Source: Halothiobacillus diazotrophicus | GTDB taxonomy: Bacteria; Pseudomonadota; Gammaproteobacteria; Halothiobacillales; Halothiobacillaceae | Length of the DNA stretch: 64,000 bases | Assembly: GCF_001663815.1 (NCBI RefSeq) | Contig: NZ_CP016027.1 | Coordinates: forward strand, 806,001-870,000 | Direction: 5' to 3' | Part shown: one piece after another, positions 1 through 64,000 of the stretch | How the letters are laid out: each line of letters begins with the position of its first letter | Position numbering within the stretch: position 1 is the first letter of the stretch | The notes under the pieces: generated by a model | Seen by the model: the letters and a program-made list of their open reading frames with translations, nothing else | Told to the model about the DNA's origin: nothing | Database searches by the model: none | Translations under genes and position numbers: made by a program

Positions 1-678
<678 letters not shown>

Positions 679-691
679 GTACGGAATAAAC

Positions 692-2143
692 ATGACAAAC
701 GCTCTCTTCCCAGTAATTTTGTGTGGTGGCGCGGGTTCGCGCCTTTGGCCCCTATCTCGAGAGCTGCATCCCAAACCCTTCATTCGCCTACCGGATGGGC
801 AGAGCCTGCTTCAGAAAGCCTTTTTGCGTGCAGCGGGTTTAACTGGCACCCGGCAGGTCATCACTGTGACCAATCGAGATCTGGTCTTCAAAATCGAAGA
901 CGAACTCAATGAGGTCAATCAGGACAATCTGGCCATCTCCTTGATTCTTGAGCCATCCGCTCGCAACACGGCTGCCGCCATCGCCTCTGCGGCACTGATG
1001 GTTGCCCGGAAGGATCCCCAGGCTTTGTTGCTCGTGCTGGCAGCAGACCACCTGATCGAAAACAAGGTAGCCTTCGAGGAAGCCGTCAATCAGGCCAAGC
1101 AGTTGGCCGAAAAAGGGCGCCTCGTCACCTTTGGTATCAAGCCGAACCAGCCGGAAACCGGTTATGGTTACATCGAATATCAGGAGAATCAGGTCATCCG
1201 CTTTGTCGAAAAACCGGACCTGCCTACGGCCATCGAGTTTGTCGCCAGCGAGCGCTTTCTGTGGAACTCCGGCATGTTCTGCTTCAAGGCCCAAACGGTA
1301 CTCGACGAGCTGGACAAATATGCACCGGAAATCCTCGACGCTGTCCGTGAAACCATTAGTCATTCCAAAATCTCGCAGGGCGTGACCAACAACAACGACT
1401 TCTTCCACTGCGAGCTGAACGCCGACGATTTCACCCGCGTCCCGGAAGAGTCCTTCGACTACGCGGTCATGGAACGCACCGAGAATGCAGCCGTAGTCCC
1501 GAGCGACATCGGCTGGAGCGACATCGGTTCTTGGCAGGCGCTGGGTGCCATCGGCCAAACGGATGGATCCGGCAACCGTCTGGATGGCGAAGTCATCATG
1601 CACGACGTGCACGACTGTTACATTCGCAGCGACAACCGTCTGGTCGGCGCCGTGGGCGTGGAAAACCTCGTCATCATCGACACGCCCGATGCCCTGCTGG
1701 TGGCGCACAAGGAGCGTAGCCAGGAAGTCAAACACCTGTTCAAGCAACTGAAGACTGCCGGCCACGAAGCCCATCGCCTGCATCGCACGGTACACCGCCC
1801 CTGGGGCACCTACACCGTGCTCGAGGAACGGCCGGACTTCAAGATCAAGCGCATCGTCGTAAAACCGGGCGCAACCCTCTCCCTGCAAATGCACCATCAC
1901 CGCAGCGAACACTGGGTGGTCGTGAGCGGTATGGCCAAGGTAGTGAACGGAAACAAGGAAATCCTGCTGGCAGCCAACGAGTCCACCTACATCCCGGCCG
2001 GTCAGAATCATCGGCTGGCCAACCCCGGCATGATTGACGTCGTCCTCATCGAAGTCCAGACCGGTCAATACCTGGGCGAAGACGATATCGTCCGCATCGA
2101 AGACGTATACGGTCGCGCACCAATAGAAACAACCAACAAATAA
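692..2143 (+). CDS. manC: Mannose-1-phosphate guanylyltransferase / mannose-6-phosphate isomerase
   Basis: Bifunctional cytoplasmic enzyme of 483 aa, the usual length. The N-terminal nucleotidyltransferase shows the signature CGGAGSRLWPLSRELHPKPF near residue 11 and the EKPD motif. The C-terminal cupin is a type II phosphomannose isomerase (RPWGTYTVLEE, then a metal-binding histidine cluster in LQMHHHRSEHW). It makes GDP-mannose, with ManB (17558-19042) supplying mannose-1-phosphate; Gmd and Rmd downstream then convert GDP-mannose. Base composition is normal for the host, and the A+T-rich cassette begins directly after its stop codon. Confidence 0.95.
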   Translation: MTNALFPVILCGGAGSRLWPLSRELHPKPFIRLPDGQSLLQKAFLRAAGLTGTRQVITVTNRDLVFKIEDELNEVNQDNLAISLILEPSARNTAAAIASAALMVARKDPQALLLVLAADHLIENKVAFEEAVNQAKQLAEKGRLVTFGIKPNQPETGYGYIEYQENQVIRFVEKPDLPTAIEFVASERFLWNSGMFCFKAQTVLDELDKYAPEILDAVRETISHSKISQGVTNNNDFFHCELNADDFTRVPEESFDYAVMERTENAAVVPSDIGWSDIGSWQALGAIGQTDGSGNRLDGEVIMHDVHDCYIRSDNRLVGAVGVENLVIIDTPDALLVAHKERSQEVKHLFKQLKTAGHEAHRLHRTVHRPWGTYTVLEERPDFKIKRIVVKPGATLSLQMHHHRSEHWVVVSGMAKVVNGNKEILLAANESTYIPAGQNHRLANPGMIDVVLIEVQTGQYLGEDDIVRIEDVYGRAPIETTNK

Positions 2144-2147
2144 CAAA

Positions 2148-3266
2148 ATGAAAAAAAAATTAACAAATTTATTCATATTCAAAAACAAGCTATTCACAAC
2201 AGTAGTAGCAGTACCAACATTGATATCGGTTTTATATTTCGGATTTATTGCATCAGATGTATATGTTTCAGTGTCAACACTTGTAATTAGGACCCCGGAA
2301 CATTCAACACCATCAGTACTCGGTCAATTTTTACAAGGAGTAGGTTTTAACACATCACAAAACGACTCTTTTACAGTAAAGGATTACCTGACATCCAGAG
2401 ACGCAATGAACTCATTAATCAGCAAAATGAATCTGCGTCAAGAATTCGAGAACAAAAACATAGACCCATTCAATAGATTTGGAGGTCTAATATACTGGGA
2501 AAACAATCTAGAAAACTTCTATAAATACTATGAAAAAAAAGTCAGCACCAAAATTGATCCATTATCAAGCATTCTTACATTAACGACACGCGCTTACACA
2601 GCAAAAGATGCATATCAAATGAATTCGCTGCTACTGAAACAAGCAGAAGGCCTGGTAAATAAATTGAATGATCGCGCCCAGCGCGACATGATAGGATTCG
2701 CAGAAGAAAATCTCACAAAGGCAGAAAACAAAGCAAAAGCCGCTTCATTAGCGATGGGGAAATATCGAAATCAATTCGGAGTAATTAACCCTGAAAAGCA
2801 GTCAGCAATACCATTGCAGCAGATCGCTAGGCTTCAAGACCAATTGCTAGCAACAAAAGTACAGATAATACAAATACAAACACTAACCAAAAACAACCCT
2901 CAACTACCAACACTCAAAGAACGTGCAGAATTACTAAAAAATGAAATAGCCCAAGAAACAGCCAAAGTAGCAGGATCAAGCGACAAATCACTCGCAAGCA
3001 AAGCAATAGAATATGAACGCTTATCACTCGATAACGAATATGCAGAGAGAGAGCTGATGAGCGCCATGGCATCTCTACAACAAGCAAGAACCCAAGCACA
3101 ACGACAACACATATATATAGAAAGAATCAGCGAGCCAAATACGCCCGACTCACCAACTGAACCCAAGAGAGCACAAGGCATACTGGCAACATTACTACTA
3201 TCGCTAATTGTATGGGGTATTTTAAGCATCCTTAATGCAGGCGTACGTGAGCATTATGACAGATAA
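2148..3266 (+). CDS. kpsE: Capsule export inner-membrane/periplasmic protein, KpsE/CtrB/BexC type
   Basis: A 372-aa polysaccharide co-polymerase family protein linking the ABC transporter to the outer-membrane channel. It has one N-terminal membrane segment (about residues 15-37), a long periplasmic part rich in helical, coiled-coil-like sequence (about residues 165-320) and a C-terminal membrane segment (about 345-365), the classic two-TM layout. The P-x-x-P motif before TM2 (TPDSPTEPKRAQG) is typical of the family. It begins 4 bp after manC and overlaps the first possible start of kpsM. Codon use is strongly A/T-biased compared with manC, indicating separate ancestry. Confidence 0.88.
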   Translation: MKKKLTNLFIFKNKLFTTVVAVPTLISVLYFGFIASDVYVSVSTLVIRTPEHSTPSVLGQFLQGVGFNTSQNDSFTVKDYLTSRDAMNSLISKMNLRQEFENKNIDPFNRFGGLIYWENNLENFYKYYEKKVSTKIDPLSSILTLTTRAYTAKDAYQMNSLLLKQAEGLVNKLNDRAQRDMIGFAEENLTKAENKAKAASLAMGKYRNQFGVINPEKQSAIPLQQIARLQDQLLATKVQIIQIQTLTKNNPQLPTLKERAELLKNEIAQETAKVAGSSDKSLASKAIEYERLSLDNEYAERELMSAMASLQQARTQAQRQHIYIERISEPNTPDSPTEPKRAQGILATLLLSLIVWGILSILNAGVREHYDR

Positions 3267-4053
3267 CACAGCCCCAAAATTCATAGACCAGTTAAGAATA
3301 CAACTCAGAGTAATATGGGCACTTACTCTGCGCGAAATGATAACGAGATACGGCAGGGAAGGTATAGGGATTATTTGGATCATTGCAGAACCTGCGATGT
3401 TTATCGTAGGCGTAATGATTATTTTTTCAGCTGCAGGTCACTCAGAGTTCACTGGGACTACGGTAGCAGAGTATCTAGCAGTCAGTTACCCTACTCTGCT
3501 TTTATGGAGGAATGGAACGGGGCGAGTAGTAAAAGCAGTTGACATAAATCGAGCTCTACTCCATCACAGGCCAGTGCGCCCTACAGATATTATTTATTCA
3601 AGAATTCTTCTAGAGTTCTCAAGTGCCACCGCATCCTTTTTAATATTATATTTGATTTTTGTAGCAATAGGAATTTGCGAGTGGCCAGCAAATCTACTTA
3701 CAATGATAACTGGATACATAATGGTGGTCTGGTTTTCATTTTCATTTGTACTATTCATGGCGGCACTATCCGAGCTTAGCGAGGCGATTGAAAGAGTATC
3801 TCACATTATTCTATACCTAAATCTACCATTTTCAGGTGTTTTCATAACAGCAGCAGCCGTTCCAGAACCATACAGAGATTATCTTTTACTATTCCCGCTA
3901 GTAAACTGTGTTGAGTGGTTCCACGATGGCTACTATGGGGATCGACTTCCAACATATTACAATCCTGAATACACGATAATCATGCTTTTATTAACAACAC
4001 TCATTAGCTACGCTTTAACAAATATTGCGAACAGACGCGTACAAAGCACCTGA
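3256..4053 (+). CDS. kpsM: Capsule ABC transporter permease, KpsM/CtrC type
   Basis: ABC-2 family permease with about six membrane segments. It shows the amphipathic N-terminal LRVIWALTLREMITRYGREGIG stretch typical of KpsM/Wzm proteins. I chose ATG 3256 (265 aa), which lies 11 nt inside the end of kpsE; an upstream in-frame ATG at 3235 would add seven residues and a longer overlap. With KpsT it forms the transporter that carries the finished lipid-linked polysaccharide across the inner membrane. A+T rich like its neighbours. Confidence 0.9.
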   Translation: MTDNTAPKFIDQLRIQLRVIWALTLREMITRYGREGIGIIWIIAEPAMFIVGVMIIFSAAGHSEFTGTTVAEYLAVSYPTLLLWRNGTGRVVKAVDINRALLHHRPVRPTDIIYSRILLEFSSATASFLILYLIFVAIGICEWPANLLTMITGYIMVVWFSFSFVLFMAALSELSEAIERVSHIILYLNLPFSGVFITAAAVPEPYRDYLLLFPLVNCVEWFHDGYYGDRLPTYYNPEYTIIMLLLTTLISYALTNIANRRVQST

Positions 4054-4062
4054 AAGAAAACC

Positions 4063-4716
4063 ATGCTAACACTCGAAAATATAAGCAAAAGGTATCCAAT
4101 CCATCACGGCAAGTCCGAAAGGACCGTTCTTGACGGGATAAGCATCAGAATCAAACCAGGGGAAAAATGGGGGATTTTAGGAAGAAATGGCGCAGGGAAA
4201 TCGACGCTTATTAGAATAATAAGCGGTGCAGAAATCCCTACTTCGGGGTCAGTAAAAAGAGACATGTCAATATCCTGGCCATTAGCATTTGGCGGTGCTT
4301 TCCAAGGAAGTTTAACAGGAAGAGACAATGTCAAACTAATATCCAGAATCTACAATGTAGACTTTGAAAAAACAATAAAGCTAGTTGAGGACTTTGCAGA
4401 ACTAGGGCCTTACCTAAACGAGCCAGTAAAAAACTACTCATCGGGGATGAGCTCACGACTGGCTTTCGCAATTTCAATGTCAATAGAATTTGACTGCTTC
4501 TTAATTGATGAAGGGATGTCAGTTGGGGACCATAGATTTCACCAAAAGTGCAACGTCGAACTCTTTGATAAAAGAGGAGATCGCGCGATGATTATCGTCG
4601 CCCACCAAACGGATCTAATTGCCAACCATTGCACAAACGCCGCGATTTTAGATGGCGGTAAATTAATCGAACACAGCTCTGTGAGTGAAGCCATAGAGCA
4701 CTATCACTCTTTATAA
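4063..4716 (+). CDS. kpsT: Capsule ABC transporter ATPase, KpsT/CtrD type
   Basis: ABC ATPase of 217 aa, the short form found in group 2/3 capsule exporters; it lacks the C-terminal carbohydrate-binding extension of Wzt proteins that export O-antigen. Walker A is GRNGAGKST (about residues 46-54), the signature is NYSSGMSSRL, and Walker B is CFLIDEGMSVGD. It follows kpsM after 9 bp. A+T rich. The absence of a binding extension fits export that recognises the conserved Kdo-lipid end instead of the chain terminus. Confidence 0.92.
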   Translation: MLTLENISKRYPIHHGKSERTVLDGISIRIKPGEKWGILGRNGAGKSTLIRIISGAEIPTSGSVKRDMSISWPLAFGGAFQGSLTGRDNVKLISRIYNVDFEKTIKLVEDFAELGPYLNEPVKNYSSGMSSRLAFAISMSIEFDCFLIDEGMSVGDHRFHQKCNVELFDKRGDRAMIIVAHQTDLIANHCTNAAILDGGKLIEHSSVSEAIEHYHSL

Positions 4717-4753
4717 CCCAAATCAATAATAATTTTACGGACACAATAGAACC

Positions 4754-7183
4754 ATGCACAGAACAAATAACACAACCGAAATTGATAATCTACTCCTAAG
4801 CCCACCCAACGAATTCATTGAAAAGGCTTACCTGGTCATTTTAGGCAGACACCCTGATAAGCAGGGATTAATTCACTACGCCTTCAAGCTGCAAAGTGGC
4901 TTCAACAGAATTCAAATAATTGGAGATATGCTTTGCTCCAAAGAGGCTAACAATGCTGAGCTAATTGGTAACGCTAAAACATTTATAAAAAAATATAAAA
5001 TAATCAAGAAACTCCCAAAAGGAACGCTTAAATGGCGGCTAATCAGCAATTTTTCATTTTCAGATGACGAAAAATTTGATTGGAGCAACTGGCTGGGCAG
5101 CATATTAATTCAGAAAAAAACGATAGCAAGTTCTAGCGAGAAGGTTATACGAACCTTTTTTGGACATGAGGAACTAGAAACCCTAAACGAAATTAACTCT
5201 CACATTAATAGCGAAGACCTCAACGAGGTTCTCATTAGTTTCCTGCGAATTACTGAAAAAAAACTAAACAGCACCACCAAATCCCTAGCAACCCCTCTAC
5301 CATCTGCGCCGCCAATTCATTTCCTTAATCACTCACAAGCACATCTAAAGCACGTCACAGACACACTTGAGTATCGCCCCAAAATATCGGCAGTAATTCC
5401 AAGTTATAATGACTACGAAGTATTAGAAAATTGCATTAATTCCATACTTAAATACAGCAATAATTTAATATCAGAAATAGTCATTAGCGATGACTGCAGC
5501 ACAAACCAATTACACAAAGATTATTTAGAAACCATTGCCTCTAAAGACATGGGAATTCCAATAACAATTATCAGGTCGAAGATAAATAAGGGTTTTTCTG
5601 CAAACGTTAACAGAGGATTGCGTGCAGCTAAATCTGGATCTGACATCTTACTATTAAATAGCGATACAGAGCTTACAGAGTTTTCAATAAGTTCTCTGTG
5701 TGCTGTTGCCAGAATGAACGGCGGTGTAGCAGGCGCACGACTATTGTACCCGAACAACAAAATCCAGCACGCAGGTGGTTTTAGAAATTTTAATGCACCA
5801 GATTGGTTTGAACACAGAAATAGAATGCAAGATCGATATCACCCACCTGCCTTAATGAACTATAACGCATTATACTGCACAGCAGCGGCCTTATACATAA
5901 CCAACGAAACATTGAAAGCAGTCGGCCATTTTGATGAAAATTTTGAAATGGGTTTCGAGGATGTTGACTATTGCCTCAGAGTATGGAATGAAAATCTACC
6001 TGTGACTTATGTAGGCGCCTCTGAAATATATCATCACGAATCAATTACCAGAGGCAAAAACCCTGGAAAAAGAGAAATAAACTCTCAAAATTTTTTTTGG
6101 GAGAAACAGGGGAAATTCTTCAAAAGAAAAGTAACTAACAGTCAAAAGAAAGTAAGCATTATATTTGTAACTAAAGATACCGGCGTAGGAGGCGGACATA
6201 GAGTAATTTTTAGATTTGCTGACTTTCTCGCCGGCCAATCAGACAGATACTCTGTACAAATCTGGTCACTCGCTTCGAAGCCGGATTGGTTTCAATTTAA
6301 TAATGATGTGAAATTTTCTCAATTCAACAATTTCGCAGAGCTTCAACAAGAGCTATATCCGCTAAACTCTATAAAAATAGCAACTTGGTGGGAAACAGCG
6401 GAACATGTATGGCGCAGCTCTATACTGAGAGGGATTCCAGTATGGCTATCACTAGATATTGAAACATCTTATTACAAGGGCAGAGACACATTTAATGAAT
6501 TAAGAGCCTGGTCTTCGTATGCACCAGATTTTACCTATATATCCTGCTATAAATGGCTTTCAGAAGCACTCGCAACAGATTTCTACTACCACTCGAAATA
6601 TGTGGGACTTGGTGTTGATAAAGATATCTTCTATAGAACAAAATCCAAGAAAATAAACAATTCAGTCCTTGTTTGCGCCAGAGGCGAACCCTTAAAGGGC
6701 TACCCTCTATCTAAAAGCATTATTCAAAACTTAGCAGACCAAGGGTACAAAATTACAGCATACGGTGTGGACCCCACTCTAGTGCCCGAACACATAAATA
6801 TCCATTTTAAACACAAACCGGGCAACGAGGAATTGCGAGAGCTTTACAATACTCATCAGTTTTTCCTACAGACTTCAATTCATGAGGGACTCAGTTTGCC
6901 TCCCCTTGAGGCTATGGCATGCGGATGTATTGCAGTAATTACAGATGCTTTTGGAAATCGAGAATACATCAAGGACAGAGAAAACTGTATACTCATCCAA
7001 AGATCAATTGAAGATGCTGTGAGCACTATACGGAGCATAGACTATGAGACAACATATTCAAAGCTTAAACCAGGCATCGAGAACACCTTGAGACATTACG
7101 ACTGGGAAGCGTGTTATAAGCGACTTGATGATTTAATCCTAAACATCTCTGAAGAACCAACCTTCGGAATAACGAAATATTAA
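4754..7183 (+). CDS. Two-domain glycosyltransferase (GT2 + GT4-like) with DUF4214-like N-terminus
   Basis: An 809-aa protein with three recognisable parts. Residues about 15-70 (AYLVILGRHPDKQGLIHY) resemble the DUF4214 module seen in some surface-polysaccharide enzymes. Residues about 210-460 are a GT-A fold family 2 domain: PSYNDYEVLENCINSIL, LLLNSDTELTE as the DXD-like site, IQHAGG, and the FEDVDYCLRVW motif. From about residue 470 onward there is a GT-B domain starting with a GVGGGHRVIF glycine-rich loop and ending with EGLSLPPLEAMACGC. It probably adds two sugars to the capsule repeat; which sugars cannot be read from sequence. A+T rich. Similar GT2-GT4 fusions include rhamnan synthesis proteins, consistent with the rhamnose genes here. 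Confidence 0.85.
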   Translation: MHRTNNTTEIDNLLLSPPNEFIEKAYLVILGRHPDKQGLIHYAFKLQSGFNRIQIIGDMLCSKEANNAELIGNAKTFIKKYKIIKKLPKGTLKWRLISNFSFSDDEKFDWSNWLGSILIQKKTIASSSEKVIRTFFGHEELETLNEINSHINSEDLNEVLISFLRITEKKLNSTTKSLATPLPSAPPIHFLNHSQAHLKHVTDTLEYRPKISAVIPSYNDYEVLENCINSILKYSNNLISEIVISDDCSTNQLHKDYLETIASKDMGIPITIIRSKINKGFSANVNRGLRAAKSGSDILLLNSDTELTEFSISSLCAVARMNGGVAGARLLYPNNKIQHAGGFRNFNAPDWFEHRNRMQDRYHPPALMNYNALYCTAAALYITNETLKAVGHFDENFEMGFEDVDYCLRVWNENLPVTYVGASEIYHHESITRGKNPGKREINSQNFFWEKQGKFFKRKVTNSQKKVSIIFVTKDTGVGGGHRVIFRFADFLAGQSDRYSVQIWSLASKPDWFQFNNDVKFSQFNNFAELQQELYPLNSIKIATWWETAEHVWRSSILRGIPVWLSLDIETSYYKGRDTFNELRAWSSYAPDFTYISCYKWLSEALATDFYYHSKYVGLGVDKDIFYRTKSKKINNSVLVCARGEPLKGYPLSKSIIQNLADQGYKITAYGVDPTLVPEHINIHFKHKPGNEELRELYNTHQFFLQTSIHEGLSLPPLEAMACGCIAVITDAFGNREYIKDRENCILIQRSIEDAVSTIRSIDYETTYSKLKPGIENTLRHYDWEACYKRLDDLILNISEEPTFGITKY

Positions 7184-7235
7184 GTTTATTGCCTACCCAT
7201 CAATACCGCCATGACAAAAAACACAAAATATTTAT

Positions 7236-8864
7236 ATGAGCAAACCACAGCCACATTCACAGCGTAACTCTTATGAAACAATTAAACCCGGACTCAACAT
7301 CAAACAAAGCAACATCAAAAAATCAATTTTGTTTGATTTAAGGCCAGCATTAGGAGGATATTTTGGCATCCCTCAAGTAACCAGGTTATTATATCTCGCA
7401 TTAACAAAACATTCAGGTTTTGATATATCCGGTCTAATTCAAGGCTCAACATCTGACATTGGGCCCGGCCTGCCTGTATCAACCGCGCAAAATCTTACTC
7501 AAGATAAGAAATTACATTTGCTATCCTCTACAGCCATTTCGATTACAGAAGATAAAAACAAGTGGCGCCGCAAGTCTGTACTATCCCTAACCAAATACTT
7601 ATTTGCACAACTGCTCGCAAGAGTATATGGCTGGACTAAAATCCATTCAGTTCAGTTAAAGCGATTTGAAACCGAGTATTTCTCGGACTTCATCTGGAAT
7701 GCACTTTTCTCCAAAACACTAAATCCATCGGACAAGCTGAAAGCATTAAAACCTGAGTGTTTCATTCTACCGTTATCACGATCAACAATGCACAGCATTG
7801 GACTTGACTCACTTATTTTATTCAAAACCCCCAGATATCCTTTAATAAATACCAGCGACTTTGATGTTTTAATTGCACAAATGCCATTTCCCGGCAAAGT
7901 TGCCAAGAATACAAAGCTAGTCATTCACTACCATGACTCCATACCTATGACTATGCCGCACACTATTTCAGACAAGAGGAGGCATGAGTCTACCCATTAC
8001 AATGCATTAGCTGAAAACATAAAATCTGGTGCTTACTTCGTTTGCGGATCAGAGACTGTAAGACAAGAACTAATTCAGTTTTTTCCAGAAGTAGAAAAAA
8101 ATGCAACAACAATTTACAGTTTCACCTCCTCAGAGTTTCACCCCGATATCACCAACACGCTAGACTTAAAGTCAATATTAAATAGATACTGCTACAACTA
8201 CCCGGACCTTTTCGAAACTGTCAAGAGAAATAAAGCAATCGATAATTCATACAAATTATCTATAAATCCAACATACCAGGCACTAGACGAAGTATTTTCC
8301 ACAAACAAACAACATAAATTTATTTTAATGGTCGCGACGTTGGAGCCTAGAAAAAATCATGAACTCTTAATTTCCGCTTGGGAAAAAGCCAGGAGCACAT
8401 GCGATAGAGATTTACTTTTAGTTCTTGTTGGTAGCATAGGTTGGGATTATGATAATATATTAAGATCCGCCGCACCGGGCATTAATGATGGACGGCTATT
8501 TGTTCTCCACGATGTACCAATTGATGTATTGCGACAGCTATACAGCAATGCTGCAGCCACCGTTTGCCCCAGCAGAGGTGAAGGGTTTGACTTGACAGGA
8601 CTAGAAGCCATGTGTTGCAGTGGAGCTGTAATCGCTTCGGATATTCCAGTCCATAAAGAAATATATGGTGATGGTGCTTTGTATTTTGACCCTTATGACC
8701 ACAACTCCTTATATAATCAAATAAAATACATCATCTACAACAGTGATTTTGAAACTATACAATCCACTCTACGCACAAAAGGTCTGAACCAATCCAAAAA
8801 ATACAACATAGATTCAATTGCCTCCCAATGGAACTCATTTATAACCACCATATGCTCAACATAG
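7236..8864 (+). CDS. Glycosyltransferase family 4
   Basis: A 542-aa GT-B glycosyltransferase with an unusually long N-terminal half. The C-terminal donor-binding half has the hallmark VATLEPRKNHELLISAW (about residue 366 onward), a VPIDVLRQLYSNAAATVCPSR stretch and the E-x7-E motif in GEGFDLTGLEAMCCSGAVIASD. The N-terminal half has the acceptor-side VIHYHDSIPMT motif. It belongs to the A+T-rich cassette, 52 bp after the preceding gene. The donor may be GDP- or dTDP-rhamnose or mannose, given the nucleotide sugars made in this locus (inference). Confidence 0.85.
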   Translation: MSKPQPHSQRNSYETIKPGLNIKQSNIKKSILFDLRPALGGYFGIPQVTRLLYLALTKHSGFDISGLIQGSTSDIGPGLPVSTAQNLTQDKKLHLLSSTAISITEDKNKWRRKSVLSLTKYLFAQLLARVYGWTKIHSVQLKRFETEYFSDFIWNALFSKTLNPSDKLKALKPECFILPLSRSTMHSIGLDSLILFKTPRYPLINTSDFDVLIAQMPFPGKVAKNTKLVIHYHDSIPMTMPHTISDKRRHESTHYNALAENIKSGAYFVCGSETVRQELIQFFPEVEKNATTIYSFTSSEFHPDITNTLDLKSILNRYCYNYPDLFETVKRNKAIDNSYKLSINPTYQALDEVFSTNKQHKFILMVATLEPRKNHELLISAWEKARSTCDRDLLLVLVGSIGWDYDNILRSAAPGINDGRLFVLHDVPIDVLRQLYSNAAATVCPSRGEGFDLTGLEAMCCSGAVIASDIPVHKEIYGDGALYFDPYDHNSLYNQIKYIIYNSDFETIQSTLRTKGLNQSKKYNIDSIASQWNSFITTICST

Positions 8865-8957
8865 CGCTAGGATTTTTCCACACAGAGATTATTTGCCATT
8901 CCACAACACCAATTTTATTATTTTCTTAATGATCGCCCTCAGTAAAACATCTTAAAA

Positions 8958-11859
<2,902 letters not shown>

Positions 11860-11884
11860 TTCATCTGAAAACAGGTAATTTGCT

Positions 11885-12790
11885 TTGAAAGCACTGATTA
11901 CAGGTGTTCAGGGGTTCACTGGTCGCTATCTGGCGGCCGAATTGAGTCAGGCCGGCTATGAAGTGCATGGCCTGGCACAATCCCCAAGCGGCCGGGCCAT
12001 TCCGGGCGTACACGCCGTCCATGCAGGCGACCTTGCCGATCTTGCGGCTTTGACGCACATCATGGAAACGGTACGCCCGGACATCGTGGTTCACTTGGCA
12101 GCCATTGCCTTTGTCGCCCACGGTGATGTTTCGGCCATTTATTCAACAAATCTCATGGGCTCGCGAAACGTGCTCGACGCACTAGTTCGGGCCAAGGTTA
12201 CGCCTCGTGCCGTACTGATAGCCAGTAGTGCGAATGTCTATGGGAATGCCACCGGCGGAATGCTAAGCGAGGCAACCTTGCCTGCACCCGCCAACGATTA
12301 CGCAGTGAGCAAGCTGGCCATGGAGTTCATGGCCAACCTGTTCCAGGACAAGTTGCCGCTGATTGTCACCCGGCCGTTCAACTACACGGGTGTCGGTCAG
12401 ACGGAAAACTTCCTTTTACCCAAGATCGTCGCCCACGTCCGCAAGAAGGCACCGGTTATCGAGTTGGGCAATCTGGATGTCGCCCGGGACTTCTCCGACG
12501 TCCGCACCGTCGTGCAATGCTACCGTCGGCTGCTCGAGAAGCCGGAGGCCATCGGCGGAACCTTCAATGTCTGCTCCGGCAAGGCATTCACCCTTCAGGA
12601 AGTACTGGACATGGTCCGCAGCATTTCCGGTCACGACTTCGAGGTAAGGGTAAACCCGGCCTTCGTTCGTGCCAATGAAGTGAAGATGCTGCTTGGCGAT
12701 CGCGCCAAACTGGTATCCATGATTGGCCCTGTCGACGATATTCCGTTAGCGGACACGTTGCGCTGGATGATCGAGTCCCCCGAACAATGA
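11885..12790 (+). CDS. rmd: GDP-4-keto-6-deoxy-D-mannose reductase (GDP-D-rhamnose synthesis)
   Basis: NAD(P)-dependent epimerase/dehydratase family protein of 301 aa. It has the Rossmann motif GVQGFTGRYL at residues 7-16, the SSANVYG serine region and the YAVSKLAME catalytic pair. The start is TTG 11885, directly before KALITGVQG; no ATG is available. Immediately following gmd, it most likely reduces the 4-keto intermediate to GDP-D-rhamnose. GDP-fucose synthase is less likely because the protein has the shorter Rmd-like form, but substrate cannot be fixed by eye. Confidence 0.82.
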   Translation: MKALITGVQGFTGRYLAAELSQAGYEVHGLAQSPSGRAIPGVHAVHAGDLADLAALTHIMETVRPDIVVHLAAIAFVAHGDVSAIYSTNLMGSRNVLDALVRAKVTPRAVLIASSANVYGNATGGMLSEATLPAPANDYAVSKLAMEFMANLFQDKLPLIVTRPFNYTGVGQTENFLLPKIVAHVRKKAPVIELGNLDVARDFSDVRTVVQCYRRLLEKPEAIGGTFNVCSGKAFTLQEVLDMVRSISGHDFEVRVNPAFVRANEVKMLLGDRAKLVSMIGPVDDIPLADTLRWMIESPEQ

Positions 12791-13968
12791 AAGTTGTTCT
12801 CGCTGTCGATGCACTGACGCCACCTCTGTCTGGTATCGGTCGTTATACCTGGGAATTGGCAAGCCGTTTGGCTCTTGAGTCCAGCATTGATCAACTCCAT
12901 TTTTATCGAAATGGTTACTGGATACGCAACCCAGCTGCACTCCTGGATCCCAGTCTTTCTGCCGCAGGTCCGCACGCATACAAAGACCTAGCTCCACGAT
13001 GGAATTCAGTCAAGTCATTACGCTGGATCGGGGGTGTAATTCGATGCAAGGGGGCTATTTTCCATGGCCCGAACTATTTCCTGCCGCCTTGCACTGACCG
13101 AGGAGTGATCACCATCCATGATCTCTCAATCTTCAAGTTTCCAGAAACACACCCAGTTGAACGTATCCGCCAGTTTGAAAAGCATTTTTCACTTTCTATA
13201 CAGCGCGCTGATCAGTTAATTACGGATACTCAGACAACAAGAGAAGAAGTCATTAAATTTCTCGGATGGCCGGAAGATCGCGTCACAGCTGTTCATTTAG
13301 GGGTATCTGAACGCTTCAGACCTCATAAATTTTGCCAGACGGAGCCTATCCTCGCTCGTTATGAACTCCAATATGATGGATACGCTCTGTGTGTTTCTAC
13401 GCTCGAACCGCGCAAACGCATTGACAGGCTACTTGATGCTTATTCCCTGCTACCCGCACAAATACGTGATCGATACCCACTCATCCTGATTGGTCCAAGG
13501 GGCTGGCTGAACGAAGACCTTCACCTGAAAATTACGGCTGGCACCCGCGCTGGTTGGTTAAAATACCTGGGTTTCGTTCCTGAAGAGGATTTGCCAATCA
13601 TTTTCGCAGGCGCCAGATTGTTTATATACCCCTCGATTTACGAAGGCTTTGGGTTACCCGTAGCGGAGGCCATGTCCTCGGGTGTGCCAGTGGTCACATC
13701 GAAGTTTTCTTGTCTTCCTGAAGTTACCCAGGGTGCGGCAATGCTGATCGACCCGGATGACATTGAAGATTTTAGTACGATCATCCACCGAGGTCTCGAC
13801 GATGATGAATGGAGAGCAAAAGCCAACTCAGCAGGGTTAAACATTGCAGAAAGTTATCGATGGTCACGCTGCATTGAAGACACCGTGCTTGTTTATCGGA
13901 AAATCAGGCATGGGCAAGTAGGCCCAAAAAAAACCTTCAACACGAATGGCAAGTTATCGGAAGATTAA
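12787..13968 (+). CDS. Glycosyltransferase family 4
   Basis: A 393-aa GT-B retaining transferase. The N-terminus has a GIGRYTWELASRL glycine-rich acceptor loop. The C-terminal half carries STLEPRKRIDRLLDAY, a YPSIYEGFGLPVAEAMSSG E-x7-E donor motif, and TSKFSCLPEV. It starts in an ATGA overlap with rmd, suggesting translational coupling. Base composition is between the A+T-rich cassette and the host genes, so it may have arrived separately. Related enzymes use GDP-mannose or GDP-rhamnose (inference). Confidence 0.87.
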   Translation: MKVVLAVDALTPPLSGIGRYTWELASRLALESSIDQLHFYRNGYWIRNPAALLDPSLSAAGPHAYKDLAPRWNSVKSLRWIGGVIRCKGAIFHGPNYFLPPCTDRGVITIHDLSIFKFPETHPVERIRQFEKHFSLSIQRADQLITDTQTTREEVIKFLGWPEDRVTAVHLGVSERFRPHKFCQTEPILARYELQYDGYALCVSTLEPRKRIDRLLDAYSLLPAQIRDRYPLILIGPRGWLNEDLHLKITAGTRAGWLKYLGFVPEEDLPIIFAGARLFIYPSIYEGFGLPVAEAMSSGVPVVTSKFSCLPEVTQGAAMLIDPDDIEDFSTIIHRGLDDDEWRAKANSAGLNIAESYRWSRCIEDTVLVYRKIRHGQVGPKKTFNTNGKLSED

Positions 13969-14051
13969 AAATGCTCAGCCACCGACACTCCTAAATCAAC
14001 ATAACCATATATTTTTATTTATTTTTTAAACCATTTTCATAGGTTCATATC

Positions 14052-15116
14052 ATGATTCTCGTTACAGGCGCAGCAGGCTTTATCGGTTCTAACTTCGTAC
14101 TCGACTGGCTTGCGATCAACGATGAGCCGGTCATTAACCTCGACAAGCTGACCTATGCGGGCAACCTGGACAATCTGTCCAGCCTCAAGGATGACTCTCG
14201 GCATATCTTTGTTCAGGGGGACATCGGGGATCGCGCCCTCGTGGATAAACTGCTTACGAACCACAAACCGCGCGCAGTCATCAATTTCGCGGCCGAGTCG
14301 CATGTGGATCGCTCGATCCACGGCCCTGAGGATTTTATCCAGACCAATATGCTGGGCACCTTCCATCTGCTCGAATCCGTACGCGGTTACTGGAGTAATC
14401 TGGCCGATGCGGAAAAGAGCCAATTCCGTTTTCTGCATGTTTCTACGGACGAAGTGTATGGTTCACTGAGCCCCAGCGACCCCGCCTTTACTGAAACCAA
14501 GCGCTACGAGCCAAACAGCCCCTACTCCGCCTCGAAGGCGGCATCCGATCATCTGGTACGCGCCTACCACCATACCTATGGCCTGCCGGTTCTCACCACC
14601 AACTGCTCGAACAACTACGGCCCTTATCATTTCCCGGAGAAGCTGATCCCACTGATGATCGTCAATGCACTGGCCGGCAAGCCCCTGCCCGTGTACGGCG
14701 ACGGCATGCAGATCCGGGACTGGCTGTTCGTCAAGGATCATTGCAGCGCCATTCGTCGAGTGCTCGAAGCCGGCACGCTCGGCGAGGTGTACAACGTGGG
14801 CGGCTGGAACGAGATGCCGAACATCGAGATCGTGAAGATCGTCTGCGGCCTGCTGGACGAGATGCGTCCCCGTGCCGACGGCAAGCCGTATATCGAGCAG
14901 ATGACCTTCGTGACCGACCGACCGGGCCATGACCGACGCTACGCCATCGATGCCACCAAGATCGAGCGCGAACTGGGCTGGCGCCCTGCGGAAACCTTCG
15001 AGACCGGTATCCGCAAAACGGTAGCCTGGTATCTCGAGAATGAGGAATGGGTGAAGACGGTCCAATCCGGTGCCTATCGCAACTGGCTGGAAACCAACTA
15101 CAGTGGCCGGAGCTAA
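14052..15116 (+). CDS. rfbB: dTDP-glucose 4,6-dehydratase
   Basis: First committed step after dTDP-glucose in dTDP-L-rhamnose synthesis; 354 aa, the normal length. Motifs are [10 protein letters not shown] at residues 7-16, [10 protein letters not shown], the STDEVYGSL active-site region and YSASKAASD. It follows an A+T-rich 83-bp gap that may carry a promoter and starts at ATG 14052. The next gene starts 3 bp after its stop, and rfbD, rfbA and rfbC follow in order, giving the complete pathway. Confidence 0.96.
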
Positions 15117-15119
15117 GCC

Positions 15120-16010
15120 ATGAAAATCCTGTTGCTGGGAAAAAACGGACAGGTCGGCTGGGAGCTTCAGCGCAGCCTCGCGCCAGTGGGCGAGTTGATC
15201 GCGTTGGATTCACGCAGTACGGACTATTGCGGGGATCTGGCCAATCTATCCGGTCTTTTGGAAATGGTTGATCGGATTCGGCCGGACGTGATTGTCAATG
15301 CCGCTGCCTATACCGCCGTGGACAAGGCCGAAAGCGAGGTGGATCAGGCTCGTCTCGTGAATGCCACCGCCCCGGGCGTGCTCGCAGAAGCCGCCAAACG
15401 CCATGACGCACTCCTGGTGCATTACTCGACCGATTACGTGTTCGACGGCAGCGGCTCGGCACCGCGTCAGGAGACGGATCCGGTCGCTCCGCCAAACATG
15501 TATGGACAGACCAAGCTCGAAGGCGAACAGTTGATTGCCGCACAGGCAGGCAAACATCTCATCTTCCGAACCAGCTGGGTGTACGCCGCCAGGGGCAATA
15601 ACTTCGCAAAGACCATGCTGCGCCTGGCCAAAGAAAGGGATTCCCTCAACATCATCAATGATCAGCATGGCGCCCCGACCGGGGCGGAACTGATCGCGGA
15701 TGTGACGGCCCATGCCATTCGCCGCACCGTCATGAATCCGGAATTGTCCGGCTTGTATCATCTCGTGGCTACCGGCGAAACCACCTGGTTCGACTATGCG
15801 CGATTCGTGATCGAACACGCGCGGGCAGCTGGTATGCCCATCAAGGTCAATACGGACGATATCGCCCCTGTACCAACGAGCGCTTTCCCGACGCCCGCCA
15901 AGCGTCCTTTGAACTCTCGTCTGAGCACCATCCGACTACAGAACACTTTCGATCTGGTACTGCCGCCATGGGAGCGCGGAGTCGAACGTATGCTGACTGA
16001 AATTCTATAA
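15120..16010 (+). CDS. rfbD: dTDP-4-dehydrorhamnose reductase
   Basis: NADPH-dependent reductase of 296 aa that completes dTDP-L-rhamnose synthesis. It shows the N-terminal LLLGKNGQVGWELQ motif, the STDYVFDGSG region and the catalytic YGQTKLEGE. It lies 3 bp after rfbB, so translation is probably coupled. Length and motifs are standard. Confidence 0.96.
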   Translation: MKILLLGKNGQVGWELQRSLAPVGELIALDSRSTDYCGDLANLSGLLEMVDRIRPDVIVNAAAYTAVDKAESEVDQARLVNATAPGVLAEAAKRHDALLVHYSTDYVFDGSGSAPRQETDPVAPPNMYGQTKLEGEQLIAAQAGKHLIFRTSWVYAARGNNFAKTMLRLAKERDSLNIINDQHGAPTGAELIADVTAHAIRRTVMNPELSGLYHLVATGETTWFDYARFVIEHARAAGMPIKVNTDDIAPVPTSAFPTPAKRPLNSRLSTIRLQNTFDLVLPPWERGVERMLTEIL

Positions 16011-16040
16011 GCCAACAATCCAAGAGTAGAGCCATCCATC

Positions 16041-16925
16041 ATGACAAATCGCAAAGGAATCATTCTCGCTGGTGGTTCAGGTACACGACTGCACCCTGCA
16101 ACCCTGGCCATCAGCAAGCAGCTCTTACCGGTATACGACAAGCCAATGATTTACTACCCGCTGAGCACGTTGATGCTGGCGGGCATCCGAGACATTCTGA
16201 TCATTTCCACGCCGCAGGACACGCCTCGCTTCGAGCAGCTACTGGGCAGCGGGGCCCAATGGGGTCTGAACCTCAACTATGCCATTCAGGACTCGCCGGA
16301 TGGTCTGGCCCAGGCCTTCCTGATCGGGGCACCCTTCATCGGCAACGACCCGAGCGCCCTGGTGCTGGGTGACAACCTGTTTTATGGTCACGATTTTCAC
16401 AAATTGCTGGCCAATGCCCATCAGCGTACGCAGGGTGCCAGCGTCTTTGCCTATCACGTGCACGATCCCGAACGATATGGCGTGGCCGAATTCGATGAGT
16501 CAGGGAAGGTGCTATCCCTGGAGGAAAAACCGCCACAACCCAAATCGAACTACGCGGTCACCGGCCTGTACTTCTACGACGATCAGGTCGTGGATTTCGC
16601 CAAAGGTCTGAAACCCTCACCGCGCGGTGAGCTGGAGATCACGGATCTCAATCGGTTGTATCTCGATCAGGGCGAGCTGAATGTCGAGATCATGGGCCGG
16701 GGATTCGCCTGGCTGGATACCGGTACCCACGACTCACTGCTGGAAGCCGGCCAGTTCATCGCCACCATCGAGTCTCGTCAGGGTCTGAAAGTGGCCTGTC
16801 CCGAGGAAATTGCCTGGCGCCAGGACTGGATCAATGACGAACAACTGGAAAAACTCGCCAAACCGCTGCTTAAGAACGGATATGGCAAGTACCTGCACCG
16901 TATCCTGAAAGACGACATCCGCTAA
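16041..16925 (+). CDS. rfbA: Glucose-1-phosphate thymidylyltransferase
   Basis: Makes dTDP-glucose from dTTP and glucose-1-phosphate; 294 aa. The nucleotide-binding signature [13 protein letters not shown] is at about residues 9-21, followed by [29 protein letters not shown] and the [18 protein letters not shown] region diagnostic of the RmlA family. It is third in the rfbBDAC run, with only short gaps. Confidence 0.96.
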
Positions 16926-16946
16926 TCACTACCTGGTAGCCTGAAC

Positions 16947-17492
16947 ATGCAAGCAACACCTTTGGCCATACCTGACGTGATCCTGTTCGAACCCCGAGTA
17001 TTCGGTGATGAAAGAGGCTTCTTCTTCGAAAGTTACAACCAGCGCCATTTTGAAGCCGCAATCGGTTACTCGGTCGATTTCGTCCAGGACAACCATTCGC
17101 GTTCGGCAAAGAATGTATTACGGGGTCTGCACTATCAGATCAAGCAGGCCCAGGGGAAGCTGGTGCGCGTAGTGCACGGTGAAGTGTTCGATGTTGCCGT
17201 CGACATACGGAAAGGCTCGCCGACCTTTGGTCAATGGGTGGGAGAAGTTCTCTCGGCGGAAAACAAGAAGCAACTCTGGATACCCGCAGGCTTCGCTCAT
17301 GGCTTTGTCACCCTGTCAGACAATGCCGAGTTCCTGTATAAAACGACGGACTACTACGCGCCAACATTCGAGCGTTGCATTGCTTGGAATGATCCGTCAA
17401 TCGGTATCAATTGGCACAGCGAAGGTCCCTTCAGTTTGTCCGCAAAGGATCAACAAGGTGTTCTGCTTTCAGAAGCTGAAGTTTTTGAATAA
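16947..17492 (+). CDS. rfbC: dTDP-4-dehydrorhamnose 3,5-epimerase
   Basis: Cupin-fold epimerase of 181 aa. Visible are FEPRVFGDERGFFFESYN near the N-terminus, the catalytic histidine in LRGLHYQ, the GEVFDVAVDIRKGSPTFG strand pair and IPAGFAHGF. It is the last member of the dTDP-L-rhamnose set. A weak hairpin, TTTGCCC paired with GGGCAAA (17511-17538), lies just downstream. Confidence 0.96.
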   Translation: MQATPLAIPDVILFEPRVFGDERGFFFESYNQRHFEAAIGYSVDFVQDNHSRSAKNVLRGLHYQIKQAQGKLVRVVHGEVFDVAVDIRKGSPTFGQWVGEVLSAENKKQLWIPAGFAHGFVTLSDNAEFLYKTTDYYAPTFERCIAWNDPSIGINWHSEGPFSLSAKDQQGVLLSEAEVFE

Positions 17493-17557
17493 CCCACCGA
17501 TCTCATAACCTTTGCCCCTCCACGTCTTATTGGGCAAACTTTACTGGATACATTGAA

Positions 17558-19042
17558 TTGAACCAGAAACTCTCAGCAATCATTCAGGAATCAGAAGTCG
17601 CATTCGGCACCTCCGGTGCCCGCGGCCTCGTGACCAGGATGACCGATCAGGTTTGCTTTGCCTACACGGCGGGCTTTCTCAATTACATGCGCTCAATCGG
17701 CCTGTTCGAGCCCGGTATGGCCGTGGCACTGGCGGGCGACCTCCGCCCAAGTTCACCCCGAATCCTGCGTGCTTGCGCTGCCGCCATCGAATCCGTGGGC
17801 GGCAAGCCGCTGTTCTGCGGTTATATCCCCTCCCCGGCGCTCGCGCTGCTGGGGCTGGAGCGAAAAATCCCGGCGCTGATGGTGACGGGTAGCCATATTC
17901 CCGATGATCGGAACGGCATCAAGTTCAACCGGCCCGATGGCGAACTGCTGAAGTCCGACGAGGCGGGCGTGCTCGGCCAACCGGTGACGATGCCGATGGA
18001 CCTGTTCGACGAGGCAGGCATGCTGCGCGCAGCTGTGGATCTCGGTGCGCCCGTGGATGCCGTCACGACCTATATCCGACGTTACGTGGACTTCTACGGA
18101 CCTGCGGCGCTGTCTGGCCTGAAGATTGGCGTATACCAGCATTCCGCGGTTGGTCGGGACATCATGGTGGACATCCTGCGTGAACTGGGCGCCGAAACTC
18201 TCTCATTGGGTCGCTCCGAGGTTTTCGTGCCCGTGGATACCGAGGCCATCCGCCCCGAGGACGTGCAGCTGGCCGCCGACTGGGCCCGGGAGCAGCACTT
18301 TGACGCAATCGTCTCGATGGATGGCGACTCGGATCGTCCGCTGCTGTCCGACGAACATGGCCAGTGGTTGCGGGGCGACATCCTCGGCATTCTGACCGCT
18401 CAATCTCTGGCTGCCGAGGCCGTGGTCACGCCGGTCAGCAGCAACACGTCCCTGGAAAAGTGCGGCAGTTTCCCTCAGGTGGTCCGCACGCGGATCGGTT
18501 CACCCTATGTGGTCGCAGCCATGACCGCTGCCATAGAGAGTGGCGCCACGCGCGTCTGCGGTTTCGAGGCCAATGGCGGATTCCTGCTGGCGACGGATTT
18601 CACGGACGGATCGAAAACATTGCCCGCACTGCCCACCCGCGATGCCGTACTGCCGATTCTGGCCGTTCTGGTGGCGAGCAAGCGCCAGAGCAAACCCGTT
18701 TCCGCCCTGGTCGCCGCTCTGCCGCAGCGTTTCACCTTCAGCGATCGGCTCAAGGAATTCCCGACCGCATTGACCTCGGCTCGAATTGCTGGCTTCATGC
18801 CGGACAGTGGCGATCCGCGGGGCGCCTTCGATGCGGCCTTCGGCTCGGCAACGGAATCCCCGGCGAGGGAGCTGGACTGGACGGACGGCGTGCGGGTCGT
18901 GCTGTCGAACGACGAGGTCGTGCATCTTCGTCCATCGGGAAATGCACCCGAGCTGCGCTGTTATACGGAAGCGGCAACCCGGGAGCGTGCGGTGGCATTG
19001 TGCGCGCGGGTAATGGCCGTTCTGGAGACCTGGCGGTCATGA
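17558..19042 (+). CDS. manB: Phosphomannomutase (alpha-D-phosphohexomutase family)
   Basis: A 494-aa phosphohexomutase. It has AFGTSGARG at the N-terminus, the phosphoserine loop VTGSHIPDDRNGIKFN (about residues 110-125), the metal-binding MDGDSDRPL and the sugar-binding GFEANGG. The C-terminal phosphate-binding loop is LRPSGNAPELR. The start is TTG 17558, with no better ATG. It should interconvert mannose-6- and mannose-1-phosphate for ManC; phosphoglucomutase activity for the RfbA branch is possible in this family. Confidence 0.88.
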   Translation: MNQKLSAIIQESEVAFGTSGARGLVTRMTDQVCFAYTAGFLNYMRSIGLFEPGMAVALAGDLRPSSPRILRACAAAIESVGGKPLFCGYIPSPALALLGLERKIPALMVTGSHIPDDRNGIKFNRPDGELLKSDEAGVLGQPVTMPMDLFDEAGMLRAAVDLGAPVDAVTTYIRRYVDFYGPAALSGLKIGVYQHSAVGRDIMVDILRELGAETLSLGRSEVFVPVDTEAIRPEDVQLAADWAREQHFDAIVSMDGDSDRPLLSDEHGQWLRGDILGILTAQSLAAEAVVTPVSSNTSLEKCGSFPQVVRTRIGSPYVVAAMTAAIESGATRVCGFEANGGFLLATDFTDGSKTLPALPTRDAVLPILAVLVASKRQSKPVSALVAALPQRFTFSDRLKEFPTALTSARIAGFMPDSGDPRGAFDAAFGSATESPARELDWTDGVRVVLSNDEVVHLRPSGNAPELRCYTEAATRERAVALCARVMAVLETWRS

Positions 19043-19206
19043 TCGCCGAAGGCCGATCCGCCAACCTGGTGTGACAAGCAGGATTCGCATCTGTGCCACC
19101 AACCGGATAGCCGCCTCTGTGGGAAAAATTGACACAGGCAGGCGGGAAAAAATTACACTGACGCCGGTGCCAGAAGGCCCGGTGCAATGACAATGAGGCT
19201 GACAAC

Positions 19207-20385
19207 TTGAAAATTTCGAAGGTCTGCGCCATCGGACTCATCGTGGTCCCACTGCTTGGCGTACAGGGCTGTGCGACCACTTCCGCATGGCTGCCTGCCA
19301 GCGGCCCGAGTGCCGGCGATATCACCGACGCGGGCAAGCAGCCCAATTCGGCGATCAAGGTCGTGTACGTGGACGACACCGTGATCCAGACTCTGGCAGA
19401 GGAACGCAAGCACACCTACTTCTCCCAGCAGTTTCCCGCCAAGCTTGGCGCGACCTATCTGGTCGGACCGGGAGACGTACTGGCAATTTCCCTGTGGGAA
19501 GCGCCACCCAGTACGCTGTTCACGTCAGCCCCTCTGGACGGCATGGGCGGTGCGACGACCCGCATGGTCTCCTTCCCCGAACAGATGGTTTCCGCCAACG
19601 GCACCATCGACATTCCCTTTGCCGGCATGATCCATGTCGCCGGGCGCTCGCCGCAACAGATCCAGACCATGATCGAAAAAAAGCTGAGCGGCAAGGCGCA
19701 TGACCCGCAGGTCCTGGTGCGCATGGCCCAGAACACGACGGCAACGGTCACCATCGTGGGCGACGTCGGCCGCAGTCTCCAGATGCCGCTGACCGCCAAG
19801 GGCGACCGGCTGCTGGATGCACTGGCTGCCGCAGGCGGTGTTCGCCAATCCGTGGGCAAGGAGACCATCCAGCTCGCGCGCGATGGCCATGTGGTATCCA
19901 TGCCGCTGAAACACGTGATTCAGGATCCGAGCCAGAACGTGCCGCTGGCTCCCGGCGACGTGATCACCGTCACGCCCAAGCCGCTGAGCCTCATCGTGCT
20001 GGGCGCCACGGTCAAGAACGAAGAAATGTATTTCGAATCGCAGGGCATCTCGCTCGCCCAGGCGCTGGGCCGGGCCGGCGGTCTGCAGGACGCCCGGGCC
20101 GATGCGCGCGGCGTATTCGTGTTCCGGATGGCCGACGAAACCGACCTCGGCACGACAGCCGCCAAGCCCGAATCAAAGTCGGCCACGAAAGACGGGAAAG
20201 TACCCGTCGTCTACGTGCTGGACATGCGCAACCCCGGTTCCCTGCTCCTCGCCCAGGGGTTCAAGATGCACGACAACGATGTGCTGTACGTATCCAACGC
20301 GCCGGCAGCGGAACTGCAGAAGTTCCTGAACATCGTGACCTCGTCGGTGTACTCGATCACGTCGCTGAAAGCCATCGGGAACTAA
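19207..20385 (+). CDS. Outer-membrane polysaccharide export lipoprotein (KpsD/CtrA/Wza type)
   Basis: A 392-aa lipoprotein. The signal peptide (MKISKVCAIGLIVVPLLG) ends in a lipobox-like VQGC with Cys22. The polysaccharide-export domain follows (YLVGPGDVLAISLWEAP, then GTIDIPFAGMIHVAGRSPQQIQ), then two SLBB-like beta-grasp repeats (VTIVGDVGRSLQMPL and SLIVLGATVKNEEMYF). It starts at TTG 19207 after a 164-bp gap. It forms the outer-membrane end of the exporter with KpsE/M/T, although its gene lies 14 kb away from them and has host-like composition. Confidence 0.9.
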   Translation: MKISKVCAIGLIVVPLLGVQGCATTSAWLPASGPSAGDITDAGKQPNSAIKVVYVDDTVIQTLAEERKHTYFSQQFPAKLGATYLVGPGDVLAISLWEAPPSTLFTSAPLDGMGGATTRMVSFPEQMVSANGTIDIPFAGMIHVAGRSPQQIQTMIEKKLSGKAHDPQVLVRMAQNTTATVTIVGDVGRSLQMPLTAKGDRLLDALAAAGGVRQSVGKETIQLARDGHVVSMPLKHVIQDPSQNVPLAPGDVITVTPKPLSLIVLGATVKNEEMYFESQGISLAQALGRAGGLQDARADARGVFVFRMADETDLGTTAAKPESKSATKDGKVPVVYVLDMRNPGSLLLAQGFKMHDNDVLYVSNAPAAELQKFLNIVTSSVYSITSLKAIGN

Positions 20386-20389
20386 GCTC

Positions 20390-21556
20390 TTGACGAACGT
20401 CATCATCGACATCACCCGACTCGTCGACCGGGCCATGCAAGGCCGGTTGCCGACCGGGGTCGATCGCGTGAGTCTGGCCTATGTTCGTCATGTGCGAAAA
20501 CACGCCGATGCCCTCGTCCGTTATTCGGGACGCTGGATCATTCTGCAGGGCAAGGATGCGCGCACACTTTTTTCCATCCTGCTGCGCTCACCTTCGTCCT
20601 TTTCCGCCATCACACGGTGGATCGTGGGCAAGGGGCTGGTCTTCAACCACCAGGCCATTCAACGGGGCAGCATCCTCCTGAATACCGGACATTCAGGCCT
20701 CGACGACCCGGATTACACGCGGCGCATCGCCAAGGCCGGACTCAAGGCCGTCTACTTTCTGCACGATCTGATTCCCTTGACGCATCCGGAGTTCTGTCGC
20801 CCCGGCGAATCAATCCGCCACGCAGAGCGGCTTCGTACGATGCTCTCTTCCGGCGCGGGGCTGTTGATGAATTCCAAGGACACCCGCCTGAGACTGCTGG
20901 AATATGCCGCCAAGCAGGGCGTGACGCTGCCGCCGCACGCCGTTGCCATGCTCGGCCCGGCACGGATGCCGCCACCGGAGGCAGCACGTCCGCTGCTCGA
21001 ACCCTATTTCGTGGTGCTCGGGACCATCGAACCGAGAAAGAACCACCTCCTGCTCCTGCATCTGTGGCGCGATCTCGTCGCGGAGTTCGGCGAGGATCGC
21101 GTACCGCGACTCGTGGTCATCGGCCAACGCGGCTGGGAATGCGAACAGGTCATCGACCTACTGGATCGTTCGCCGGCGTTGAAACGGGCCGTCATCGAAT
21201 TGCCGCACTGCCTGGATGACGAACTGACCACCTGGCTGGCCCATGCCCAGGCCCTGCTGTTTCCCGCGTTCGTCGAGGGCTACGGCATGCCGCTGATCGA
21301 GGCCTTTACAGCCGGATGCCCGGTCATCGCCAGCAACTTGCGGGTATTCCGCGAATTGGCTGCCGACATACCCGATTACATCCATCCGCTGGATGGAAAA
21401 GCTTGGCGGGAAGCCATCCTGGACTATTCAGTGCGGCCGAACTCGGACCGTCGATCCAATCAGCTGAAACGAATTCGTACGTTCAAGACCCCGACCTGGA
21501 AGGATCATTTCATCGTCGTGGATCGACTGATCGAGTCTCTGACGCATCATGAGTAA
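20390..21556 (+). CDS. Glycosyltransferase family 4
   Basis: A 388-aa GT-B enzyme with an acceptor-side YFLHDLIPLTHPEF motif, the donor-domain LGTIEPRKNHLLLLHLW (about residue 209), and FVEGYGMPLIEAFTAGCPVIASN as E-x7-E site. The start is TTG 20390, 4 bp after the exporter gene's stop. It overlaps the start of the kpsC-like gene by 8 bp. Its place among the conserved Kdo-transferase and exporter genes, away from the variable cassette, suggests it may act early, near the linker, but this is inference. Confidence 0.86.
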   Translation: MTNVIIDITRLVDRAMQGRLPTGVDRVSLAYVRHVRKHADALVRYSGRWIILQGKDARTLFSILLRSPSSFSAITRWIVGKGLVFNHQAIQRGSILLNTGHSGLDDPDYTRRIAKAGLKAVYFLHDLIPLTHPEFCRPGESIRHAERLRTMLSSGAGLLMNSKDTRLRLLEYAAKQGVTLPPHAVAMLGPARMPPPEAARPLLEPYFVVLGTIEPRKNHLLLLHLWRDLVAEFGEDRVPRLVVIGQRGWECEQVIDLLDRSPALKRAVIELPHCLDDELTTWLAHAQALLFPAFVEGYGMPLIEAFTAGCPVIASNLRVFRELAADIPDYIHPLDGKAWREAILDYSVRPNSDRRSNQLKRIRTFKTPTWKDHFIVVDRLIESLTHHE

Positions 21557-22616
21557 CCCCGCCCCTGCAACCTGGCATCCGGCGCAAGTCACCGGCGCGG
21601 TGTGGGCACATGGCTTTTCCCGGTGGAAACAGGCGGCGGTGCGCCTTTGCTTCGCCAATGCCCAGGTCCACTTCATCGACCGGTGGCCGGTGCTCCCCAA
21701 GGCAGCCACCGTCGTGGTCTGGGGTCTGGCGGAACTCCCGGCGAACGCGGGAACGGATCAATGGCAGGTCATTCGCATCGAGGATGGCTTCCTGCGCTCG
21801 GTCGGACTGGGTGCGGATCTGATCCGTCCCGTCTCCTGGGTCGTCGACCCGGTCGGTATCTACTACGATGCACGCACGCCCTCCCGCCTCGAAACCCTGC
21901 TCCAGTCGGGAATCGAGGACGAGGAAAGCCTGAGACGAGCGCGCCAGCTGCAGGAAACCGTACGATCATCAGGGTTGACCAAATATAATGTCGGTACGTC
22001 GGAATGGCGACCGCCGCAAGGGGTCCGTCGCATCGTACTGGCCGTGGGCCAGGTGGAATCCGATGCCTCACTGGCCGCCGGGGGCGGAGACATTCGCACC
22101 AACTGGTCCCTCTTGCAGGCGGTGCGTGCCGAATGCGCACCCGGCGATTATCTGATCTACAAGCCCCATCCCGATGTGGTGGCCCGTCTGCGGGCCGAAG
22201 GGGTCGAGGAACATCGGGCGGACACGCTGGCCGACGAGGTGATCGTCGATCTGGACATGTCCCGGTTGCTCGACCTGGTCGATGAGGTGCATGTCATGAC
22301 ATCGCTGGCCGGTTTTGAGGCATTATTGCGCGGCCGAAAGGTCGTGTGTCACGGCAAGCCGTTCTTCAGTGGCTGGGGACTGACGGAGGATCGCTGTGCC
22401 CTGCCGCGCCGCAGCCGCACCTTGTCGCTGGAGGCGCTGATCGCAGGGACATTGATTCTCTACCCGGTCTATTTCGACTGGACCAGGAACACATTGACGA
22501 CGCCGGAAACGGCCACGGAACATCTACTGGCGGAAAAAAAACGAATGGGCGGCAAGCTGCCCTGGTGGCGACGGGGAATGCGGGTGATTTTGCGATTAGT
22601 GGTGGGCGTACGGTGA
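21549..22616 (+). CDS. Single-module KpsC-like Kdo transferase
   Basis: Capsule synthesis protein of the KpsC family, which builds the beta-Kdo linker between lipid and capsule chain. It contains RIEDGFLRSVGLGADL (about residues 77-92), DPVGIYYDARTPSRLE, IYKPHPDVVARL, HVMTSLAGFEALLRGRKVVCHG and FFSGWGLTEDR. At 355 aa it holds only one copy of the module that classical KpsC proteins (about 670 aa) contain twice. It overlaps the preceding GT by 8 bp and the next gene by a GTGA junction. No second module was seen in the window. Confidence 0.87.
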   Translation: MSNPAPATWHPAQVTGAVWAHGFSRWKQAAVRLCFANAQVHFIDRWPVLPKAATVVVWGLAELPANAGTDQWQVIRIEDGFLRSVGLGADLIRPVSWVVDPVGIYYDARTPSRLETLLQSGIEDEESLRRARQLQETVRSSGLTKYNVGTSEWRPPQGVRRIVLAVGQVESDASLAAGGGDIRTNWSLLQAVRAECAPGDYLIYKPHPDVVARLRAEGVEEHRADTLADEVIVDLDMSRLLDLVDEVHVMTSLAGFEALLRGRKVVCHGKPFFSGWGLTEDRCALPRRSRTLSLEALIAGTLILYPVYFDWTRNTLTTPETATEHLLAEKKRMGGKLPWWRRGMRVILRLVVGVR

Positions 22617-23851
22617 CGCGACGACATTTTCTCTTTCTTCAGGGACCGGCGACGCCGTTCTTTCCGCGCCTAGCCGAACGCATCGAAACGCTGGGCCATC
22701 GCATCAGCAAGGTCAATTTCAACGGCGGCGACATGGCGTACTGGCGGCGCGGCGGCGCCCGACGCTTCCAGGGCAAGCTGGAGGAACTGCCGGCGTGGAG
22801 CGAAAAGCTGCTCGAAGACACGGCCGTCACCGACATCATCCTGTTCGGCGATCGGCGACCCGTGCATCGACCGTTCATCGAAGCCGCCGCACAGCGCGAG
22901 ATCCGCGTCCATGTCTTCGAGGAGGGCTATTTCCGGCCCCACTGGATCACGCTGGAACGCGGCGGCGTCAACGGACACACCCAATTGCCCGCCGATCCCC
23001 AGTGGTATCTCGGCGCCGTCAAGCACGTTTCCGTGATTCCGGCCCGCCTGCCCTTCCGCGTCCCGTTTTCCCAGCGGGCGCTTCACGACGTGCTGTACCA
23101 CCTGGCCGGTCTGCTGAATCCCTTCGTATTCCCGAACTACCGCACGCACGCGTTGTATACCGCGCCGGTCGAGTACATCGGTTACGGCTGGCGAATGATG
23201 CGTCTGCGCCGCCGCCAAGCCCAGGACCTGAAGCGCCTCTCGCGAATGCTGCAGACCGGGCAACCATTTTTCTTCCTGCCCCTGCAGCTCGATGGCGACG
23301 CCCAGATCCGCGACCATTCCTCATTCGATGGGGTCGGGGGCGTCATGCGCGCCGTGATGACCTCCTTCGCCGAACACGCGCCCGCGGACACGCTGCTGGT
23401 GATCAAGAACCATCCCCTGGATCCGGGCCTGGTTTCGCACGAGCGGGTGTGCAGCGATCTGGCGCGCGAGCTGGGTATCGCCCATCGCGTATGGTTCTTC
23501 GAGGGGGGCGATCTGGAGACGATGGTCCGCTGTGCGCAGGGCGTCGTCGTCGCCAACAGTACCGTCGGCACCCTGGCGCTCGAACGCGGCACGCCCGTTG
23601 CGGCCCTGGCCCCATCGATCTACGCCATGAAGGGACTGACCACCGATTGCCCGCTGGATCGGTTCTGGCACGAGCCCTGCCCGCCGGACAAGCGCCTGTT
23701 CATGGCCTTCCGATCCGTGGCACTCGCCACGACTCAGATCAATGGTGGCTTCTATTGCCCGACCGGGATGAAGATGGCCATCGATGGGGCACTCCCGAGG
23801 TTGCTGGCGGATCAATCCCCCCTGGAGGTGATGCTGAATGAGCCGTCCTGA
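22613..23851 (+). CDS. kpsS: KpsS-like capsule Kdo transferase
   Basis: A 412-aa KpsS/RkpJ/LipB-type protein that adds the first Kdo to the lipid acceptor in ABC-dependent capsules. Start GTG 22613 overlaps the stop of the kpsC-like gene (GTGA); a longer open frame back to 22346 is only overlap. Visible are FLFLQGPATPFFPRLAERI at the N-terminus, FEEGYFRPHWITLE, VIKNHPLDPG and VVVANSTVGTLALERGTPV. It overlaps the following SDR by 14 bp, so the kpsC-kpsS-SDR-sulfatase genes are tightly coupled. Confidence 0.9.
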   Translation: MTRRHFLFLQGPATPFFPRLAERIETLGHRISKVNFNGGDMAYWRRGGARRFQGKLEELPAWSEKLLEDTAVTDIILFGDRRPVHRPFIEAAAQREIRVHVFEEGYFRPHWITLERGGVNGHTQLPADPQWYLGAVKHVSVIPARLPFRVPFSQRALHDVLYHLAGLLNPFVFPNYRTHALYTAPVEYIGYGWRMMRLRRRQAQDLKRLSRMLQTGQPFFFLPLQLDGDAQIRDHSSFDGVGGVMRAVMTSFAEHAPADTLLVIKNHPLDPGLVSHERVCSDLARELGIAHRVWFFEGGDLETMVRCAQGVVVANSTVGTLALERGTPVAALAPSIYAMKGLTTDCPLDRFWHEPCPPDKRLFMAFRSVALATTQINGGFYCPTGMKMAIDGALPRLLADQSPLEVMLNEPS

Positions 23852-24608
23852 ACCGCGGACGATCCTGATCACCGGTGCCACCGGTGCCATCGGCGGCGCG
23901 TTGGCGCGAAACTACGCCGAACCCGGCGTCGTACTCGTCCTCCACGGACGCAATCCGCTCGAACTCGAACAGATCCGCCTCGCCTGCACGGATCGCGGCG
24001 CGGAAGTCATCACCCATCAGGGCGACCTGACGGAGGTCGCGGCGGCACGGACCTGGCTGGAACAGCTCTGCACCGAACGCCCGCTGGATCTCGTCGTGCT
24101 CAACGCCGGCATGAACATTCATACCGGCCCGAACGGGGAACCGGAAGATTGGTCGGACGCCCAGCGACTGATCACCCTGAACCTGATGAGCGTGATGGCG
24201 CTGGCCGACGTCGCCATCCGCCACATGCAGCCCCGCGGCACCGGCCAGATCGCACTCGTCAGCTCTCTTGCCGGCTATTTCGGCCTGCCTGTCACGCCCG
24301 CCTATTGCGCCAGCAAGGCGGGCCTCAAGGCGTATGGCGAAGCCTTGCGCGGTTGGCTGGGACCGATGGGCATTCAGGTAAATGTCATCATGCCGGGTTA
24401 TGTTTCCTCCCCGATGTGCGCAGAAATGCCCGGACCCAAACCGTTCGAGATCGATCCCGATAGCGCCGCCCGGCGCATCCGGCAGGGTTTGCGTCACAAT
24501 CGGGCCCGAATCAGCTTCCCCTTCCCGCTGAATCTCGGCACCTGGTTTCTGGCCGCACTGCCGGCCGGCCTTTCCGGCTGGATCGTTCAACGCATGGGTT
24601 ATCGCTGA
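23838..24608 (+). CDS. Short-chain dehydrogenase/reductase in capsule locus
   Basis: A 256-aa classical SDR with the cofactor motif TGATGAIG (about residues 11-18), the NAG motif in VVLNAGMN, catalytic Ser in LVSSLAGYFG and YCASK as Tyr-x3-Lys. A hydrophobic C-terminal tail (LGTWFLAALPAGLSGWIV) suggests membrane contact, which fits a lipid-linked keto substrate. It resembles RkpH/WcbP in context and in the 3-ketosphinganine-reductase-like tail. Its natural partner would be the oxoamine synthase at the window start (inference). Confidence 0.85.
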   Translation: MSRPEPRTILITGATGAIGGALARNYAEPGVVLVLHGRNPLELEQIRLACTDRGAEVITHQGDLTEVAAARTWLEQLCTERPLDLVVLNAGMNIHTGPNGEPEDWSDAQRLITLNLMSVMALADVAIRHMQPRGTGQIALVSSLAGYFGLPVTPAYCASKAGLKAYGEALRGWLGPMGIQVNVIMPGYVSSPMCAEMPGPKPFEIDPDSAARRIRQGLRHNRARISFPFPLNLGTWFLAALPAGLSGWIVQRMGYR

Positions 24609-24616
24609 GTTCTAAC

Positions 24617-26140
24617 ATGACTTCCATCGTATTGGCGGCCCTGGCGGGTCTACTGGTTTCCTTTGCCCTCGAAGGGGTGCTCCAACCTCGTCCCGTCGCC
24701 CCGACCCGGCGAAAACCCAGCGATCTGGCGCTGCATGTGGGCATCTGGCTCGCGGCATACTGCCTCCTCACGCTGATTCTGGGACGCCCCTGGTTCGCCA
24801 TGACCGTGGTCAGTGCCGGGCTGCTGACCCTGATCATGGTGAACAACGCGAAATATCTGGCCTTGCGCGAGCCGTTCGTGTTCCAGGACTACGATTACTT
24901 CATCGATGCGATCCGCCACCCGCGGCTGTACATCCCCTTTCTCGGCTGGGGTCGGGCCATAGCCGCCGCGCTGGGAATCGCGGCCGCGATCGGTCTGGGT
25001 TTCTGGGCGGAAGACCGGCTGCAGATCACCCCGCAGACCCTCGGGGCCTATTCCGGCATGGGGGCACTCGCAGCGGGGCTGATTCTGTTCGGGCACCGGT
25101 GGCGATCGATCATGACCTTCGAGCCGGTGACCGACCTGACGGCGCATGGCCTGCTCAGTGCCCTGTGGCACTACGGCCATGCGTATTTCAGTCCCGTGCC
25201 CAGCTGGCGATCTCCGTTGCTGGCCGCAGAAAAGAACCCGGACGATTCGGCAGAAACCCTGCCCCATATCGTGGCGGTCCAGAGCGAATCCTTCTTCGAC
25301 CCGCGGACACTCTGGCCGGACATCGCGCCGTCGGTGACGGCGGGGCTCGATCGACTCGGTGCGGAAGCCGTGGCGGCAGGTACCTGCCGCGTACCGGCCT
25401 GGGGTGCGAACACGGTACGCAGCGAATTCGCCTTCCTGAGCGGTTTCGATGCCGATAACCTCGGCGTTCACCGGTTCAACCCCTACCGCGCCTTCAAGAG
25501 CGACGAACACGGCAGCCTCGCCCGCGCACTGAAAAATCTGGGCTATCGTACCCTGTGCATTCACCCCTACCCCATCAGCTTCTACGACCGTCAGCGGGTT
25601 TATCCGCTCCTGGGTTTCGACGAATTCATCGATCTCGCTGCTTTCACGCCGGCGGATAAATTCGGGCCATACACCGCGGATCAGGCCATCGCGGAACGGA
25701 TTCGAACACTGCTTGCCGAGGCAGAGGTACCGACCTTCATCTTCGTGATCACGATGGAGAATCATGGCCCGTTGCATCTGGAAAAAGTAGCACCGGACGA
25801 TATCGCGACGCTCTACACTGCCCCGCCACCGGCAGGAACGGATGACCTCACGATTTACCTCCGGCACCTGCGCAACGCCAGTCGCATGGCCGAACATATT
25901 GCCGAGACGCTGACGGATAACGTCCGACCCGGCTGGCTATGCTGGTATGGCGACCATGTCCCGATCATGAGCACGGTCTACGAAAAGTTGGGCATGCCGG
26001 ATGGCCGGACACCCTATTTTATCTGGCATACGGATGTATCGGAGGCATCAGGCCCCGGCACCCACCGCAACGCGTCGGAACTGGCGCAGATCCTTCTGAA
26101 GCAGGCGGGATTCCTGCGTAACGCCCCGCCCTCACACTGA
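24617..26140 (+). CDS. LTA-synthase/sulfatase-family membrane enzyme of capsule locus
   Basis: A 507-aa protein with about four N-terminal membrane segments (within residues 1-165) and a periplasmic alkaline-phosphatase-superfamily domain. The domain shows HIVAVQSESFFDPR, a probable nucleophile threonine in WGANTVRSEFAFLSGF, and metal ligands in MENHGP and WYGDHVPIM. LtaS/MdoB relatives transfer phosphoglycerol from phosphatidylglycerol; others are sulfatases or phosphoethanolamine transferases. RkpI/WcbQ-type capsule genes occupy a similar context. Exact reaction unknown. It is the last gene of the capsule operon, 8 bp after the SDR. Confidence 0.82.
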   Translation: MTSIVLAALAGLLVSFALEGVLQPRPVAPTRRKPSDLALHVGIWLAAYCLLTLILGRPWFAMTVVSAGLLTLIMVNNAKYLALREPFVFQDYDYFIDAIRHPRLYIPFLGWGRAIAAALGIAAAIGLGFWAEDRLQITPQTLGAYSGMGALAAGLILFGHRWRSIMTFEPVTDLTAHGLLSALWHYGHAYFSPVPSWRSPLLAAEKNPDDSAETLPHIVAVQSESFFDPRTLWPDIAPSVTAGLDRLGAEAVAAGTCRVPAWGANTVRSEFAFLSGFDADNLGVHRFNPYRAFKSDEHGSLARALKNLGYRTLCIHPYPISFYDRQRVYPLLGFDEFIDLAAFTPADKFGPYTADQAIAERIRTLLAEAEVPTFIFVITMENHGPLHLEKVAPDDIATLYTAPPPAGTDDLTIYLRHLRNASRMAEHIAETLTDNVRPGWLCWYGDHVPIMSTVYEKLGMPDGRTPYFIWHTDVSEASGPGTHRNASELAQILLKQAGFLRNAPPSH

Positions 26141-26144
26141 CGAC

Positions 26145-26178
26145 CACCCGCAGCACGCCCCGTTCCTCGTGGCGGGTG
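26145..26178 (+). terminator. Hairpin just after capsule operon
   Basis: CACCCGC (26145-26151) pairs with GCGGGTG (26172-26178), and inside it CACG pairs with CGTG, giving an 11-bp stem with a 2-nt bulge. It begins 4 nt after the last capsule stop codon. There is no U-tract, so it may be an mRNA-stabilising hairpin and not an intrinsic terminator. Confidence 0.4.
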
Positions 26179-26391
26179 CGCCCTGACGCTACACCCTAAG
26201 ATCACCGGAATGGCGACCAGCGCACCGTTGCCAGGCAACGCGGTCACCAGATCGCACCTGGATTTTTCCCGTCAATCGCACCGTATAAAATCGTCAAATA
26301 GCCGATGATTTTGCGTGGTCAACACTTAAAATGCATGCTAAATTATTAGCAGACTATCCATTTCATCCTTGCCGCGGAAAATCAAAACATC

Positions 26392-27558
26392 ATGCCAGCC
26401 TCCCCTGCGTTTCCGGCCCCGACCTTCGGGAAGCGATTGACTGCAAGACACCTCATCGGGGTGTCTTTGTTGTGTGGACTCACCACGCTGGCCCTGCCGG
26501 CCCTGGCCAAGGAGGCGAAGGAGCAACCCGGCGGACACAAGATGCCGCCGCCCGTCGTTCCCGTGCTCACCGTTCAGCCGCAGCCCGTGACGGTATATGA
26601 AACCTTTACCGGCAGCACGGCGGCCAACCGCAGCGTGGACGTGCGCGCGCAGATCGGCGGGATCCTCGACTCCCGGGACTACACCGAAGGGCAGCTGATC
26701 AAGAAAGATGCCTCTCTGTTCAAGATCGACGACAAGCCTTACGTCGCCACGCTCCATGAGGCCCAGGCAGCCGTGAGCTCGGCACAGGCCGCCCTTAATG
26801 CAGCGCAACGCGACTGGAACCGGATCAGCACCCTGTTCGCCAAGGGCGTGGTCAGCGTCAAGGATCGGGACGATGCGCAATCCGCCCTGGAAATTGCCAA
26901 GGCCGGCCTGCAGGTTGCGAACGCCAAGGTCAGCGCTGCACAGATCAACGTGAACTACACCAAGGTGACCGCACCCATCACCGGTATCGCCGGTCTGCGC
27001 GCGGTCGCGGTGGGCAACCTGATCAAGCCGGGCGATGAACTCGTCCAGATCAACGATATCGATCCCATCCAGGTGCTGCTGACCTACTCGGCCGACAACC
27101 CGTATGCGTCCACCCGGGCTCTGAACCCGACGCCGGCCCATCCGACTACCGCACTGCTGATGAACGCCGGCAAGCCGATCAAGGGGAGCGTCAACTACCG
27201 CTCGATCAACGTCGACCCGCAAACCAACACGGTCAAGATGCGGGCCCTGTTCCCGAACCCGGCCGGCGACATCAAACCCAACGCCTTCGTGCGCGTGAAA
27301 ATCCAGGTAGCCCAGTTCGACAATGCGCTGGTCATCCCGCAAACCGCGCTGACCAGCGGCATTCGACCCGGCAGCTATGCGGTCTATACCGTGTCGAAGG
27401 ACAACGAGGTCCATCTGTCACCCGTGGAACTGGGGCCGGACAGCGACAAGGGGCAGATCATCGAATCCGGTCTCTCAGCGGGTGAACGGGTCGTGACCGA
27501 TGGCCTGATCAAGCTGCGCCCGGGCATCCAGATCGAACCGCTCGCCGACAAGAAATGA
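26392..27558 (+). CDS. RND efflux periplasmic adaptor (AcrA/MexA type)
   Basis: A 388-aa membrane-fusion protein. A signal-like segment (about residues 21-40) precedes the lipoyl half-motif VDVRAQIGGILDSRDYTEGQLIKKDASLFKID, an alpha-hairpin (AAVSSAQAALNAAQRDWNRI...VSVKDRDDAQSALEIA), the second lipoyl half with TKVTAPITGIAG, and beta-barrel and membrane-proximal domains. It forms a tripartite drug pump with the permease encoded next. No outer-membrane factor or local regulator gene is present beside it. Confidence 0.92.
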   Translation: MPASPAFPAPTFGKRLTARHLIGVSLLCGLTTLALPALAKEAKEQPGGHKMPPPVVPVLTVQPQPVTVYETFTGSTAANRSVDVRAQIGGILDSRDYTEGQLIKKDASLFKIDDKPYVATLHEAQAAVSSAQAALNAAQRDWNRISTLFAKGVVSVKDRDDAQSALEIAKAGLQVANAKVSAAQINVNYTKVTAPITGIAGLRAVAVGNLIKPGDELVQINDIDPIQVLLTYSADNPYASTRALNPTPAHPTTALLMNAGKPIKGSVNYRSINVDPQTNTVKMRALFPNPAGDIKPNAFVRVKIQVAQFDNALVIPQTALTSGIRPGSYAVYTVSKDNEVHLSPVELGPDSDKGQIIESGLSAGERVVTDGLIKLRPGIQIEPLADKK

Positions 27559-27590
27559 TCCCAGGAAATGATCCCAGGAAATGATCCGTG
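27552..27590 (+). repeat. Three tandem 13-nt units between pump genes
   Basis: The unit GAAATGATCCCAG is repeated at 27552-27564 and 27565-27577, with a third copy at 27578-27590 differing at its last three bases. The first copy contains the stop codon of the adaptor gene. Each unit carries an ATG next to a weak AGGA. The repeat lies 52-90 nt before the permease ATG. Confidence 0.9.
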
Positions 27591-27641
27591 GCGATCGCGA
27601 GCACCCCTGATAACCAAGCTTCACAGGTTCGGCGACATTCT

Positions 27642-30600
27642 ATGATTTCAAGCTATTTCATCCAGCGGCCCATCTTCGCCTCCGTGTTGGCGATCGTCAT
27701 TACGCTTGCCGGGGCCGCCGCCTTTACCGGCCTGCCGGTCGAACAGTACCCGCAGATCGTGCCGCCCGACGTTCAGGTGAGCGCCGTCTATAACGGTGCG
27801 GACGCCGCCACCATCGCCGAATCCGTCGCGGCCCCTCTGGAGCAACGCATCAACGGCGTGGAGAACATGCTCTACATGACCTCCACCAGTTCCGACGACG
27901 GAACGATGACCCTCACGGCGACCTTCGCGAACGGCACCGATCCCGATCAGGCCACGATCGACGTCAACAACCGCGTGCAGCAGGCGCTTTCCCAGCTGCC
28001 GCAGGAAGTCCGAGACCAGGGCATCACGGTCCAGAAGAAGAGCAGCGACATCCTGATGGTCATCACACTGATGTCCAAGAACGGGGAATTCAGCACGCGC
28101 TACGTATCCAACTATGCCCTGCTCAACATCATCGACGAACTCAAGCGCATCCCCGGTGTCGGCGACACCAAACTCTTCGGCGCCCAGGACTACTCGATCC
28201 GCATCTGGCTGGACCCAGCCAAACTCGCGCATTTCGGTCTGACCCCGACGGACGTATCCAATGCCATCAAGGCGCAGAGCGCCCAATTTGCTGCCGGCAA
28301 GTTCAACGATGCGCCGAACGACAAATCCGAGAGCTTCACCTACACCATCAAGGCAGACGGCCGCTTCCGGGACGTGAAGCAGTTCAAGAACATCATCCTC
28401 AAGTCCAACAAGCTGGGCGGCACCCTGAAACTGGCGGACGTGGCGCGCATCGATCTCGGCTCAAAGACCTACGGGTTCAATGCGACCTATAACGGGAAGC
28501 CGACCGTACCGATCGGGATCTTCCTCTCGCCGGGCGCAAACGCGCTGAACGTGGTGGCCGCCATCCGGGCCAAGATGAAGGAGCTGAACAAGGCGTTTCC
28601 GGGCGATCTGACCTACACCATCCCGCTCGACACGACCGATTTCGTGCGGATTTCCATCCATGAGGTCCTGAAGACCCTGTTCGAAGCGATGATGCTGGTC
28701 GTCCTCGTGATCTTCGTCTTCCTGCAGAAAGCCCGCGCAACGGTCGTGCCCCTGCTGGCGATCCCGGTAGCGCTGATCGGCGCTTTGGCAGGACTCTATC
28801 TTGCCGGCATGTCCATCAACCTGCTGACCCTGTTCGGCTTCGTACTCGCCATCGGTATCGTGGTGGACGACGCCATCATCGTGATCGAGAACGTCGAGCG
28901 CCTGATGCACGAACAGCATCTGCATGCCAAGGAAGCCGCCATCAAGGCCATGCAGCAGGTGTCCGGGCCGATCATCGCCACTACCATGGTACTGCTCGCC
29001 GTGTTCGTCCCGGTCGCCTTCATGCCCGGACTGGCCGGTGTCATGTACCGCCAGTTCGCCGTGGCCATCTCGATCTCCGTGGTACTGTCGGCGATCGTTG
29101 CACTCACGCTGACGCCGGCCATGACGGCCCTGCTTCTGGGCAAGCATGAGAACGACGAACCCGCGCTGCCGTTCCGCATTTTCAACCGGGGTTTCGTCAA
29201 GATCACTCAGGCCTACATGGGGCTGGTCCGTCTGTTCATGAAGGCTTGGCCCATCGGCTTGCTGCTGTTTGCCGGCGTGATCGCAGCGGCCGTGATCCTG
29301 TTCAAGCACTCGCCGACCGGACTCGTCCCCGACGAGGATCAGGGCTACTTCATCTCCGTGATCAAGATGGCGCCGGGCGCCAGTCTCGATCGGACCGCAC
29401 ACCTGCGCGACGAATTCTCCGCGATCGCCCAGAAGAACCCCGAAGTGAACGCCTGCATTGCGTTTGCCGGCTTCGACCTGCTGTCCGGTACCTCGCGTTC
29501 CAATATGGGGGTCGCCTTTACCCGCCTGAAGAATTGGGATCAGCGGCCGCTGCCGTCGCAGAGCGTGAAGGCACTGGTCGGCAGGACCATGGGTGAGGCC
29601 CATCGCATTCCCGAAGGTGTCGTGTTCTCCTTCGTGCCCCCGCCGATCCGCGGCATCTCGACCACGGGCGGTTTCGAGTTCTACCTGCAGAACCGGGGTA
29701 ACGGCGGCCTTGCCAGCCTGAACGCGGCCGTAAACACCCTGGTAGCCGCTGCGAACAAGCGCCCCGAACTGCAGGGCGTCCGCTCGACCTTCGTCTACGA
29801 CATGCCGCAGTACCATCTCGAGGTCAACCGCGACAAGGCGTATGCCCTGGGCGTACCGGTCAAGGATATCTTCACGGCCATGCAATCCACCTTTGGCGCA
29901 GGCTATGTGAACGATTTCACCCTCTTCGGCCGCAATTTCCAGGTCAACATGGCGGCCGACAAGGATTACCGGGCTTCGGCGCAGGATCTGGAGCAGGTCT
30001 ATGTGCGCAGCAATGCGGGAAAACTGATTCCGCTGAGTTCGCTGGTGACCCTGACCCGCGTCACCGGCCCCGATGTCGTGGATCGATTCAATATCTTCCC
30101 GGCTGCCAAGATCATGGGTAACCCGGCACCCGGGTATTCCTCCGGTCAGGCGTTGAAAGCCATGCAGGAAGTCGCTGCCAGCAATCTGTCCCATAGCTTC
30201 AGCCTCGGCTGGACGGGCGCGGCCTACCAGGAATTGGCCGCGGGCAGTTCCGGTGCAATTGCCTTCGGACTGGGCATCATCATGATCTTCCTGATTCTGT
30301 CTGCGCTCTATGAACGCTGGAGCCTGCCCCTTGCCGTCATTACCGCCGTGCCCTTTGCGGTACTCGGGGCCCTCCTGGCGAACTGGATGCGGGGGCTGGC
30401 CATCGACGTCTACTTCCAGGTAGGTCTGCTGGTGCTGATCGCCATGTCCGCCAAGAACGCGATTCTGATCGTCGAATTCGCTGCGAAACTCCGCGCGCAG
30501 GGTCATTCGATTCGCGACGCCGCCATCGAGGCCGCACGGATCCGCTTCCGTCCGGTGGTGATGACCTCGATGGCCTTCATTCTCGGCGTTATTCCGCTGG

Positions 30601-30770
30601 CCATGGCAACCGGTGCCGGCGAGGGCGCACGACATTCCCTGGGTACGGGCATCGTGGGCGGCATGATTCTCGCCACCTATGTCGCGATCCTGTTCGTACC
30701 GATGTTTTTCGTATTGCTGCAAACGCTGAGTGAGAAGCTCCGTCGCAAGCCGAAACCTGCACAGGATTGA
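27642..30770 (+). CDS. RND efflux permease (AcrB/MexB family)
   Basis: Inner-membrane proton-driven multidrug transporter of 1042 aa from ATG 27642 ([20 protein letters not shown]), the family's usual start and length; an in-frame GTG at 27588 would add 18 unconserved residues. Twelve membrane segments in the standard arrangement are apparent. TM4 carries the proton-relay [18 protein letters not shown] (two acidic residues), and TM10 has the lysine in [16 protein letters not shown]. It belongs to the hydrophobe/amphiphile efflux subfamily (HAE-1), not heavy-metal pumps. Confidence 0.95.
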
Positions 30771-30782
30771 GCGCCGGAACAC

Positions 30783-30809
30783 GACCGATGCACGCTTCGT
30801 GGATCGGTC
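30783..30809 (+). terminator. Hairpin after RND operon
   Basis: GACCGAT (30783-30789) pairs with ATCGGTC (30803-30809), with a largely paired inner GCACG/CGTGG. It sits 12 nt after the permease stop. No clear U-tract follows, so this is a candidate terminator only. Confidence 0.4.
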
Positions 30810-30988
30810 ATTGTCGATACGGTAGTCCGTTGGCCGATGACACCTGGGAGGACACCTGGACGGTAGGGAAAATACGTGAAATCAGGAATACTATGACCAG
30901 CCAACGAGTTGTATTAGTATTTACTTATCATGTAATCAATATTTTCATGACCAGGGTACGCCACAAAAAGGAACCCGAATCAGTCAGA

Positions 30989-31007
30989 ATCATCTAAAAT
31001 AGATGAT
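30989..31007. promoter_or_regulatory. Perfect 8-bp inverted repeat upstream of secreted-protein gene
   Basis: ATCATCTA (30989-30996), spacer AAA, TAGATGAT (31000-31007). It lies 60 bp upstream of the ATG at 31067 within an A+T-rich intergenic region (30810-31066) that has no other gene. The symmetry and spacing suggest an operator for a dimeric regulator; no T-run follows, so it is not an obvious terminator. Confidence 0.5.
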
Positions 31008-31066
31008 CGCCTCGTCAGACATTCAGGCGTTTGTATCCGTGAATTAAAACCAACCTAGGGGTAACC

Positions 31067-31492
31067 ATGAAAAAGATCGTTTTGGCATCTGCCATTGCTG
31101 CACTGATGATCGGCACCGCGCACGCGGCTAACAAAGCTGAAGTCATCGTTGATTCCAACCAGCAATTTCTCGAGCATATGATTCCGGTAAACAACTCCGG
31201 CATTACCGGCACCATCACGGTTATCCCCGTCGCCGCCGACAAGACCAAGCTGGTCGCCACGATCAAGGGCAAGAACGTTGCCGGTCCGATGCCGTTCAGC
31301 ATCAACCTGGGCCGTTGCGACAACTCCGCCGCCAAGGTCAAGTATCCGCTGACCGACGTGGTTCACGGCAAATCCGAGACCGTCATCAATGCAGCCACTG
31401 GCTCCCTGTTCCAGCCCGACTCACTATCTTTCAGCCTGGCAGAAAGCAAGAGCACCCCGAACAAAACGGTAGCCTGCGGCGATATCCAGTAA
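31067..31492 (+). CDS. Small exported protein of unknown function
   Basis: A 141-aa protein with a clean Sec signal peptide (MKKIVLASAIAALMIGTAHA, cleavage expected after AHA at residue 20). The mature part is about 121 aa, probably beta-rich, with two cysteines (in LGRCDNS and VACGD) that could form a disulphide. A good ribosome site precedes ATG 31067 (AGGGG at 31056-31060). It is a stand-alone gene with its own upstream palindrome and a strong terminator, suggesting a well-expressed, regulated periplasmic or secreted protein. I do not recognise the family. Confidence 0.85.
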   Translation: MKKIVLASAIAALMIGTAHAANKAEVIVDSNQQFLEHMIPVNNSGITGTITVIPVAADKTKLVATIKGKNVAGPMPFSINLGRCDNSAAKVKYPLTDVVHGKSETVINAATGSLFQPDSLSFSLAESKSTPNKTVACGDIQ

Positions 31493-31516
31493 TCACACAG
31501 ACACTGTGTGATCAGA

Positions 31517-31541
31517 AAAGCCCCGCATTGCGGGGCTTTTT
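31517..31541. terminator. Bidirectional intrinsic terminator
   Basis: GCCCCGC and GCGGGGC flank a short ATT loop, with AAAA before and TTTTT after. It serves the + strand secreted-protein gene and, read the other way, the convergent mltD gene. Confidence 0.9.
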
Positions 31542-31665
31542 CTTTGTCGCGTCCGAATCGGCAGCCGAACGGGGGACAGACGGCGACGACAACGAAGCGC
31601 CACTTTGGGTGGATGCACACGCCTCGATGGTTAGGTGCAAGGTAGCCGGCTGGCCAACGAACCGA

Positions 31666-33306
31666 TCAGTTCGTGCTGGCGATCACCAAAACCTGGCCGG
31701 GCTGCAAAGGTTCGGAGGACTTGAGTCCATTCACGGATAGCAACTCATGCACTGTCGTCGAAAACCGCTGGGCAACATTCCACAGCGTATCGCCCTTCTT
31801 CACGGTATAACGATGTTTCTGACGCACGGCGGATGTCGCCACCTTAGACACTTTCTCGTGGTCACGATGCGCTGCAGCCGCCGGGACATCCCGTTCGAAA
31901 CCGACGATCAGCTTCTCCCCCGGACGGATAACGCTGTCCTTTTTCAAGCCGTTCATGTGCTGGATATCGGCCACGTCGACGTTGAATTTTCGAGAGAGGC
32001 CCCAAAGAGAATCCCCATCCCGCACCGTATAGAGTCGATCATGCACACCGGCAAGATGACTCTTGCGATCCAAGGGGACAATGATGGTTTCCCCGGGATG
32101 GGCATAGGTCGAACTCAGGCGATTCACCTTGATGAGCTCGTCGACATCGCAACCGAAGCGATAGGCAACCTTGTGGAAGCTGTCGCCCCGACGCAGCGTA
32201 TAACGCCCCCAGTCTCGTGCCGATTTTTCGGCTTCTTCCAATGCTTTTGGCGTGAACTGATCGGCAATGCTCTTGGGCACGAGCAAATGCCCCGTCTGCG
32301 GTCCGGTGATCAACCGGTCGAAGCCCGGATTCAATCGGTACAACTCGTCGTGTGATATTCCAGTGATCTGGGCCAGTTTGCCCAGGTTGATGGACTTGTC
32401 GAGCTTGATTTCGGTCAGAACCGGCGCGTTGGGAATCGGGTATGGCGTGAATCCGTACTTCTTCGGATGGCTGAATATCTCGACCAAGGCATAGAGACGC
32501 GCCGGGTAGTCGGCCGTCTCACGGCTGATCTGCGTCAGGTCCCAGAAATCGGTCGGACGACCGCGCGCGGCATTGTAGGCGATCGCATTCTGCAGCGTGC
32601 CCTCACCGCCATTATAAGAAGCGATGATAACGGGCCAGTCATCGTTGAACATGGTACGCAGTCGGGTGAAGTAGCTCATGGCTGCATCCGTGGATGCCTT
32701 GATGTCGCGACGACCGTCGTACCACGTCGTTCGGGCGAGACCGAAATGGGTACCCGTACTGGGCACGAACTGCCAGATACCTGCAGCGTTGCTGCTGGAT
32801 ACGGCATCAGGACGATAGGCACTCTCGACGATCGGCAGCAGGGCCAGTTCAAGAGGCAAATTGTTCTTTTGCAGATCCGACACGATCATGTGCAGATAGG
32901 GTTGCGCCCGCTCCGTCACACGCTGGAGATAATCGATGTGACTGGCGTAGAAGTTCAATTGCGCCTGAACCCGGGGATTATCGGGGATGGGCAATGTAAA
33001 TTGCGCTGCGATGTAATGCCAGAGATTGCCGTCATGCGCCCAGGAGGCCGGATGCCCATTGGCGGTGGTAACTCCGCCCATGGCCGGCAGAATGCTGTAG
33101 TCAACGGAGTTGCTCAGATCGGACGAGTCCCCGAGCGACATTGCCGAACTCGATGTCGAATGAGTATCGACCGCATTCGGTAACTGGGCACAGCCTGCGA
33201 GTATCGCCATGAAGGGCGCCCAAAGAAGTGCTTTCGGCAGGCGAGGCTTCACTGGCGTGGACACCCCCGGCGTTGCGCCGGCAGATAGATGGACTGGATA
33301 CTTCAT
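31666..33306 (-). CDS. mltD: Membrane-bound lytic murein transglycosylase D
   Basis: A 546-aa lipoprotein (signal segment ALLWAPFMAILAGC, lipidated Cys39) that cleaves peptidoglycan glycan strands at the outer membrane. The SLT domain (about residues 145-290) has catalytic glutamate in LPIVESAYRP, the SNAAGIWQFVPSTG motif and ASYNGGEGTL. Three C-terminal LysM repeats follow (YTLRRGDSFHKVAYRFG, YTVRDGDSLWGLSRKFN, YTVKKGDTLWNVAQRF), which bind peptidoglycan. The end of the protein is a few residues past the third LysM. It lies 18 bp after gloB in the same direction, the usual mltD-gloB neighbourhood. Confidence 0.94.
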   Translation of the reverse strand: MKYPVHLSAGATPGVSTPVKPRLPKALLWAPFMAILAGCAQLPNAVDTHSTSSSAMSLGDSSDLSNSVDYSILPAMGGVTTANGHPASWAHDGNLWHYIAAQFTLPIPDNPRVQAQLNFYASHIDYLQRVTERAQPYLHMIVSDLQKNNLPLELALLPIVESAYRPDAVSSSNAAGIWQFVPSTGTHFGLARTTWYDGRRDIKASTDAAMSYFTRLRTMFNDDWPVIIASYNGGEGTLQNAIAYNAARGRPTDFWDLTQISRETADYPARLYALVEIFSHPKKYGFTPYPIPNAPVLTEIKLDKSINLGKLAQITGISHDELYRLNPGFDRLITGPQTGHLLVPKSIADQFTPKALEEAEKSARDWGRYTLRRGDSFHKVAYRFGCDVDELIKVNRLSSTYAHPGETIIVPLDRKSHLAGVHDRLYTVRDGDSLWGLSRKFNVDVADIQHMNGLKKDSVIRPGEKLIVGFERDVPAAAAHRDHEKVSKVATSAVRQKHRYTVKKGDTLWNVAQRFSTTVHELLSVNGLKSSEPLQPGQVLVIASTN

Positions 33307-33324
33307 TACGGTACAAACATCCCT

Positions 33325-34104
33325 TTACAAAGGCTTCAAACCATCAAAATCATCTTTCCAGCGACGTACCGTGGCAAAAGCCGCCGCGTCGGTCATCGAT
33401 GCCGCACCGGCATGACGACAAATCGCATCGCGCAAATCCTGCGCACGCACGCGCAGGAAGGGGTTCGTCCTTTTTTCGAGCGCCAGACTGGTTGGCACTG
33501 TCGGTTTGCCGGTACGACGAAGTTCTTCAACTTCTGCATCCCGCGCCTGGATGGCCGGATTGTCCGGTTCGGCATGTCGGGCAAAACGCAGATTGTCGGC
33601 CGTGTACTCATGGCCGCAGTAAATCAGGGTGTCATCGGGCAGCGCGGCAATTCGATCCAGGGAATGCTGCATCTGTTCGGGCGTTCCCTCAAACAGACGA
33701 CCACAACCCACACTGAAAAGCGTATCGCCGGTAAACGCGGCCCCCTCGGTCGTGAATACGAGGTGACCGCGCGTATGACCCGGCGTCGCGATCACCTGGA
33801 ATGTCCCGACTTCGGGAATCGAAAAGGTATCGCCATCATTCTGGGGCTCGGTCACCCAGGACTGGGCCTCGATGGTCGGGCCGTATACCGGCACTGCAAA
33901 ACGTGACAGGAAATCTGCAAGACCCGCCGTATGATCCCAGTGATGGTGGGTCAGCAATACGGCTCGCGGTGTCAGGCCACGCGCCTCGACGGCCGCGATG
34001 ACGGGCGCAGCAGCGCCCATATCCACGATCGCACACTGCCGATTGCACCCCTCGATGAGCCAGACGTAATTATCATCGAGAACGGGAATAGCATAAATCT
34101 GCAT
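33325..34104 (-). CDS. gloB: Hydroxyacylglutathione hydrolase (glyoxalase II)
   Basis: Metallo-beta-lactamase-fold thioesterase of 259 aa that hydrolyses S-lactoylglutathione in methylglyoxal detoxification. It shows THHHWDHTAG for the binuclear metal centre, TPGHTRGH, FTGDTLFSVGCGRLFEG and the C-terminal CGHEYTADNLRFA. I start it at ATG 34104 (MQIYAIPVLDDNYVWLIE), the conserved family start; an upstream in-frame start at 34179 adds an unconserved 25 residues. Confidence 0.93.
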   Translation of the reverse strand: MQIYAIPVLDDNYVWLIEGCNRQCAIVDMGAAAPVIAAVEARGLTPRAVLLTHHHWDHTAGLADFLSRFAVPVYGPTIEAQSWVTEPQNDGDTFSIPEVGTFQVIATPGHTRGHLVFTTEGAAFTGDTLFSVGCGRLFEGTPEQMQHSLDRIAALPDDTLIYCGHEYTADNLRFARHAEPDNPAIQARDAEVEELRRTGKPTVPTSLALEKRTNPFLRVRAQDLRDAICRHAGAASMTDAAAFATVRRWKDDFDGLKPL

Positions 34105-34378
34105 GACGCAGGTCACCTCTGTCCAGGCAAGCCGCCGACCGTCGAGTTCGGACCGAGCCCGGTTCATCCAGCCTTGCAAAATAAGGGAGACAGTGTACGA
34201 ATATGTCGGCAGAGGTCAAACGGTTTGCGGCCCGCCCTCGGATGGATCATTCGCGACACATGATTGCGCACGCCATCCTCACCGCATACTGCCCGTTGAC
34301 GCCGTTTTACGGCTGCCGCAACAACCGCTTACCTCAGGCGCACCAAGGGCGTGCGCCCGGGGCCGCACCAAGGGGAAC

Positions 34379-34407
34379 TTGCACCGACGTCAAAGCGAGC
34401 CTACGAT
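34379..34407 (+). promoter_or_regulatory. Sigma-70 promoter of 6S RNA
   Basis: TTGCAC (34379-34384), a 17-bp spacer, and TACGAT (34402-34407). The predicted start, 7-8 nt downstream at about 34414-34415, coincides with the 5' base of the 6S closing stem. The rest of the gap from gloB (34105-34378) has no gene; it contains two copies of GCACCAAGGG (within 34338-34375). Confidence 0.7.
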
Positions 34408-34414
34408 AGAGTCA

Positions 34415-34597
34415 GTCTTCTGAGGCGTGCGTCAGGTTCCTCTCAATCCCTTGAGCCTTAATCTGCGACTTTGGGGGGCGCACCAAGTCGGTCGTGTGCA
34501 GGTCCGTCGCGAACGGAAAGCCTTACACCCTCTGCGCGCCCCCCAGCTTGAACCTCTGGTTCAAGGTCGAAGAGCAACCAACGGCGTTTTGGAAGAC
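34415..34597 (+). ncRNA. ssrS: 6S RNA (RNA polymerase regulator)
   Basis: About 183 nt, matching the E. coli 184-nt RNA. The 12-bp closing stem is TCTTCTGAGGCG (34416-34427) paired with CGTTTTGGAAGA (34585-34596), including G-U pairs. Next, GGTT/AACC and CTCT/AGAG continue the stem. A long inner stem pairs GGGGGGCGCA with TGCGCGCCCCCC, and the diagnostic hairpin CTTGAACC-TCT-GGTTCAAG is shared with E. coli 6S. It is immediately upstream of ygfA, the conserved gammaproteobacterial position. It mimics an open promoter and binds the sigma-70 holoenzyme. Confidence 0.92.
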
Positions 34598-34617
34598 ACC
34601 CAACATCGGCTCGAACA

Positions 34618-35226
34618 ATGACCCCTTCCGCGGACAAATCCTCACTGCGTCGCCAACTTAGAGCTCTTCGCCGTGGCGTCGGCGGCTATCAGCGTCGCCT
34701 GAATCAGCAGCGCATTGTTCGCGCCCTCAACACTCTCCCCGCCCTTCGTAATGCCCGTCGTATCGCTGGCTACATCGCATTTGACGGCGAGCCCGATATC
34801 CGGGATTTCCTGCGTCGCTGGCCGGGCACGGTCTGGCTCCCCCGGGTCAATCGGGATCTCAGCCTGCATTTTCGTCCCACCTTCGATCTGAATGCGCGTC
34901 ACCCCAGACCCGCGGGCGCACGGCGAAATCAGTTCGGTATCCTCGAATCGCATCGCCATCCCCTGCTGCGGGCTGCAGACATGGATGCCCTGCTGATCCC
35001 GCTCGTGGGTTACGATGCGCTTGGCAACCGACTGGGCATGGGCGCCGGTTACTATGACCGGAGTCTGGCCAATCTACGGCATCCGAAACCCCTACTGATC
35101 GGTATCGCCTTCAGTTGTCAGTATGTGGCTCGGCTTCCAGCAGACCCGTGGGATATTCCGCTTGACTATATCGTCACGGAAAAAATGATCCTCAAACCCC
35201 CATTCAAACCAAGGAACAGAACATGA
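34618..35226 (+). CDS. ygfA: 5-formyltetrahydrofolate cyclo-ligase
   Basis: A 202-aa ATP-dependent enzyme converting 5-formyl-THF to methenyl-THF. The N-terminal KSSLRRQLRALRRG, the IAGYIAFDGEPDI segment, and the signature GNRLGMGAGYYDRSL (about residues 137-151) are visible. It starts at ATG 34618, 20 nt after the 6S RNA, and is probably cotranscribed with it, as in E. coli. Its stop overlaps the next start (ATGA). Confidence 0.94.
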   Translation: MTPSADKSSLRRQLRALRRGVGGYQRRLNQQRIVRALNTLPALRNARRIAGYIAFDGEPDIRDFLRRWPGTVWLPRVNRDLSLHFRPTFDLNARHPRPAGARRNQFGILESHRHPLLRAADMDALLIPLVGYDALGNRLGMGAGYYDRSLANLRHPKPLLIGIAFSCQYVARLPADPWDIPLDYIVTEKMILKPPFKPRNRT

Positions 35227-35684
35227 ATTACTGGCTGATGAAGTGCGAGCCGGACGTTTTCTCGATTGACGATCTGGCTCGCCAGAAAGTCGAGGGCTGG
35301 TATGGCATTCGCAATTACCAGGCGCGCAACATGATGCGCGATGCCATGCGGATCGGCGATCAGGTATTTTTTTACCATTCGAACGTCAAGGTTCCGGGCA
35401 TCGTTGGCCTCATGGAGGTCATCAGCAAGCCCTACCCGGACCCCACCCAGTTCGACCCCGACCACCGCTACTTCGACCCGAAGGCGACGCCGGAACAACC
35501 ACGCTGGGTCCAGGTGGATGTCCAGTACATCCGCCACACCCGACGACTGATCTCATTGGAAGAATTGAAAAAGGACGATTCGCTCGGTGAGTTACCGCTT
35601 CTTCGTCGCGGCAACCGACTTTCAATCATGCCTGTTGGAAAAAGTGATTGGCAACGCATCCTGGAACTCGAGGCGGCGAACTGA
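35223..35684 (+). CDS. EVE domain protein
   Basis: A 153-aa single-domain protein of the EVE/PUA-like family (MNYWLMKCEPDVFSIDDL, then GWYGIRNYQARNMMRD, FFYHSNVKVPGIVGLMEV and DVQYIRHTRRLIS). EVE domains recognise modified bases in DNA or RNA. Start ATG 35223 overlaps the ygfA stop by 4 nt. Cotranscription with ssrS-ygfA is likely. A hairpin GGCGGCGAA/TTCGCCGCC (35672-35698) spans the stop codon; it lacks a U-tract. Confidence 0.92.
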   Translation: MNYWLMKCEPDVFSIDDLARQKVEGWYGIRNYQARNMMRDAMRIGDQVFFYHSNVKVPGIVGLMEVISKPYPDPTQFDPDHRYFDPKATPEQPRWVQVDVQYIRHTRRLISLEELKKDDSLGELPLLRRGNRLSIMPVGKSDWQRILELEAAN

Positions 35685-35730
35685 CATTTTTCGCCGCCCC
35701 AGCACAAGATTTGCAAACTTCCGCCTGAAT

Positions 35731-36530
35731 TTATCCACAAACTGTACAGGTACAGTGCCGAGCAGACACATGCGCTACCAGATCACTCACGGGCCTGCAA
35801 GGATAGCGCAACAAAAAAACGTCAACCATTAGTTTCTATAGATTACAGTCACTTACAACAGATTAAAATGACCCCGCCGCTACCTGGCGTTTTTTTGATC
35901 AAATAAGCAAGCTCTTGATACGAAAACAGCCCCGCACGATCACCGGCGATTGCACACAATCTTATCCACAGGTTCTGGGGATAACCAAGTACGCAGATAA
36001 GGGGTAATGACGAGCGCGTGAACTGAAGTGGCGCGCACCGCCAGAATGCTCGATCGCCGGAATGAGTCTTTTGGGTGCATCCGTTCAGATGGCAAAGGAG
36101 AAGCACCCGATCCTGCATTCAAATCGTTCGGTTTCTCAACGCATCATGCACCATGGTGTCAGCGTGCAATTTCTCCCCTGCAGAATGGAACCGATACAAA
36201 CCCAGAGATTACGCCGGAGGAGGACGAATTCATCATGAATTCGGGGACTTGACGCCCAATCATTAAATTCTGTTATCCACACTATCATTGAACCGTCATA
36301 GGGCATCACCAATCAGCTATCATGCTGCCGACCAATCTGCAACATTCCGTAACCCCCACCACCAGCATCTTGTTTATTCTTTTATATATCAAACTGTTAA
36401 ATAACAGCACGCCATGACACCCAATGAGTTGGCTATTTTGTCACCATCGGTGCTAAGTCCTTGACACACTGCGCCGGGCAGGGGATTCCAGACAGTCATC
36501 CACGGGGTTATCCACAGGAATTGTGTGTAA
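35731..36530. other. DnaA-box cluster in a 0.9-kb non-coding region (possible replication-control locus)
   Basis: The stretch between the EVE gene and ilvA (35685-36612) has no credible gene. It contains four perfect TTATCCACA boxes on the + strand at 35731-35739, 35962-35970, 36273-36281 and 36508-36516. Near-matches are TGGGGATAA (35976-35984, reverse orientation), TGTGTGTAA (36522-36530, reverse) and TCATCCACG just before the last box. An A+T-rich patch lies at 36369-36405. A perfect 9-mer is expected less than once by chance in the whole window. This could be oriC, a DnaA-titration site or a DnaA-regulated region; the classical gammaproteobacterial oriC neighbours (mnmG, mioC, dnaA) are absent. 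Confidence 0.6.
36226..36242. repeat. Perfect 8-bp inverted repeat
   Basis: GAATTCAT, one spacer base, ATGAATTC. It lies within the non-coding DnaA-box region, 30 bp before the third box. It could be a protein-binding site; no gene start is near. Confidence 0.6.
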
Positions 36531-36612
36531 CTTTTTGCGAGAAGCTACGTGCATCAGGTTGGGGGCTTTGGATCGATCACGGTGCATTGCGCCCCCCGGG
36601 AACTAGGTCAGC

Positions 36613-38136
36613 TCAGGCCAAAAATAGCGAATAGACGGGATTGTCGCTCTCTGCCCAATAGGGGTATCCCAGACGGGTCAAATAGTCGGTCAGCGCCACA
36701 GTTTCGGCCTCTGGCACCTGGACACCGACGAGAACTCGACCGTAATCCGCACCATGATTCCGATAGTGGAACAAACTGATGTTCCAACGGGCGCCCAGAT
36801 GGGTCAGAAATTTCAGCAGCGCCCCGGGACGCTCCGGAAACTCGAATCGAAACAGCCGCTCGTCCCGAATATTCCGAGCGTGCCCGCCGACCATGTGTCT
36901 GGCATGGAGTTTGGCAAGCTCGTTATCGGTGAGATCCAGGACCGGATACTCGGCCATTGCCAGCCTGTTGTAGACGGCCGCGCGATCGCCCGGCGCATCG
37001 AGACGAATCCCCACGAAGATGTGGGCACGATCGTCATCCGCATACCGGTAGTTGAATTCGGTGATCTGCCGCCGTCCCAACAGTTCGCAAAACGCTTTGA
37101 AGCTCCCTGGCCGTTCGGGGATCGTCACCGCATACAAGGCTTCGCGCTGCTCGCCGATGTCCGCGCGCTCGGCCACGAAGCGCAGCCGATCGAAATTCAT
37201 GTTCGCCCCCGAGGCGATCGCGATCAGGGTTTTTCCCTGCAGGTCGTGCATCTTCACATAGCGCTTCAGACCGGCCAGGGCCAAGGCACCCGCCGCCTCG
37301 TTGATCTGGCGGGTGTCGTCGAACATGTCCTTGATCGCCGCCGTCATCGCATCGGTGTCCACCGTGATGACCTCATCCACGGCCTCGCGCGCGACGGCGA
37401 AGGGATACTCGCCCACCTGGCGTACGGCCACGCCTTCGGCGAACAGGCCAACATGATCCAGCATCACCCGTTCGCCGGCCTTCAGTGCGGCAGACAAACA
37501 GGCGGCATCCTCGGGCTCGACTCCGATGATCCGTATATCCGGGCGCAGCATCTTCACATAGGCCGCGACACCGGCAACCAGTCCGCCGCCACCCACTGGC
37601 ACGAAGATCGCGTGAATCGGATCGGGGTGATGACGCAGAATCTCCGCGCCGATGGTGCCCTGCCCGGCGATGACATCCGGGTCATCGAAGGGCGGGATAT
37701 ATACGAGCCCCTCGGTCGCTTCGAGCTGTCTGGCATGTGCATAGGCCTCCTCGAAGGTATCCCCGAACAGGACGGCTTCGGCACCGCGCCGGCGTACGGC
37801 ATCGACTTTGATCCCCGGCGTAGTCTGAGGCATCACGATGACGGCTCGCAGGCCCAGTTTCTGCGCCGCCATGGCGACGCCCTGCGCATGATTGCCAGCC
37901 GACGCGGTGATCACACCGGCCTCAAGCAGGCCGTCTTGCCAGAGTCGATGAATCTTGTTGTAGGCGCCGCGCAACTTGAAGGAGAAAACGGGCTGGGTAT
38001 CCTCACGCTTCAGCAGGACCCGATTCTTCAACCGCTCGGAAATCAGCGTCGCCGGTTCCAGGGGGGTGTCCACCGCCACGTCGTAAACCCGGGCCGTCAG
38101 AATGCGGTGCAGATAATCTTGAAGTAGTGCGGACAA
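36613..38136 (-). CDS. ilvA: Threonine ammonia-lyase, biosynthetic
   Basis: PLP enzyme of 507 aa, making 2-oxobutanoate from threonine for isoleucine synthesis. The catalytic domain has the Schiff-base Lys54 in SFKLRGAYN, SAGNHAQGVA and the glycine loop GGGGLVAG. Two ACT-like regulatory domains follow (AVTIPERPGSFKAFCELL and FEFPERPGALLKFLTHL), as in the isoleucine-inhibited long form. It is divergent from rpiA, with a 142-bp shared promoter region (38137-38278) containing no gene. Confidence 0.96.
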   Translation of the reverse strand: MSALLQDYLHRILTARVYDVAVDTPLEPATLISERLKNRVLLKREDTQPVFSFKLRGAYNKIHRLWQDGLLEAGVITASAGNHAQGVAMAAQKLGLRAVIVMPQTTPGIKVDAVRRRGAEAVLFGDTFEEAYAHARQLEATEGLVYIPPFDDPDVIAGQGTIGAEILRHHPDPIHAIFVPVGGGGLVAGVAAYVKMLRPDIRIIGVEPEDAACLSAALKAGERVMLDHVGLFAEGVAVRQVGEYPFAVAREAVDEVITVDTDAMTAAIKDMFDDTRQINEAAGALALAGLKRYVKMHDLQGKTLIAIASGANMNFDRLRFVAERADIGEQREALYAVTIPERPGSFKAFCELLGRRQITEFNYRYADDDRAHIFVGIRLDAPGDRAAVYNRLAMAEYPVLDLTDNELAKLHARHMVGGHARNIRDERLFRFEFPERPGALLKFLTHLGARWNISLFHYRNHGADYGRVLVGVQVPEAETVALTDYLTRLGYPYWAESDNPVYSLFLA

Positions 38137-38278
38137 AACCGGCTCCTCAGCACATGAATATTTTCGAAAACGCGGCCCGCGAGAGGTGCATCAAATCACC
38201 TATCATGCCAGAATGTTGCCCGTTTAGCCGCCCGGCGATCGTCGTCGGCCGCTTCGTCGAACCTTGAAGGAACAATCC

Positions 38279-38941
38279 ATGACCCCGCAAGATCAATTAA
38301 AGCAACAGGCCGCCCAGGCGGCTCTCGAATACGTTCCTGCCGGCAGCATCGTCGGCGTGGGTACCGGCTCGACCGTCAACTTCTTCATTGATGCACTTGC
38401 GGGAATCAAGAACCAGATCGAAGGCGCCGTTTCCAGTTCGGAAGCCAGTACCAAGCGCCTGCGCGCCCACGGAATCGAAGTGCTCGACCTGAATGCCGTC
38501 AGCGATGTGCCGGTCTACGTCGATGGCGCCGATGAAACCAACGCCCATCTACAGTTGATCAAGGGGGGCGGCGGTGCGCTGACCCGCGAGAAGATCATCG
38601 CCCAGCTGGCCAAGAAATTCGTCTGTGTGGCCGACGAATCCAAGATGGTCCAGCGGCTCGGCAAGTTCCCCCTGCCGATCGAGGTCATTCCGATGGCCCG
38701 CAGCATGATCGCCCGGGAACTCGTCAAGCTGGGCGGTCAACCCGTCTATCGCGATGGCTTCGTGACGGACAACGGCAACCAGATCCTCGACGTACACAAC
38801 CTCGAGATCATGGAGCCAGCCAAGCTGGAAGCCGAACTCAACAACCTGCCGGGCATCGTGACCGTGGGCCTGTTCGCCATCCGTCCTGCCGACGTGCTGA
38901 TCCTCGGTACCGCCAACGGAATACGCACCCTGACCATTTGA
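38279..38941 (+). CDS. rpiA: Ribose-5-phosphate isomerase A
   Basis: A 220-aa isomerase of the pentose phosphate pathway. Motifs are [34 protein letters not shown] and the catalytic Glu/Lys region typical of RpiA. I use ATG 38279, with AAGGA 7 nt upstream; a TTG at 38264 would include that ribosome site in the coding frame. Its stop overlaps aroE by one base (TGATG). Confidence 0.95.
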
Positions 38942-39804
38942 TGGCCGTCAGTCCGAAGAAATATGGGGTCATCGGCAACCCCATCGGTCACAGCAAGTCC
39001 CCGTTGATCCACCAGGCATTCGCCCGGCAGACGGGGATCGAATTAAGTTATGCGGCAATTCTTGCCCCGCTGGACGAATTCGTCGCCACCGTGACGCAAT
39101 TTCGACAGGAAGGGGGGCGTGGGTTGAACGTCACCGTTCCCTTCAAGCATGAAGCTTATGCCTACTGTGCCGAACTCAGTGATCGTGCCAGACAGGCCGG
39201 TGCCGTCAACACCCTGATTTTTCCCGATAACGACGAGGCGCCGGTTCGTGGCGACAACACCGATGGCGTGGGACTGATGCGGGACCTGTCCTACCACGAC
39301 ATCCCAGTCAAAGGTCGGCGGGTCCTGCTGATCGGTGCCGGAGGTGCCGCACGCGGGGTGTTGGGCCCCCTATGTGCCGCAGAACCGGCCGAAATACGGG
39401 TTGCCAATCGCCGGGGCGAGACGGCAGTACAACTGATTCGGGATTATGCCGAACACGAGCAAGTACAAACATCTGTCATGTTGCGTGCCTGCGCCCTGGA
39501 CCAGTTCCCAGAAGACGAACTGTCGTTTGATCTGATCATCAACGCCACGTCAGCCAGTCTCGGCGGTCAACGCCCAGCAGTGCCGGATACGGTGTTCAGT
39601 CCTCACACGATTGCCTATGACATGGCCTACGGGTCGGAACCCACCGTGTTCATGACGTGGGCCGAATCGCTCGGCGCGCGGGCATTGGATGGCTTGGGGA
39701 TGCTGGTGGAACAGGCCGCAGAAAGCTTTTACCAGTGGCACGGCGTACAGCCGAAGACCGACGAAGTGCGCGCCCTGCTTCGCCATACGTTGGTCAATCG
39801 CTGA
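38941..39804 (+). CDS. aroE: Shikimate dehydrogenase
   Basis: NADPH-dependent reduction of 3-dehydroshikimate; 287 aa. It shows the substrate site NPIGHSKSP, the catalytic lysine in NVTVPFKHEAY, DNTDGVG, and the cofactor loop GAGGAARGV. ATG 38941 overlaps the rpiA stop, so translation is coupled. It converges with the minus-strand chemotaxis block, with only 35 bp between them. Confidence 0.95.
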   Translation: MAVSPKKYGVIGNPIGHSKSPLIHQAFARQTGIELSYAAILAPLDEFVATVTQFRQEGGRGLNVTVPFKHEAYAYCAELSDRARQAGAVNTLIFPDNDEAPVRGDNTDGVGLMRDLSYHDIPVKGRRVLLIGAGGAARGVLGPLCAAEPAEIRVANRRGETAVQLIRDYAEHEQVQTSVMLRACALDQFPEDELSFDLIINATSASLGGQRPAVPDTVFSPHTIAYDMAYGSEPTVFMTWAESLGARALDGLGMLVEQAAESFYQWHGVQPKTDEVRALLRHTLVNR

Positions 39805-39839
39805 GACTTCGGCGATTTGGGCACTCAACTGCGAAAGGC

Positions 39840-40256
39840 TCAACTGGGGTTGTTGATCCTCAGGAGCAACTGAGCTTCGCTTTCGGACAACCCGAAATCA
39901 TCGACCAATTCCTGCATCGTCACACGGCCCTGGGCACTCAGACGAAGCGCATGGGCGAAGCTTCGATCGCCATCGTCCTGGGCGACCAAACTCGCAAAGC
40001 GGGTTTCCGTATGCTCGATCCGCTTCGAAAGCTGGACGAGCTTCTGATCAAAGCCGTCCATATGCCGCCCCAGCCCAGCCAATGCGGACTCGATGGAGCC
40101 CTGTTCGTTTTCGATACGCTCCAGTTGACCCTGGAGCCAACGCACATTGGCCTGACTCGACTTGAATTTAGCCGAGACACGCGCCGCGAATAGCAAGGAT
40201 AGCAGCGCGACGATCATGGCGGCTCCGGAAAAGCCGATTAACCAGGAAGCGTTCAT
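39840..40256 (-). CDS. DUF2802 membrane-anchored coiled-coil protein
   Basis: A 138-aa protein with an N-terminal membrane anchor (about residues 5-25), a coiled-coil middle (SSQANVRWLQGQLERIENEQ... to about residue 85) and a C-terminal helix-turn-helix-like stretch, MQELVDDFGLSESEAQLLLRI. This is the DUF2802 family, regularly found at the end of gammaproteobacterial chemotaxis operons next to cheW. Function unknown. It starts in an ATGA overlap with cheW. Confidence 0.85.
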   Translation of the reverse strand: MNASWLIGFSGAAMIVALLSLLFAARVSAKFKSSQANVRWLQGQLERIENEQGSIESALAGLGRHMDGFDQKLVQLSKRIEHTETRFASLVAQDDGDRSFAHALRLSAQGRVTMQELVDDFGLSESEAQLLLRINNPS

Positions 40257-40771
40257 TTCGTGGAAAGATCGGACAATCCCTTCAGATCGACAAGAATAAT
40301 CAGCTTGTCATTACCTTTGTCGCTACTCTGCGGGACGACGCCGAGAATATGCTCGGATCCCTCGTCGTTACTCGTGCGTTTGGCATCGTTCACATCGTCC
40401 TCGTCCAGCGTGATGACTTCAGCCACGCTATCGACGACGATCCCGGCCACTTCTCCGGTGCGCAACTCGACGACCATGATCCGACTGTCGTCGTCGAAGG
40501 GTTTTTCAGGTAGCGAGAAGAACACTCGGGCATCCAGGATGGTCACCACATTGCCGCGCAGATTGATGATGCCCCGAATCGCCGGATGGGCGCCGGGAAT
40601 CGGCGTGATCTCGGCAGCCCGGAGCACTTCCTGAACATCGAGCACATTCAGGGCGTACACCTCGTCCGCTACCGTAAACGTTACCCAACGGGTCAGAACG
40701 ACCGGCGTCTGCTCCATGCCCATGTCATCGAGCGCTTCTGGATTTCTAATGTTGTATTCGGTTTGGCTCAT
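40253..40771 (-). CDS. cheW: Chemotaxis coupling protein CheW
   Basis: A 172-aa adaptor linking chemoreceptors to CheA. The CheW domain fills most of it (WVTFTVADEVYALNVLDVQEVLR, then PIPGAHPAIRGIINLRGNVVTILDAR and the C-terminal VVDSVAEVITLDEDD). The N-terminal 25 residues are a short polar extension. It is followed by a DUF2802 gene with overlapping start. Confidence 0.95.
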   Translation of the reverse strand: MSQTEYNIRNPEALDDMGMEQTPVVLTRWVTFTVADEVYALNVLDVQEVLRAAEITPIPGAHPAIRGIINLRGNVVTILDARVFFSLPEKPFDDDSRIMVVELRTGEVAGIVVDSVAEVITLDEDDVNDAKRTSNDEGSEHILGVVPQSSDKGNDKLIILVDLKGLSDLSTK

Positions 40772-40807
40772 CAGAATGCTTCCTGTGTTATTCGACCTGC
40801 GAAATTG

Positions 40808-41761
40808 CTACCGGCTGGACTTCAAGGCGGCCCGCAATGCGGGTACTGTGAGGAACGCCACGCCGGCCGACCGGTTGACGCCGGCAAGCCAGGGCCGAGC
40901 CCCTGCCCGCTCGTCATCGGAACGCCATTGCGTCATCGACTCGTCCCACGGCAGATCCATCAATTCGTGACCGACCTCGACGCCCCACAGACCATCGGCT
41001 CCCAGCAGAATGACATGCGGCGTCGCGACAACCGCGCCGGGGAACCAACTGGCCAATGACAGCACCATGCGCCGACGCCCCTGATGCAACACGGTGCCGG
41101 CCACGTGCGCAGGTGCCCCTTTCAGCGGTTCGATCGACGGCGACGTCAATACATCGTAAATCTCACTGATCGGGAGACCGACTTTGACGCCGCCAATCGC
41201 AAAAATCCGCCAGGGTTTCGTCGCCGGAACGATTTCCGGACCGACCGGCTCGCTGGATCCAGGCGCGACCGAGACGGGTTCCTGAATCGATAAGACGGAC
41301 TCATCCTCAGCAAACGCGATCGGCATCGTCGTCACAGGCTCACTATCCGCAACCACCGGCGCTTCGGCGTGCGGGGCATCCGACTGAAGCGCTTCCACCG
41401 AGGATTGGGGCTCGGCATTCAGCATCGGCAGATCCGTCGCCTCTTCGTCGGCGTCTTCGGGCAGATCCAGATTCAACGTATCTACCGGAGCGTCGAATCG
41501 ATCAGTAGACCTTGGCTCTTGGTGCTCGGACAGGATGGCGGCACCGGTTCGCTCGACATCATCAACCGACGAACGGGTCACGATAGCAAGGCCGACCGGA
41601 TTGGTTTTTCGAAGGAATGGATCCACCGCGGAGGGTGTGGCCGTCATTGCGGTATCGCCGAGATCATTCAGCAATCCGGCCAGGTAGTCGTCAATGGCCG
41701 CGTCCTGCTCTACCAGAAAGTGCAGGGACTCCTCTCCGGAAGCATGGTGAAAGGATTTCAT
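40808..41761 (-). CDS. parP: ParP-like CheW-domain protein
   Basis: A 317-aa protein. A variable acidic N-terminal half (about residues 1-175, rich in Glu, Asp, Pro and Ala) is followed by a C-terminal CheW-like domain (RIFAIGGVKVGLPISEIYDVL, APAHVAGTVLHQGRRRMVLSLASWF). Position between parC and cheW and the layout match ParP of Vibrio and PA1463 of Pseudomonas, which bind CheA and stop it leaving the polar array. The start overlaps parC (ATGA). Confidence 0.85.
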   Translation of the reverse strand: MKSFHHASGEESLHFLVEQDAAIDDYLAGLLNDLGDTAMTATPSAVDPFLRKTNPVGLAIVTRSSVDDVERTGAAILSEHQEPRSTDRFDAPVDTLNLDLPEDADEEATDLPMLNAEPQSSVEALQSDAPHAEAPVVADSEPVTTMPIAFAEDESVLSIQEPVSVAPGSSEPVGPEIVPATKPWRIFAIGGVKVGLPISEIYDVLTSPSIEPLKGAPAHVAGTVLHQGRRRMVLSLASWFPGAVVATPHVILLGADGLWGVEVGHELMDLPWDESMTQWRSDDERAGARPWLAGVNRSAGVAFLTVPALRAALKSSR

Positions 41762-42642
41762 CGCAGAATCTCCTCAACGACTCGGGAGCGGGTACTGCCG
41801 AGCACCTGGCTATCAGCATGGTCATCCAGTTCCTGACCGCCCGCAGCAGGCTTGGACATGTTTTCGCTCTGGCGCTGATGCGGAAGCAGCCAGTCCAGCA
41901 ACGCGGCATAGGCGTGACTGCCCCGGCTTTCCGGCTGAAGGAACGACAGCGGCTTACCAAGGCGACTCGCTTCGCGAAACAAAGTGTCGATTGGGATGAC
42001 ATCGGTCCATACCGTGCCGAAATACTGATCTCTCAGCGTTTGCAGGGTATCGCGGGAGGCACGCGTCCGCTGATCGTACATGGTCGGCACAATCAGATAC
42101 TCGAGGCGGAACTTCCGCGAGCGCTGCACCATGGTCAGGGTGCGCAACATCCGCTCCAGCCCCTTGAGGGCGAGGAATTCTGTCTGAACCGGAATCAACA
42201 GAAAGTGCGCCGCGGCGAGCGCATTGACCATGGTGACGCCCAGAATCGGCGGGCAGTCGATAATGACGGCATCGAACTGGTCGGTCAGGGTTGACAGGGC
42301 TCGCTTCAATACAAGCCCCATACCGTCCTGCTTGCCCAACTGCCGATCGAGCGTCGCCAGCGCCGTTGAGGCGGGCATCAGGCTGATGGATTCAAACGCC
42401 GTCGGATGAATGATCCGCATCGGGTTCAGAACCCGCCCCTCGGAGGCCGCCTTGAACAGGGAATACACGCTGGCCCCGGGCGCATCCGGTTCCATACCGA
42501 AATAGGTGGTCATGGAACCATGGGGATCGATGTCGATGAGCAGCACGCGCTGTCCACGCTGCGCGAGATGCCCCGCCAGGGTCACGCTGGTCGTGGTCTT
42601 CCCCACGCCCCCTTTCTGATTGGCTACTGCCCAAATGTTCAT
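41758..42642 (-). CDS. parC: ParA-family ATPase for chemotaxis array positioning (ParC)
   Basis: A 294-aa MinD/ParA ATPase with deviant Walker A NQKGGVGKTTTSVTLAG at the N-terminus, LLIDIDPHGSMTTYFG, and VIIDCPPILGVTMVNAL as Walker B. I start at ATG 42642, which overlaps the cheB stop (ATGA) and has a GAGG 8 nt upstream; a GTG at 42651 is possible. In this operon context it is the polar-placement ATPase of chemotaxis clusters, not plasmid partitioning or topoisomerase IV ParC. Confidence 0.87.
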   Translation of the reverse strand: MNIWAVANQKGGVGKTTTSVTLAGHLAQRGQRVLLIDIDPHGSMTTYFGMEPDAPGASVYSLFKAASEGRVLNPMRIIHPTAFESISLMPASTALATLDRQLGKQDGMGLVLKRALSTLTDQFDAVIIDCPPILGVTMVNALAAAHFLLIPVQTEFLALKGLERMLRTLTMVQRSRKFRLEYLIVPTMYDQRTRASRDTLQTLRDQYFGTVWTDVIPIDTLFREASRLGKPLSFLQPESRGSHAYAALLDWLLPHQRQSENMSKPAAGGQELDDHADSQVLGSTRSRVVEEILR

Positions 42643-43706
42643 CGTACACACCTCGCAATCGCTGGACCGATATTCTGCAAGGGAAGGACCGCCTCGACGA
42701 GTCCTGCCTTTGCCACAGCCGCCGGCATTCCGTAAATCACACTCGTGGCTTGATCCTGAGCCCAGATATGACCGCCCGCACCGCGAACTTCCTGAGCACC
42801 GATCATGCCATCATCTCCCATGCCCGTCAGAATCACCCCAAGCATATCGCCACCCAGCGTTCGAACCAGCGACTGCAGCATGATGTTCACGCTTGGGCGA
42901 AAATGCTCGCTGGGCTGCGGCTCGCGCAGCACGAAGAACAACGCCGGACCCCGTTGGACAACCTCCCCGTGCTTTCCCCCAGGGATAATGTACGCGGTCC
43001 CCGGTTCAAGCTTGACCCCATCGCCCGCCTCCACGACGGTGATCGCCACATTCTCGTTCAATCGGCTCGCAAACGGTTGCGTAAAGGCTGCCGGCATGTG
43101 CTGAGCCACCATGATCGGCACCGGGAAGTCGGCGGGAATTCCCTGGAGCACGACCTGCAGGGCCGCCGGTCCCCCGGTGGAGGACCCGATGGCGACAATC
43201 CCCCGCCGACTGACGATACCGCGTTCCGCACCACCGGAAACCGGCACGAGACTGGCATCCGGAACAAACCGTGTCGCCGGGAGGGTCGTATGGACCCGGC
43301 ACTTCGCACGCGCAGCCAACATGCGCAAACGCGCTGGCAACAGGAACCGCCCGCCTTCACCGAATGCCTCCTTCATATCCGCCGAACTCTTCGCAAAGAA
43401 GTCCATCGCCCCGGCATCAAGCGCTTCAAGCGTCGCTTCGGCACCGGCGCGGGTAAGCGAGGAAAGCATCATGATTGCCGTCGGGCAGCGCTTCATGATC
43501 TCCCGTACCGCCGAAATACCATCCATGACCGGCATCTCGACATCCATCGTGATCAGATCGGGTTTCAGCTGGCAGGCCTTGAGAATGGCATCACGCCCAT
43601 TCACTGCCTCGCCAATAATTGAAAAACGATCGTCTTTTCCTATCAGATCCCTCAAAGCACGCCGAAAAAATACCGAGTCATCGACGATCAACACTCCAAT
43701 CGTCAT
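42639..43706 (-). CDS. cheB: Protein-glutamate methylesterase CheB
   Basis: A 355-aa response regulator with an N-terminal receiver (VLIVDDSVFFRRAL, phospho-acceptor in LITMDVEMPVMDG) and a C-terminal methylesterase. The catalytic triad is visible as Ser in IGSSTGGPAAL, His in AQHMPAAFTQPFA and Asp in LTGMGDDG. It removes methyl groups from chemoreceptors. It follows cheA by 3 bp. No cheR is present in the window. Confidence 0.96.
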   Translation of the reverse strand: MTIGVLIVDDSVFFRRALRDLIGKDDRFSIIGEAVNGRDAILKACQLKPDLITMDVEMPVMDGISAVREIMKRCPTAIMMLSSLTRAGAEATLEALDAGAMDFFAKSSADMKEAFGEGGRFLLPARLRMLAARAKCRVHTTLPATRFVPDASLVPVSGGAERGIVSRRGIVAIGSSTGGPAALQVVLQGIPADFPVPIMVAQHMPAAFTQPFASRLNENVAITVVEAGDGVKLEPGTAYIIPGGKHGEVVQRGPALFFVLREPQPSEHFRPSVNIMLQSLVRTLGGDMLGVILTGMGDDGMIGAQEVRGAGGHIWAQDQATSVIYGMPAAVAKAGLVEAVLPLQNIGPAIARCVR

Positions 43707-43709
43707 GAT

Positions 43710-45854
43710 CTAGGCAACGACCTTTAGTTTGGGTTTATAACGTTGACTGATGTTGCGACGCATCAGTCCGGGCAAATCGAGAATCAGCGCGATATGGCCA
43801 TCGCCGGTGATCGTGGCGCCGGCAAAGCCACCGACGTTGTGCAGCAACTCGCCCAGCGGCTTGATCACGACCTCTTCCTGACCGATGACCGAATCCACGA
43901 CAAGCGCAATCAGTTGCGCGCCGACCTGAACCATGACGACCAGGTCGCTGGTTGCCCGGGACGTGACTGTTTCGCCCGGCAGAGCCAACCAGTGATTCAG
44001 GCGATACAACGGCAAGGCACGATCGCGCACGATGATCGTGGCCTGTCCGTCCACCACGTTGATCTCCTTGTCCGCCATTTCGAAGATCTCGCTGACGATA
44101 CCCAGCGGAATCGCATACTTGCGGCCACTGACGACGACCATGAGCGTCGGCAAGATGGCCAGTGTCAATGGCACCTTGATATTGATGGTGGTACCGACAC
44201 CGAGCACGGAGTCGATACTGATCAGACCGGATAGCCGAGTAATGGCCGTTTTCACCACATCCATTCCGACGCCGCGGCCGGAGATATCGGAAATCTGCTC
44301 CTTCGTCGAGAAGCCCGGCAAGAGAATGAGCTCGAAGCACTCCTGTTCGGTCAAACGAGATGCAGCATCTTCTGTCAGCAACCCCTTCTCGATTGATTTT
44401 CGACGCAGTACCTCCGCATCCATACCGGCACCGTCATCACTGATCGAGAGACGGATGTGATCCCCCTCCTGAGCGGCTGACAGGATCACCGTTCCCTGAG
44501 CAGGCTTACCGCTTGCAATGCGCACATCAGGCATTTCGATCCCGTGATCGACCGAGTTACGCACCAGGTGGATCAGCGGATCAGCCAATGCTTCCACCAG
44601 ATTTTTGTCCAGATCGGTTTCCTCACCTTCCAGGACAAGCTCGACCTCCTTGCCCAACATCCGCGCCGTGTCGCGGACAACGCGCGGGAAACGACCGAAT
44701 ACTTTCTTGACCGGCTGCATGCGCGTTTTCATCACCGCACCCTGCAGGTCGGAAGTCACCATATCCAGGGTTGCGATGACCTGGGTGACCTCCTCGTTCT
44801 CGAAACTCAGCTTGAGCGTATTCATGCGGTTGCGCACCAGCACGAGCTCACCAACCAGATTCATGATGAAATCCAGTCGTTCGGTGTCGACCCGAACGGT
44901 AGTCTCGCCCTTGGCACTCTCGCCTGCAGCCACGGCTGCGGTCTTCGGCTTATCCATGGCTGGCGGCACGGCCTGATTGGTCTCAGCCGGTTTTGCGGCG
45001 GGCTTCTCTACTGTTTCAGCCGCCGGTTTGACCGGTTTCGCTACCGGTGTTGCCTCTGGCGGCGCAGACTGAGCTTTGGGCGGAGCCGCTGTCGGGCCCT
45101 GGCCCTTGCCATACAAGGCGTCAAGCACCCGCTCGAACTCTTCGTCGGTAATGTCTTCGCTGGCGCCTTGGGCAATATCGGCCGGGATCTGGGGCTCTGG
45201 GGCCGCCGTGGCAATTTGTGGCTTGAACGTTCCCTTGCCATGCAACTGGTCCAGCAGGCTCTCGAACTCCTCATCCGTGATGAGATCGCTGGTCTCTGAT
45301 GAGGCATCGCTCGATGATGCAGCAGGCGCCTGCGCCTTCTCGGCCGCATCAAGGTCGCTCAGCATCTTTTCGAATTCATCATCGACCGAGTTTTCCGCGA
45401 CGGGCGCGGCAGGTTCGGGTGCCGGAGCTTCCGGTGCGGCGGGGGCTGATGCAGGCGCTGCGGATTGGGATGTAGCGAGCAACTCGATTTCCTTGAGAAA
45501 CTCGGGCCCGACGGACGGCGGAAGCTGGCCGGCACGCAATGAGTCGAACATGCCTTTGAGTGCATCCAGCACCCGCAACATGACATCCATCAATGCTGGC
45601 GTGACCGTCAATTCGCCATTGCGCAGCAGATTGAAGGTGTCCTCTGCCCGGTGGCAGACTTCGACGAGTGGCAACACCTCGAGAAAGCCCGCCCCGCCCT
45701 TGATGGTATGAAAGGCACGGAAAATGGCATTCAGCAGGTTCTTGTCCGAAGGCGCCTGCTCCAAACCGATCAGCTGGGTATCGAGCGCATCCAGCAGCTC
45801 ACCGGCTTCAATCAAAAAATCCTGCAGCAATTCGTTATCGGGTTCAAATGCCAT
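43710..45854 (-). CDS. cheA: Chemotaxis histidine kinase CheA
   Basis: A 714-aa kinase from ATG 45854, chosen because GAGG lies 8 nt upstream; a TTG at 45875 would absorb that site. Domains: Hpt with His49 in FHTIKGGAGFL, then a long Ala/Pro/Glu linker (about residues 130-320) that replaces a recognisable CheY-binding P2 domain, the P3 dimerisation helices (ERLDFIMNLVGELVLVRNRM), the P4 ATPase (LVRNSVDHGIE, DDGAGMD, GRGVGMDVV) and the P5 CheW-like domain. The linker contains the repeated motif DEEFE-x2-LD-x-L-x-GKG, discussed in the findings. Confidence 0.95.
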   Translation of the reverse strand: MAFEPDNELLQDFLIEAGELLDALDTQLIGLEQAPSDKNLLNAIFRAFHTIKGGAGFLEVLPLVEVCHRAEDTFNLLRNGELTVTPALMDVMLRVLDALKGMFDSLRAGQLPPSVGPEFLKEIELLATSQSAAPASAPAAPEAPAPEPAAPVAENSVDDEFEKMLSDLDAAEKAQAPAASSSDASSETSDLITDEEFESLLDQLHGKGTFKPQIATAAPEPQIPADIAQGASEDITDEEFERVLDALYGKGQGPTAAPPKAQSAPPEATPVAKPVKPAAETVEKPAAKPAETNQAVPPAMDKPKTAAVAAGESAKGETTVRVDTERLDFIMNLVGELVLVRNRMNTLKLSFENEEVTQVIATLDMVTSDLQGAVMKTRMQPVKKVFGRFPRVVRDTARMLGKEVELVLEGEETDLDKNLVEALADPLIHLVRNSVDHGIEMPDVRIASGKPAQGTVILSAAQEGDHIRLSISDDGAGMDAEVLRRKSIEKGLLTEDAASRLTEQECFELILLPGFSTKEQISDISGRGVGMDVVKTAITRLSGLISIDSVLGVGTTINIKVPLTLAILPTLMVVVSGRKYAIPLGIVSEIFEMADKEINVVDGQATIIVRDRALPLYRLNHWLALPGETVTSRATSDLVVMVQVGAQLIALVVDSVIGQEEVVIKPLGELLHNVGGFAGATITGDGHIALILDLPGLMRRNISQRYKPKLKVVA

Positions 45855-45884
45855 GTTGTTATCCTCTTTTTTCAACCGCGCAGA

Positions 45885-46619
45885 TCAAAACCCCAAACTG
45901 GCCAGCAGATCGTCCACATCGTCTTGCGATTTGGCGACATCGGACCCACCGCCCGGCATCTGTGGTCCTACCCCCTGTTTAAGATCCTCTTGCGTGGTTG
46001 TATCTTTGGCGCGCGTCTCCGGTACACCTGTCACACGCAGCAATCCCACCAGTTTTTTCTCAAGCTGTTCCAACAGATCGATCACGCGCATCAGCATCTG
46101 ACCGGACAGATCCTGGAACTCCTGAGCCATCATCACTTCATTCAGCTGGGTCTTCAGAATCTCGCCATTCTTGAGAATGGACTCCAGATACTCAGACACG
46201 GTGCTGACAACAGTAACCAGTCGTGTGTTATCGGCTTCATCGCCTGCAACTTGAGCCAGCTGTTTGCGAAGCCGCAGCGAACGCTCCGTCAGGCGATCCG
46301 CAATCGGCTGCGCCGCCTCGACCACTGTGAGGGTACGATTTGCTGCCTGCTCCGTCAGGGTGATCACGTAACGGAGCCGATCCCGCGCGTCGGGCATGTC
46401 TGCCTTGGTGAGATCGTTCAGACGCTCGTCTTCCGCAAAGGTCATGAGCGCCTCATGGACTTCGCGGGTCATTCGTCCGACTTCCTCGAACACGGTGCTT
46501 CGTTGATTCGCGGCCAACGCGGCAATGCAACGGCTGATTTCCGATTCGTCGTCAGCCTCCAGGGCAGCTACCAGCGCCTGGGCATTGGCTAGATTGGCGG
46601 CTCTTTGTGCGTTGTCCAT
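45885..46619 (-). CDS. cheZ: CheY-P phosphatase CheZ
   Basis: A 244-aa helical protein. It has the catalytic region AQEFQDLSGQMLMRVIDLLEQLE (active-site Asp/Gln in QDLSGQ), a long four-helix bundle, and the C-terminal CheY-binding tail QDDVDDLLASLGF. It sits between cheY and cheA. A 120-bp gap to cheY (46620-46739) holds no gene. Confidence 0.94.
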   Translation of the reverse strand: MDNAQRAANLANAQALVAALEADDESEISRCIAALAANQRSTVFEEVGRMTREVHEALMTFAEDERLNDLTKADMPDARDRLRYVITLTEQAANRTLTVVEAAQPIADRLTERSLRLRKQLAQVAGDEADNTRLVTVVSTVSEYLESILKNGEILKTQLNEVMMAQEFQDLSGQMLMRVIDLLEQLEKKLVGLLRVTGVPETRAKDTTTQEDLKQGVGPQMPGGGSDVAKSQDDVDDLLASLGF

Positions 46620-46739
46620 TCAATTCGGTCCTGATTTCTTGATTGTTCTGGAGGTTACTGTGCCAATTATTTCTGGCTTTCGTTTGGCAGACGCTTTGCC
46701 CGAAATGAGGCAGACGGACAAGAGCGAGCAAATACGCCG

Positions 46740-47126
46740 CTAGGCGCTCGTCCGCTCGAAGATCTTGTCGATCTTTTCCTTGAGCGTCGGTCCGTTGAAC
46801 GGCTTGACGACGTAGCCGTTCACGCCGGCCTGGGCCGCCATGATGATCTGCTCCCGCTTGGCTTCGGCAGTCACCATCAAAACCGGAAGGTGGGCTAACG
46901 CGGGATCGGCACGCACCGCCTTCAGCAGGTCGATACCAGTCATGCCGGGCATGTTCCAATCGGTCACGAGGAAATCGAAATTGCCCTGCTTGAGCATTGG
47001 CAATGCCGTTGCGCCATCATCGGCTTCCTCAATGTTTGTGAAGCCCAACTCCTTGAGGAGATTTTTGACGATCCGCCGCATGGTGGAGAAGTCGTCGACC
47101 ACAAGGATTTTCATGTTCCGATCCAT
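46740..47126 (-). CDS. cheY: Chemotaxis response regulator CheY
   Basis: A 128-aa single receiver domain that binds FliM when phosphorylated. It has the acidic pair in [13 protein letters not shown], the phospho-acceptor in [11 protein letters not shown], the VTAEA threonine region and the lysine in YVVKPF. Start ATG 47126 has GAGG 8 nt upstream. It is the first gene after a strong sigma-28 promoter, so the che genes probably form a late-class transcription unit. Confidence 0.97.
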
Positions 47127-47183
47127 CTTTTTGCCTCTAATAATCGGTAATTAGCATGCTGCCCCGCAGCGGTTTAAAGTTGA

Positions 47184-47210
47184 TTATCGGCCATCTGGGC
47201 CAATTGTTTA
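47184..47210 (-). promoter_or_regulatory. Sigma-28 (FliA) promoter for the cheY operon
   Basis: On the minus strand: TAAA, exactly 15 bases, then GCCGATAA, an exact match to the sigma-28 consensus. It lies between fliA and cheY, about 58 bp upstream of the cheY ATG. It would make the cheYZAB-parC-parP-cheW genes dependent on the FliA encoded next door. Confidence 0.9.
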
Positions 47211-47232
47211 ATTATATTGGTTAAGCCGTCGA

Positions 47233-47952
47233 TCAACGCCAATCCTTCAATGAGGCTTTCAGACGAAGAATTGCCTTGTTCTGGATTTGGCAAACCCGTG
47301 ATTCGGACACACCAATCACCGCACCGATCTCCTTCTGATTCATTTCTTCAACGTAATACAGCGACATGACGAGTCGCTCCCGTTCCGGCAAGGCCGCAAT
47401 GTGCTCGGCCAGCGCCTCGTGAAAACGCTCATTGGTCAAATGGGTGTCGGGTTGATCCGAATGGTCCGGTACATCCAGCGTTTCATCCTGCTCGTCGCCC
47501 ATGTGATCGAGGGGGGTCAGGCGTACCTGTATCGAATCGTTCAACGCGGAAAAATACTCGTCGAGGGTAATACCCAGAAGATCGCAGACCTCCTGGTCCT
47601 TGGCCTCTCGCCCTGTACTGGATTCGATTTCGTGAATGGCCGAAGCGATTTCCCGGTGGCGGCGATGTACCGAACGCGGTGCCCAGTCATTGCGTCGCAC
47701 CTCATCGAGCATCGCCCCCCGAATCCGGATTCCGGCATAGGTTTCGAACGAGGCGCCCTGGCTTGCGTCGTAGAGACGGGCCGCCTCCAGCAAACCGATC
47801 ATGCCTGCCTGGATCAGGTCCTCTGCCTGGATATGATCCGGCAGACGATTCATGAGGTGAAATGCGATGCGTTTGACCAGTTGCGCATGTTCCGCCACTA
47901 CGGACTCGGCCCCGCCGGTGCGAACGTGGGTATACATGGCGCGAACGTTCAT
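47233..47952 (-). CDS. fliA: Flagellar sigma factor FliA (sigma-28)
   Basis: A 239-aa sigma factor with region 2 (HLMNRLPDHIQAEDLIQAGMIGLLEAARLYD, then FETYAGIRIRGAMLDEVRRNDW) and region 4 (LPERERLVMSLYYVEEMNQKEIGAVIGVSESRVCQIQ). It transcribes late flagellar and chemotaxis genes. It begins directly after the flhG stop codon. The gap to cheY carries its own target promoter. Confidence 0.97.
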   Translation of the reverse strand: MNVRAMYTHVRTGGAESVVAEHAQLVKRIAFHLMNRLPDHIQAEDLIQAGMIGLLEAARLYDASQGASFETYAGIRIRGAMLDEVRRNDWAPRSVHRRHREIASAIHEIESSTGREAKDQEVCDLLGITLDEYFSALNDSIQVRLTPLDHMGDEQDETLDVPDHSDQPDTHLTNERFHEALAEHIAALPERERLVMSLYYVEEMNQKEIGAVIGVSESRVCQIQNKAILRLKASLKDWR

Positions 47953-48786
47953 TTACAACACTTCCATATCGGGTTCGGATTGCTGGACCAGTCGCTCGAT
48001 GAAGAACTGCAGATGCCCCGCTACGCCCTTGGGAGCAGGCCAGCGGCCGATCTGGTCGGCAATCTCGAAGAAGGCGCGGGACGAACGGGAACTGCTGAAG
48101 GTCTGAACGACGGTTTTCTGGCGCTGGATCGCGCGACGCAGATAGTCGTCGAACGGCACCGAGCCCAAATGGATCAAGGTGACGTCCAGGAACCGGCCGG
48201 CAGCCATATTCAGTTTTTCGAACAATCTTCGTCCTTCGCCCGCGTCCCGGACCATATTCGCCACCACCTGAAAACGCTGAACGCCATGATCGCGCGAAAG
48301 AACCTTGATCATGGCGTAGGCATCCGTGATGGAAGCTGGCTCATCGCAGACCACGACGATCACGTCGCTGGCGGCCTGCGAGAAACGAACCACAGAATCG
48401 GCAATGCCCGCCGCCGTGTCAACCACCATCACGTCCACCGGGCGCTGGAGGGCGCCGAAGGCGTGGATCAGGCCGGTGTTTTCGGCCGCGCTCAATTCCG
48501 CCATATGCTTGATGCCGCTCGCGGCAGGCAGGACACCAACGCCCTCGGGACCTTCAATCAGGATGTCGTCGAGACTGGCCTCGCCCGCCAGCACGTGGCT
48601 GAGGTTCTTGTGCGATTTCAGCCCCAGAAGGACATCGACGTTGCCAAGGCCAAGATCCGCATCCATCATGAGGACGCGCGCACCCCGCCGGGCGAGTGCG
48701 ACGGACAGATTGACCGAAACATTGGTCTTGCCGACGCCGCCCTTGCCACTGGTTACCGCGATGACCCGGACTGGATTGTTCTGCAT
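47953..48786 (-). CDS. flhG: Flagellar number regulator FlhG (FleN)
   Basis: A 277-aa MinD-like ATPase with deviant Walker A VTSGKGGVGKTNVSVNLS, MMDADLGLGNVDVLLGL and the MVVDTAAGIADSVV Walker B region. It limits the number of polar flagella, working against FlhF and the master regulator. It lies between flhF and fliA, the standard order for polar flagellates. Confidence 0.95.
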   Translation of the reverse strand: MQNNPVRVIAVTSGKGGVGKTNVSVNLSVALARRGARVLMMDADLGLGNVDVLLGLKSHKNLSHVLAGEASLDDILIEGPEGVGVLPAASGIKHMAELSAAENTGLIHAFGALQRPVDVMVVDTAAGIADSVVRFSQAASDVIVVVCDEPASITDAYAMIKVLSRDHGVQRFQVVANMVRDAGEGRRLFEKLNMAAGRFLDVTLIHLGSVPFDDYLRRAIQRQKTVVQTFSSSRSSRAFFEIADQIGRWPAPKGVAGHLQFFIERLVQQSEPDMEVL

Positions 48787-48860
48787 GACGCTAATTCTGC
48801 CTGAAGTTGACCATCTTTAACACGACGTGGCACCCGAGTTCGCGGCTGGCGATCCTGCAA

Positions 48861-50411
48861 TCACGCCCTCATCTGCCGTACCGGGGCAAACTCAGGCTCT
48901 TCATCCTCGGCCTCGTTCTGCCCGAGCTCGATCGCCTGCGTAATCAGATCCGCGCCCGTGGGATACCAGAGGTCCTCTGGAACGCGCTGTCCGGTACCGG
49001 TGCAACATAAGGGCAATCCACTCTGAACCAACGCCGCCAGCGCACTGCCGAGAGAAAGCGTTTCATCGAGTTTAGTCAAAATCATGCCGGCCAGCGGTAC
49101 CGCCTTGAACCGGGTGATCGCATCCTGCATGGCGCTATATTGCGCCTGGGCCGAAAGCACCAGCAGGAGCTTCAGTCGGCGATCGATGGCCGGCATCTTC
49201 TTGAGCAGGTCCATCATCTGGAAATCCCGAGGCGACATGCCTGCCGTATCGATCAGCACGAGATGTCGATCAGCGACCGCCGGAAGCAGTTCTGCCAGGT
49301 GCTGCTCGTCCCGCGCAACATGCAGCGGAATGTTCAGGATACGGGCATAGTTGCGCAATTGCTCCTGGGCCCCGATCCGAAAGCGATCCGTGGTGATCAG
49401 AGCAATCGAATCGCGGCCGTGAGCCAGTACCGCCTGGGCGGCCAACTTGGCCAGCGTCGTCGTCTTGCCGACGCCGGTCGGGCCGACGAACGCATAGATG
49501 CCGCCGCTCTGCACAAGATCGCTATTCGGAATGCTGATCTGCTCGCCGATCGCCCGTAGTGCGGCCGTGAGCGGACGATCCGGTTCGCTGCGCACGGCAC
49601 TTTCGGCAAAAGCCCGCGCCAACTTCTGCGGCAAACCGAGGCTATGGAGGCGCTCCCGCGTTTCCAGCTCGAGTGGATGGGCCGCGCTATACCGATGCCA
49701 CTCCATGACGGAAAGCTGGCGTTCGAATAACTCGCGAAGCTGACCGATCTCCTGATGCAACTCCCCCAGCGCATCCCCGTCGATCGAACGATCCATCCAG
49801 GACTGTGTCGTCGACGCCCGAGGCACTGCGACACGGGGCTTCGCTTCCGGCTTGATCGGACGACGTTGCTGAACCGGTTCCGCGTTCAGTTCGGCCAAAG
49901 CCTCGGCAAAAGCGGACCGATGACCTTGCGCCAGCCCGGGAACCTCCTGCGCCAGCCCGGAAATCTGGTGAGACCGGTTCTCGGTATTCTCGGCGACACC
50001 TGACATTGTGCTCGCGTTAGCCGGGATGCTGGCAGCGGCCCTCTGTTCATGGGTCAGGTGTTCACGCGCCGCCTGCTCGCGGGCAGCGAGCATCTCCGCT
50101 GTGGTCTGGAAGGGGGAATGGCCTGCGCCGCCCGTCTCATCCAAAGCCGTCTTGGGCACGGAGGCAGGCGCATCAGCCGGCGTCCGGCCTGGTTCCTGGT
50201 GTTTCGAATCGGACAGGCCGGCCACACGATGCGGCGACTGGCGACCGGCCGTCAGACGAACCGCCTGCTCGTCAAAATCGATGGCCGCCACCAATTCGAC
50301 GCCCTCGGGACAGGCCCGGTTGGAGAGAATCACCGCCTCGTCGCCAAATAATTGGCGAACCTGGCTCATCGCTTCCCGCATATCGCTCGCAATAATTCGC
50401 TTGATCTTCAT
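48861..50411 (-). CDS. flhF: Flagellar placement GTPase FlhF
   Basis: A 516-aa SRP-family GTPase. The N-terminal B domain (about residues 1-230) starts with MKIKRIIASDMREAMSQV and is variable and Ala/Pro/Glu-rich. The NG domain has the P-loop FVGPTGVGKTTTLAKLA, LITTDRFRIGAQEQL, LIDTAGMSPRD and LTKLDET. It marks the cell pole for flagellum assembly, implying polar flagellation. A 56-bp gap separates it from flhA. Confidence 0.95.
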   Translation of the reverse strand: MKIKRIIASDMREAMSQVRQLFGDEAVILSNRACPEGVELVAAIDFDEQAVRLTAGRQSPHRVAGLSDSKHQEPGRTPADAPASVPKTALDETGGAGHSPFQTTAEMLAAREQAAREHLTHEQRAAASIPANASTMSGVAENTENRSHQISGLAQEVPGLAQGHRSAFAEALAELNAEPVQQRRPIKPEAKPRVAVPRASTTQSWMDRSIDGDALGELHQEIGQLRELFERQLSVMEWHRYSAAHPLELETRERLHSLGLPQKLARAFAESAVRSEPDRPLTAALRAIGEQISIPNSDLVQSGGIYAFVGPTGVGKTTTLAKLAAQAVLAHGRDSIALITTDRFRIGAQEQLRNYARILNIPLHVARDEQHLAELLPAVADRHLVLIDTAGMSPRDFQMMDLLKKMPAIDRRLKLLLVLSAQAQYSAMQDAITRFKAVPLAGMILTKLDETLSLGSALAALVQSGLPLCCTGTGQRVPEDLWYPTGADLITQAIELGQNEAEDEEPEFAPVRQMRA

Positions 50412-50467
50412 ACCCTGCCCTCGTCATCCGAAGCACATGCTGTCTTTGTCTCTGACCGCGACACGGC

Positions 50468-52597
50468 TCACGCCATGCTGCGTTGATTGCCGACACTGGC
50501 AACCACCTTGATATCCTTGTTGTCCGGTACTTCGTTGTAGCTCAATACATGCAGCTGGCGAATCGAGTACCGAACCATCCGAGCCAACCAGCTGCGGATT
50601 TGCGGGGCTACCAGCAGGATGGCGGGCAGCCCGGCCTGCTCCTGCTTTTCGGCGGCGTCCCGCAAGGACTGATGCAACCGCTCGGCCAACCCCGGCTCGA
50701 TGCCCGGTGTCGACTGGCCGGCTTCCGCCCCGCGCTGGGTAGAACCAAGCAAGAGTTGTTCCAACTGTGGATCCAGCGTAATGACCGGCAGGCTGGGGGT
50801 CAGCCCGTTGATGTGCTGAACGATCATTCGACCCAGGGCGATACGGACGACCTCGGTCAGCTGGTTCACATCCTGGGTATGCTGACCGTGCCGCGCGAGC
50901 GTCTCGGCAATCGTGCGGATATCCCGGATCGGGAGGCGCTCCTCAAGCAGATTGCGCAGAACCTGGACAATAACGCTCATGGCGAGCGTCTTGGGCACCA
51001 GATCCTCGACCAGTTTCGGCGCCCCTTCCTTCAGGGTATCGAGTAGCTGCTGCGCCTCTTCGTAACCGAACAGGTCCGCCGCGTTCTCCGTGAGAATCTG
51101 CGAGAGATGCGTGGCGATGACCGTGGCGGGATCCACCACGGTATACCCCAGGGCCTGCGCGTGTTCGCGGGTATTGCGCTCGATCCAGTATGCTTCGAGC
51201 CCGAAAGCGGGATCTTTCGTCTTGACGCCCTGCAACGGTCCGGAAACCTGGCCGGGGTTGATGGCCATGTCCCGGTCCGCAAAAATATCGGCCATCCCCA
51301 TGGGGACGCCATTCAGGCTGATCCGGTACTCGCCCGGCTTGAGATCCAGGTTGTCCCGGATATGCACGGGAGAGACCAGAAACCCGAGATCCTGGGAAAT
51401 TTTCTTGCGGACGCCCTTGATGCGCGGCATGAGTTGCCCCCCCTGGTTCCGATCCACCAAGGGAATCAGGCCATAACCGACCTCCAGCCCGATGACATCG
51501 ACCGGCGGAACATCGTCCCAGGTCAGTTCCTTCAGTTCGGGTTTCTTGTCCGCCGGCGCCTGTTCGGCCTGCTCGGCGGCCTGGACCTGCTCCTGATTCT
51601 TGCGGGCGATGAGATAAGCACCGGCCCCCGCGAGTGCGGCAAGCGTCAAAAAGGCGACGTTCGGCATGCCGGGCACCACACCCAGACCCGCCATCAGACC
51701 GGCGGCGACCCCCAGTACGCGAGGATCGGAAAACATCTGGGTCTGGACCTGCTTGCCCATGTCCTGGGATGAGGCGACCCGAGTGACGATGATCGCTGTC
51801 GCCGTGGAGATCAGCAGGGAGGGAATGGTCGCGACCAGTCCGTCACCGATGGTCAGCAGTACGTAGGTCTGGGCCGCCTGACCGAACGGCAGACCGTGCT
51901 GCAGCACCCCGATCAACAGACCGCCCAGCACGTTGATCAGCACGATCAGAATGCCGGCAACCGCATCGCCGCGCACGAACTTGCTGGCACCGTCCATGGA
52001 CCCGTAGAAGTCCGCTTCGGCGGCCACTTCCTCGCGCCGCAGCTTCGCCTGCTCCTGATTGATGATGCCGGCGTTCAAGTCGGCGTCGATGGCCATCTGT
52101 TTGCCGGGCAAGGCATCCAGGGTAAAACGGGCGGAGACTTCCGACACCCGGCCGGCACCCTTGGTGACCACCACGAAGTTGATCAGCATGAGGATCATGA
52201 ACACCACGATACCGACCGCATAATTGCCGCCGATCACGAACTCGCCGAAGGAATTGATCACATGACCGGCAGCGCCCGGCCCCTCCTGACCGTGCAGCAG
52301 CACAACCCGGGTCGAGGCCACGTTCAAGGCCAGGCGCAGCAGGGTCGCCATCAGGATCACGGTGGGGAACACCGCGAAATCCAGCGGGCGCATCACGTAG
52401 ATCGTCACCATGAGAATCACGAGCGACAGCGTGATGTTGAAGGTGAACAAGACATCGAGGGCCAGCGGCGGCAAGGGCACGATCACCATCGCGAGCAACA
52501 TCACGATGATCAGCGGCGGCCCGATGCCCTGCCCCCGGTAGGCACGGACGCCTTTGCCGATGCCGCGCCAATCCAATGTATCGAGGAAAGCCTTCAT
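50468..52597 (-). CDS. flhA: Flagellar export gate protein FlhA
   Basis: A 709-aa inner-membrane export-gate subunit. It has about eight membrane segments in the first 330 residues, including the conserved FHIPEP-type cytoplasmic loop (GRVSEVSARFTLDALPGKQMAIDADLNAG), then a large cytoplasmic domain (KLVEDLVPKTLAMSVIVQVLRNLLEERLPIRDIRTI). Length is normal. It starts 3 bp after flhB. Confidence 0.97.
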   Translation of the reverse strand: MKAFLDTLDWRGIGKGVRAYRGQGIGPPLIIVMLLAMVIVPLPPLALDVLFTFNITLSLVILMVTIYVMRPLDFAVFPTVILMATLLRLALNVASTRVVLLHGQEGPGAAGHVINSFGEFVIGGNYAVGIVVFMILMLINFVVVTKGAGRVSEVSARFTLDALPGKQMAIDADLNAGIINQEQAKLRREEVAAEADFYGSMDGASKFVRGDAVAGILIVLINVLGGLLIGVLQHGLPFGQAAQTYVLLTIGDGLVATIPSLLISTATAIIVTRVASSQDMGKQVQTQMFSDPRVLGVAAGLMAGLGVVPGMPNVAFLTLAALAGAGAYLIARKNQEQVQAAEQAEQAPADKKPELKELTWDDVPPVDVIGLEVGYGLIPLVDRNQGGQLMPRIKGVRKKISQDLGFLVSPVHIRDNLDLKPGEYRISLNGVPMGMADIFADRDMAINPGQVSGPLQGVKTKDPAFGLEAYWIERNTREHAQALGYTVVDPATVIATHLSQILTENAADLFGYEEAQQLLDTLKEGAPKLVEDLVPKTLAMSVIVQVLRNLLEERLPIRDIRTIAETLARHGQHTQDVNQLTEVVRIALGRMIVQHINGLTPSLPVITLDPQLEQLLLGSTQRGAEAGQSTPGIEPGLAERLHQSLRDAAEKQEQAGLPAILLVAPQIRSWLARMVRYSIRQLHVLSYNEVPDNKDIKVVASVGNQRSMA

Positions 52598-52600
52598 ATT

Positions 52601-53752
52601 TTAAGAGTCCTTGTTTTTCACGGGCCTGCCGTCGCTACCGACCTGCAGGTCTGCGGGCACGTCGGGCGAAGGACGCTCGACGCCACCGGGGTTGGCGCTC
52701 AGCTGGAAGATATAGGCCAGCACTTGAGCCACCGCCGTGTACAACCCCGTGGGGATCGGTTGTTCCAGCTCGGCATGTGCAAACAAGGATCGTGCCAATG
52801 GTGGTGCTTCGAACAGCGGGACACGATGGGCCTTGGCGATTTTGCGGATGGTCAGTGCCAGCTCGTCCGCCCCTTTGGCGACCACGATCGGCGCATCGCT
52901 GACGGCGGGATCGTATTTCAGCGCCACGGAGAAGTGGGTCGGGTTGGTGATGACCACATCGGCGGTCGGCACCGCTTCCATCATGCGCCGCCGGGCCATC
53001 TGATGCTGCATCTGACGGATCTTCTGCTTGACCTCGGGCTTGCCTTCCGTCTCCTTGAATTCATCACGAACTTCCTGACGCGTCATACGCAAGTTCTTGT
53101 TATGTTCGTAAATCTGGAAAGGTACATCGATCAGGGCCACGATCAGCAGCCCCATCGACAGGCCCAGAAAAGCCCAGGCCAGCAGACTGCCCGCCCGCGC
53201 GACGGCCGGATGAAGACTCATCATCCCGAGACCGACAAAATCATGCTCCAAGGCCAGGAAAAGACCGATTCCGATGGCCCCGATCAGAACGAACTTGGCC
53301 AGCGTCTTGAGCAGTTCGACCAGGGACTTGAGGGAAAACATGCGTTTGAACCCGGGTAAGGGATTCAGCCGATTGAATTGCGGCGCCAGCGCCTGTGTGG
53401 AGAAATTCCAACCGCCCACGGCCAAGGTGGCCAGCACGGCGAGTACGACCGTAGCCACGAACAACGGCAAAAAGGACAGAAAAGCCTGACTGAACGCCAC
53501 CCCAAGATGCCGGAACATCGTTGCGGGATCCAGAATCTCGACACGCGTCATGACAAAGGATTGACGCATCATCCCCGCCATCCCCGAAAACATCTGCCCC
53601 CCCAGGACGAGAAAGATGATCGCCGACCCGGCCGTGAGGATTAGGGAGTTCAACTCGCGGGATCGCGCGACCTGGCCCTTCTCGCGGGATTCCCGGAGTC
53701 GTTTCTCGGAGGGTTCTTCGGTTTTTTCCTGTCCGTTCTCGTTCTCAGCCAC
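52601..53752 (-). CDS. flhB: Flagellar export switch protein FlhB
   Basis: A 383-aa protein with four membrane segments and a cytoplasmic tail containing the autocleavage site NPTH in VVITNPTHFSVALKYDP. The charged N-terminus KTEEPSEKRLRESREKGQVARSREL is typical. It switches export from rod/hook to filament substrates. It overlaps the end of fliR by 8 bp. Confidence 0.97.
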   Translation of the reverse strand: MAENENGQEKTEEPSEKRLRESREKGQVARSRELNSLILTAGSAIIFLVLGGQMFSGMAGMMRQSFVMTRVEILDPATMFRHLGVAFSQAFLSFLPLFVATVVLAVLATLAVGGWNFSTQALAPQFNRLNPLPGFKRMFSLKSLVELLKTLAKFVLIGAIGIGLFLALEHDFVGLGMMSLHPAVARAGSLLAWAFLGLSMGLLIVALIDVPFQIYEHNKNLRMTRQEVRDEFKETEGKPEVKQKIRQMQHQMARRRMMEAVPTADVVITNPTHFSVALKYDPAVSDAPIVVAKGADELALTIRKIAKAHRVPLFEAPPLARSLFAHAELEQPIPTGLYTAVAQVLAYIFQLSANPGGVERPSPDVPADLQVGSDGRPVKNKDS

Positions 53753-54527
53753 GCCCGTGTCTCAACAGATCGCCAATGAATAGCAAGGTCTGTTGCAGGA
53801 AGTGTTCCAGATTGGGCAACCAGGTCGGACTGGTGACCAGCAGGAGAAAGAAACCGATCAGGAGCGTCGCGGGAAAACCGATGGAAAAAATGTTGAGCTG
53901 GGGCGCCGCGCGCGTGATGACACCCATGGCCATGTTCACCATCAGCAGGCTGGTGATGACCGGCAGGCCGATCAGCAGCGCATTCACGAACATGGCCTGC
54001 CCGAAACCGACGATACGCCAGAAATCCAGTGCCGTCAGGCCCACCGGGGCAACCGGCAACCAGGCGAACGAATCAGCCAACATTTTGACGATCATGGCGG
54101 GCCCATCCAGGGCAATGAACAGCAAGGTCGCCACGATCGTCAGGAATTGCGAGATCAGCGGAACACTGACACCGTTCTGCGGATCCACCGTCTGAGCGAA
54201 CCCGAGTCCCATCCCCATGGCTATGGTCTCGCCTGCCATGACGAACGAACTGATCACCATGCCCAGCAGGAAGCCCATCGCCACGCCGATGAGAATCTGT
54301 TGCCCCACCAGCAGAACCCCCGGCACGGATAAAGGATCGACGGCGGGCATCGCAGGCAAGGTCGGCGCGATCACCAGACTGATGACCATGGCGGCGAGGG
54401 CACGCCAGCGTCGCGGCACGCCCCGGGCACCGAACAGCGGCGCCACCATCAGCATGGCCGCCACACGGATCAGCACCCAGAAATACGCGCCGACCCATCC
54501 CATGATTTGAGCGAGGGAGAGCGTCAT
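53745..54527 (-). CDS. fliR: Flagellar export protein FliR
   Basis: A 260-aa integral membrane protein of the export gate, with about six membrane segments and the family features RVAAMLMVAPLFGARGVPRRW and MGLGFAQTVDPQNGVSVPLISQF. It lies between fliQ (11-bp gap) and flhB (overlap). Confidence 0.95.
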   Translation of the reverse strand: MTLSLAQIMGWVGAYFWVLIRVAAMLMVAPLFGARGVPRRWRALAAMVISLVIAPTLPAMPAVDPLSVPGVLLVGQQILIGVAMGFLLGMVISSFVMAGETIAMGMGLGFAQTVDPQNGVSVPLISQFLTIVATLLFIALDGPAMIVKMLADSFAWLPVAPVGLTALDFWRIVGFGQAMFVNALLIGLPVITSLLMVNMAMGVITRAAPQLNIFSIGFPATLLIGFFLLLVTSPTWLPNLEHFLQQTLLFIGDLLRHGRG

Positions 54528-54538
54528 GCGTCGCGATG

Positions 54539-54808
54539 TCAGCCGATCAGGCCGGGTATTCGATGAAAGAGACTCGTCGTGAAATCCACCAGGGTGTGCA
54601 GCATCCAGGGGCCCGCGATCAGGATGGCCACCACGACGGCAAACAGCTTCGGAATGAAGCTCAGCGTCATTTCGTTGATTTGGGTCGCCGCCTGGAACAT
54701 GCCCACCAACAGACCCACCACCAGTGCCGTCAGCAGAATCGGCATCGCGAGAAGCAGGATGACGATCATCGCCTGGCGGGTCAGTTCAAGTACCGTATCT
54801 GCGGTCAT
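54539..54808 (-). CDS. fliQ: Flagellar export protein FliQ
   Basis: An 89-aa protein with two membrane hairpin helices (AMIVILLLAMPILLTALVVGLLVGMFQA and LFAVVVAILIAGPWML). I start at ATG 54808, with GGAGG 6 nt upstream; the TTG at 54814 overlaps the fliP stop. The family is normally 89 aa, supporting this choice. Confidence 0.95.
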   Translation of the reverse strand: MTADTVLELTRQAMIVILLLAMPILLTALVVGLLVGMFQAATQINEMTLSFIPKLFAVVVAILIAGPWMLHTLVDFTTSLFHRIPGLIG

Positions 54809-54810
54809 GA

Positions 54811-55629
54811 TCAACCTCCGCCCACCGGTGCGCCCATGTAGAAACTGGAGGCCAGTGTCCCCATCAACAGGGTCCAGCCGTCGACCAGCACGAACAGCAT
54901 GATCTTGAACGGCAACGACACGATCATGGGCGACAGCATCATCATACCCATGGACATCAGGACGGAAGCGACCACGAGGTCGATGATGAGAAAGGGAATG
55001 AAGATCAGAAAACCGATCTGGAAGGCCGTTTTCAGTTCGGAGGTGACAAAGGCCGCCATCAATACCGGGTAGGGCACGTCGTCCGGCGAATTGAAGGCAG
55101 GGTAATGGCCGATGTTCTGGAACAGCGCAATATCGCTCTGCCGAGTCTGGTTCATCATGAAGGTCCGCAGCGGTGCTGCCGCCTTCTGGATCGCAACCTG
55201 AGCGGAAATCTGCTGGTCCATGTAAGGCTTGATGCCGTCGTCATACGATTTCTGGAATACGGGCGCCATGATGAACAGGGTCAGAAACAGTGCCAGACCG
55301 AGCATGATCTGGTTGGATGGCGTCTGCACGGTCCCCAGGGCCTGCCGGAGCAGCGCAAGCACGATGATGATCCGGGTGAACGAGGTCATCATCAACAGCA
55401 ACGACGGCAGCAGAGTCAGCACCGTCATGAGCGCCAGGATCTGCAAGGTGAGGCTGTATTCGGTGCCCTGGTTGCCCGTGGTCACGGTCAACGCCGGAAG
55501 ACCGGGCAATCCCGGCTGGGTGGCCGCCTCGACCAGATGGGCGGGAAACAGCACAGCGATCAGCAGGAGCAGGACCAACCGCCCCCAGCGATACGGCACG
55601 CATCCTTGGCGGAACGCGGGCGCGGTCAA
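54811..55629 (-). CDS. fliP: Flagellar export protein FliP
   Basis: Up to 272 aa, with a signal peptide ([18 protein letters not shown]) and four membrane segments; motifs include [28 protein letters not shown] and [11 protein letters not shown]. The start is uncertain: TTG 55629 overlaps the fliO stop, while GTG 55599 has a closely placed AAGGA. Both leave the signal peptide intact. Core of the export gate with FliQ and FliR. Confidence 0.93.
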
Positions 55630-56180
55630 GATCGCGGCTCCGAAGACGGGACCGGTTTTTCGTTCTGCGCGGCGGGCGTCGGATCGATCACCGGATCTGC
55701 CGGCTGTCGCCGGTTTCCGACCTGGTTCTGCAGCAGGCGGGCAAAGGGGTGGTCAGCCCCCCCCGAGGACGAGAATGATTGGCGCTCCTCCGGCGCGATC
55801 GGCGGATCGACCCAGCCAAGCGCTTCGATCTGACCATTGGTGACGCCCAGCAGCATCTGCCGATCCCCCACGGCCACGAGCAGCACGCGCTCGCGCGTTC
55901 CGACGCTCAGCTGCGTGAGTACCCGGAGCGGATAGTTTCCTGCGCGTCCGGCAAACCGGCCGGTCCGCTTCATGAGCCAGACCACCACGAACATCAGTAC
56001 CAGCACCAGAAACAGGCTCAGCATCATCTTGAACAGATAGGAGGTACTGAGCGGATCGAACGCCACGGGGGCGGGCACGGCTTCCGGATGCCCCGGCGTG
56101 CCCGCAATCACCGGCGCACACGCCCAGATCCCGTATAGAAACAAGATTCGGCCAAGGATAGTTCGGCCCTGAAAAATCAT
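55626..56180 (-). CDS. fliO: Flagellar assembly protein FliO
   Basis: A 184-aa protein with an N-terminal signal-like segment, one membrane helix ([29 protein letters not shown], about residues 48-75) and a small cytoplasmic domain ([30 protein letters not shown]). This is the usual FliO/FliZ pattern. It assists FliP assembly. Low sequence conservation; the call is helped by its position between fliN and fliP. Confidence 0.9.
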
Positions 56181-56192
56181 GCGGCTTAATCC

Positions 56193-56597
56193 CTAGCGAA
56201 GTTTCTTGAGACGTTCGGCAGGACTGATCACGTCGGTCAAGCGGATGCCGAACTTCTCATTGACGACCACGACCTCGCCCCGAGCGATCAGGGTGCCATT
56301 CACCAGTACGTCAAGCGGCTCGCCCGCAAGCCGGTCCAATTCCACGATCGAGCCCTGATTCAATTGCAACAGGCTGCGGATATTGATGCTGGTTCGACCG
56401 ATCTCCATCGAAATGGCGACCGGCACATCCATCAGGACTTCCAGGTTGATAGGATTTTCCTTGCCTTCCTGATTGGTCCGGGTATCGAACGTATCCATCT
56501 TGACGGCCTGAGCGGCGGATTCCGCATCGCCCTGCTCCGCCATGGCCTCTGCCCAGGCATCCATGCCATCCGTTTCATCTGTATTGCTATCTGCCAT
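56193..56597 (-). CDS. fliN: Flagellar switch protein FliN
   Basis: A 134-aa C-ring protein. A short acidic N-terminal extension precedes the SpoA domain (VLMDVPVAISMEIGRTSINIRSLLQLNQGSIVELDRLAGEPLDVLVNG, GEVVVVNEKFGIRLTDV). It starts 18 bp after fliM. Confidence 0.96.
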   Translation of the reverse strand: MADSNTDETDGMDAWAEAMAEQGDAESAAQAVKMDTFDTRTNQEGKENPINLEVLMDVPVAISMEIGRTSINIRSLLQLNQGSIVELDRLAGEPLDVLVNGTLIARGEVVVVNEKFGIRLTDVISPAERLKKLR

Positions 56598-56615
56598 CGC
56601 TATGCCTTTTTACGA

Positions 56616-57671
56616 TCAATGGTTCATCGACTCGTCCGTATCCTTCGCCTTGGCGCTCGCATTCGCACGAAGGATATCGTTCGGGTGTATCGCCCGCTCC
56701 AGACGCTCCTTAACCGGGGAATCGATCTGAATCGCCTTGTTGCCACGATGCACGCCCAGTTTGCCCTGGTACAGCGGCAGGCCCTCGGCACTCAAAGTAA
56801 TCTTTTCCGGCATCTCGAAGGGGATGATCTGTCCGACTTCCATGTGCGCGATGTCGGAGAGCATCATGCGCGCCTCTCCAAGGGTCGCGGACAGTTCGAT
56901 CTCGGCCAGCCCCAGTTCCCGCTTCAGCGCACTGGTCCATCGTTCATCCACTTCGAGCCGATCGCCGTGCATGCCGCCATCGAGCAGATCGCGGATCGGC
57001 TCAATCATTGCGTAAGGCAGGACGAGATCGAATTTGCCACCGCCCCCTTCTACCTCGATGTGGAAGCTATTGACGACGACCACTTCGGTACCGGACACGA
57101 TATTCGCCAGCTGCGGGTTCATTTCGTGGCTGACGGTCTGGAAACTCACCGGGTACACCGGCGCCCAGGAGCGTTGGACTTCGTCTACCGCCTGCTCCAG
57201 AACCCGTGTAATGACACGCAGTTCGGTCGGCGTGAAGTCCCGCCCCTCGATCTTGGCATGCATGCCGAAGCCACCGAAGAAATTGTCCACCAGCTTGAAG
57301 ACGAGCTGGGACTCCATCATGAACATGCCCACCCCCTTGAGCGGACGGACATGAACGAGGGTCAACGAGGTTGGTACATACAGGGCATGGGAGTACTCGG
57401 CGTACTTGACCATCCGAACGCCTTCGATGGAAATATCCACCGTTCGACGCAGCATGGAGACAAGTCGGATCCGCAGATTCCGCGCAAAGCGCTCGTTCAG
57501 CATCTCCAGCGTCGGCAGGCGACCACGAACGATGCGCTCCTGCGTCGTCAGATCGTAGGCCCGGGCCTGAGCTTTGTCGCCCACCCCCTGTTCGGTTGCG
57601 ACATCCCCTTCCTCGACGCCATTCAGCAGGGCATCGATTTCATCCTGGGAGAGAATATCCGCAGTACTCAC
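56616..57671 (-). CDS. fliM: Flagellar switch protein FliM
   Basis: A 351-aa C-ring protein. The N-terminal CheY-P-binding motif LSQDEIDALLNG is at residues 7-18. The middle domain has LKGVGMFMMESQLVFKLVDNFFGG, and the C-terminal SpoA domain binds FliN. It is the output target of the CheY encoded in this block. Confidence 0.97.
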   Translation of the reverse strand: MSTADILSQDEIDALLNGVEEGDVATEQGVGDKAQARAYDLTTQERIVRGRLPTLEMLNERFARNLRIRLVSMLRRTVDISIEGVRMVKYAEYSHALYVPTSLTLVHVRPLKGVGMFMMESQLVFKLVDNFFGGFGMHAKIEGRDFTPTELRVITRVLEQAVDEVQRSWAPVYPVSFQTVSHEMNPQLANIVSGTEVVVVNSFHIEVEGGGGKFDLVLPYAMIEPIRDLLDGGMHGDRLEVDERWTSALKRELGLAEIELSATLGEARMMLSDIAHMEVGQIIPFEMPEKITLSAEGLPLYQGKLGVHRGNKAIQIDSPVKERLERAIHPNDILRANASAKAKDTDESMNH

Positions 57672-57681
57672 ATCCGCACCC

Positions 57682-58251
57682 CTACTGCATCAGCAGCTTG
57701 GTGAAGTAGACATCGTCGAGGGCATTCTTCTTCCCGGTCCGCTTCTCGAGGATCTTGTTGATCTCGTCCTTGATCTGCTTCTGCAAGGCTTCCTTGCCTT
57801 CGCGTGTCCGAAGCTTGGCCGCGTTGACATCGCTGAGAATCAACATGATGTCGTTGATGATCTCGGCGCGGTTGGCCTTGACCTCCGGTTCCAGCTTCGC
57901 ATCGTAGGTAATCAGATCCAACTGAACCTGAAGAAGCTTGGCGTCATTGGGTTCGGAAAGGTTGACAGTGATCGGTTGATCGAGCGTGATCGTGATCGGC
58001 GGCCCCTTGTGCTCGCCCGCGGACTTGTCGCCATGATCATCCTTGTTGTCGTGCCCTTCCGTCTGATGGGTCTCGGCAGCCCCCGCCGCGTGGGGATCCG
58101 CCGCCGGTTTTTTGAGAAGCAGGAAGGCACCGATGCCGACGACCGCCAGCAACAGGACGATGATAACGATCATCAGAATTATCAAGAGTTTGCCACCGCC
58201 CTTCTTTGCGGGCGACTCTGTCGCTTCAGCGGGTGCTTCTGCCTTTGCCAT
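57682..58251 (-). CDS. fliL: Flagellar basal-body protein FliL
   Basis: A 189-aa single-pass membrane protein: membrane segment LLIILMIVIIVLLLAVVGIGAFLLL (about residues 22-46), a His/Asp/Glu-rich linker and the periplasmic stomatin-like domain (ITVNLSEPNDAKLLQVQLDLITY). It lies 10 bp upstream of fliM and is the first flagellar gene of the block here; the upstream 189 bp (58252-58440) hold no gene and no convincing promoter. Confidence 0.93.
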   Translation of the reverse strand: MAKAEAPAEATESPAKKGGGKLLIILMIVIIVLLLAVVGIGAFLLLKKPAADPHAAGAAETHQTEGHDNKDDHGDKSAGEHKGPPITITLDQPITVNLSEPNDAKLLQVQLDLITYDAKLEPEVKANRAEIINDIMLILSDVNAAKLRTREGKEALQKQIKDEINKILEKRTGKKNALDDVYFTKLLMQ

Positions 58252-58440
58252 ACCTACGCTCCATCAATGGTTCAGTAATATTGCCAATTCTGCGTACGGA
58301 AGTTTAATCGGGTGACCGCTCAACACAAACCCCAACGTGACGGGTCCGACGCTTCAAACGGCAAGCTTAACCGGTGGCCGCGCGATTCACCATGTCCAGC
58401 GCACCTGGCGTTCAAATAGGAAACACCAAAGCCGCCTGGC

Positions 58441-59373
58441 TTAAACCGCCAGCAGCTTTTTCCCCCTTTTGGCCTGGTAGAGGGCCTGATCGGCTCTGCG
58501 GAACCAGTCCTGCTCCTGTTCGTTGCTGCTGGTTTCCGCCATACCGCAAGAGGTACGAATGAGTACCTGTTCCCCGGAAGGAAGGACAAGCGGATGGGCA
58601 GCCAACCACTCGGTGAGTCGATTCGCCATTTTTTTGGCACCGTAGAGGTTCGTCGCCGGCAGAATGGCCGCAAATTCGTCACCGCCAAAACGATAGGCAT
58701 GATCCGTTTCCCGCAGCATCTGTTGCAAGCCGGTGGCGAAGAGCGAGAGCAACCGATCCCCGATATCATGTCCCCAGGTATCGTTGATGGCCTTGAACCC
58801 ATTAAGGTCGAAAATCACCAGACTCGACTTAATGCCGTAGCGAACGAACCGGGCTTGTTCCCGCGCCAGTTCGCTATCGAAAGCCCGCCGATTCTTGAGA
58901 CAGGTCAATGGATCCTGCTGCGCCTCCAGCAAGGCCCGCTGATACAGACAGGTATTACGCAACGGATAGGCGATGGTCGATGCAAGGTGATTCAGCCAAT
59001 CGAGTTCCGCCGACTCCATGGACCGACTGGCCGCAACGATCAGACGCCCCAGACGAACGTCGCCCTGGCACAGATCAATGACCTGGGGGGACGTACCCGC
59101 CGAACCGACCTCGGGAAACTCGGCCGTACGTATCTCCTCGTGATCCTGACGCCAGGCAAAACCGGAGACAGGCAGAAGATCACGAACGCGATCGAGCAAC
59201 TCGTTGAGGAGGCTCAGGGGATCCATGCAACGCTGGGCGACCAGCATCAGTTCATGGGCCAATCCGGCATCCTCCGGCAGATGCGCCAATACCTGCGGCA
59301 CTGTGGACAGCGGCAGTCGATATCCGTGCGGATCACTGAACAAATCGAGGACAGCGGTTCTGTAAGCAGCCAT
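58441..59373 (-). CDS. Diguanylate cyclase (GGDEF)
   Basis: A 310-aa cyclase that makes c-di-GMP. A divergent N-terminal, possibly GAF-like, sensory part (residues 1-140) precedes the catalytic domain (DPLTCLKNRRAFDSEL, DLNGFKAINDTWGHDIGD, and the active-site YRFGGDEFAAILP). No RxxD inhibitory site directly before GGDEF is evident. No membrane segments. It is placed beside fliL and behind a sigma-54-type promoter, which suggests a link to the flagellar hierarchy. Confidence 0.93.
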   Translation of the reverse strand: MAAYRTAVLDLFSDPHGYRLPLSTVPQVLAHLPEDAGLAHELMLVAQRCMDPLSLLNELLDRVRDLLPVSGFAWRQDHEEIRTAEFPEVGSAGTSPQVIDLCQGDVRLGRLIVAASRSMESAELDWLNHLASTIAYPLRNTCLYQRALLEAQQDPLTCLKNRRAFDSELAREQARFVRYGIKSSLVIFDLNGFKAINDTWGHDIGDRLLSLFATGLQQMLRETDHAYRFGGDEFAAILPATNLYGAKKMANRLTEWLAAHPLVLPSGEQVLIRTSCGMAETSSNEQEQDWFRRADQALYQAKRGKKLLAV

Positions 59374-59411
59374 GGCTTAATCTCTCAACTACGTTGACGT
59401 GCAAGTGTCAA

Positions 59412-59428
59412 AGCAGGAGTCGTGCCAA
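59412..59428 (-). promoter_or_regulatory. Sigma-54 promoter of the diguanylate cyclase
   Basis: On the minus strand TTGGCACGACTCCTGCT: GG and GC dinucleotides are separated by exactly 10 bases, with one mismatch to TTGGCACR-N4-TTGCW. The start would be about 59400, some 27 nt before the ATG at 59373. RpoN-dependent expression is expected for a gene tied to the early flagellar class. Confidence 0.75.
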
Positions 59429-59583
59429 AATGAAACAGAACTGCGCCGAAGCCCGGACAGACACAAGGAAAAATCCAGATAAATCCTGTAAAATCAACGA
59501 TTAAGGCAATTAGGCATATTCGCACCCCCAGGTCCAGACAGGGGTGTTTTCTTGCCCAGGGACACAATTGGACACAAAGCGTC

Positions 59584-59612
59584 AAAAAAAAGGCGGAGAT
59601 GGACACTCCGCC
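59584..59612 (-). terminator. Intrinsic terminator after hom
   Basis: Read on the minus strand, GGCGGAG pairs with CTCCGCC around a 7-nt loop and is followed by seven or more U. It lies 60 bp after the hom stop codon and ends the alaC-hom transcript. Confidence 0.9.
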
Positions 59613-59671
59613 TTTACGGTCGTTTTGACGTTGATTCCGGGGGACGATCGAGCCGCCCGGCACGCAGCCGC

Positions 59672-61009
59672 CTAACCGGACAAAGACTCCACACGCAGAC
59701 GAACCACCGGCGAACGCACCGATTCGAGCACCTCCAGGGCATCGATGGCCGCATTCATCGTCGCTTCCCGCAAGGGGTGCGTCAGCAACACAATAGGCAG
59801 ATGCGCCGTCTCCGCACTCACCTCCTTCTGGATCATCGCTTCGATGTTGATGCCGTGATTCGCCAGAATGCGCGCGATATTCGCCAGCACGCCCGGTTGA
59901 TCCTCGACGGTCAGGCGGAGGTAATACCCCGTTTCGACGGCTTCCATCGGCAGAATGGGCAGATCCGTCACCTGATCGGGCACGACGGCCAGATGCGGCA
60001 CCCGGTGATTCGGATCGGCGGTCAGCGTGCGCACGACATCGACGAGATCGGCCACGACCGCTGAAGCTGTCGGCTCGGCGCCGGCACCGGCTCCGTAATA
60101 AAGGGTCGGGCCGACGGCATCGCCCCACACCAGTACCGCATTCTTGACGCCATCGACATTGGCCAGCAGGCGACGCTCCGGAATCAGGGTCGGATGCACG
60201 CGCAACTCGACGCCGGTCGCATGACGGCGCGCCACGCCGAGATGCTTGATCTGATACCCAAGCTCGCGCGCATAACGGACATCCTCGGTCTGCAACTGAC
60301 TGATACCCTCGGTATACACCGCATCGAACTTGAGCGGCATGCCGAATGCGATCGAGGCCAGAATGGTCAATTTGTGGGCGGCATCGATCCCTTCGACGTC
60401 GAACGTCGGGTCAGACTCGGCATACCCCAGGATCTGCGCTTCGCTCAATACGTCTGCGAAAGTCCGTCCTTCATCCCGCATGGCGGTCAGAATGAAATTG
60501 CCGGTCCCGTTAATGATGCCGGCCAACCACTCGATCCGATTCCCAGCCAATCCTTCCCGAATCGCCTTGATGATCGGAATCCCACCCGCCACGGCCGCCT
60601 CGAAGGCAACCACGGTGCCCTGCGACTGGGCCAGCTCGAACAGCTCGTTGCCCTCGTGGGCAATCAGTGCCTTGTTGGCAGTGATCACCGGCTTGCCGAG
60701 TTCCAACGCCCGGCGGATGAGCTGACTGGCCGGCGACATGCCGCCCATCAGTTCAACGACCACGTCCACGTCGGGGTTTTCGACGACTTCCATCGGGTTC
60801 GTCGTCAGCAGCAGACCATCCAGGGAGCAGATGCGCGGCGCAGACAGATTGCGCGCCGAGGCATGGATCACCTCGATCCGACGCCCGGCACGACGGGCCA
60901 GATCCTCGGCATTTCTGGACAGCACGTTGACCACGCCACCGCCCACGGTACCGAGTCCCAACAAGCCCACGCGCACCGGCGGCAGGGCATTATCCACTAC
61001 CTGAGTCAT
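59672..61009 (-). CDS. hom: Homoserine dehydrogenase
   Basis: A 445-aa monofunctional enzyme with NAD(P) motif [12 protein letters not shown] (about residues 14-25), the catalytic [18 protein letters not shown] and [10 protein letters not shown] segments, and a C-terminal ACT domain ([33 protein letters not shown]) for threonine feedback. It shares an ATGA overlap with the aminotransferase gene upstream. The alaC-hom pair is common in gammaproteobacteria and betaproteobacteria, often followed by thrC, which is not here. Confidence 0.96.
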
Positions 61010-62229
61010 GCCTGCGCCTCCGGTCGTGCGTTGCCGCCCATGCGCTTCAGCTCCTCCTTGCGGAACATCGCCTTGATGCCGCGGATCGCCTGACGCGTCC
61101 GGTGTTCGTTCTCGATCAACGAGAAACGGACATAGTCATCGCCGTACTCGCCGAAGCCCACCCCGGGGGAGACGGCGACCTTGGCCTCGGCCAGCAGCAG
61201 CTTGGTGAACTCCAGGGACTTGAGGTGTGCAAACGGTTCGGGAATCTTGGCCCAGACGAACATGGTGGCCTTGGGCGGCTCGACCGGCCAACCGGCGGAA
61301 TTCAAACCCTCGCAGAGCACGTCCCGACGCTTCTCGTACATGTCGCAGATTTCCTGCACGCAGGTCTGATCGCCCTCCAGGGCCAGAATCGCGGCGACCT
61401 GGATCGGCGTGAACGTACCGTAATCGAAATACGACTTGATACGCGCCAGGGCGTTGACCAGGGTGGGATTACCCACCATGAAACCAACGCGCCAGCCCGG
61501 CATGTTGTAGCTCTTGGACAGGGTGAAGAATTCGACGGCGATGTCCTTCGCACCCGGCACCTGCATGATCGACGGCGCCTTGTACCCATCGAACACGATG
61601 TCGGCGTACGCGAGATCATGAACGATCCAGATCCCGGCTTCCTTACAGATGGCCACGACTTTTTCGAAGAAATCCAGCTCCACACATTGCGTCGTCGGAT
61701 TGGCCGGGAAATTGAGAATCAGCATCTTTGGCTTCGGCCAGGTCTCCTTGATGGCGCGATCCAGCTCCTCGAAAAAATCCACTTCCGGCGTCAGACGCAC
61801 GTGGCGGATATCGGCGTCCGCAATCACACTGCCATAAGGATGGATCGGATAGGCCGGGTTCGGTACCAGCACGGTATCGCCCGCCGACATGGTGGCCATC
61901 GCCAGATGCCCGAGACCTTCCTTGGAGCCGATCGTCACGATCGCCTCCTTTTCCGGATCGATCGTCACGTCGTAGCGGGTCTTGTACCAATGCGCGATGG
62001 CCCGACGCAGGCGCGGAATCCCCTTGGATTGGGAATAACGGTGCGTATCGCCGCGCCGCGCCGCTTCGACGAGCTTTTCCACGATATGCGGCGGCGTCGG
62101 CTGATCGGGGTTACCCATGCCGAAATCGATGATGTCCTCACCGTCCGCTCGCGCCTTCGCCTTCAATTCACCAATGATGTTAAATACGTACGGCGGCAAG
62201 CGCTTGATGCGGGCAAATTGGTCGTTCAC
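61006..62229 (-). CDS. alaC: Alanine-type class I aminotransferase (AlaC family)
   Basis: A 407-aa PLP-dependent enzyme. Visible are [18 protein letters not shown], the cofactor-binding aspartate/tyrosine region in [15 protein letters not shown], and the Schiff-base lysine in [16 protein letters not shown]. It is the AlaC/YfdZ type, which makes alanine from pyruvate and glutamate and often precedes hom. It starts at ATG 62229, after a gap of about 380 bp (62230-62610) whose right part is transposase-flank debris. Confidence 0.92.
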
Positions 62230-62537
62230 GATGTTCCTGCAAGTCTACTGAGGCTAAAAGAGCGTATGGGTGATTCGGGCCGCCGGACCGGCGCCCGATT
62301 GAACCGGATACAATAAATAGCCGCCCACCCAGTGTCAATTAACGCACGCTCAATCGGGGGGCGGACAACCAAAGACCGAGGAAAGATGGGGCGACGGATG
62401 ATTTCAATTGGGTAAAAACCTGTCTCCGGGTAGGCATGGTATTCCGCTGTGTCGCCCATTTAGCGTTCGTGCAAGCTTTCTCATGAGTGCTGCAGTAGAG
62501 GGGCCAGGAAATACTCGATCACCCGGCGCTGACCGGT

Positions 62538-62616
62538 CTGAGAAATTGGGGACATAGGAAATAGGGAGACAGACCACGATTTAAATCCGATCTGGGATCA
62601 TTGACCCCAATTATTC
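62538..62616. repeat. Remnant of RAYT-type transposase flanks
   Basis: The segment has AAATTGGGGACA near its left side, AGACAGACCACGATTT, and at the right TGACCCCAATTATTC (62602-62616). The last 15 bases match 63964-63978 exactly. These are typical flank sequences of REP-associated tyrosine transposase genes in proteobacteria; here both flanks are nearly fused, with no transposase left between them. The rest of the gap (62230-62537) shows no gene. Confidence 0.65.
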
Positions 62617-62916
62617 AGGATCTAAGAAAGGTTCCGTTCCTCTGACCGCCAAGGTGAATTCGCCTGTAACACCACCGGAGACATCTAGACGTTCAAATAG
62701 CGTCGCAGATAGACCAGTCAGTGTATTGGGCTGATGATCAACCACTCGCCATTGCGTGACAAATTCGGCGGCTTGGGTCGGGGAGAATCCTTTCGCAATT
62801 AGAGCAGCTCGCACCTTATCAAGATCGAAGGATCCATCTGCTTTCTTGGCAGCTTGTAAATTGGCATAACTGGTTTCAGATACTGAAGAACTCAAAAACA
62901 GGTCACTAACTTCCAT
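62611..62916 (-). pseudogene. N-terminal stub of an RTX-type lipase
   Basis: A 101-aa frame from ATG 62916, which follows the previous gene's stop by 1 nt and has GGGAG upstream; a longer frame from 63003 overlaps that gene. The sequence ALIAKGFSPTQAAEFVTQWRVVDHQPNT followed by GLSATLFERLD and GEFTLAVRGTE is the start of the alpha/beta-hydrolase module in large calcium-binding lipases. The frame stops five codons later, and its TAA lies inside the TGACCCCAATTATTC repeat. The catalytic serine region and any RTX repeats are missing. Confidence 0.65.
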
Positions 62917-62917
62917 T

Positions 62918-63517
62918 TCACTTACTCCCAAACTCTTTAATAGATCCAAGGTATCCGTTAAATTTAATTTGCTGAGACTGATCACTGCTTTCACATGAAT
63001 CAATTTTCAACCAGAACTTATAATCCCTAAAATCTCTAATACCCGTTTCAATGCTGCCAATATCCGTATCGAAATTCACATATTTGACTAACACTTCGCC
63101 TGTTCTAATATCTACAATGCGATTTTCCGTCTCACGAATATGCAGCAGGCGGTACCTCGTTGTGATATCCCAGACAAAACGCTGATTCAACACATATCTC
63201 CGTGTATTTCCCTGCTCAATAGCCATTAGGCTTTTGTCTGGAACCAATGTTTTCAAAACACCAGGATTTTCAGCCTTCCATTCTTCCAACGTCTTGTACT
63301 GAGTAAAACCACCTTGCGTGGCGCAGTAGTAACACTGCAAAACCACAGTCGGGACAAAGTCCCAAAACACGGGCAAATACACCAGCAATCCAGCGATCAA
63401 TCCCCAGAGTTTGGGATTGTGGCCAGATCTTCTCGCCAGATGCGCACCAAAGCGTGCGGCCAGTACAATCAGAAAGGTGTAGCCAGCAAGAAAACCGAGA
63501 TAGAGTAAGCCGATCAC
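62918..63517 (-). CDS. Membrane protein of unknown function
   Basis: A 199-aa protein with two N-terminal membrane helices (about residues 3-25 and 38-60) and a soluble C-terminal domain rich in aromatic and charged residues (VLNQRFVWDITTRYRLLHIRETENRIVDIRTGEV). A CYYC motif follows the second helix. It starts at ATG 63517 and ends 1 nt before the lipase stub, so the two were an operon. Base composition is lower in G+C than the core genes. Family not recognised; a partner of the lipase-like protein is possible. Confidence 0.7.
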   Translation of the reverse strand: MIGLLYLGFLAGYTFLIVLAARFGAHLARRSGHNPKLWGLIAGLLVYLPVFWDFVPTVVLQCYYCATQGGFTQYKTLEEWKAENPGVLKTLVPDKSLMAIEQGNTRRYVLNQRFVWDITTRYRLLHIRETENRIVDIRTGEVLVKYVNFDTDIGSIETGIRDFRDYKFWLKIDSCESSDQSQQIKFNGYLGSIKEFGSK

Positions 63518-63630
63518 GTCGTTAACCCATGCCTAGGTGAGTTTCGTGGCCCCGAGTAATCACACACATTTAGCGCCGTCTTGAAGTAGGCAGAATCAGG
63601 ACAATTTCGGTCAGGACTATTGTGACAATT

Positions 63631-63768
63631 GACAATTGCGGTCAGAGTAAAATTAATCATAACTTCAACTCCCTGGGCTTCCGCCCTCGCTGTTTTGTTC
63701 AGTCCGTTGCCCTGTCAATCGGGCGACTTCTTCTTTGTAGCGGTAATTTCACTCTGACCCCAATTATT
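63631..63768. repeat. 138-bp direct repeat, copy 1, with terminal inverted repeats
   Basis: Nearly identical to copy 2 at 63840-63977 (about five differences by eye), offset 209 bp. Inner terminal repeats are GGTCAGAGTAAAATTA (63640-63655) and its complement with one mismatch (63744-63759). The region 63518-64000 otherwise contains no gene. Confidence 0.9.
63665..63742 (-). pseudogene. C-terminal tail of RAYT-like transposase, copy 1
   Basis: Minus strand: 25 codons and a stop, reading RYKEEVARLTGQRTEQNSEG and ending GSPGS. The EEVARLTGQR segment resembles the conserved end of REP-associated tyrosine transposases. Nothing upstream continues the frame, so this is a remnant. Confidence 0.6.
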
Positions 63769-63839
63769 AAGCACACCGACCTCCTTGGGTTTCTGCCATG
63801 AAATTGGGGACCAGCCGCGGTTTAATTCGATCCCCCATG

Positions 63840-63977
63840 GACAATTGCGGTCAGAGTAAAATTAATCATAACTTCATCTCCCTGGGCTTCCGCCCTCGCT
63901 GTTTTGTTCAGTCCGTTGCCCTGTCAATCGTGCCACTTCTTCTTTGTAGCGGTAATTTTACTCTGACCCCAATTATT
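63840..63977. repeat. 138-bp direct repeat, copy 2, with terminal inverted repeats
   Basis: Second copy; its terminal repeats (63849-63864 and 63953-63968) are perfect 16-bp complements. It is preceded by AAATTGGGGACCAG (about 63800), the other transposase-flank type. Confidence 0.9.
63874..63951 (-). pseudogene. C-terminal tail of RAYT-like transposase, copy 2
   Basis: Minus strand: the same tail as copy 1 except the last residue (Arg instead of Ser before the stop). The reading frame is kept between copies, as expected for duplicated gene ends. No upstream transposase body in the window. Confidence 0.6.
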
Positions 63978-64000
63978 CATACTGCCCTTTATTGAAACCC

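Follow-up and report, generated by a model that had tools for sequence, protein, structure and literature searches.

The 64,000-nucleotide stretch analyzed here (the window; positions 806001-870000 of the chromosome) comes from Halothiobacillus diazotrophicus, a sulphur oxidiser whose chromosome is a single contig of 2,908,964 bases (2.91 Mb). A spacer of 928 bp (35685-36612) separates two converging genes. On its 5' flank lies a plus-strand gene for a protein of 153 aa (35223-35684), which had no NCBIfam match and presumably encodes an EVE-domain protein, and on its 3' flank lies ilvA, encoding threonine ammonia-lyase on the minus strand (36613-38136; annotation scan). The stop codons of the two genes border the spacer on either side, bearing out the description in a first-pass annotation of gene blocks that converge on a 0.9-kb gap. 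Further upstream are the 6S RNA and a 5-formyltetrahydrofolate cyclo-ligase gene, and past ilvA lies rpiA. We take the spacer to be gene-free, the open reading frames listed within it being short. Promoter-type regulation of a neighbor by DnaA was ruled out, as the spacer adjoins the 3' end of each flanking gene, and so was an RNA gene within it, as Rfam at gathering thresholds returned only the 6S RNA (34414-34599), upstream of the cyclo-ligase gene and outside the spacer. Elsewhere in the window, positions 2001-10703 have a G+C content of about 0.39, compared with 0.6 in much of the window, and contain three glycosyltransferase-domain genes; this segment looks like an acquired surface-polysaccharide cluster.

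An exact-match scan of the 64-kb window located four perfect DnaA boxes (TTATCCACA) at 35731, 35962, 36273, and 36508, all on the plus strand and spanning 786 bp of the spacer, with no further copies in the rest of the window. Shuffled windows contained 0.29 copies on average and none of 100 shuffles reached four, upholding the initial claim that such clustering lies beyond chance. The whole genome has 14 copies, comprising the four in the spacer, four near dnaA (2051773-2054308), and six that are scattered. Near-boxes, also reported at the outset, are present as TTATCCCCA at 35976 on the minus strand and as TTGCACACA, TCATCCACG, and TTACACACA at conserved positions. The single orientation ascribed to the array holds for the perfect boxes and fails for the array overall, since each of the boxes at 35962 and 36508 has a weaker, inverted partner 14 bp downstream.

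On its minus strand the spacer resolves into two tandem modules of about 250 bp, each opening with a box I followed after 5 bp by an inverted box II and after another 3 bp by a box III (start spacings of 14 and 12 bp). The core of module A (35950-35984, minus strand) comprises box I at 35976-35984 (TTATCCCCA on the minus strand), box II (TTATCCACA, 35962-35970, plus), and box III (TTGCACACA, 35950-35958, plus). A consensus scan predicted an IHF-type site, TATCAAGAGCTTG (a perfect WATCAANNNNTTR), at 35908-35920 on the minus strand, +64 from box I and close to a T-run (35890-35896), and an exact match to TTATCCACA at 35731-35739 (plus) forms a distal DnaA box at +245. A second IHF-type site at +126 to +131 was absent from module A of this genome at ≤1 mismatch. 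In module B, the core (36496-36530, minus) is built from box I at 36522-36530 (TTACACACA on the minus strand), box II (TTATCCACA, 36508-36516, plus), and box III (TCATCCACG, 36496-36504, plus). Two IHF-type sites are predicted here by consensus scan, TGTCAAGGACTTA with one mismatch at +64 (36454-36466, minus) and a perfect TATCAAACTGTTA at +131 (36387-36399, plus), the second sitting within an A+T-rich patch. The distal box, an exact TTATCCACA at +249 (36273-36281, plus), is invariant at all nine bases in nine aligned genomes. Box III is weak in the modules, as it is in E. coli.

The same geometry is found in the DnaA-reactivating sequences (DARS) of E. coli MG1655, where in DARS1 and DARS2 alike a plus-strand box I is followed by two minus-strand boxes, box II starting 14 bp after it and box III starting 12 bp after box II, a spacing and orientation that the available text of PMC5742627 describes as common to the two. 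At the level of sequence, the spacer thus holds two modules, each with a core that reproduces the DARS geometry exactly, a distal box, and, on the side of box III, one or two predicted IHF-type sites. The core pattern used for scanning, TTATCCACN6TGTGGATAAN3TGTG, was derived from E. coli DARS1 together with the sequences described here, and its matches within the genus are partly by construction. It matches with one mismatch in module A (35955-35984) and with three in module B (36501-36530); among the E. coli controls, DARS1 matched with none and DARS2 with two, and the datA region had no match at ≤3 mismatches. The four pattern matches in the window are these two palindromic sites read on both strands, and the shuffled window had none.

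A search of 40 genomes, this one among them, with the EVE protein gave matches in 32, including all 10 of the genus. In nine of the ten Halothiobacillus genomes, again including this one, a spacer of 603-998 bp (ilvA stop codon counted) lies between the EVE gene and ilvA, and the box array is present in all nine of these spacers. In the tenth genome (G008, 81% complete), neither boxes nor ilvA were found beside the EVE gene, and the matching record L038 is alike. This one lineage (L122, which is G008, and L038) carries a core on another contig (G008:C215:3195). Outside the genus, a perfect box near the EVE gene was found at none of 20 loci (L127-L146; two further matches had no locus), and 76 named EVE loci (L041-L116), scanned over 1.5 kb after the gene with five stretches shorter than 0.9 kb, yielded no core at ≤3 mismatches and a single perfect box, at L104. 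Given the absence of the array at the EVE loci scanned from other genera, the place is genus-specific, whereas the core is not.

Conservation within the spacer follows the proposed features. In the nine-genome alignment, majority identity was 0.866 in box and IHF-type columns vs 0.502 elsewhere, and none of 799 slid masks reached 0.866, in a test that was not blind, as the mask features were picked after viewing the alignment. The box I-II pair (≤3 mismatches summed) is retained in 15 of the 18 modules of these genomes and is missing from module B of G001, G002, and G009, where box I is degenerate. Of the 15 modules that have the pair, 14 also carry a distal box (≤1 mismatch) between +234 and +249. 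As judged from this alignment, most members of the genus have kept the modules, whereas the DNA between their features diverges.

The core was present at ≤3 mismatches in all 10 genus genomes (in G008 at another place only), at ≤2 mismatches in all 27 genomes of the family, and at ≤1 mismatch in 238 of 370 sampled gammaproteobacterial genomes, about two thirds, being absent at that threshold from the other 132. A backward-pattern control gave none among the matches listed in the class search. Its spacing is strict: widening the box I-II spacer to 6 bp left matches in 4 of the 370 genomes vs 238, and a box II-III spacer of 4 bp gave 0 of 114 vs 70 with the true spacing (hand count, same 114 genomes). 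In a sample of the phylum, 114 of 299 genomes matched, 82 of them among the 114 genomes of the class and 32 among the 185 of other classes (hand count). Distance to dnaA was examined in 18 genomes, 14 of them single contigs; in those 14, none of the 23 cores among the matches listed is closer to dnaA than about 0.115 Mb, and in G101 (20 contigs) one core lies about 54 kb away (C1:95439 vs C1:149368). From these distances, the core sites are in general probably not origins. A symmetric form of the core, with a box-III-like end on both sides of one I-II pair and matches on both strands (≤1 mismatch), also turned up in the pattern scan, for example at G210:C62:64822-64858, G430:C13:38660-38696, G456:C29:10060-10096, and G591:C1:229670-229706.

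For the spacing of accessory sites, IHF-type sequences were scanned with TAAnnnnTTGATW, the consensus given for DARS2 in the available text of PMC4245941. The family set comprised 46 loci (26 from Halothiobacillus and 20 others) after matches without a locus id and the opposite-strand duplicates L169, L172, L175, and L179 had been dropped; class anatomy was taken from 30 loci out of the matches in 238 genomes, which were not a random draw and include some close relatives (L207/L208). At ≤1 mismatch, an IHF-type site lies at +64 in 13 of the 26 Halothiobacillus loci, these being all 13 EVE-ilvA loci scanned, at +54 in nine, and at +118 to +122 in nine (0.41 expected per 5-position window); the +118 to +122 position is likewise occupied in 12 of the 20 other family loci (0.16 expected) and in 15 of the 30 class loci (0.24 expected), and 20 of the 30 class loci have a minus-strand distal box between +200 and +213, a place where no box has the opposite orientation, though the scanned loci are related to each other and these counts are not independent events. 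The offsets +54 and +64, and likewise +120 and about +130, are about one helical turn apart. The genome studied here also has a second DARS-type locus at G000:C1:639448-639477 (L160, 1501-1530; three mismatches), situated at 0.97 of the half-chromosome, with an IHF-type site at +54 and a distal box at +204 and adjoining an ArsR/phosphatase-like gene; its equivalent in several other species adjoins a gloA-like gene. Six of the 10 second-locus Halothiobacillus sites have a strict Fis consensus (GNNYANNNNNTRNNC) at +75; the other 23 family loci (20 from other genera plus L153, L168, and L177) have it at +75 in eight cases and at +85/+86 in seven, and nine of the 30 class loci have it at +86. None of the 13 EVE-ilvA loci has it between the core and the distal box, in a scan of strict sites beside which weaker ones may exist, and because of this the EVE-ilvA modules look like a Fis-free version.

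The proteins that a DARS would call upon are largely recognizable in the genome. Hda is encoded (TIGR03420, 210.7 bits; cut-off 194.8), as are IHF-alpha and IHF-beta, both above their cut-offs; an HU-like protein scored below cut-offs and a Fis-like protein reached 95.9 bits, below its cut-off of 122. Host DnaA is identical to E. coli DnaA at 284 of 458 aligned residues and keeps R227, D269, R285, and L290. R227, D269, and L290 are used in the DARS reaction according to the available text of PMC5742627 and PMC4245941, and all three are present in the host protein.

The place of the spacer on the chromosome was mapped by GC skew in 23 stretches of 20 kb, 20 across the chromosome and three of the window. 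Skew is positive in the stretches between 1 and 520 kb, close to zero (-0.0075) at 580 kb, negative in those between 650 kb and 1.975 Mb, including all three taken from the window, and once more positive from 2.15 Mb onward; the change of sign falls inside 2.045-2.065 Mb. The skew check named in the first-pass annotation has thus, in the sampled stretches, put the negative-to-positive turn near 2.05 Mb and not at the spacer. dnaA lies at 2.059 Mb, and three perfect boxes are clustered within 54 bp at 2051773-2051826 (two minus, one plus), with another at 2054300. Together, the skew profile and dnaA place oriC near 2.05 Mb and the terminus near 0.55-0.6 Mb. The spacer is 1.21 Mb from this oriC, or 0.83 of the half-chromosome (0.59 in G009, a 2,582,886-bp contig), and its intergenic position between oriC and terminus, away from oriC, fits what is expected of a DARS.

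We propose that the spacer is probably a tandem pair of DARS-type elements that would help ADP-DnaA to exchange its nucleotide. By analogy with E. coli, Hda-dependent hydrolysis would yield ADP-DnaA, which would assemble head-to-head on boxes I and II and also on box III; IHF would bend the DNA, and the distal box with its DnaA would touch the core complex. ADP would then be released, and apo-DnaA would leave and bind ATP, raising ATP-DnaA ahead of the following initiation at oriC, 1.21 Mb away. Tandem modules would mean more sites or a cooperative complex.

An unlikely alternative, if the best placed of those we weighed, is a datA-like site, at which IHF-dependent assembly of ATP-DnaA would promote ATP hydrolysis and lower initiation. 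Hda and IHF are both encoded, and the order of a plus-strand box, an IHF site (TAANNNNTTGATW with its T-run), a second plus-strand box, and an inverted box resembles a stretch of MG1655 datA (L149: boxes at 2245+, IHF at 2310-, boxes at 2407+ and 2419-). However, datA has no core-pattern match and its inverted pair is spaced 12 bp start to start instead of the 14 bp seen here and in both DARS, and on these two grounds the spacer does not show the datA arrangement of boxes 2, 3, and 7 around a single IHF site, and membership in datA was ruled out. Moreover, in E. coli about 0.5 Mb separates dnaA (3.88 Mb) from datA (4.39 Mb), whereas the spacer stands at 0.83 of the half-chromosome. Of the earlier suggestion of a datA-like DnaA-titration site, the idea of a DnaA-controlling site stands and the datA part does not, the core anatomy fitting DARS better.

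A passive cluster that titrates DnaA with no catalytic role seems slightly less likely again. The spacer does hold 4 of the 14 perfect boxes of the genome, but titration depends on the number of boxes and not on fixed spacing, whereas here the core keeps one spacing and the IHF-type site one offset from genome to genome, the distal box shifts little (+234 to +249), and the class-wide signal all but disappears when the spacer is changed by 1 bp. Conservation of spacing, and not of box number alone, is what makes a datA-type or titration role less likely. Much less probable than either is a DnaA/IHF roadblock or terminator that would prevent read-through between converging genes. The flanking genes do converge at the spacer, and box-bound DnaA can block RNA polymerase in E. 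coli, going by titles in the reference list of PMC10950094. Such a device does not need three phased boxes and a phased IHF site, however, and the genes that flank the class cores are diverse; 5 of the 30 class loci (L217, L219, L220, L225, and L226) have a neighbor of one family, PriA in the one scanned (L217). Finally, that the spacer might be oriC, as first suspected, or a second active origin is hardly credible despite its clustered boxes, IHF-type site, and A+T-rich patch, because no skew switch occurs there, while dnaA, the inverted three-box cluster, and the switch lie together near 2.05 Mb, a position that rules out oriC at the spacer, and the core pattern has no match at ≤3 mismatches in the 20 kb around the oriC of this genome.

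The tandem DARS reading would extend a family of elements that has been studied in E. coli, with DARS-like sequences described so far, in the available text of the sources, from E. coli-like species (PMC4585315 and PMC5010248), V. cholerae (PMC6090056), and "E. coli-proximal" beta- or gammaproteobacteria (PMC5742627). At the level of titles, abstracts, and excerpts, our literature search showed DARS work in E. coli, no DARS report for Halothiobacillus, and no tandem DARS, and the literature on Halothiobacillus, DnaA, and oriC held nothing on DARS by title or abstract start. Tentatively, and with slightly more doubt than confidence, we suggest that DARS is a standard gammaproteobacterial part and not peculiar to the relatives of E. 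coli, with a core, a Fis-type site near +75/+86, IHF at +120, and a distal box near +204, of which the Halothiobacillus EVE-ilvA tandem would be a variant: an extra IHF-type site at +64 would replace Fis, the distal box would lie about four helical turns outward, and the product would be a Fis-free, possibly growth-phase-independent DnaA recharger. A sequence rule that joins core spacing, a phased IHF site, and a distal box would allow DnaA-recharging candidates to be located across the class and would make the DnaA cycle (inactivation by Hda, reactivation by DARS) testable outside enterics. A tandem, apparently Fis-free DARS would further reveal which parts of the mechanism are needed.

Among known systems, DARS2, in the rppH/mutH interval of E. 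coli, resembles the Halothiobacillus modules in core orientation and in the 14/12-bp start spacing, and the two are alike in having IHF sites (predicted ones in the modules) on the box-III side and an intergenic position away from oriC. IHF is needed by DARS2 in E. coli, and its sites IBS1-2 are described in the available text of PMC4245941 with a 3-bp gap, as in our scan, where the two best IHF sites were found at +93 and +109, 3 bp apart. These offsets differ from the +64 and +131 of the Halothiobacillus modules. DARS2 also has a Fis consensus at +145 and requires Fis, whereas the Halothiobacillus modules have no strict Fis consensus equivalent to FBS2-3. Its distal box, at +211, has the same orientation as box I, while those of the Halothiobacillus modules, at +245/+249, are opposite to it. 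DARS2 is single and adjoins mutH and rppH, in contrast to two tandem modules beside the EVE-domain gene and ilvA. DARS1, in the bioD-uvrB spacer, matches the core pattern with no mismatch, compared with one for module A, and, unlike the Halothiobacillus modules, is a single element whose spacer has no IHF consensus at ≤1 mismatch. datA shares with the Halothiobacillus spacer boxes that flank an IHF site with a T-run and departs from it, and from both DARS, in its inverted pair (12 vs 14 bp). Close counterparts also exist within the genus itself, in the second DARS-type loci (e.g., G000:639448-639477), which have the same core as the EVE-ilvA modules but in single copy, and whose IHF-type sites, at +54 in nine of ten and at +119 to +121 in nine, are set about one helical turn off those of the EVE-ilvA modules.
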